The notes under the pieces are model-generated. The model saw only the letters and a list, made by a program, of their open reading frames with translations, made no database searches and was not told the DNA's origin. 25,919 nucleotides of DNA from a virus, in the IMG/VR virus record IMGVR_UViG_3300010157_000219, positions 1 to 25,919 of that record; one strand, written 5' to 3'. Positions 1 to 25,919 of the stretch are shown in pieces. The first letter of the stretch is position 1. Each line of letters opens with the position of its first letter. A program made the translations under genes and the position numbers.

Positions 1-2
1 CC

Positions 3-1703
3 ACATGGTCGACACCTGCAAGTGGAACAATAACTGCTGTAACTGCCACAGCCCCGGTTGCGTCATCGGGCGGCACGGCGCCCAACATCTCCATGCCTGC
101 CGCTACCACATCGGTCAGCGGCTATTTGACCTCGACTGACTGGAACACGTTCAACGGTAAAGGTTCTGGCACAGTCACCTCGGTGGCCGCGCTCACATTG
201 GGTACAACCGGCACAGACCTCAGTTCGAGTGTCGCGAATGGCACGACAACACCAGTCATCACGTTGAACGTGCCTACAGCCTCAGCGACCAATCGCGGCG
301 CGTTAAGCGCAGCCGACTGGACCACGTTTAACGGTAAGCAGCCTGCTGGCACATACGTCACATCAGTGACAGGAACGGCTCCAGTCGTTTCATCCGGCGG
401 CACAACACCGGCCATTTCTATGGCGGCGGCCAGTGCATCGGTCAACGGTTATCTGACTTCAACTGACTGGAACACGTTCAACGGCAAACAACCAGCAGGC
501 ACATATGTGACCTCTGTTACTGGGACTTCTGGACGCATTACGTCTTCAGGAGGCACAACTCCAGCTATTGATCTTGCAAGTGGTGTTGCCACGCCTGGAA
601 CAACTGGCTCATCAACGCTAGTGCCAGTCATAACAATTGACACCTACGGACGTGTTACCAGTATCACGACTGCGGCTAACCCTCAAGGAACGGTCACATC
701 AGTTACTGGTACAGCACCCGTTGTTTCCTCCGGTGGTGCAACTCCCGCAATCAGCATGGCGGCTGCCAGTGCCAGCGCAAACGGATACCTCACCTCGACT
801 GACTGGTCTACATTTAATAGTAAACAGCCTGCTGGCACTTACGTTACATCAGTTGCTGTTGCATCAAGCAATGGGTTTGCAGGCACATCAAGTGGTGGCG
901 CTACCCCCTCGCTGACGTTGACCACTAGCATTACTGGTGTGTTGTATGGTAACGGTACGGCTCTTGCTGCTGCCACGATCAGTGCGCCTCTGGCTTATTC
1001 TGCCGGAACATTAAGCATTACCCAAGCCACCACGTCAACTAACGGCTATCTGACATCGACTGACTGGAACACGTTTAACAATAAAGGATCTGGAACGGTC
1101 ACCTCGGTGACTGGTACAGCACCGGTGGTGTCTTCGGGTGGCACGACGCCTGCCATCAGCATGGCTGCCGCAACCACTTCAGTCAGCGGATACCTTACTT
1201 CGACTGACTGGAACACGTTCAACAACAAACAGCCTGCCGGGTCCTACCTAACGGCCGTTACCGCTGATGCCCCGTTGTCTGGCTCGGGCACTTCGGGCAG
1301 CCACTTGGTTATCTCGCAGTCCACAACCAGCACCAACGGTTACCTAAGCAGTACGGACTGGAACACGTTCAACAACAAACAAGCGGTTTCTGCACCTGTC
1401 ACCAAGACGGCTGACTTTACAGTTGCTGCTACTGACCTCTGGCTGATCAACAACAAGTCAGGATCGACTTGTACTGCGACATTGCCGACTGCCTCGAGTT
1501 ATTCGGGACGAGTTCTGCATTTCCAGAACTACCAGGCTCAGACCGTGGTTTCTGCGTCCAGCAACGTCGTCCCAATTGTGGGCGGTTCGGCAGGAACATC
1601 TATTTTGTTGGCAAGTGCTGGCGACCAATGTACTTTGGTGTCAGATGGTACAAATTGGCTCATGACTCAATATGTACCAAACAACATTTTGCTGCTTGAG
1701 TAA
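3..1703 (+). CDS. Tail fibre protein with GYLTSTDWNTFN repeats (5' end missing)
   Basis: The reading frame is open to the left edge, so the true start lies outside the window; the first internal ATG (93) falls in the middle of a repeat and is not a convincing start. The visible ~566 residues are Ser/Thr/Gly-rich and carry seven copies of a motif close to GYLTSTDWNTFNxK, alternating with segments such as GTVTSVTGTAPVVSSGG and TPAISMAAA. This architecture is typical of phage tail fibre shafts of beta-rich repeats. After the last repeat, roughly the final 110 residues form a different, non-repetitive domain (around LPTASSYSGRVLHFQN and LVSDGTNW) that resembles a C-terminal fibre tip. The role, host recognition or adsorption, is inferred from family resemblance. 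The gene is followed by two hairpins and the ejection-protein genes. Confidence 0.85.
   Translation, partial: TWSTPASGTITAVTATAPVASSGGTAPNISMPAATTSVSGYLTSTDWNTFNGKGSGTVTSVAALTLGTTGTDLSSSVANGTTTPVITLNVPTASATNRGALSAADWTTFNGKQPAGTYVTSVTGTAPVVSSGGTTPAISMAAASASVNGYLTSTDWNTFNGKQPAGTYVTSVTGTSGRITSSGGTTPAIDLASGVATPGTTGSSTLVPVITIDTYGRVTSITTAANPQGTVTSVTGTAPVVSSGGATPAISMAAASASANGYLTSTDWSTFNSKQPAGTYVTSVAVASSNGFAGTSSGGATPSLTLTTSITGVLYGNGTALAAATISAPLAYSAGTLSITQATTSTNGYLTSTDWNTFNNKGSGTVTSVTGTAPVVSSGGTTPAISMAAATTSVSGYLTSTDWNTFNNKQPAGSYLTAVTADAPLSGSGTSGSHLVISQSTTSTNGYLSSTDWNTFNNKQAVSAPVTKTADFTVAATDLWLINNKSGSTCTATLPTASSYSGRVLHFQNYQAQTVVSASSNVVPIVGGSAGTSILLASAGDQCTLVSDGTNWLMTQYVPNNILLLE
120..1380 (+). repeat. 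Seven diverged coding repeats of the tail fibre shaft
   Basis: Seven copies of a block encoding G(Y/A)L(T/S)(S/A)(T/A)DWxTFNxK recur at irregular spacing of about 60-115 codons, separated by related linkers. Copy 2 is the most diverged (GALSAADWTTFNGK). At the DNA level the copies differ mostly at synonymous positions while a core such as gactggaacacgtt stays recognisable. This points to old duplications under protein-level selection rather than a fresh expansion. Confidence 0.85.
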
Positions 1704-1709
1704 AGGTTG

Positions 1710-1728
1710 CCGAATCCTATGGGTTCGG
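1710..1728 (+). promoter_or_regulatory. Intergenic hairpin 1
   Basis: CCGAATCC, loop TAT, GGGTTCGG forms an 8-bp stem with one G-T wobble, 6 bp after the fibre stop codon. No T-run follows on the + strand, so it is not a classical Rho-independent terminator. It could be a weak terminator, an RNA-stability element or a processing site. Confidence 0.45.
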
Positions 1729-1734
1729 TAGAAT

Positions 1735-1750
1735 GTCGGAAAGTGCCGAC
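1735..1750 (+). promoter_or_regulatory. Intergenic hairpin 2
   Basis: GTCGG and CCGAC form a perfect 5-bp stem around the loop AAAGTG, directly downstream of hairpin 1 and just before the ribosome binding site AGGAG (1754-1758) of the next gene. Its position suggests it shapes the leader of the ejection-protein operon or protects the 5' end of a processed transcript. Confidence 0.4.
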
Positions 1751-1764
1751 GATAGGAGAATATT

Positions 1765-2691
1765 ATGGGTTTTGATCTTGGTAGTCTTATAGGCGGTGGC
1801 CTTGGTTTTCTGGTTGGTGGACCTTGGGGTGCTGCGGCAGGCGCAGGCCTGGGCAAAGCTGCCGAAGGCGGCAACATCGGCGATGTTCTGAAATCTGCTG
1901 CCTTGGGCGGCGCTGGCGGCTACTTCGGCGGTGAACTGCTTGGTGGTGCTGGCGGCGGCGCTGCGGGCATGGGCGGTGCACAAGGTCTCAGTTTCGGTGA
2001 TCTGGGTGCGGGCCTAAGCGGTGCTGGCATGGAAGGTGCTGGCGCTGGTTTGACTGCCAGTGGGTTTGGCGGCGGCTACGACTTGTTTGGCGCTGGTACT
2101 GGCGGTGCAGGTCTAGGCGGTGCAGGCATGGATGCCACAGGTGCTGGACTGACTGGCGGCTTTGGTGCTGGTGGTGGCAGTTCAATTCAAGAAATGCTGC
2201 GTCGTCAATTTGGTAATTTAGGTGCTGGTGGCGGCGGTGGTGGTGGCGCCGGTGGCGGCGGTATTCCGTCATGGCTGAGACAAGGTCTTGGCGGTCTCCA
2301 ACTTGCAGGCGGCTTGCAACAGTATCAAGCCCAATCGCAACGTCAGGCTCAACAGCAGAACTACGCTCAACAGATGCAGCAACTCATGGCAAACCCGTCG
2401 CAAGTCGAGTCATTGCCAGGTTATCAGGCCGGTCTGCGCGCCGTTCAGCGTAAAGGCCGTGCCGAGGGCTTTGGCGGATCTGGCTCGATGGCTGCCGCAT
2501 TGGCTGGCTATGGCGGCCAGCAGTATCAACAACAACTCTCGAACTTGGCTGCTCTTCAGGGCGGGTCACAGCCTGTCGGTTCTCCAATGATGGGCTTGGT
2601 AGGCGCTGGCACTGGCGCATACAACTTGTTTGGTGGTGGCGGTGGCGGTGGCGCTGGGGCAGCATCCAACCTTTACAGCCTGTTCGGCTAA
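1765..2691 (+). CDS. Gly-rich virion protein, probable DNA-ejection/internal virion protein
   Basis: The 308-residue product starts at an ATG with AGGAG six bases upstream. Residues ~1-165 are almost entirely Gly/Ala-rich with hydrophobic stretches (LGSLIGGGLGFLVGG at 6-20), the composition of a membrane-inserting or pore-forming segment. Residues ~170-215 are Gln-rich (QQYQAQSQRQAQQQ) and probably helical. The following block, with SLPGYQAGLRAVQRKGRAEG, GSGSMAAALAGYGG and YQQQLSNLAAL, resembles a conserved C-terminal region I recall from phage virion proteins encoded between tail and fibre genes. It is followed by a short Gly tail. Position directly ahead of two Ala/Gln-rich proteins suggests one member of a three-protein ejection set like those of podoviruses. 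No enzymatic motif is seen. Confidence 0.7.
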   Translation: MGFDLGSLIGGGLGFLVGGPWGAAAGAGLGKAAEGGNIGDVLKSAALGGAGGYFGGELLGGAGGGAAGMGGAQGLSFGDLGAGLSGAGMEGAGAGLTASGFGGGYDLFGAGTGGAGLGGAGMDATGAGLTGGFGAGGGSSIQEMLRRQFGNLGAGGGGGGGAGGGGIPSWLRQGLGGLQLAGGLQQYQAQSQRQAQQQNYAQQMQQLMANPSQVESLPGYQAGLRAVQRKGRAEGFGGSGSMAAALAGYGGQQYQQQLSNLAALQGGSQPVGSPMMGLVGAGTGAYNLFGGGGGGGAGAASNLYSLFG

Positions 2692-2700
2692 GGACCAACT

Positions 2701-4296
2701 ATGGCTAATCCAGGATACGCCGACATCTTTGGCGCGATTCAAGGCCAACAGCTCGGTGAAGCGCAGATTGCCGAGGCTCAGCAGCTTGCTGGGTATCGTC
2801 AGATGCAGACGCAGCAGCTTAAGCAGCAGATGGCTGCCGAACAACTGGCTCAACAGCAGGCTCTGGCCCGTCAAGCCAAAGCTCAGCAAGTTTGGGAACA
2901 AACTCGTGGCGGTGGCGCGGCCCCTGCTGCTGCACCTGCTGCACCTGCTGCACCTGCCGGTAGTGCTGCTCCAGCGGCTGCTGCGGGAACAATGGGTGCA
3001 ATGGGCGCTACACCAGCAGCTCCGATGGGTGGCGCACCAGGTGCTGCTCCGGCCGCCCAGACCCCGATGGCGATAATGGACGCTTTGGTCAGTCAGCGCG
3101 CCAACTATGCCAGAGGTTTGTACGACGCAGGCATGATTGGCGAAGGTGATGCTGCCATGAAAGACCTCGCGCCTGCCATGCAGCACTTGGCCATGGCCGC
3201 CAAAGATCAAGTCCAGACTCAGGGCGAGCAGATCAAGAACGCTGATGCTGGCCTGAAAATGACTCAGACTTTATCGTTGGCTGTCAAAGACAAGCCATCG
3301 TTTGAGCGATTCAAAATGCAGATGCTGCAAAGTGGCGCTCCGTTAAACCCAGCGCAGCAACAGCTCGTCAGCATGCCGTATGAGCAGGCCAAGCCGTACA
3401 TTGACGATTATCTTAAGACGTCCAAAATTTCTCTTGAGAATCAGCGCATTCAAGCGCAGATTGGTCAAGAACGCGCTCAAGCATACGCATCCAGCATGCG
3501 CGGCAAGGTCGAGCAGTTGACACTTGACCGCGATAAGCGATTGCAAGACGACTACAAAGAATCTGTCAGCAAGATGAAGCTGGCAGGCACACCTGAAACC
3601 AAGATTCCGTCGTTCACTGAGTGGAACGAGGGTATCAAACATCCAGCCACCAAGGGTGCTGCGATGGAGCGTGCACGCGGTGAGCAGATCATTGGCGCGA
3701 CCAAAGAGCTGGGCCGCTCGATGAACATCATTGCATCGATGCCGGTCACGGTCTCCGGTGGTATGTTTGGTTCCAAGAAAGCCAGCACCGGTTTCTTTGA
3801 TGCACCTCTCAACACCATCGCAGGCAAGTTGACCACCGACGCAGAGCGTCAGTACGGCATCGCGGCGTCCAACGTCGGCCAAGCATTGGCAATCATTGAG
3901 TCGGGTGGCTACAAACCCGGCCAGACCCAGATCAACGCCTACCAGGACAAACTGCGATGGCTGCCTAGCGACAGCATCTCGACCAAGCTGCTCACGCTGG
4001 CCGACCTCAAAGCCCAAGCCCGTGAACGTACCGACGTGGTCATGGCCAATCCTGCCATCCCAGATGAGCAGAAACAGCTTATTCGCGACGTGTTCGAGAA
4101 GCTCGACAAGTCCATTCCGTTTGAGCCTGAAGACATCGTTGCCGCGAAAAACAAGGGCAAGTCGATCAAAGAGTACATGCAGGAAAAGAGTGGCGGTGCT
4201 GAGAGCGTGGATGTAGGTGGCAAAAGCTACACTCGTCCTGCCGGTATGACAGACGCACAATGGAACTCCTATAAAGCTGCAATGGGGGTCAAATAA
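2701..4296 (+). CDS. Probable DNA-ejection/internal virion protein (531 aa)
   Basis: It begins nine bases after the Gly-rich gene with AAGGA (2690-2694) as ribosome binding site, and its TAA overlaps the next ATG (TAATG). Residues ~1-70 are Gln/Ala-rich and likely a long helix (GQQLGEAQIAEAQQLA). Residues ~74-125 are a Pro/Ala/Gly linker with repeated APAAP units. Residues ~125-531 look globular and helical with many Gln, Lys and Ala. No catalytic motif was recognised: neither a lysozyme nor a lytic transglycosylase signature is obvious. The combination of long helices, a flexible linker and its place between a Gly-rich and a very large helical protein fits an internal virion protein released into the cell with the genome. 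A structural tail protein is the alternative. Confidence 0.6.
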   Translation: MANPGYADIFGAIQGQQLGEAQIAEAQQLAGYRQMQTQQLKQQMAAEQLAQQQALARQAKAQQVWEQTRGGGAAPAAAPAAPAAPAGSAAPAAAAGTMGAMGATPAAPMGGAPGAAPAAQTPMAIMDALVSQRANYARGLYDAGMIGEGDAAMKDLAPAMQHLAMAAKDQVQTQGEQIKNADAGLKMTQTLSLAVKDKPSFERFKMQMLQSGAPLNPAQQQLVSMPYEQAKPYIDDYLKTSKISLENQRIQAQIGQERAQAYASSMRGKVEQLTLDRDKRLQDDYKESVSKMKLAGTPETKIPSFTEWNEGIKHPATKGAAMERARGEQIIGATKELGRSMNIIASMPVTVSGGMFGSKKASTGFFDAPLNTIAGKLTTDAERQYGIAASNVGQALAIIESGGYKPGQTQINAYQDKLRWLPSDSISTKLLTLADLKAQARERTDVVMANPAIPDEQKQLIRDVFEKLDKSIPFEPEDIVAAKNKGKSIKEYMQEKSGGAESVDVGGKSYTRPAGMTDAQWNSYKAAMGVK

Positions 4297-6572
4297 TGAG
4301 TCCTGAAGAATGGTTGGCATCGCAAAATAAAGACGCGGCCGCTGCCGGCATGTCGCCCGAAGAATGGATGGCATCGCAAAAGGCTGCTCCCGCCGCCCCT
4401 GCTGCCCCTCCTCAAGACTTGACCAAGGCTGCATTTGTGCCTCCTCGTGGCATTCGTCCACGAGGTGCGGCAGATGTGGCCAAGCAGCAAGAGCTCGAGC
4501 AACAGTTCGGACGGACTCGTCCTGCTGAGTTCTCCGGTGTCCCTGCTTACTTGGCAGCGGGTACAGAGAGCGCGGCGATGGCCGCTCCAGTTGGTGCTGG
4601 TCTGGGCGCTATATTTGGTGGCGGTGTGCCCGGCGCTGTCGCCGGCGGTGCTGCTGCTTTACCATTGGGTTTCTTCGGTGGTCTGGCAAGCCAGGCAGCC
4701 AAGGACATCGGGTTTGGCCCAGGCACTCAGATGCTGGCCGGCATGGCGCCTATGCCCGGCGGTCAAGCAGTCACTCAAAACATCTCCAGGGCCGTGACCC
4801 CTGCAACTGAACGAGTGGGCGCTGCGCTATTCAGTGCGCTGCCGTACAGAGTTCGCGCAGGTCTGCAAGCCCTGTCGGCCAAGCCGACTGAGTCGCTGAC
4901 AGACGCAGCACGTCAAGCTATTCTGGCCGGCACACCTCAAGGCCGTGCAGCAGAAACTGTTGTCGGTGAAGCTGCCAAACGTGGCGCCGGTACTGCGGTA
5001 GCCGGTGCACGCACTGAAGCCGAGGCTCAGAAGGCCGCCATTGAAGCCAAGTACCAAGCTGGCCTGGAGCAACAGCGCGCCCGGGTTGCCGCGATGCGCG
5101 GTGAACTCTCCAAGGCCAAGGCTGCGGAGCAGCAGGCCACCAACCAGGCTGCTGCTGAGGTGTCGAATCTGACACCTGTCAGCCCAAGCGAGTTGGGTGG
5201 CGAGGCTCAGACTATCCTGAATCAGCGCCTTGACGCACTGAAGACTCAGCGGTCCACTGAATACGAGACCTTGTTCAAAGACTACATTGACTTCGCTCGC
5301 TCTGAGCAGGCCGCTGGCCGTCCATGGCAGTCGTCCGAGCAGGGCAAAAAGGTCATCGGTGAGATCGAGGGGATGCTCACTCCAACCGAGGCAATGGGTA
5401 AGGTCCGCGCGCTGACTGCCGACGAAGAGCGAGCCGTTCGCTCCGTACTCGATGACTTGCAAGGTGTCCGCAAGATTAAGGTCACCGAGCCCTATCCTGA
5501 GACCCAGATCGTCAAGGAGCCACTAGACATCAAGGGCATCGACAACGTCGTGCGCAAGCTGGGTGAGGCGGCCAAAGGTCGCCCTGCCGAAGGCTACGAG
5601 GCCATCAATGCTGCCCTGGCCAACGACCTCAAGAAGAAGATCACTGAGGGTCTGTACGACTGGGCTCCTGCTGGCAGCGCGGCCAAGAAAGCCTATCGTG
5701 AGGGTTCCCAGAAGCTGGAATCCTTCGTCGAGAGCCAAATCTCCGGCGTGACAGCTACCAGCGACAAGATTCGCGGCAAGCTGACCACCGATCCACAAGG
5801 GGTAGGGAAAACCCTATTCAAGTCTACGCAGTCCGTGGAAGACTTGAAGAACGCGCTTGGTGGCGATATGGCCACTGTGCAGCGCTTGGCCAAGCAGCAC
5901 GTGAACAACGAGCTGTACAACCTCGGCGGTAACCCTGCCAAGGTGGAGCAGTGGCTGAGCAACCCCAAAAACAAAGAGTGGATGAAGGCAGCGGGTATCG
6001 AGACCCACGGCCAAGAGTTCCTCACAAACCTCAAAGACTTCACGGCCAAGGCCGAGGGCGCGGCCAAAGGTGTTGCAACTGGCGAAGCTAAGCTGACCCC
6101 CGAGAAGCTGCGCGCACGGGATGTGGCAATCGGTGAGGCCAAGACCAAAGCACTTGAGAATGTGCGCTCTCAAGCATCGGCCTACGAGAAGCGCATCTCC
6201 ACCGTGATTAACGCTGGCAAGTTCGAGGGTGAGACCCTGGAGAAGGTGCTGTCATCGGGCAGCAAGAAGAATATCCAGACCATCGGCGCACTCATGGACG
6301 ACGCAGGTCGCCAGGCCATGCCAGACGCAATCCGTCAGTACATGTCGCGCTCATCCCCTGCCAATCTGGGCAACAACTGGGATAAACTCAAGCCAATGCT
6401 CGAGTACGGCAAACTCATGGATGCCAGTCAAATCGCCAAGCTGGATGCAGACGTCGCAAAGGCTGTGCAACTGATGGGCAAGACACCGACGAGAAAACAG
6501 ATCAATCAACTGGGCGTCCTGATCTCTGGCCGTGTGGCAGGGGCTCTGGGCGGTATGGCGGTATCAGAATGA
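4296..6572 (+). CDS. Large probable internal virion/ejection protein (758 aa)
   Basis: It is translationally coupled to the gene before (TAATG) and the gene after (ATGA). The N-terminus contains a near-exact duplication: SPEEWLASQ at residues 2-10 and SPEEWMASQ at 20-28. A Pro/Ala linker follows, and residues ~92-137 form a Gly/Ala-rich hydrophobic stretch (AAPVGAGLGAIFGGGVPGAV) that could enter or cross a membrane. The remaining ~600 residues are rich in Ala, Lys, Glu and Gln, predicted helical, with coiled-coil character around 240-290 (LEQQRARVAAMRGELSKAKA). Size, hydrophobic patch and helical body resemble the large ejected proteins of podoviruses. No transglycosylase or protease active site was recognised. 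Function is inferred from architecture and position. Confidence 0.6.
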   Translation: MSPEEWLASQNKDAAAAGMSPEEWMASQKAAPAAPAAPPQDLTKAAFVPPRGIRPRGAADVAKQQELEQQFGRTRPAEFSGVPAYLAAGTESAAMAAPVGAGLGAIFGGGVPGAVAGGAAALPLGFFGGLASQAAKDIGFGPGTQMLAGMAPMPGGQAVTQNISRAVTPATERVGAALFSALPYRVRAGLQALSAKPTESLTDAARQAILAGTPQGRAAETVVGEAAKRGAGTAVAGARTEAEAQKAAIEAKYQAGLEQQRARVAAMRGELSKAKAAEQQATNQAAAEVSNLTPVSPSELGGEAQTILNQRLDALKTQRSTEYETLFKDYIDFARSEQAAGRPWQSSEQGKKVIGEIEGMLTPTEAMGKVRALTADEERAVRSVLDDLQGVRKIKVTEPYPETQIVKEPLDIKGIDNVVRKLGEAAKGRPAEGYEAINAALANDLKKKITEGLYDWAPAGSAAKKAYREGSQKLESFVESQISGVTATSDKIRGKLTTDPQGVGKTLFKSTQSVEDLKNALGGDMATVQRLAKQHVNNELYNLGGNPAKVEQWLSNPKNKEWMKAAGIETHGQEFLTNLKDFTAKAEGAAKGVATGEAKLTPEKLRARDVAIGEAKTKALENVRSQASAYEKRISTVINAGKFEGETLEKVLSSGSKKNIQTIGALMDDAGRQAMPDAIRQYMSRSSPANLGNNWDKLKPMLEYGKLMDASQIAKLDADVAKAVQLMGKTPTRKQINQLGVLISGRVAGALGGMAVSE

Positions 6573-7873
6573 AAATTTTACTTATCGATCCCGCTGGCGC
6601 CCTGGTTGACTTTGGCCTGCGCTGCATCCTGGAAGGCCATGAGGTCAAGCAGTGGATTCGCAAGCACAACGGCGAACCCTCCAAAATCGCCCGTGGCCTG
6701 ATCGAGCGCGTGAACTTCTGGCAGCCACACATGAAGTGGGCCGACATCACCGTGCTCTCGGACAACGCCTACGAGATGCGCGAGCTTGAGAAGTACAACG
6801 AAGACGGGTATCCGATCTTCGGCACAAATATGCTGGGCGCCAAGCTCGAGTTGGACCGCGACTACGGCATGGACGTGATGAAGCGCGCCGGGCTCAACGT
6901 GATGCCGTCCAGAGAGTTTCACACTTACAACGAGGCCATCGACTTTGTCAAGGCCAACCCCAAGCGGTACGTGTCCAAGCCCAGCGGCGACGCGGACAAG
7001 GCGCTGTCTTACGTCGCGTCTTCTGCGGCCGACATGGTGTTCATGCTGGAGCGCTGGAAAGCCAAAGGCAAGAACAAGCTCGACTTTATCCTGCAAGAGT
7101 TCGTGCCCGGCATCGAGGTCGCTGTGGGCGGCTGGATGGGGCCCAACGGTTTTTCTCAGCACATACTTGAAAATTTCGAGCACAAGAAGCTCATGAGCAG
7201 CAACTACGGCTGCAACACTGGTGAGCAGGGCACAGTGGTCAAGTACGTCAAGAAGTCCAAGCTGTTCAAGGACACCTTGTCCAAGTTCGAGGACTACCTG
7301 GCCTACATCGGCCACACCGGCTACGTGGACCTGGCCTTCATCATCGACGAAGACGGGCAGCCCCGGCCACTTGAGTGGACCACTCGGCCAGGCTGGCCCC
7401 TGTTCAACATTCAGATGTCGCTGCACCAAGGCTCGCCGGTGCAGTGGATGTGCGACTTGCTCGAGGGCAAGGACACTCTCAAGGTTTCCAACGACGTGTG
7501 CACGGGCATCGTGATCCCGATCGGCGACTATCCCAAGTCCAAGACCACCGGCAAAGACCACAGCGGCTACCCGATCTACGGCATGAACGGCAACGAGCAT
7601 CTGCACCTGTGCGAAGTCATGGTGGGCAAGGCCCCGCACATGATGGACGGTGAGGTCAAAGAGATCGAATGCCTCGTGACAGCCGGTGACTATGTCGCCG
7701 TGGCCTGTGGCCTTGGCGAGACGGTCAGCGAAGCCTGCGAGGAGGCTTATGACCTGGTCAAGTGCATCGACATCCCTGAGAGCATCAACGTGCGCGATGA
7801 CGTGGGTGAGCGCTGCAAGAAGCAGATCCCCATGCTCAAGGAGTTTGGGCTCATGACGGACTGGAAGTACTGA
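6569..7873 (+). CDS. PurD-like ATP-grasp ligase encoded in the virion operon
   Basis: The ATG overlaps the stop of the large ejection gene (ATGA), so translation is coupled. The 434-residue protein has an N-terminal alpha/beta domain (MKILLIDPAG; residues ~1-95). An ATP-grasp core follows: RYVSKPSGDADK (134-144, Lys137 a candidate nucleotide-binding lysine), LQEFVPGIEVAVGGW (175-189, the glycine-rich EExxxGxE-type motif of PurD and relatives), VDLAFIIDEDG (253-263) and PLEWTTRPGWP (267-277). The last corresponds to the PurD ExNxRxGDP motif with the Mg-ligand Asn apparently replaced by Thr. PurD joins phosphoribosylamine and glycine; homologues in this superfamily ligate many other acids and amines. 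Length is close to PurD (~420-430). The substrate cannot be read from sequence. Possible roles are purine supply, a nucleotide or base modification, or peptide/amine ligation on a virion component. Confidence 0.8.
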   Translation: MKILLIDPAGALVDFGLRCILEGHEVKQWIRKHNGEPSKIARGLIERVNFWQPHMKWADITVLSDNAYEMRELEKYNEDGYPIFGTNMLGAKLELDRDYGMDVMKRAGLNVMPSREFHTYNEAIDFVKANPKRYVSKPSGDADKALSYVASSAADMVFMLERWKAKGKNKLDFILQEFVPGIEVAVGGWMGPNGFSQHILENFEHKKLMSSNYGCNTGEQGTVVKYVKKSKLFKDTLSKFEDYLAYIGHTGYVDLAFIIDEDGQPRPLEWTTRPGWPLFNIQMSLHQGSPVQWMCDLLEGKDTLKVSNDVCTGIVIPIGDYPKSKTTGKDHSGYPIYGMNGNEHLHLCEVMVGKAPHMMDGEVKEIECLVTAGDYVAVACGLGETVSEACEEAYDLVKCIDIPESINVRDDVGERCKKQIPMLKEFGLMTDWKY

Positions 7874-7874
7874 G

Positions 7875-8294
7875 ATGGCAAACCCAGGACGCGGCCGCGC
7901 CGACTACTACGAATCAGGTGGTTACAACGCTGTCTGTTACGAGTGTGGCCGCAAACGCAAGGCCGGTATGCTCATGCGCCACTGGGAAGGCTACTACGTC
8001 TGCCCAGAACACTGGGAAGAGCGACAGCCTCAAGACTTTGTTCGAGGTGTGCAGGACGTTCAAACGCCATCCTGGACTCAGCCTGACAGCGATGCGTTCG
8101 TGCTGGTGTGCACGATGCAGGGTGTTTCGGCCATGCCTGGCCTTGCGATACCAGGCTGTATGATCCCCAACAAGCCGTTTTACTATGTTCCTGGAGCGCA
8201 GGGTACTTACCCATCGTTCTGCTCTTTACAAGGCGCGTGGTCTACGGCAGACTTCGGTTCTGCGGACTGCGCAACAGTAGGATACTACCCATGA
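7875..8294 (+). CDS. Small zinc-finger-like phage protein
   Basis: The 139-residue product begins one base after the ATP-grasp stop and ends in an ATGA overlap with the tailspike. Near the N-terminus CYECGRKRKAG and YYVCPEHW give a C-x2-C...C-x2-H arrangement followed by EERQPQDFVRG. This matches a small zinc-binding protein common in phage tail/virion gene neighbourhoods (pattern CPxCWExRxPQDFVR, from memory). The C-terminal half is Gly/Pro/Tyr-rich, contains four further Cys and looks structural (IPNKPFYYVPGAQGTYPSF). Metal binding is inferred; a minor tail or assembly role is suggested by the neighbours only. No strong ribosome binding site is visible, consistent with coupled translation. 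Confidence 0.7.
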   Translation: MANPGRGRADYYESGGYNAVCYECGRKRKAGMLMRHWEGYYVCPEHWEERQPQDFVRGVQDVQTPSWTQPDSDAFVLVCTMQGVSAMPGLAIPGCMIPNKPFYYVPGAQGTYPSFCSLQGAWSTADFGSADCATVGYYP

Positions 8295-9787
8295 GTTCAA
8301 TCAATTTTCAAAGCGGCACAATCATTCCAGCATCGTGGCTAAACGATGTGAACAGTGCCGTGTACAACGGCACAAGTGCTGCAAACGTCACCTACCAACC
8401 CGCTGGCACTGGCGCTGTGGCAACCACGGTGCAAGCTAAATTGCGTCAGACTGTTAGCGTCAAAGACTTTGGTGCTGTGGGTGATGGAACTACGGATGAT
8501 GGTGCAGCCATAAATGCTTGTTTTGCCGCTGCTACGACAGGTTCAGTTTATATTCCGTTTGGCACATACATGACCAGTGTTGAAATCAACACAAATGGTA
8601 AATCATTTTACGGTGATGGTATTTCAAAAAATATTATTAAAGCTACCGCTACATCTACAGCCAATAGCGTGATGCGTTTAATTGGTACTGATGTTGTTGG
8701 GTTTAATGTTCAACTTGATGCCAACAATCAAATAAACTATGCGGCGTATTTGGATAACTTTAACATTGGAAATTTTAGCCATTCCAAAACACTGAACGCT
8801 AAACTTGACGGCGTGTATTTGCCAACAACTGGCGGTACAAGCGGCACAGTTCTTGATGGTATTTGGTCAATTGGTAATGGATCAACTTATTCGACAGGAA
8901 CAGCCTCTGTCAGCGCGGGTGGTACAGTAGTCACAATTACTGGAGCGGCTAACCTTACAACTCTTGGGTATCGTGCAACTACTGACTTTTTGAAAGTTGG
9001 AAGCACACAAAGAGCGCGGGAAATTGTTTCAATTGGCTCAAATACTGTTACTGTGTACCCTGCATTTGACACCGCAGAAACTAACGTAGCTTATTCATTG
9101 CGTCAAGGCTCTGGCATTAACATTGACGTAAATGGTAACAATAGCAAAATTAAAGTTATAAATTGCACTTTGCAAAGTAACAAACTTGCGGGTCTTGATG
9201 AGCGCTCTTTGTACGGAACGCTTTGCATAGGGAACATTTCAGAAAACAATGAATTTGGACGCATCATTAACCGCAGATCGGTAAGTGGGCAATCAAATTC
9301 TTGCGAAGACATTGGTTGCTACAACGAAACACAACCTTCGGGTGATTATTTAATTGGCGGCGTTAATGGGTTTGACATCATTAACGAAAATGCAGATGCA
9401 CCATTAGCCAAGATTGTGTTTCAACCTCAGTATGGTACTGGTGTTCGGATTAGATTGTCTGGTTACGATCTTTCAGAAATTACGCAAGATCAAACCAACG
9501 TAACAAACATTTCACCGCTTATCAATACGACTCAATATATTGCTGGCGCTCAAAACGCAATTGTTACTTTGCCAGATGTACCCGCCGATACATCAAGCGG
9601 CGCGGGTCAAGTTTATGTATGGCGCGTTCGTCTTGTTGTTCGAGTTAAGTCTGGGTTTAACACAACCATCAAATCGTCAACCTACGTCAATGGGGTTGCA
9701 GGTGCAACTGGTGTGGTTGTGACTGGTGATTACAAGGTCTACAACTGCTACTATCAACCTGGCTATGGCTGGATTGTGCAAGTATGA
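8291..9787 (+). CDS. Tailspike with pectate-lyase-type beta-helix
   Basis: The chosen ATG overlaps the stop of the preceding gene (ATGA) and starts directly with a typical adaptor, INFQSGTIIPASWLNDVNSAV (residues 4-24, quoted in part). An upstream in-frame GTG at 8108 would lie inside the zinc-finger gene and is rejected. Residues 57-75 contain VKDFGAVGDGTTDDGAAI, the signature opening of the pectate lyase superfamily/tailspike right-handed beta-helix. The following ~350 residues are Asn/Thr/Ile-rich, as in beta-helix coils, ending in a smaller C-terminal domain. Such proteins bind and often depolymerise host surface glycans. No catalytic residues can be assigned by eye. The gene is clearly AT-richer than its upstream neighbours, suggesting acquisition or rapid exchange. 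It overlaps the next gene by ATGA. Confidence 0.85.
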   Translation: MSSINFQSGTIIPASWLNDVNSAVYNGTSAANVTYQPAGTGAVATTVQAKLRQTVSVKDFGAVGDGTTDDGAAINACFAAATTGSVYIPFGTYMTSVEINTNGKSFYGDGISKNIIKATATSTANSVMRLIGTDVVGFNVQLDANNQINYAAYLDNFNIGNFSHSKTLNAKLDGVYLPTTGGTSGTVLDGIWSIGNGSTYSTGTASVSAGGTVVTITGAANLTTLGYRATTDFLKVGSTQRAREIVSIGSNTVTVYPAFDTAETNVAYSLRQGSGINIDVNGNNSKIKVINCTLQSNKLAGLDERSLYGTLCIGNISENNEFGRIINRRSVSGQSNSCEDIGCYNETQPSGDYLIGGVNGFDIINENADAPLAKIVFQPQYGTGVRIRLSGYDLSEITQDQTNVTNISPLINTTQYIAGAQNAIVTLPDVPADTSSGAGQVYVWRVRLVVRVKSGFNTTIKSSTYVNGVAGATGVVVTGDYKVYNCYYQPGYGWIVQV

Positions 9788-10602
9788 GCAACAGCAAAAT
9801 ATCGGCGCTAACGTCTGCTACTACGCCTTTGGCGGGTACGGAAGTTGTGCCGATTGTTCAATCGGGGGCTACGGTGAAAGCCACGATTGCAAACATTGTT
9901 GGCGCAGGGACAAGCCTTGTTTGGGGTACAAGCGGTTGGTTTACCAGCAGAACTGCACCTAGCTCTGGCGTTGGTGTTGAAGTATTTTCATCAGGTGGCA
10001 ACGGACAAATTCTTGCTTTTAACCGAAGCACTGTTGCGTATACCAGTTTGATTTACGATGCCAATTATCACCAGTGGAATATTTCCGGTGTAGTTTCTGC
10101 ATATATTGATTCATCTAAGAATTTAAATATTGCATCCGGCAATATTATTCCTACCACAGCCGCCAAAGGCATCAACTTCACCGCCAACACCCCCGCAGCG
10201 GGTAAAACAAGCCAGTTGTTGAATTGGTATGAGGAAGGCACATTTGTTGCCACCTTGACACCAAACACATCGGGGTCTATTACCCTGAGTTCTAACAACA
10301 CGTTGTCATATACCAGAATGGGTCGTGTTGTAGTTGTCAACGGTTTAATTGATGTTGCTTCTGTATCTTTGCCTGTTGGAACATACGTTTTAATTACAAC
10401 ATTGCCATTTACGCCAGCAACAATTTCTCCTAACGCTGGTCGATCTGGCGGCGCATTTGGTGTTCTTTCTACTACGGCTGGAAATATTACGCCGGGTCTT
10501 TTGATTAACGGCGGTCTTGCTACAACTTACATAGCCATGAACGCATCAACTGTCCAAACAGGAACATCGTTTTATGTTCAGTTTACATACATCACCGCAT
10601 AA
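9784..10602 (+). CDS. Small tail fibre protein sharing its C-terminal module with the next gene
   Basis: The 272-residue product is coupled to the tailspike by ATGA. The N-terminus SKISALTSATTPLAGTEVVP followed by IVQSG is a pattern frequent at the start of phage fibre/appendage proteins. The middle region is beta-rich and ends near ANTPAAGKTSQLLNWYEEG. Residues 155-272 are a ~118-residue beta-rich module clearly related to residues 383-499 of the next gene product: TSG(S/T)ITL, GR(V/L)..V.G...VASVS.PVG..VLI, (M/I)NASTV and F(T/S)YIT are shared. The module probably forms a receptor-binding tip or a trimerisation domain. No enzyme motif is seen. AT-rich like its neighbours. Confidence 0.75.
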   Translation: MSNSKISALTSATTPLAGTEVVPIVQSGATVKATIANIVGAGTSLVWGTSGWFTSRTAPSSGVGVEVFSSGGNGQILAFNRSTVAYTSLIYDANYHQWNISGVVSAYIDSSKNLNIASGNIIPTTAAKGINFTANTPAAGKTSQLLNWYEEGTFVATLTPNTSGSITLSSNNTLSYTRMGRVVVVNGLIDVASVSLPVGTYVLITTLPFTPATISPNAGRSGGAFGVLSTTAGNITPGLLINGGLATTYIAMNASTVQTGTSFYVQFTYITA

Positions 10603-10611
10603 GGAACAAAA

Positions 10612-12111
10612 ATGTCTTTGACCAAAGTTTCGTTTTCAATGATTGAAGGGGCGCTTGTCAATGTGGCCGATTATGGCGCGTCGTCAAGTGCCACGGCTGC
10701 CGTCAACACGGCGGCATTTATTGCCGCCTTAAACGCCGCAAAATCAAATTCAACTGGTGTCGATCAAAACGGTAATCCAGCCGGAACGGTTTTTGTTCCG
10801 CGTGGCCGTTATCAATTAAACCCCGATCAAATTATTATTCCAAATTGGGTGAACTTAGTTGGCGCGGGCAAATCGGCAACTATGCTGGTGGCAGCAACCG
10901 CTGGCACAACTTTGATTCGAATGGGAACGGCTGCCGATCCAACTTATCGCACATCCATTTCAGACCTAACCATTTATGGCGCAAATTTGAACATTACCGG
11001 ATTGTCAATCTATGCGTCACTTTGGTTGATGTACAACGTGGAAGTTACAAACTGCAATTACCACGGCATTTATTTGTACAGCAGTTATACAGGCAAAGCG
11101 TACAACACTTACGTTAGTTATTGTTCAACATCTGCTGGCTATGCTGGCATTTACATGGATGGCGTTGCATCAGGTGCTGGCGTAAATGATGTTAATTTTT
11201 ATGGCGGTGGGTTGTCGTATTGCTATGACAGCGTTCGTATCCATAATTGCAACGGTGTTTGGTTTGATGGCATATCTGTTCAAAGTAGTAAACGTAATGG
11301 ATTTAACTTTGACGCTAGTTCGTTTGACGTAACGGGCATCACAATTCGTAATTGTTACTTTGAAGCCAATTGTGACACCTATGCTGGCTATGTCATTATG
11401 GGAACATTTACCGATGTAACCGTTGAAAACAATTACTTTTCTGGTTCTGCTTCGCATCAAATTGTGCCAATTGCAGGCTACGGATTTAATCAATTACAAG
11501 TTATCAACAACCAATTTGACACTAACGCTTACAACCCTGCGTTTATTGGTTTGGTTGATAATACTGTTTCAACATTGGTTTTTCAGCGTGTTTTGATTAT
11601 TGGAAACGCATCGTCCAATGATTCAATTCCTTTGTTTACATCACAATTAAAAGTGTTTGCGGATGCGGCTTTGTATCCAACTAATGCAGTACCTTTAAGC
11701 CGTGTTGACCATGCTACTCAATACATGATGCAGTCAAACTTTGTGAGTGTTTACACAGTCACAATGACACCTGCTACTTCAGGAACAATTACTTTAGATT
11801 CTGCCCACAACAAAGGTGGATATTCTAAAACTGGTAGATTGGTTCATGTTCAAGGCAGTGTTACAGTTGCAAGCGTTTCATCTCCAGTTGGTTCAAACGT
11901 ATTAATTTCGTTACCATACCCAATTGCTGACTTAGATGCAGATGGTGAACGTATTGGTGGGGTAGTTATTCAATCCTCTTCTACCGTAGTTCCTTTTATT
12001 GGAAACGGCGGTATTACAGGTTTTTATATGATTATTAACGCTTCTACTGTTGCTGCTGGCCAAACATATAACTGGTCATTCTCGTACATTACTACATCAG
12101 GAACACCATGA
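10612..12111 (+). CDS. Second tailspike-like beta-helix protein
   Basis: AAGGA (10601-10605) lies six bases before the ATG. Residues ~16-100 contain VNVADYGASSSATAAVNTAAF, FVPRGRYQL and IIPNWVNLVGAGKSATMLV, typical of the first coils of pectate-lyase-like tailspikes (quoted in parts). Residues ~100-350 consist of short Asn/Tyr/Gly-rich segments (VTNCNYHGIYLYSS, ITIRNCYFEANCDTY, NNQFD) as in right-handed parallel beta-helices. Residues 383-499 repeat the C-terminal module of the preceding protein. No adaptor of the WLNDV type is present at the N-terminus, so it may attach through the first tailspike or another protein. Probable glycan binding or depolymerisation; catalytic residues are not identifiable by eye. 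Confidence 0.8.
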   Translation: MSLTKVSFSMIEGALVNVADYGASSSATAAVNTAAFIAALNAAKSNSTGVDQNGNPAGTVFVPRGRYQLNPDQIIIPNWVNLVGAGKSATMLVAATAGTTLIRMGTAADPTYRTSISDLTIYGANLNITGLSIYASLWLMYNVEVTNCNYHGIYLYSSYTGKAYNTYVSYCSTSAGYAGIYMDGVASGAGVNDVNFYGGGLSYCYDSVRIHNCNGVWFDGISVQSSKRNGFNFDASSFDVTGITIRNCYFEANCDTYAGYVIMGTFTDVTVENNYFSGSASHQIVPIAGYGFNQLQVINNQFDTNAYNPAFIGLVDNTVSTLVFQRVLIIGNASSNDSIPLFTSQLKVFADAALYPTNAVPLSRVDHATQYMMQSNFVSVYTVTMTPATSGTITLDSAHNKGGYSKTGRLVHVQGSVTVASVSSPVGSNVLISLPYPIADLDADGERIGGVVIQSSSTVVPFIGNGGITGFYMIINASTVAAGQTYNWSFSYITTSGTP

Positions 12112-12371
12112 GTTTTGAAAAAACAACCATTGTTGACCGCATTGAAGTACTGGCCGACCACACTGTCGCTGTGAGGTATGTGGTGACTGTCACTGAGGAT
12201 GGTCAACCATTTGCTGAACAGGTCAAAGGCAACTACTTTAAGCCTGGAGATGACTACAGCGCAGAAGAAGCCAAAGTACAATCTGTTTGCGCTTTGGTAC
12301 ACACGCCTGAAGTAATTGATGCTTATCAGGCTGCACAACAGGCCCAAATTCCTGAAGGAACCACACCATGA
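12108..12371 (+). CDS. Small conserved tail-region protein
   Basis: 87 residues, coupled on both sides by ATGA. The sequence contains IVDRIEVLADHTVAVRYVV, GQPFAEQVKGNYFKPGDD and CALVHTPEVIDAYQAA. This resembles small proteins I recall beside phage tail fibre genes, with an IdrIEVledgtvqVR opening and a PGDD...HTPEVI.AY ending. It is probably a compact beta-sheet protein followed by a helix. A fibre-assembly chaperone or minor tail component is plausible, but no function is established from the sequence. Confidence 0.7.
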   Translation: MSFEKTTIVDRIEVLADHTVAVRYVVTVTEDGQPFAEQVKGNYFKPGDDYSAEEAKVQSVCALVHTPEVIDAYQAAQQAQIPEGTTP

Positions 12372-12649
12372 GCAATCCACTCGCAGTCACCTATGTCGAC
12401 CTCGTCGGACCCCCGGTGTCCGCTGCGTGGTTGAACGCTGTTGGCCAGGCGGTCAGCGGAATCACATCGCCCACGACCATCACGGCCACTGCTGGCCAGA
12501 CGATCTTTACGGTTCCTTCAACTGCTGTCGGCACGGTGTACATCAACGGTGTGTTCCAGATCTACGGACAAAGCTACACCCGCACCAATGACACCACAAT
12601 CACATTCAGCGAGGCTGTTCCGGTAACCGCCAAAGTGACGATACTGTAA
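12368..12649 (+). CDS. Mini fibre/adaptor protein with WLNAV motif
   Basis: 93 residues, ATGA-coupled upstream and TAATG-coupled downstream. VDLVGPPVSAAWLNAVGQAV near the N-terminus resembles the IIPASWLNDVNSAV adaptor of the first tailspike. The remainder (TATAGQTIFTVPSTAVGTVY, INGVFQIYGQSYTRT, TITFSEAVP) resembles the small beta domain that follows such adaptors in longer phage fibres. It therefore looks like an adaptor plus one small domain without an enzymatic or receptor-binding shaft. It may be a stand-alone virion decoration, a cap, or the remnant of a longer fibre. Confidence 0.65.
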   Translation: MSNPLAVTYVDLVGPPVSAAWLNAVGQAVSGITSPTTITATAGQTIFTVPSTAVGTVYINGVFQIYGQSYTRTNDTTITFSEAVPVTAKVTIL

Positions 12650-13140
12650 TGCTGGACCCCATCAGCATCAGTGCTGCGTTTGCCATCGCCAAGAGCACGA
12701 TTGCAGGGGTTCAAGAAGCCATCCAGATGGGGAAAGACCTGCACGAGTGCAGTGGCGACCTCATCAAGTTCTTTGAGATGCACGACAAGGTCGAACGGGG
12801 TGCAAATCAAGACAAAGCCAAGGCGAACAATTCAGAGATGGCTCAAGCTCTTGAGTCTGTGATGAACGCCAAGCAACTGAGGGATGCACGCAAAAAGCTC
12901 AAGGAGCAACTGATTTACTCGGGCCAAGGCGATGTCTGGGAATCCATACAAGCCGAATACAATTTGATCGTGGCTACCCGCAAAAGGGAAGAACGTGAAG
13001 CGGAAGAAGCAGCCAAGCACCGGCGTGAGAATCTAGCAGAGACAATGGAGATTTTGTTCATCGGTCTTGCCAGTTGCATAAGCGCCGGGCTGATCGGATG
13101 GGGCACATTCGAGTTTATAGTTTACAAACTGAAAGGTTGA
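12649..13140 (+). CDS. Membrane-anchored coiled-coil protein next to the holin
   Basis: 163 residues, TAATG-coupled to the previous gene and three bases ahead of the holin gene. The N-terminus (SISAAFAIAKSTIAGVQEAIQ) is amphipathic. The central part is helical and highly charged (LRDARKKLKEQLIYSG, RKREEREAEEAAKHRREN). A single C-terminal membrane segment spans residues ~133-158 (MEILFIGLASCISAGLIGWG). This matches a small phage protein type often found beside holins, whose function I do not know with certainty. A spanin-like or holin-regulating role is possible by position, but its topology, with a C-terminal TM and no lipobox partner, is not that of a classical i-spanin. Confidence 0.65.
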   Translation: MLDPISISAAFAIAKSTIAGVQEAIQMGKDLHECSGDLIKFFEMHDKVERGANQDKAKANNSEMAQALESVMNAKQLRDARKKLKEQLIYSGQGDVWESIQAEYNLIVATRKREEREAEEAAKHRRENLAETMEILFIGLASCISAGLIGWGTFEFIVYKLKG

Positions 13141-13143
13141 TAT

Positions 13144-13638
13144 ATGGAGTGGCTAAAAATGATCGCACCCACCATCGCTACGGCGGTGGGAGGCCCCTTC
13201 GGAACCATGGCTTACGGCCTCATCGCTCATGAGCTTGGCGTCTCACCTGACGAAGCCAAGAGCACCATCGAGGCGGGCAAACTGACCGCTGATCAGATCG
13301 CCAGCGTGCAACTGGCCGAGGTGCAGATCAAAGCCAAGGCACAAGAGCTCAACCTCGACTTTGCTCAACTGGTTGTCGCGGATCGCAAGTCAGCCCGTGA
13401 GATGCAGGCTCAGACTCGGTCGTACATCCCTGCGATCTTGGCCATCGCGGTCACCATCGGCTTCTTCGGCATCTTGATTGGCATGATGACCGAGACATTC
13501 AAAACCTCGGATGCCTTGATGCTGATGCTGGGCTCCTTGGGTACAGCCTGGACTGGGATCATCGCGTTTTACTTTGGCTCGTCAGCAGGCTCTCAGGCCA
13601 AAGACGACTTACTTCACCAATCGACGCCAACAAAATGA
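13144..13638 (+). CDS. Holin, GTA_holin_3TM type
   Basis: 164 residues. The region HELGVSPDEAKSTIEAGKLT, followed by ADQIASVQLAEVQ and VVADRKSAREMQAQ, is characteristic of the GTA_holin_3TM family. Two strong membrane segments lie at ~94-115 (YIPAILAIAVTIGFFGILIG) and ~124-146 (ALMLMLGSLGTAWTGIIAFY), with a weaker hydrophobic N-terminal stretch (~6-30) as the third. The C-terminus ends in a short polar tail. It would form membrane lesions that release or activate the endolysin encoded next, whose start overlaps the holin stop (ATGA). AAAGG precedes the start. Confidence 0.85.
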   Translation: MEWLKMIAPTIATAVGGPFGTMAYGLIAHELGVSPDEAKSTIEAGKLTADQIASVQLAEVQIKAKAQELNLDFAQLVVADRKSAREMQAQTRSYIPAILAIAVTIGFFGILIGMMTETFKTSDALMLMLGSLGTAWTGIIAFYFGSSAGSQAKDDLLHQSTPTK

Positions 13639-14066
13639 CACAGCTCTCAGAACACTTCTCGTATGAAGAGTTGACTCACACAGATCACCGTGAGTTCGAC
13701 AACACACCCAACGATGCTGAATTGGCCAACCTCGTGCGCTTGGCTACGTTTTTGGAAGATGTCAAAGCGTTCCTGGGCGGCAAGCCTGTCATGGTCAACA
13801 GTGCGTTCAGGTCTAAACAAGTCAATGACGCCGTGGGCTCCAAGGACACCAGTCAGCACCGGGTTGGTTGTGCCGCAGACCTGCGCATCCCTGGGATGAC
13901 CCCGAATGAGGTGGTGCGTGCCATCATCGCATCTGATCTCCAGTTCGATCAGATCATTCGTGAGTTTGATAGCTGGACCCACATCAGTGTGCCCAACGAT
14001 CCTGATGGCAAGCCGCGGCGCCAGGCTCTCATCATCGACAAGACTGGCACCAGGCTGTTCTCTTAA
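13635..14066 (+). CDS. Endolysin, M15-type peptidase
   Basis: 143 residues, coupled to the holin by ATGA. VNSAFRSKQVNDAVGSKDTS and SQHRVGCAADLRI form the zinc-peptidase signature SxHxxGxAxD; the likely zinc ligands are His75, Asp82 and His116 (SWTHISV). This is the fold of the Peptidase_M15 D-Ala-D-Ala carboxypeptidase-like or L-Ala-D-Glu endopeptidase endolysins, which cleave the peptide stems of peptidoglycan. No signal peptide or membrane segment is present, so release through the upstream holin is expected. The stop codon TAA overlaps the stop of the opposite-strand gene within the palindrome TTAA. Confidence 0.9.
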   Translation: MTQLSEHFSYEELTHTDHREFDNTPNDAELANLVRLATFLEDVKAFLGGKPVMVNSAFRSKQVNDAVGSKDTSQHRVGCAADLRIPGMTPNEVVRAIIASDLQFDQIIREFDSWTHISVPNDPDGKPRRQALIIDKTGTRLFS

Positions 14067-14272
14067 GTCGTCCCAATCGAGAGATTGACGGCAAACTCAC
14101 CACAGAAGCTGTCGTCTGCGATGTTGGGAAACGCGGCAACCGGTGAAGGTTGAAGCTGCATCCCTGACAGCGCGGTCTGCGTGGGAATCATGACCACGCT
14201 CACATGGGGCGGGTAGCGTCGGCACTCATCCTCGTGGCGGTAGCGACAGTGGTGGCAAGATGCGAAGTTCAT
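14063..14272 (-). CDS. Small Cys-rich, probable zinc-binding protein
   Basis: 69 residues; last gene of the leftward replication operon, starting in an ATGA overlap with the gene before it. CHHCRYRHEDECRRYPP at residues ~6-22 and FPNIADDSFCGEF near the C-terminus give the four-cysteine pattern CxxC...C-RR-PP...FP...CGEF. I recall this from many small phage and prophage proteins with unknown function. Metal binding is inferred from the Cys spacing. It converges on the endolysin gene and shares the stop-codon palindrome TTAA with it. Confidence 0.75.
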   Translation of the reverse strand: MNFASCHHCRYRHEDECRRYPPHVSVVMIPTQTALSGMQLQPSPVAAFPNIADDSFCGEFAVNLSIGTT

Positions 14273-14550
14273 GGGTTTTTCTCCAAGGCTTTGTTAAACA
14301 TGTGTGCGAGTTTCAAGATCGTGTTCTCTGGTCCTGAAACGTAATCAGTCTTTTCAAATCCATACTGCTCAAGCGGCATCGAGTCCCAGGTCGTGTACTC
14401 AGCGACTCGCTCTCCGATGAACTTGGCATACGCGCCAACAGGCACGCGCCCCTCAAGGGGGCTGAACAGTATGTTGTCCAGTTTGCGCTTGACATCCACA
14501 GGCAGTGAAACGTGCAGCAAGACTTTCTCGTCGCCTTTAGGTCTGGCCAT
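14269..14550 (-). CDS. Small conserved phage protein (MARPKGDEKV start)
   Basis: 93 residues from the ATG at 14550, which sits in a TAATG overlap with the upstream 51-codon gene. A longer in-frame start further upstream would run over that gene, and the sequence there does not resemble the family. MARPKGDEKVLLHVSLPVDV, LFSPLEGRVPVGAYAKFIGE and SGPENTI resemble a recurrent small phage protein, of the kind MARPK..KV.LHV.LP followed by E(G)RVP.GAY..FI. A basic N-terminus and predicted helices leave open a nucleic-acid or RNA-polymerase-binding role. Function unknown. Confidence 0.7.
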   Translation of the reverse strand: MARPKGDEKVLLHVSLPVDVKRKLDNILFSPLEGRVPVGAYAKFIGERVAEYTTWDSMPLEQYGFEKTDYVSGPENTILKLAHMFNKALEKNP

Positions 14551-14705
14551 TACTGCCCCTTGGCTGCGAACAGCACGATCATGACCAACCAGAACACGCC
14601 GGCTAAACTGATCAGCAGCCACTTGGCTAAGTCCTTCAAGTGCTCACGCCACATGGATTGTGGCAACGGAGCCCTATCGTAGTGTTTACGTCCGATTCTT
14701 CCCAT
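14550..14705 (-). CDS. Small single-pass membrane protein (51 aa)
   Basis: The ATG at 14705 has a strong ribosome binding site, AAGGAG, seven bases upstream, inside the end of the zinc-ribbon gene. The stop overlaps the next ATG (TAATG). The product starts MGRIGRKHYDRAP, a basic N-terminus, and has one membrane segment at about residues 27-46 (WLLISLAGVFWLVMIVLFAA) with a short C-terminus KGQ. The positive-inside rule predicts a cytoplasmic N-terminus. Its tight coupling on both sides argues that it is a real gene. Role unknown. Confidence 0.7.
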   Translation of the reverse strand: MGRIGRKHYDRAPLPQSMWREHLKDLAKWLLISLAGVFWLVMIVLFAAKGQ

Positions 14706-14850
14706 CTTTTTTCTCCTTGGGTGTGACTATAGTTTCGATTGTGGTGAACCTGTGTGCGTTGGCGCACTCAAGACGCCGACGGCGAGTGTTACCGGTGCTG
14801 GTGCGAGTCTCTTTGACCATCGTCCAGGTTCCGCAGACAGGGCATTTCAC
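14686..14850 (-). CDS. NrdR-like zinc-ribbon mini-protein, GTG start
   Basis: 54 residues from GTG at 14850. GGAGG lies seven bases upstream, and the GTG overlaps the preceding stop as GTGA; this makes it preferable to an in-frame start further upstream that would add unrelated residues. The sequence KCPVCGTWTMVKETR, TRRRRLECANAHRFTTIETI (quoted in parts) resembles the N-terminal zinc ribbon of NrdR (CPxC...RRRRxC..CxxRFTTxE), but the last metal position appears as N-A-H instead of C-x-x-C. Only the ribbon is present; the ATP-cone of NrdR is missing. It may bind DNA or RNA, and possibly interferes with host NrdR regulation of ribonucleotide reductase genes. Confidence 0.7.
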   Translation of the reverse strand: MKCPVCGTWTMVKETRTSTGNTRRRRLECANAHRFTTIETIVTPKEKKDGKNRT

Positions 14851-15056
14851 TTCTTTGCCTCCGTCGATGCGTGCAAGTAATCGGTCAACCGATCGATGCG
14901 CTCGGTGTAGCAGCGCACGCGGCACTCGGCCTCCTCGCGGTACGAGAACGCTTCAAGCAGGCGGCGCTTGGCCTCCTCTAACTCGATCAGGGCCAGCATC
15001 TCGGCGCTGGGTGGCGCAAAGAAAGACTTTAGAAAATTCATTGACTGGAAAAACAT
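14847..15056 (-). CDS. Small coiled-coil phage protein
   Basis: 69 residues from ATG 15056, two bases after the helicase stop, with AGGAG six bases upstream lying in the helicase 3' end. A longer upstream start would sit inside the helicase gene and lacks support. The opening MFFQSMNFLKSFFAPPSAEM is followed by a charged helix rich in Ala, Glu, Leu and Arg (LALIELEEAKRRLLEAFSYR) and a second helix, a probable short coiled coil. Similar small proteins (FFRPPSpEvLAlrELEEA) are frequent in phage replication operons. Function unknown. Confidence 0.7.
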   Translation of the reverse strand: MFFQSMNFLKSFFAPPSAEMLALIELEEAKRRLLEAFSYREEAECRVRCYTERIDRLTDYLHASTEAKK

Positions 15057-15057
15057 T

Positions 15058-16464
15058 TCAAACTCCTTTTGACTGACGGTACTGTTTAATGGCATTGCGC
15101 AGACCATTCTGGGTCTGAGCCTTGTCGTCGAGCGCCAGTGCCTGCGCTTGATCCAAAGTGTCACGCATCAAGATGCGGTGGCACATGACGGGTGCCCCTT
15201 GACCTTGACGCCGGACACGGGCGTTGAACTGCTCATACAGGTCAAGGCTCCAGTTGAGGCCGAACCACACCAAGATGTGGCCAGCGTCTTGCAAGCCGTC
15301 GATCCCGTGGCCCATGGAGGCAGGGTGACCGATCATCAAGCGGCAATCGCCACTCTTCCAGCGAGCCATGGCGTTGACCAAGTCTTTCTCGCTCTTGCAC
15401 TCGGTCAGGTTGATCGGACGGATCGACTTGAACTTGGTCATGATGCGCTCAGCGTCTGATCGGTAAGCATAGGAGCACAGCACAGGTGAGCCGTTGGCCT
15501 CATCGATGATGTCCTCGAGCGCCTCGAGCTTGAAGTCGTGGATCGCCTCCCACAGAGGCATCCCGGCCACTGGGTACATGGCGCCGTTGCTGAACTGGAG
15601 GCACTTGTTGGTAAGGGATGCCTGGTTAAACATCTCCACCTCTGTGCCGCTGTCCAGGCGCATGAAGAACTCTTTCTCCATCTTGTCGTACTTGCCTCTG
15701 AGCGCATCGGGCATCTCGATCTCGATGTTGTTCACGATCAGATCAGGCAGCGGGTTGTAGTCGGCCGCGCTCATCTCCAACGTGATGTCGCCAATGAGAC
15801 TCTTGATCGTTGTCTCGGTGTCTTCGTAGGCCACCTCTTTGTACGGACCCACCTTGCGGTAGAACCGGGTGCGGAACGCCGTCTTCGATGTGCCCAGGCG
15901 CAGACCCCTGTCCACCACAAGGAATTGGCCATGCAGGTCCTTGTAGCCGTTGGATGCCGGTGTGCCAGTGAGGCCAGTGGTCCAGACGAACTTGTCCAGG
16001 ATCTTCTTGACAGCCTTGACCCGGTCGGTGGCGCTGTTCTTCATCTTGCTGATCTCGTCCCACACGATGCCGGTGAATGGCAGATCTTTGCCTTTGCTGA
16101 CGAAGTAGGTGTGCAGCGTCTCCGACATCCAGCGCAGGTTTTCGTAGTTCGTCATGTAGATGTCAGCGGGGCGCAAGAGGGCGCGGGTGCGCTGATCCTT
16201 GGTCCCCATGACCATGCTGAACTGGAGGTGCTTGGTGTGTTCCCACTTAGCAGCCTCCTGGCGCCAGACCAGTCGGATGACGCGGATCGGTGCGACGATC
16301 AGGACACCCTTCAGGAACTGAGTCTTGACGAGGTGGGCGATCGAGGTCAGCGTGACCACGGTCTTGCCCAGTCCCATGTCCAGCCACAGCATCGAGTTAG
16401 GGCTGCTGCACTGGAAGTTGACCGCCTTCTTCTGGTAATCGTGGAGTAAATTAGGGGTCAGCAT
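15058..16464 (-). CDS. SNF2-like superfamily 2 helicase/translocase
   Basis: 468 residues. The motifs in order are: LHDYQKKAV (Q-like, 7-15), Walker A DMGLGKT (29-35), IVAPIRVIRLVW (motif Ia, 56-67), DEIS at 136-139 as the DEAH-box equivalent, LTGTPASN (motif III, 165-172) and, near the C-terminus, GHILVWFGLNWSLDLYEQFN followed by ARVRRQGQ (motifs V/VI with arginine finger). This is the compact SNF2/DEAD-like helicase widespread in phage replication cassettes, usually beside a VRR-NUC gene as here (7-nt overlap). It would use ATP to translocate on or remodel DNA, perhaps assisting replication-fork processing. There is no clear ribosome binding site, so coupled translation is likely. Confidence 0.9.
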   Translation of the reverse strand: MLTPNLLHDYQKKAVNFQCSSPNSMLWLDMGLGKTVVTLTSIAHLVKTQFLKGVLIVAPIRVIRLVWRQEAAKWEHTKHLQFSMVMGTKDQRTRALLRPADIYMTNYENLRWMSETLHTYFVSKGKDLPFTGIVWDEISKMKNSATDRVKAVKKILDKFVWTTGLTGTPASNGYKDLHGQFLVVDRGLRLGTSKTAFRTRFYRKVGPYKEVAYEDTETTIKSLIGDITLEMSAADYNPLPDLIVNNIEIEMPDALRGKYDKMEKEFFMRLDSGTEVEMFNQASLTNKCLQFSNGAMYPVAGMPLWEAIHDFKLEALEDIIDEANGSPVLCSYAYRSDAERIMTKFKSIRPINLTECKSEKDLVNAMARWKSGDCRLMIGHPASMGHGIDGLQDAGHILVWFGLNWSLDLYEQFNARVRRQGQGAPVMCHRILMRDTLDQAQALALDDKAQTQNGLRNAIKQYRQSKGV

Positions 16465-16757
16465 GATGCCATGTTCATCATGTCAAGCATCAGATTGATC
16501 ATCATCTTGCCGGCTTCGACGTTGTCAACCACAAACACATCCACCTTGTGCTGGCGCAGTCTCAGGTGCTCGCGCTCCTGCGACTCGGTCGGCTTGGCGC
16601 CGGTGCGCTTGAACTCGCAAAAGAACATCTTGCCAGAGGGCAGGATGAACAGGCGGTCCGGCACGGCCATGCGATTGGGTGACGTGAACTTGTAAGCCAG
16701 CACATCACGGGCGCGTGCGTATTCGCACACAGTATGTTCAATTTGTTTTTCCAGCAT
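16458..16757 (-). CDS. VRR-NUC domain nuclease
   Basis: 99 residues. VPDRLFILPSGKMFFCEFKR with TGAKPTESQ matches the VRR-NUC (PD-(D/E)xK) active site: Asp34, Glu48, Lys50 and Gln60, with early Glu residues (Glu3, Glu7) as in the family. Single-domain phage VRR-NUC proteins are structure-selective endonucleases. The start at 16757 overlaps the previous gene by 20 nt and the stop overlaps the helicase start by 7 nt, a nuclease-helicase pair likely to act on the same branched substrates. Confidence 0.9.
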   Translation of the reverse strand: MLEKQIEHTVCEYARARDVLAYKFTSPNRMAVPDRLFILPSGKMFFCEFKRTGAKPTESQEREHLRLRQHKVDVFVVDNVEAGKMMINLMLDMMNMASC

Positions 16758-16908
16758 TTGCTTCTCTCAGTAGTTGGATGGCGTCCTTTAGATCAAGACG
16801 CAGTTGCTCAAGTGCTTCGTTCAGTGCGATGTTTTGCTCGTACTGCTCTTTGGCAAATCTGGCCAGGTTTTCGTGGCTCCATGTCTCAAAGTAGGGCTTG
16901 TCTGTCAT
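16738..16908 (-). CDS. Small conserved protein between polymerase and VRR-NUC
   Basis: 56 residues from the ATG at 16908, which overlaps the polymerase stop (ATGA); a longer upstream start would duplicate polymerase coding sequence and is rejected. The sequence opens with MTDKPYFETWSHENLARFA and continues as one long helix ending in LRLDLKDAIQLLREAN. The pattern TWSHENLA.FA ... LR.DLKDA resembles short proteins I recall next to phage polymerase genes. Probably helical, possibly a binding partner of the polymerase or nuclease. Function unknown. Confidence 0.7.
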   Translation of the reverse strand: MTDKPYFETWSHENLARFAKEQYEQNIALNEALEQLRLDLKDAIQLLREANAGKTN

Positions 16909-18746
16909 GCCAGTCCGAGGCAGAGTTTCTCCACCTCCCTCACGTAGTAGTCGTAGTCCACAGGCAGCGTGGCATCTTCGATGTCGTTGCAGACCTGCAC
17001 CTTCCAGCCACTTTCGACGCCGATCTGGCGCCACACGCCGGGCTTCTTAGCCAGAGGCGGCATCCACTTCATCAAGGGCTTACCATCCTTGGCGATGTAG
17101 TAGCGCGAGATGTTCTGTGCCTGCTCCTCGCCCCACTGGAGATAGCTTGAGCGCGGGACCTTGGTGCGCAGCATGAAGTCCATGATGTGCGGCCACTGCT
17201 CCACGGTCTCGCGGATCGGGGCATCCTCAACCAGCACCTTCTCTGTCACTTTGGCGACCACCAGTGCACCGGCGTTCTGATGCCAGCCCATGTTGTACTC
17301 ATAGGCGCCTTTGCGTTTTATACGGCCATCCGTGTATACGGCGATATAGTTGTTTACATCTCGGATCATCATCGACTTGTAAATCGATTCTTCCAGTTGC
17401 AGGCCGGTGGCCACTTCCCAGACTTTGCGAGTCTTTTCAAGCTCAGGCAACTGGCTCCTGGGGATGCGCACAGTCATGCCGTCGGTGTTCACCTGGATCA
17501 ACTTAGCCTCGGTCCAGCGTGTGATCTCCTCGGCCAGCCAGCACAGCAGCAACTGGCCGTTGAGCGTGATGCTCATGGTGAACAACGGGTCGTAGAAGAC
17601 AGAGAACTGGTTGTTCGAATCGCCGTAGACGCCGTTGAGCGCCAGCTTCAGCATGGCGTTTTCTGCGCTGTTCTTTGCGTATGACTTGCGCTGCTCGTAC
17701 AGGGTTTTGTAGATGGTGACGAATGTCTGGCCAAGGTGGGCAGGGTAGAACCCATTCGCGATTGCCAGGTTTGGATAATATGAACTGACATCGAGGTCCA
17801 CGATAACGGACACATCGTCCGACTCGATGACTTCACTCTCAACTGACCCATGAATACCGCCTAATCCAAATACAAATTCAAAACCGTCGATTCTCGCAGT
17901 CAAATCGGTGAAGACGCCCTTGGTCTCCGTGATAACTTGATCCTTGAGCCAGTTGAGCACCCGGGTGAACTCAGGTGACTGAAACGCGATCCATGGCAGG
18001 ATGGCGTCTTTGAGCGCGATGGTCGGGCGCTTGGTCTGCCGTGGTGTGCGGCCACTGGGGCCGAACTCGTAGCAAGAGACACCAGCCTCCTCGAGCTTCA
18101 TGGTGAAGAACTCTTTGCCGATCTTGGTGTCGTTGTAGTTGATCCAGTCGCGCCCTGGGTACAACGTGCATAGTTTTTCGCGAAAATTGATCATGTCCGA
18201 CGTGACGTGCATAAATTTCTTCGTCTGCGCGACATCGTGGTGGTTGTACTTCTTGAGCACTTCGATCTGTTCAGGCGTCAAGACCGTGCCAGGCTTGTAG
18301 GGCAGGTCTTTGATGCTGTCTGAGCGCATGTTGAACTCGAGGGCTTTGAGGCTGGTGGCCCGGGCCTTGTTGTCAAAGTGATGAATCTTGAACAGATCGA
18401 TCTGGGCGACGTAGCGATCACTGGGGCTCACCAGATGAGCCCACTTGCTGCCGTCTTCATCCTGCGAGTTAAAGATCGCCTGCGCTTTGTCGTACAGGGT
18501 ACGCGCATCGCTCTTGCCCATGCGCATGAGGGTGTGGATCACCGGATAATCGAACCCCAAGTTGTTAAAGCCGACCATGCGTGCATTGGTCTCCTTGAGG
18601 TACTGGAAGAACGCAACGATCTCGCGACTGTCATTGCGTAAGTCACTGATCTCGAACAGCCAGCGCAAAGGTGCGCTTGCGTGTTCCACCGCCAGCGTGA
18701 ACACGTTGGGATAGACCTCAATATCGTAGACATAATCATTACTCAT
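16905..18746 (-). CDS. Family B DNA polymerase with 3'-5' exonuclease
   Basis: 613 residues from the ATG at 18746. A TTG 45 bases upstream adds a Pro/Arg-rich stretch and is less likely; neither start has a strong ribosome binding site. Exonuclease motifs: YDIEVYP (ExoI, Asp8/Glu10), GFNNLGFDYP (ExoII, Asn61-Asp66), YNHHD (ExoIII, 167-171). Polymerase motifs: DLDVSSYYPN (motif A, catalytic Asp319), KLALNGVYG (motif B, Lys367-Gly375) and QVNTDGMTV (motif C, 419-426). Motif C reads NTDG instead of the usual DTDS; the second, metal-binding Asp (422) is kept. The protein is shorter than cellular family B enzymes and compact like phage ones. It replicates the phage genome together with the neighbouring SSB, helicase and the primase at 21601. 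Confidence 0.9.
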   Translation of the reverse strand: MSNDYVYDIEVYPNVFTLAVEHASAPLRWLFEISDLRNDSREIVAFFQYLKETNARMVGFNNLGFDYPVIHTLMRMGKSDARTLYDKAQAIFNSQDEDGSKWAHLVSPSDRYVAQIDLFKIHHFDNKARATSLKALEFNMRSDSIKDLPYKPGTVLTPEQIEVLKKYNHHDVAQTKKFMHVTSDMINFREKLCTLYPGRDWINYNDTKIGKEFFTMKLEEAGVSCYEFGPSGRTPRQTKRPTIALKDAILPWIAFQSPEFTRVLNWLKDQVITETKGVFTDLTARIDGFEFVFGLGGIHGSVESEVIESDDVSVIVDLDVSSYYPNLAIANGFYPAHLGQTFVTIYKTLYEQRKSYAKNSAENAMLKLALNGVYGDSNNQFSVFYDPLFTMSITLNGQLLLCWLAEEITRWTEAKLIQVNTDGMTVRIPRSQLPELEKTRKVWEVATGLQLEESIYKSMMIRDVNNYIAVYTDGRIKRKGAYEYNMGWHQNAGALVVAKVTEKVLVEDAPIRETVEQWPHIMDFMLRTKVPRSSYLQWGEEQAQNISRYYIAKDGKPLMKWMPPLAKKPGVWRQIGVESGWKVQVCNDIEDATLPVDYDYYVREVEKLCLGLA

Positions 18747-18862
18747 AACTGTTACTCGGTAAGGTGGAGGCCTCGATTTGGGTTTCGACAAACCGCAGAA
18801 GAAAACCAGAAAATCCTGCGGGTCACCATCCTCGAATGCTGGTTTAACAGCCCCCGATTCGT

Positions 18863-19489
18863 TTACTGACCCAAGAACGATGGCAGACCTGGCATGGCCA
18901 CAGGAGCAGCCACAGATCCAAACATATTCGACGCATCAGCGGCGCCTTCACCAAACGCTGTGTCGTCCCGCAGGAACTGGAGAGCCACCAGATCACAGCG
19001 GATGCCGTTACCGTAGGAGTTTGCCTGCACCCAAGGCTTGACAGCAGCATTGACGCGGCAGCCGCCGTACATCTTGCGAGTCAGCATCTGGTAAGCCATG
19101 GTGTTGTTCGGGTCGATCGGTGTGCCGTTGGCCTCGATGATCTGAGGCGGCTGGTCACGTCCAGCAGTGATGAACAGGTTGCCTGCATAGCCGTCGTAGG
19201 GCTTAAAAGTTTTCTTATTGACCTTCTCGTCGCCTTCACCGAAGCAGCGGGTCTTGCGATCTTTCGAGATCATGGTCATCACAGTCTGAGCGTGCTCAGC
19301 CCACTTTTGCAAAGCCAACTCGCTGTAACGCTTCATGAACGCTGCAAAGCCTGGGTGGTCCTTGGGCATGATGAACTCGCAGTTGTAACTGACGCGAGTG
19401 GCGCCAGTCTGCTCGTTCACGTTCTTCTGAGGCTCAGCGATGTGAGGGAAGGACAGGCGGACATCCGATAACAAGATAATTTCTGACAT
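18863..19489 (-). CDS. DUF2815-type single-stranded DNA-binding protein
   Basis: 208 residues from ATG 19489; GGAG lies seven bases upstream, and an in-frame start nine codons earlier adds unrelated residues. The opening ILLSDVRLSFPHIAEPQKN, the middle KPYDGYAGNLFITAGRD, and the section GGCRVNAAVKPWVQ with GIRCDLVALQFLRDD match the DUF2815 family, which is predicted to have an OB-like ssDNA-binding fold and occurs in phage replication cassettes. The C-terminus is Ala/Gly/Pro-rich and probably flexible, ending in SFLGQ rather than the acidic tip of bacterial SSB. It sits between the DUF2800 nuclease and the polymerase, the order seen in many phages. Confidence 0.85.
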   Translation of the reverse strand: MSEIILLSDVRLSFPHIAEPQKNVNEQTGATRVSYNCEFIMPKDHPGFAAFMKRYSELALQKWAEHAQTVMTMISKDRKTRCFGEGDEKVNKKTFKPYDGYAGNLFITAGRDQPPQIIEANGTPIDPNNTMAYQMLTRKMYGGCRVNAAVKPWVQANSYGNGIRCDLVALQFLRDDTAFGEGAADASNMFGSVAAPVAMPGLPSFLGQ

Positions 19490-19503
19490 TTGATAACTCC
19501 AAT

Positions 19504-20802
19504 TTACTTTAACCAATCCGGCAGGGCCGGGACTTCTTCAACTGCACCAAACAGTGGTGCAGCGTTCATGACGACCGCAGGGCGCTCGTCTGACTCGGGA
19601 ACGACGGTGAGCTTGCCAGCCACCCTCGTGATGTACTCGGTGTTCATTGTTTTGATCTGACGCTCCGAGAGTTGTTTGTTGGTCTCCACGCCGCTGCGCT
19701 TGGTTCGCCAGACGACCTTCTCAGCCTTGGCAGGACTGATCAGCTTGACCTCGTAGACTTCAGCCTTGGGCATCCCCATCTTCATGAGCTTCTCGGCGAT
19801 GTCGTCATCACTCATGGACCAGTTGCGGCTACCGCGACCATGGACCAGCTTCAAGCCTGGGATCGAGATGCCGGCCTTGAATCGCTTCATGGCTTCCTTC
19901 TCGACGGCCTCAAGGAGCTGGCGCATCAGGGGTGCAGCCTCCATGATCTGGCAGATCTGACGCTCGTCCATCTTGGCCGGGTCTTTGTCGGCAGCCTGCT
20001 GCGCAATGTCCAGCACCTCGACCGGCGAGAACAGCTCCATGGCGTTCATGACGTTGCCGGCCAGCGCAGTGCAGCTACCCTTGGCGCGGCAGTACTTGCA
20101 CTGATCTTCACCAGGCACGAGTGCAGCATCGGGCATGTCGGTGGCAGCGGCGCCCAGGACGTACTTGGGGATCTTGGCCAACAGGTCCTTGACAGACATC
20201 TCCACCGAGTTGATCGGCTTCATGCCCTTCAGGGCCAGCTTAGGCTGGATCACGGTCAAGCGCACCGTGTCAAACGGGTATGCCACATTGACCGGCAGCT
20301 TGAACGCAGCCAGAGCGCCCAGACCGTACAGCTCGAGCTGGGGGTTGTTCTCCACGGCGACATAGTTCATGCCGTCCTTGTAGTCAATCACCTCCAGCAC
20401 CCGAGATGTCAGGGCGTGAAGCTGCACGTCGGCCGTGCCGCTCATGTCGTTACGGCCCAGGAAGTGCTCAGGGTCTACGCGCTGCTCAGAGATGACCTCG
20501 CAGTCATCACCCATCTCTTTGCCGCGCTGCTTGATGTAATCGATGGCCATGCGCACACGGGATGCGCGCAGGTCGTCAACAGTGAACGCGCCCTCGTGAT
20601 CCTTCAGGGTTTTCCCTAAAGCGACATTGGGGTCCTCGAGGCCACCCAGGATGCAGCACTCGAGCAGATAGTGCGAGTGGGTTCCGTCTACTGCGGCCGG
20701 TCCACTCTCCTCCTCGGGGTACTTGGCCTCCTCCCGGATCGAGCCGGGGCAGGAGAGCCAGCGCACCGCCTTGGATGGCGACAACATGGCATGAGTGCTC
20801 AT
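19504..20802 (-). CDS. DUF2800 RecB/Cas4-like nuclease with probable Fe-S cluster
   Basis: 432 residues, coupled to the upstream gene by ATGA. Features of the RecB-type PD-(D/E)xK family are visible in order: GTHSHYLLE (41-49, helix with the conserved His), GTADV (122-126, Asp125), LEVIDYKDG (136-144, Asp140-x-Lys142) and NPQLELYG (153-160, QxxxY). Cys18 (LSCPGS), Cys235, Cys238 and Cys244 (CKYCRAKGSC) match the split four-cysteine arrangement that holds an iron-sulphur cluster in AddB and Cas4. It is probably an exonuclease that prepares DNA ends for recombination or replication, working with the DUF2815 protein encoded downstream. The C-terminal ~150 residues are variable and lack a recognised motif. 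Confidence 0.85.
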   Translation of the reverse strand: MSTHAMLSPSKAVRWLSCPGSIREEAKYPEEESGPAAVDGTHSHYLLECCILGGLEDPNVALGKTLKDHEGAFTVDDLRASRVRMAIDYIKQRGKEMGDDCEVISEQRVDPEHFLGRNDMSGTADVQLHALTSRVLEVIDYKDGMNYVAVENNPQLELYGLGALAAFKLPVNVAYPFDTVRLTVIQPKLALKGMKPINSVEMSVKDLLAKIPKYVLGAAATDMPDAALVPGEDQCKYCRAKGSCTALAGNVMNAMELFSPVEVLDIAQQAADKDPAKMDERQICQIMEAAPLMRQLLEAVEKEAMKRFKAGISIPGLKLVHGRGSRNWSMSDDDIAEKLMKMGMPKAEVYEVKLISPAKAEKVVWRTKRSGVETNKQLSERQIKTMNTEYITRVAGKLTVVPESDERPAVVMNAAPLFGAVEEVPALPDWLK

Positions 20803-21245
20803 TTCAGCGCTTCCACACCAGCGTACAAAGCCGAGTAGTGCTCAGGCTTGATCTCGTTGATGTTCTGGTAGCCCAGGGTGGTCAGCACGCCTTGGATCAT
20901 GGCGCCCTTTTCTTGGCCCATGGACTTGTAGGACGCCAGGACGTAGTCCATGAGTCCCTTGGCGTCAGTAAACGGTGCGCCGGCGGGTGCTGGGGCTGGT
21001 GCAACTACCCCGATGAATGAGGGTGGTGCAGGCATTGCAAGTGTGACGGCGCCGGGTGCGGTAACCACTGGGACTGGTGCTGCGGGTACAGGGTCCACGA
21101 CAGTGACGGTAACCGGGGCAGCTTGTACCACAGGGGCAGGTGCTGGCGCAACGGGTGCAGCAGGTGCTACATTGCTCGACTCCAGCTTGGCTGTGAGGGT
21201 GACGATAGCGGCGGTGAGCGCCTCGATTTTGGCTTCAATTGACAT
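20799..21245 (-). CDS. Protein with coiled coil, long Ala/Pro/Val linker and small C-terminal domain
   Basis: 148 residues. The first ~24 residues form a short helix (MSIEAKIEALTAAIVTLTAK). Residues ~25-90 are a low-complexity Ala/Pro/Val linker (APAAPVAPAPAPVV, VPAAPVPVV). The last ~55 residues form a compact helical domain (AKGLMDYVLASYKSMGQEKG and NINEIKPEHYSALYAGVEAL). The arrangement suggests an oligomerising N-terminus tethered to a binding domain. Similar C-terminal domains occur in phage proteins next to DUF2800 genes, so a role in assembling the replication or recombination complex is possible. I do not recognise a defined function. The gene overlaps the ribbon-helix-helix gene by 11 nt. 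Confidence 0.7.
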   Translation of the reverse strand: MSIEAKIEALTAAIVTLTAKLESSNVAPAAPVAPAPAPVVQAAPVTVTVVDPVPAAPVPVVTAPGAVTLAMPAPPSFIGVVAPAPAPAGAPFTDAKGLMDYVLASYKSMGQEKGAMIQGVLTTLGYQNINEIKPEHYSALYAGVEALK

Positions 21246-21429
21246 GATAGAGACTTTCTTTACGTGTTACAGGTGGTTGAATTGTGAGGCGGTCGTCATT
21301 GAACGCCTCCACTAGTTCACGCAAGACATCAGACGGTTGCCCGAACTTCTTTGCCTTGACGTGGAACTTCTTGTGCGTCTCAGGGAGAACCCTGAAATGC
21401 AGAAACTTTGATTTAGGTTTGGTTGCCAT
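21235..21429 (-). CDS. Ribbon-helix-helix-like DNA-binding protein
   Basis: 64 residues, the first gene of the leftward operon. A short basic N-terminus (MATKPKSK) is followed by FLHFRVLPETHKKFHVKAKK and GQPSDVLRELVEAF. This is a beta-strand and two helices separated by a Gly turn, the size and pattern of Arc/CopG/MetJ-type ribbon-helix-helix repressors. AGGAA lies in the leader. Because it is the first product of the operon and an 18-bp dyad overlaps the likely promoter just upstream, autoregulation is the simplest expectation. It could alternatively be an accessory DNA-binding protein for replication. Confidence 0.7.
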   Translation of the reverse strand: MATKPKSKFLHFRVLPETHKKFHVKAKKFGQPSDVLRELVEAFNDDRLTIQPPVTRKESLYHVN

Positions 21430-21457
21430 GAAATTTATTTCCTGATCCGTTGAACAA

Positions 21458-21487
21458 AGTGTAGCACACCTGTGGTACGATTGTGCA
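21458..21487 (-). promoter_or_regulatory. Probable leftward promoter of the replication operon
   Basis: On the minus strand, TGCACA (-35, four of six consensus bases; 21482-21487) is followed after 18 bp by TACACT (-10, four of six; 21458-21463), preceded by TGC as in an extended -10. It lies about 30 bases upstream of the ribbon-helix-helix start. The match is moderate, and the position is right for the leftward operon. Confidence 0.5.
21461..21478. promoter_or_regulatory. 18-bp dyad, candidate operator
   Basis: GTAGCACACCTGTGGTAC is a near-palindrome of the form GTA-N-CACA-NN-TGTG-N-TAC (14 of 18 positions symmetric). It overlaps the -10 box and spacer of the probable leftward promoter. 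A third half-site, TGTGCAAC, follows at 21482-21489 and covers the -35 box. Binding here would block the promoter. The ribbon-helix-helix protein encoded just downstream is the obvious candidate binder. Confidence 0.6.
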
Positions 21488-21493
21488 ACAGTT

Positions 21494-21509
21494 TGAAAAA
21501 TATTTTTCA
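21494..21509. repeat. Perfect 16-bp AT-rich palindrome
   Basis: TGAAAAATATTTTTCA is identical to its reverse complement. It lies between the operator/promoter and the terminator hairpin in the divergent intergenic region. It could be a second operator, part of the promoter for the rightward primase gene, or an easily melted element of a replication origin. Confidence 0.6.
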
Positions 21510-21515
21510 GGCAAG

Positions 21516-21543
21516 AAAAAGCCCCGTGGATTAGACGGGGCTT
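21516..21543 (-). terminator. Rho-independent terminator for leftward transcription
   Basis: AAGCCCCGT (21519-21527), a 7-nt loop and ACGGGGCTT (21535-21543) form a perfect 9-bp stem. On the minus strand the stem is followed by TTTTT, from the A-run at 21516-21520, giving a classical terminator for leftward transcripts. On the + strand there is no T-run. It therefore stops antisense transcription across the primase gene before it reaches the replication-operon promoter. Confidence 0.8.
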
Positions 21544-21600
21544 AAAGAGGATTTAACCAGTGAACAAGCCAGCAACTGCATTACCAGCGAGAGTTATTAT

Positions 21601-24057
21601 ATGAGCGCAATCCCATCGGTGCAACAGCACCCGGCATCAGTCGATGCCTATATCCGGCATGGCTGGAGTCTTGTGCCCATCCCCTCGGGGACCAAGGGCC
21701 CACGCACCCCGGGCTGGAACAAAAAAGAGTCAGCGATCAAGTCGCAAATCGAGTTGCCGCAGGGCTTCGGTATCGGCCTGGCCCATGCTTACAGCGGCAC
21801 GATGGCCTTTGACATTGACAACTGGGACATCACGGTTGCCCAGGGCATCGATCTCAAGGCTTTGTACGACGCCCCTGACGCGGTGATCATCGACTCTGGC
21901 CGCCAGGGTCACGGTAAGTTGCTGTACAAGATGCCCTTCGGCCTAGCGCTGCCATCCAAAAAGATCATCATCGACGGCGTCACGGTGTACGAGCTGCGCT
22001 GCGCCACGGCCAATGGCCTCACGGTGCAGGATGTGCTGCCCCCATCGATTCACCCCGATACCCGGCAACCCTACCGCTGGGCTGGCCGTGGCCACTGGGA
22101 GCGGCTGCCCACGATCCCCCAGATGCTGCTCGATCTGTGGCAGGGCTTTCTGGAGAAAGAAAAAGACCGAAACCTTTCAACAGGTGACGCGCTCAACGCA
22201 TCATGGGAAGAGATCCGATCAGCCCTAGAGCACATTGACCCCGACTGCTCACGGGAAGAGTGGGTGCAGGTGGGCATGGCTCTGAAGTGGGCCGGTGAAC
22301 AGACCAACGAGGTCGACCAGGCTCTGTCAATCTGGCATGACTGGTCCAAGCCTGCCCTGAAGTACCTCGGTGAGCGTGAGATCGTCACGCAGTGGTCGAG
22401 TTTTAAGAACGACAAAGTCAACGCTGTCAAGTTGGGGACACTGTTCCACTTGGCCAAACAGCACGGTTGGAGCAGAGCAATGCCAGACATCTCGGACCTG
22501 TTCAAATCGATTGAGTCAGCCCCCATCCCGCCGGTGGACGTGATGGCCGGGCTTAAACCACCAGCACCTGAGATCGACCTGTCCCTGTGGCCCTCAGTGC
22601 TTGCCACCCGTGCCATGCAGATGTCCGAGTCTGTGGGCTGCGACCCACTTGTGCCCCTCTTCGCAGGGCTCTCGGCGGTGTGTGGTGTCGTCGATGCACG
22701 CATCCGCCTCGAGTTGATGCCGGGCTTTCAAGTGCCGCCGGTGCTGTGGCTCATGACGATAGGCGATCCAGCGGACAAAAAGAGTCCAGGCTCCAGACCC
22801 ATGCTGTCGGTGCTAAAGACGATTGAAACAGAAGATCTGCCAAGATACAAGAAAGACCTGTTGGTGTGGGAGGGTAAGGAGGCAGCCCACGAAGCTGCGC
22901 ACAAGGCTTACCTGGCTCACATGTCCTCGTCTGAAGGGATGATGGACCCCTCCAGCGCGCCGGTGGTGCACGATCTGCCCGAGAAGCCTGCGCCCCTGAA
23001 AATCACGGTCTCGGACATCACATCACAAAAGCTCGTGCGCCATGCTTCTGAGCGGCCACGGGGCCTGCTGTGTTACCTCGATGAGATGAACTCTTGGGTC
23101 AAGAAGCTCACCGACAAGACCAGCGGCGAGGACCGGTCGACTTGGGTGGTGTCCTACGAGTCGGAGACCTATGACATGGACCGGGTGGGCAGTGGCTCGA
23201 TCCATTGCGAGAACCTGGCCATCAGCATCTACGGCAATATCCAGCCCCGGGTGTACAAAGACAACCTAAGCTCGCTCACGGCCGATGGCCTGCTCCAGCG
23301 GTTCATCCCTGCAATCCTGCGCGGCGACAAAACGCGCCTGGGTGAGCCGATCCCCGAGTTCATGACCAACAAGGCGCAGTGGGAGCAGATGCTGCGCTTG
23401 GTGTACGCGCTGCCAGCGCAGACCTACAAACTCTCAACTGAGGCTCACGCCGTGTTTCGCGAGTTCCAACGCTGGTACGAGGCAGCCAAGCGAGATGAGC
23501 GCACCCTGAGCAGCCCCGAGGCGTTCATGACCGCGTTCGGTAAGCTCGAGGGCACGACCGGGCGCCTGATCCTGGTGATGCACCTCATGGAGCGGCCGTT
23601 CGATCTGCTGGTGCAGCCCGATGTCGTGGAACGCGTGATCCGTATCGTCAAAGAGTACGTGATCCCCGCCTTCAGGTATTCACTGGGCGAGGTGGGCGGC
23701 GTTAACTCGTTTGACGCGTGGGTCGCGGACTACGTGATCCAGCATGCCGACAAGGCTACGCTGACCATGTCCGAGATCAAGCGCTCAGCCAGGCGTCAGG
23801 TGGAGCACGTGAGCCCGTGGCAGGCCGATCAGATGGTCATCAATGCCATGACGCTACTGGAGCAAAGCACTTGGGTCGCGCGTATGGACGATGGGACGAA
23901 AGAGCACCAGCACATCGCGCAGTGGGGGATCAATCCTCAGTTGATGGAGTTGTTCAAGGGTCACCGCAAGGCAGTGCTGGAGGCCAAGCAGCGGCAACTG
24001 GACGAGATTTACAAGGCCGCCCCTCACGCGCGTAAGCGCGTACCCGGGGCAGAATGA
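21601..24057 (+). CDS. Primase-polymerase with PriCT-like region and DUF3987 helicase-like domain
   Basis: 818 residues. Residues ~14-185 are an archaeo-eukaryotic primase (Prim-Pol) domain: GWSLVPIPSGTKGPRTPGW at the N-terminus, MAFDIDN (catalytic Asp71, Asp73), SGRQGHGKLLYKMP (His104) and ELRCATANGLTVQDVLPPS. Residues ~200-292 (WEEIRSALEHIDPDCSREEW to KLGTLFHLAKQHGW) match the PriCT-2 linker domain. Residues ~330-700 resemble DUF3987, with a modified Walker A (GDPADKKSP, 388-396) and Walker B LLCYLDEMN (489-497). It should synthesise primers and possibly unwind DNA at the phage origin. It is the only rightward gene in this half of the window, flanked by terminators. Upstream GAGAG (21589-21593) is a weak ribosome binding site. 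Confidence 0.85.
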   Translation: MSAIPSVQQHPASVDAYIRHGWSLVPIPSGTKGPRTPGWNKKESAIKSQIELPQGFGIGLAHAYSGTMAFDIDNWDITVAQGIDLKALYDAPDAVIIDSGRQGHGKLLYKMPFGLALPSKKIIIDGVTVYELRCATANGLTVQDVLPPSIHPDTRQPYRWAGRGHWERLPTIPQMLLDLWQGFLEKEKDRNLSTGDALNASWEEIRSALEHIDPDCSREEWVQVGMALKWAGEQTNEVDQALSIWHDWSKPALKYLGEREIVTQWSSFKNDKVNAVKLGTLFHLAKQHGWSRAMPDISDLFKSIESAPIPPVDVMAGLKPPAPEIDLSLWPSVLATRAMQMSESVGCDPLVPLFAGLSAVCGVVDARIRLELMPGFQVPPVLWLMTIGDPADKKSPGSRPMLSVLKTIETEDLPRYKKDLLVWEGKEAAHEAAHKAYLAHMSSSEGMMDPSSAPVVHDLPEKPAPLKITVSDITSQKLVRHASERPRGLLCYLDEMNSWVKKLTDKTSGEDRSTWVVSYESETYDMDRVGSGSIHCENLAISIYGNIQPRVYKDNLSSLTADGLLQRFIPAILRGDKTRLGEPIPEFMTNKAQWEQMLRLVYALPAQTYKLSTEAHAVFREFQRWYEAAKRDERTLSSPEAFMTAFGKLEGTTGRLILVMHLMERPFDLLVQPDVVERVIRIVKEYVIPAFRYSLGEVGGVNSFDAWVADYVIQHADKATLTMSEIKRSARRQVEHVSPWQADQMVINAMTLLEQSTWVARMDDGTKEHQHIAQWGINPQLMELFKGHRKAVLEAKQRQLDEIYKAAPHARKRVPGAE

Positions 24058-24083
24058 AAAAAGGGACCATAGGGTCCCTTTTT
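24058..24083. terminator. Bidirectional Rho-independent terminator
   Basis: AAAAAGGGACC, loop ATAG, GGTCCCTTTTT forms a perfect 11-bp stem with an A-run on one side and a T-run on the other, so it works in both directions. It begins within one base of the primase stop codon and ends two bases before the stop of the opposing small-gene operon. Confidence 0.92.
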
Positions 24084-24085
24084 CT

Positions 24086-24229
24086 TTACCTACTTGGTAA
24101 AGAATTTAGCTCCTTGAGTTTGGCTTCTATTTGGTTAATTGGAAACGGCCCATATTCTTGGGCTAGTTCCGCATATTCATCTGCCGTCAGCCCTACCCAT
24201 GTGCGCTGTGGCCGTGCTTCAATCACCAT
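24086..24229 (-). CDS. Small conserved phage protein (47 aa)
   Basis: Starts at ATG 24229, overlapping the preceding stop by 7 nt, and ends two bases before the bidirectional terminator. The sequence begins MVIEARPQRTWVGLTADEYA and ends with INQIEAKLKELNS. The pattern RTWVGLT..E ... IEAKLKE.N resembles a very common mini-protein of phages of Proteobacteria. It is last in the leftward mini-gene operon. Probably helical; function unknown. Confidence 0.75.
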   Translation of the reverse strand: MVIEARPQRTWVGLTADEYAELAQEYGPFPINQIEAKLKELNSLPSR

Positions 24230-24570
24230 TTTTTACCTTCCGCAATACCTGCACTAAATGCACGGTCAATGTCTTCTTTTGTGTAGGCTGGCTGTGCGGG
24301 AATAGTTATTTTTTTAATCCCGTTAATTGCTTTTTGTACCCACGTAGCAGCCTCAGCAGCATAAGCAGCACGAGAAGCAGCATAAGCAGCACGAGAAGCA
24401 GCATAAGCAGCATAAGCAGCATAATCAGCAGCAACAGCAACATTAGCCGCCTTCGCAGCAGCATGCGTTTTCTCGCTGCACATTTGCGCCCAAGTCTCGC
24501 CATGCCCGGCTGCATCGGCTTGAGGTTGATAAGCAGTCAGTGCTGCCCACATTTCGTCTAATTTAGTCAT
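24223..24570 (-). CDS. Ala/Tyr-repeat protein (115 aa)
   Basis: AAGGAG lies close to the ATG at 24570. The N-terminus (LDEMWAALTAYQPQADAAGH, then GETWAQMC) is conserved-looking. Residues ~38-75 are a low-complexity helix built from AAYAASR and AAY units, with Tyr and Arg on a regular face; the C-terminus (AYTKEDIDRAFSAGIAEGKK) is a normal charged helix. Such Ala-Tyr repeat proteins occur in the small-gene regions of phages, with variable repeat number. A long, single amphipathic helix is expected. A structural spacer or a host-protein binder is possible. Function unknown. Confidence 0.75.
   Translation of the reverse strand: MTKLDEMWAALTAYQPQADAAGHGETWAQMCSEKTHAAAKAANVAVAADYAAYAAYAASRAAYAASRAAYAAEAATWVQKAINGIKKITIPAQPAYTKEDIDRAFSAGIAEGKKW
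24356..24424. repeat. Tandem 21-bp and 9-bp coding repeats
   Basis: Two perfect 21-bp units (24356-24376 and 24377-24397; seven codons each, AAYAASR) are followed by three 9-bp units gcagcataa (24398-24424), all in frame in the 115-residue gene on the minus strand. Perfect identity at the DNA level indicates recent slippage or active expansion and contraction. Confidence 0.85.
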
Positions 24571-24573
24571 GTC

Positions 24574-24855
24574 TTACTCCTTAATTCCGTGGGCGGCTTC
24601 ACCAAAACGAAACCATTTAAGTTCTTCAGGCCCATATTCTTTTGTACCTACAAAATGGCTCGGGCAAATGCAAACGCAATCCGTTTGCACAGGTGCTGGC
24701 TGTGCCAAGGCTTCGGCAGCTTCTAAAAGTAGCGTAACTGTTTCGTAATGTAAATCGTGAGTTGCTTCTTCACGCAGCCGCTGAATCAATGCTTCACTCC
24801 TCAACGGGTAGGGCGGGAACGGCCACCCATTCTCTGGCCATTGGTCCTTGTTCAT
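24574..24855 (-). CDS. Hypothetical protein of the mini-gene operon (93 aa)
   Basis: ATG 24855 sits in a TAATG overlap with the previous gene, and this start is preferred over an in-frame one 16 codons earlier that lies inside the neighbour. The product begins MNKDQWPENGWPFPPYPLRS, then a helical segment (LLLEAAEALAQPAPVQ), a CVCIC cluster and a C-terminal part GPEELKWFRFGEAAHGI. The closely spaced cysteines could bind a metal. No family recognised with confidence. Confidence 0.65.
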   Translation of the reverse strand: MNKDQWPENGWPFPPYPLRSEALIQRLREEATHDLHYETVTLLLEAAEALAQPAPVQTDCVCICPSHFVGTKEYGPEELKWFRFGEAAHGIKE

Positions 24856-25055
24856 TACGCGCCCTCCAATGTCTTCTCTAGGCGCGTGAGCGCCTTGTCC
24901 CACTGCTCATAGTCGCCTATGCTCGTGAGCGCGCTAATCATGGCGCGTGCGGCGTCGGCCACCTTCTCCAGGCGCTCGTTGCGCGCGCGTAGCAGGCGAT
25001 TCTCGGCTTCACACTCAGCCAAGGCCAAGTCCATCAGTCTCTCGTTCTCATTCAT
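24855..25055 (-). CDS. Small coiled-coil protein (66 aa)
   Basis: AAGGAG lies six bases before ATG 25055; another ATG one codon upstream and a GTG at 25079 are possible but less well placed. The start lies inside the end of the preceding gene. The product (MNENERLMDLALAECEAENR, then LRARNERLEKVADAARAM) is a charged leucine-containing helix, probably a coiled-coil dimer, with a C-terminal segment DYEQWDKALTRLEKTLEG. Many phages encode such short coiled-coil proteins in early operons. Function unknown. Confidence 0.65.
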   Translation of the reverse strand: MNENERLMDLALAECEAENRLLRARNERLEKVADAARAMISALTSIGDYEQWDKALTRLEKTLEGA

Positions 25056-25200
25056 CATCTTCTCCTTCACAGTGTTCACATCCAGGGTGGTCGGGGTCCC
25101 GGCAGTCGGGGTTATATCTCAAAGCGAGCGCGCGTCGGGCCTCAAAGCGATCTTGCGCGCGTAGGTCCTCGGCCTCAGGGTCGTCGTCAAAGTCGATCAT
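25048..25200 (-). CDS. Acidic mini-protein with C-terminal Cys/His cluster (50 aa)
   Basis: Starts at ATG 25200 in an ATGA overlap with the previous gene, with GGAG in the leader. The N-terminus is very acidic (MIDFDDDPEAEDL) and is followed by a basic helix (RAQDRFEARRALALRYN). The C-terminus carries CRDPDHPGCEHCEGEDDE, a compact Cys/His cluster that probably binds zinc. The NPDCRDPDHPGC pattern is familiar from small phage proteins. Function unknown; the acidic surface might mimic DNA. Confidence 0.7.
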   Translation of the reverse strand: MIDFDDDPEAEDLRAQDRFEARRALALRYNPDCRDPDHPGCEHCEGEDDE

Positions 25201-25283
25201 CGGTCTCTCCGAAGAACAATAATCACACCGAGCAGGATTCCGATGAGTCCGCCGAATATTTGCAAAAGTATCTCGTTCATCAT
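25197..25283 (-). CDS. Tiny single-pass membrane peptide (28 aa)
   Basis: Starts at ATG 25283 (ATGA overlap with the previous gene; a second ATG follows immediately) behind GAGGGG, and ends in an ATGA overlap with the next gene. MMNEILLQ leads into one membrane helix (IFGGLIGILLGVIIVL) and a basic tail RRDR, predicting an inserted peptide with its C-terminus in the cytoplasm. Coupling on both sides makes it a credible gene despite its length. Possible roles include membrane modulation or superinfection exclusion; nothing is proven. Confidence 0.6.
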   Translation of the reverse strand: MMNEILLQIFGGLIGILLGVIIVLRRDR

Positions 25284-25510
25284 TTGCCCCTCAGTGCAGC
25301 CCACAGGCGCGTCCAGTAGCCAGGCGTGACCTCTTTTTCAAATTGCAGGCTCATGCGTTGCAACTCTTTTTTGATGGCCGCGTCCTGCTCGCGTTCCTCG
25401 CGCGTGAGCGGCTCATTGTCCAATGCAACGGCATTGCTCATAATCTTGCGGCGCTCTTGGCGACGTTGTAACTCGGCAGCCCTAAACATTGTTTTAAGTT
25501 CATCAGTCAT
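25280..25510 (-). CDS. Charged helical protein (76 aa)
   Basis: Coupled by ATGA on both sides. The sequence is highly charged: LKTMFRAAELQRRQERRKIM, then LTREEREQDAAIKKELQRM, ending PGYWTRLWAALRGK with an amphipathic aromatic/basic tail that could touch membrane or nucleic acid. No known domain is recognised. Probably a helical binding protein of the early operon. Confidence 0.65.
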   Translation of the reverse strand: MTDELKTMFRAAELQRRQERRKIMSNAVALDNEPLTREEREQDAAIKKELQRMSLQFEKEVTPGYWTRLWAALRGK

Positions 25511-25842
25511 TTTTTAGCCTCTTGAATCAGTTGATTGTGTAGCTTGGGCGCGTGGTCGTCGATCATGCGCAGCACCTCGAGCAGGCGTACCACCGACGCG
25601 CTGGGGTCGCGCGTACCGTCTTCCCACTTCCTGTAGGTGTACACCGGCACGCCCAGGTAACGCGCCATGGCGGCAGCGCTGAGGTCCAGTCGCTTGCGTA
25701 TCGTCATTACACGCAGTTGGAAGATGTTGGGCAGGTCTAGCTCGCGCGTAGGCGTGGGCGCAGGTGTTACCCGCGTGGGCCGGGGTCTCGCGCGTGGGGC
25801 GCGCGTAGGCGTGGGGGTCATCCAGTCTGGTAGCTTGCTCAT
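25507..25842 (-). CDS. XRE-type helix-turn-helix regulator with basic Pro/Thr/Arg tail
   Basis: 111 residues, coupled on both sides by ATGA. Residues ~8-35 are a Pro/Thr/Arg-rich basic tail with a PTPTR duplication, encoded by a 15-bp DNA repeat (25744-25758 and 25801-25815). Residues ~45-95 form the helix-turn-helix: RKRLDLSAAAMARYLGVPVY, TYRKWEDGTRDPSAS, VVRLLEVLRM. These match the XRE/Cro pattern LSxxxxAxxLGVxxxTYRxWExGxRxPS. It probably regulates transcription in this operon or the divergent region; the tail may add nonspecific DNA contacts. A lysogeny role cannot be inferred, since no integrase or second repressor is visible. Confidence 0.8.
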   Translation of the reverse strand: MSKLPDWMTPTPTRAPRARPRPTRVTPAPTPTRELDLPNIFQLRVMTIRKRLDLSAAAMARYLGVPVYTYRKWEDGTRDPSASVVRLLEVLRMIDDHAPKLHNQLIQEAKK

Positions 25843-25919
25843 AAGTCAACCTCAGCGAGTCGGACAAGCTGGGCGAACGTGTGCAGGTGCTCAGCGTCGG
25901 CCGTGAAAGGATTCTCCCC
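25839..25919 (-). CDS. C-terminal end of an upstream small gene (partial)
   Basis: On the minus strand the frame is open from the right edge to a TGA that overlaps the regulator start as ATGA. The visible residues, ENPFTADAEHLHTFAQLVRL followed by AEVDL, look like the helical end of another small phage protein. The coupling supports it as a real gene continuing outside the window. Function cannot be assigned. Confidence 0.6.
   Translation of the reverse strand, partial: GENPFTADAEHLHTFAQLVRLAEVDL

Follow-up and report, generated by a model that had tools for sequence, protein, structure and literature searches.

Two blocks of replication genes point away from each other in a virus record of 25,919 bp (the whole stretch of DNA that was analysed, hereafter the window), and the short symmetric sequence between them raises the question of whether its symmetry is that of a repressor operator, of promoters, or of both. 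A preliminary description of this DNA had proposed the first of these, an operator with a third half-site through which the ribbon-helix-helix (RHH) protein encoded by the first leftward gene switches its own replication operon. The features that bear on the question are the following.

15058-16464, minus strand: SNF2-type helicase.
16905-18791, minus strand: DNA polymerase (phrog_1252).
18863-19516, minus strand: Enc34-type ssDNA-binding protein (SSB).
19504-20802, minus strand: DUF2800 / PD-(D/E)XK exonuclease.
20799-21245, minus strand: 148-aa protein, second leftward gene, no assigned function.
21235-21429, minus strand: 64-aa RHH-like protein, first gene of the leftward operon.
21450-21455, plus strand: -35 TTGAAC of the predicted rightward promoter, spacer 20, within the fourth half-site GTTGAACAA.
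21458-21463, minus strand: -10 TACACT of the leftward (RHH/replication) promoter, with TGC at 21466-21464.
21461-21478, no strand: inner dyad GTAGCACACCTGTGGTAC, read as two extended -10 arms placed back-to-back, a geometry repeated in relatives.
21476-21481, plus strand: -10 TACGAT of the predicted rightward (Prim-Pol) promoter, with TGG at 21473-21475.
21483-21488, minus strand: -35 TTGCAC of the leftward promoter, spacer 19, within the third half-site (21481-21489).
21496-21507, no strand: A/T tract AAAAATATTTTT, upstream of the leftward -35.
21519-21543, minus strand: terminator-like hairpin pointing at the leftward (RHH) promoter, inside the predicted 5' leader of the Prim-Pol mRNA.
21601-24057, plus strand: Prim-Pol / PriCT-2 / DUF3987 replication protein, the divergent gene.
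25842-25507: HTH-like regulator (phrog_2104 and regulator families).

The inner dyad lies exactly where it had been placed, at 21461-21478, with zero mismatches. As had also been claimed, it overlaps the minus-strand -10 (21463-21458), the minus-strand -35 (21488-21483) falls within the third half-site TTGTGCAAC (21481-21489), and the promoter that the element overlaps precedes an RHH-like first gene followed by replication genes. Absent from that description is a fourth half-site at 21449-21457, the mirror of TTGTGCAAC. Transcription starts are predicted from the sequence near 21451 (leftward) and near 21488 (rightward), about 37 bp apart. Because elements of both strands fall within 21450-21488, the locus has, judged by its sequence, the arrangement of overlapping divergent promoters. 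A strict sigma-70 scan (spacers of 16-18, at least 9/12) called no promoter at the element on either strand, which counts against the promoters; the spacers of the window (19 and 20) are long. Extended -10 elements relax the need for a good -35. The A/T tract resembles an UP element.

The dyad is probably a pair of overlapping divergent promoters that serves both replication operons, with regulation by the RHH protein as an added layer. The 41-bp element at 21449-21489 would be a dyad-symmetric unit in which TGC-TACACT drives the RHH-exonuclease-SSB-polymerase-helicase block leftward and TGG-TACGAT drives Prim-Pol rightward, while the outer half-sites would hold both -35 TTGs, each just past the -10 of the opposite promoter. 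RNA polymerase would engage this DNA in one orientation at a time, so that the two replication operons may compete, and the RHH protein, as the first leftward product, might bind the symmetric DNA and repress both arms after accumulating. We put the chances that the RHH protein binds the element and represses both arms at about even. Competition of this kind was not seen for five bidirectional E. coli promoters tested, whose basal level was too weak for it according to the available text of that study (PMC12825309), and this counts against polymerase competition here. The promoter overlap and the RHH-first operon of the preliminary description stand, and the element is conserved in relatives; the autoregulatory operator switch is not supported as it was stated, since two divergent extended -10 promoters explain the symmetry more simply, with an element that would then also serve Prim-Pol on the other strand and with outer half-sites that would be the two -35 elements. 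In addition, RHH genes that are almost the same occur next to promoters with little in common except the promoter skeleton.

In the window alone, the dyad is within chance expectation. Perfect dyads with the same seven pairs occur twice (the other at 18692), and 100 dinucleotide shuffles contained a mean of 1.76, with 59 of them having at least as many as the window. Since this single-window test is not significant, the case for the dyad rests on relatives.

Relatives were collected by scans with the 148-aa protein, the N-terminus of Prim-Pol, the RHH protein and an RHH alignment, the last contributing its best 80 of 182, and phage DSL-LC05 was added. Contigs were fetched repeatedly in part, and duplicates were merged by sequence. 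The set comprised 201 loci including the window. A usable RHH gene together with upstream DNA was available for 187 of them, and removal of identical upstreams left 106, which represent 37 RHH clusters (80% identity); the 14 loci left out comprise 12 without an RHH match, one (L150) with too little upstream DNA and one more. For the table of aligned columns, 20 duplicates and then L067, L072 and L075 were removed from 88 rows, leaving 65. Of the 106 unique upstreams, 104 have a divergent ORF of 200 aa or more, and the remaining two have less than 230 nt of upstream DNA. Among the 113 loci fetched through neighbouring genes, many of them contigs already seen, 101 carry the RHH gene; four of the 12 others begin near a contig end and eight are distant Prim-Pol relatives. 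The phage integrase family PF00589 was found in 0 of 23 records, and DSL-LC05 is predicted to be lytic by BACPHLIP (PMC10611076). One scan of cellular genome contigs gave a single relative among 64 matched stretches, L224, from an Anabaena MAG, where its contig is 5.3 kb long; this only RHH relative in cellular genome contigs is possibly a stray phage fragment.

The preliminary description had made its reading depend on conservation of the dyad, and the geometry is indeed kept in relatives. The skeleton that recurs consists of two back-to-back extended -10s (TGN-TANNNT), with each -35 TTG lying beyond the -10 of the other promoter. TG precedes the leftward -10 hexamer in 62 of the 65 aligned rows, a count that is to some extent built in, since the alignment was anchored on a -10-like hexamer and TG was favoured in 31 of the rows. 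Downstream of it, the columns of a CAAC motif are each conserved in 52-56 of the 65 rows, and the whole motif in 43. CAAC is the TTG of the rightward -35 read on the other strand, and the leftward promoter has no need of it.

The rightward promoter recurs as well. A TTG...NANNNT pair is called at the mirror position in 85 of the 106 unique upstreams and in 27 of the 35 cluster representatives with a called leftward promoter (tallied by hand from the result rows), compared with 6.3% of 10,500 shuffles in which the leftward elements were kept. The rightward TANNNT was found in 84/106 upstreams and 29/37 cluster representatives (shuffles 29.9%), and in combination with TG in 48/106 and 15/37 (shuffles 1.7%). 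The search imposes TA...T on this hexamer, for which the shuffles serve as control; positions 3-5 vary (TACGAT, TACACT, TACAAT, TACAGT, TAAGAT and TAACAT). In L128 and L129 the left arm reads TTA for GTA, which breaks the GTA/TAC symmetry while TANNNT is retained, and this pattern is that of a promoter requirement, unlike a strict GTA/TAC operator requirement. The 21 upstreams without a called rightward promoter count against this reading; in several of them the script misplaced the leftward -10, and by eye L002 has no TTG and L038 no TA...T; a few positive calls also look misplaced (e.g. L055). Both -35s lie closer in cluster 20 (spacers 16 and 17) than in the window, and the spacers are out of step elsewhere (16/19 in cluster 2; 18/17 in cluster 17 and most of cluster 24), a further point against the reading.

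The Prim-Pol leader has further recurrent features. Terminator-like hairpins similar to that of the window occur in 67 of the 106 relatives. A 14-codon leader ORF, VNKPATALPARVII, was also observed at 21560-21604 on the plus strand, with a stop that overlaps the Prim-Pol start (ATGA). An ORF of any length overlapping the Prim-Pol start in this way is present in 81/106 relatives, and many of the leader ORFs among the 25 shown resemble M(K/N)xxATAxTSExIL. Beyond the gene, short repeats of the GCAGCATAA type at 24340-24450 lie in a small minus-strand ORF, in which they encode the alanine/tyrosine repeat AAYAASRAAYAA.

The strongest alternative, which we regard as a serious contender though somewhat short of even chances, is that the dyad is primarily an operator of the RHH protein, with four GTNNCACA half-sites bound by RHH dimers for autoregulation and with an incidental match to a rightward -10. 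All 106 unique upstreams, which were found through RHH or its neighbours and then filtered for RHH, have the RHH gene next to the element. The presence of the gene at 101 of the 113 neighbour-found loci points the same way, as does a common sequence type with four half-sites resembling GTNNCACA. Were TGNTACNNT itself the RHH half-site, the recurrent pattern described above would arise without any rightward promoter, which counts against the divergent-promoter reading. In L011, L041 and L058 the leftward TTG has become TGG with GTNNCACA retained, and in two of the three cluster 23 members the octamer GTGCTACA/TGTAGCAC is present as an inverted pair, of which the upstream copy is not an obvious -10; these cases may be a hint of operator half-sites. 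Against this alternative, the conserved bases mostly coincide with promoter elements.

If the element were the operator of the adjoining protein, the two might be exchanged together, and one comparison suggests this. Between the window and G010 (L034), the promoter is identical at 41/70 and the RHH gene at 125/186 columns, although the flanks are nearly the same (148-aa gene 428/436, leader plus Prim-Pol 482/500), indicating that promoter and RHH gene were exchanged jointly. The swapped block, window 21235-21497, stands between flanks of 96-98% identity and has its junctions near the A/T tract AAAAATATTTTT and the start of the next gene. The same two sequences show a second trough of identity (64-79%, with about 95% around it) at 17285-17584, in the DNA polymerase gene. 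A weaker joint exchange is seen between L112 and L196 (promoter 50/94, RHH 121/207; flanks 256/296 upstream and 422/500 downstream); L195/L196 is similar upstream, and its downstream alignment is poor (455/697).

Other comparisons run against a joint exchange. In four hand-picked pairs, the RHH genes are 95-100% identical and the promoters 68-83%: L019/L021 (RHH 203/204, promoter 65/87), L054/L055 (192/201, 58/85), L013/L015 (201/204, 77/93; flanks differ too) and L051/L053 (188/198, 70/86). Conversely, the promoters of L041/L069 and L041/L077 are 92% alike by a measure that ignores gaps, and their RHH genes are 70% alike. Across the 97 of 106 unique upstreams that have the Prim-Pol N-terminal peptide motif with enough sequence for the test, partial correlations with promoter distance were 0.16 for RHH, 0.14 for Prim-Pol and 0.16 for the second gene. 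The observed value was reached in 1/300 permutations for RHH and 0/300 for Prim-Pol, so each correlation is non-zero and both are alike. Such near-equal correlations argue against any special coupling of promoter and RHH protein. Among 87 pairs with similar downstream DNA, a screen for an RHH gene or promoter that has diverged more than either flank picked out 15, by a lenient promoter measure that ignores gaps. One of these (L019/L021) differs in the promoter alone, and several have like promoters with unlike RHH genes. Autoregulation of the replication operon by the RHH protein may thus be regarded as plausible, at about even odds.

The assignment of the 64-aa protein to the RHH class rests on three observations: a Pfam match to HicB PF05534 (E = 0.0015, 18.8 bits) that is under the family cut-off of 21; an AlphaFold2 model of the monomer with helices at 16-29 and 32-44 and no strand modelled (pLDDT 70.6, pTM 0.43); and a weak best Foldseek match to FitA (E = 6.3; Z 2.3, rmsd 13.3 over 54 residues). 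No RHH chain was found among PDB sequence matches for this protein. R13 is invariant in 28 aligned sequences and sits where the strand would lie. Position 11 in this stretch (H, S, T, N or V) was considered as a specificity residue and is not decisive, since L054/L056 and L055 share the residue while their promoter types differ.

Further sites that such a protein might bind were sought in the window and beyond. A search of the kind proposed in the preliminary description returned a single copy of the dyad's own sequence in the window with up to three mismatches allowed (1.08 expected). The window and the contigs of ten relatives were scanned with two 44-base profiles, whose source sequences contain the scanned sites themselves. 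With the first, a single strong site scoring 63-67 appeared in the window and in 4/4 contigs of that type, all shuffled maxima being below 0, and the second gave one (73-77) in 3/3 contigs of its type; the other three contigs have sites of different sequence types that score low or are missed. Since the way the profiles were built partly accounts for the strong matches, the informative part is the absence of any second strong site, and the profile scan gave no convincing regulon site in the ten relatives' contigs. Weak matches were obtained in G001 (6.0), G008 (3.5), G002 (11.6, second profile) and G010 (7.5); the one in G010 is that contig's RHH site read on the reverse strand. Neither profile matched G011 or W01, although both have a different type of element upstream of RHH. 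We also observed a dyad-like site, AAGTGTATCACACTT, in L096 near record position 21240 (G007) and in L097 near 7233 (G008), apparently just upstream of another gene's start in both. A free search for the best inverted repeat in each upstream was uninformative, as A/T tracts often score equally and shuffles reach 7/8 pairs in 9%.

It is improbable that the element is instead bound by another regulator, either the HTH-like protein or a host factor. An HTH-like regulator is encoded within the window, and the annotation of DSL-LC05 includes a 'repressor protein C' as well as a 'putative transcriptional regulator', but no link was found between these genes and the element. We consider it very improbable that the element acts, additionally or alternatively, as an iteron-like replication origin by the A/T-rich tract, bound by Prim-Pol: repeated half-sites do stand beside this tract and adjoin the replicase gene, but they match promoter hexamers at recurring spacings. 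A functionless chance dyad can be practically dismissed, for although the shuffles yield such dyads at the rate given above, the position and geometry are repeated in most of the 106 unique upstreams and across the 37 RHH clusters.

For the protein, and for the protein only, two known systems offer comparisons. Arc and Mnt of phage P22 are small phage RHH repressors that act at phage promoters and control different genes from those here. DSL-LC05 has gene names that we take to be P22-like (packaged DNA stabilization gp10 and DNA transfer proteins). No Arc or Mnt chain was found among sequence matches up to E 10. Omega/ParB of pSM19035 is an RHH protein that binds WATCACW heptads in promoter regions, including that of its own gene (PMC9499535), and the half-site TATCACA of some relatives fits this heptad. 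Unlike the contiguous heptads of Omega, however, the half-sites of the window (TACCACA and TAGCACA) are spaced, and there is no ParA-like partner among the scanned window proteins.

For the DNA, the closest described systems are the bidirectional promoters of E. coli and Salmonella, in which divergent starts lie 7-25 bp apart (usually 18) and one -10 is shared (PMC12825309, PMC10268837). The likeness is in pseudo-symmetric DNA that takes polymerase in either orientation, one binding event excluding the other, and at acrA/acrR the product of one arm, AcrR, represses both RNAs, which parallels the role proposed here for the RHH protein. In contrast, the present element has two separate extended -10s and more widely spaced predicted starts, and by its sequence it thus falls outside the published definition. 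Plasmid pLS20 also has overlapping divergent promoters, one of which drives a regulator gene, and its regulator RcoLS20 acts on both; it differs in being a conjugation switch with DNA looping, and the available text of that report describes no dyad of two extended -10s (PMC4207663). We found no description of the element itself in the literature searched, a coverage that most subscription journals fall outside.

If the divergent-promoter reading is true, one 41-bp symmetric element would apportion host RNA polymerase between two replication gene blocks in a group of phages known almost entirely through metagenomes, and the small protein encoded beside it would form a minimal feedback loop on that element. 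What differs from the described bidirectional promoters, which share one -10, is the use of back-to-back extended -10s with each -35 beyond the other's -10. It is conceivable, if rather unlikely, that the RHH gene and the two-way promoter together make up an exchangeable, immunity-like specificity cassette in these apparently lytic freshwater phages. Were this so, near-identical flanks would carry different RHH/promoter alleles, and a resident RHH protein would shut down the two replication arms of a co-infecting phage if its type matched, and not if it was of another type. The 106 natural variants are available for separating the bases that serve polymerase from those that may serve a repressor.
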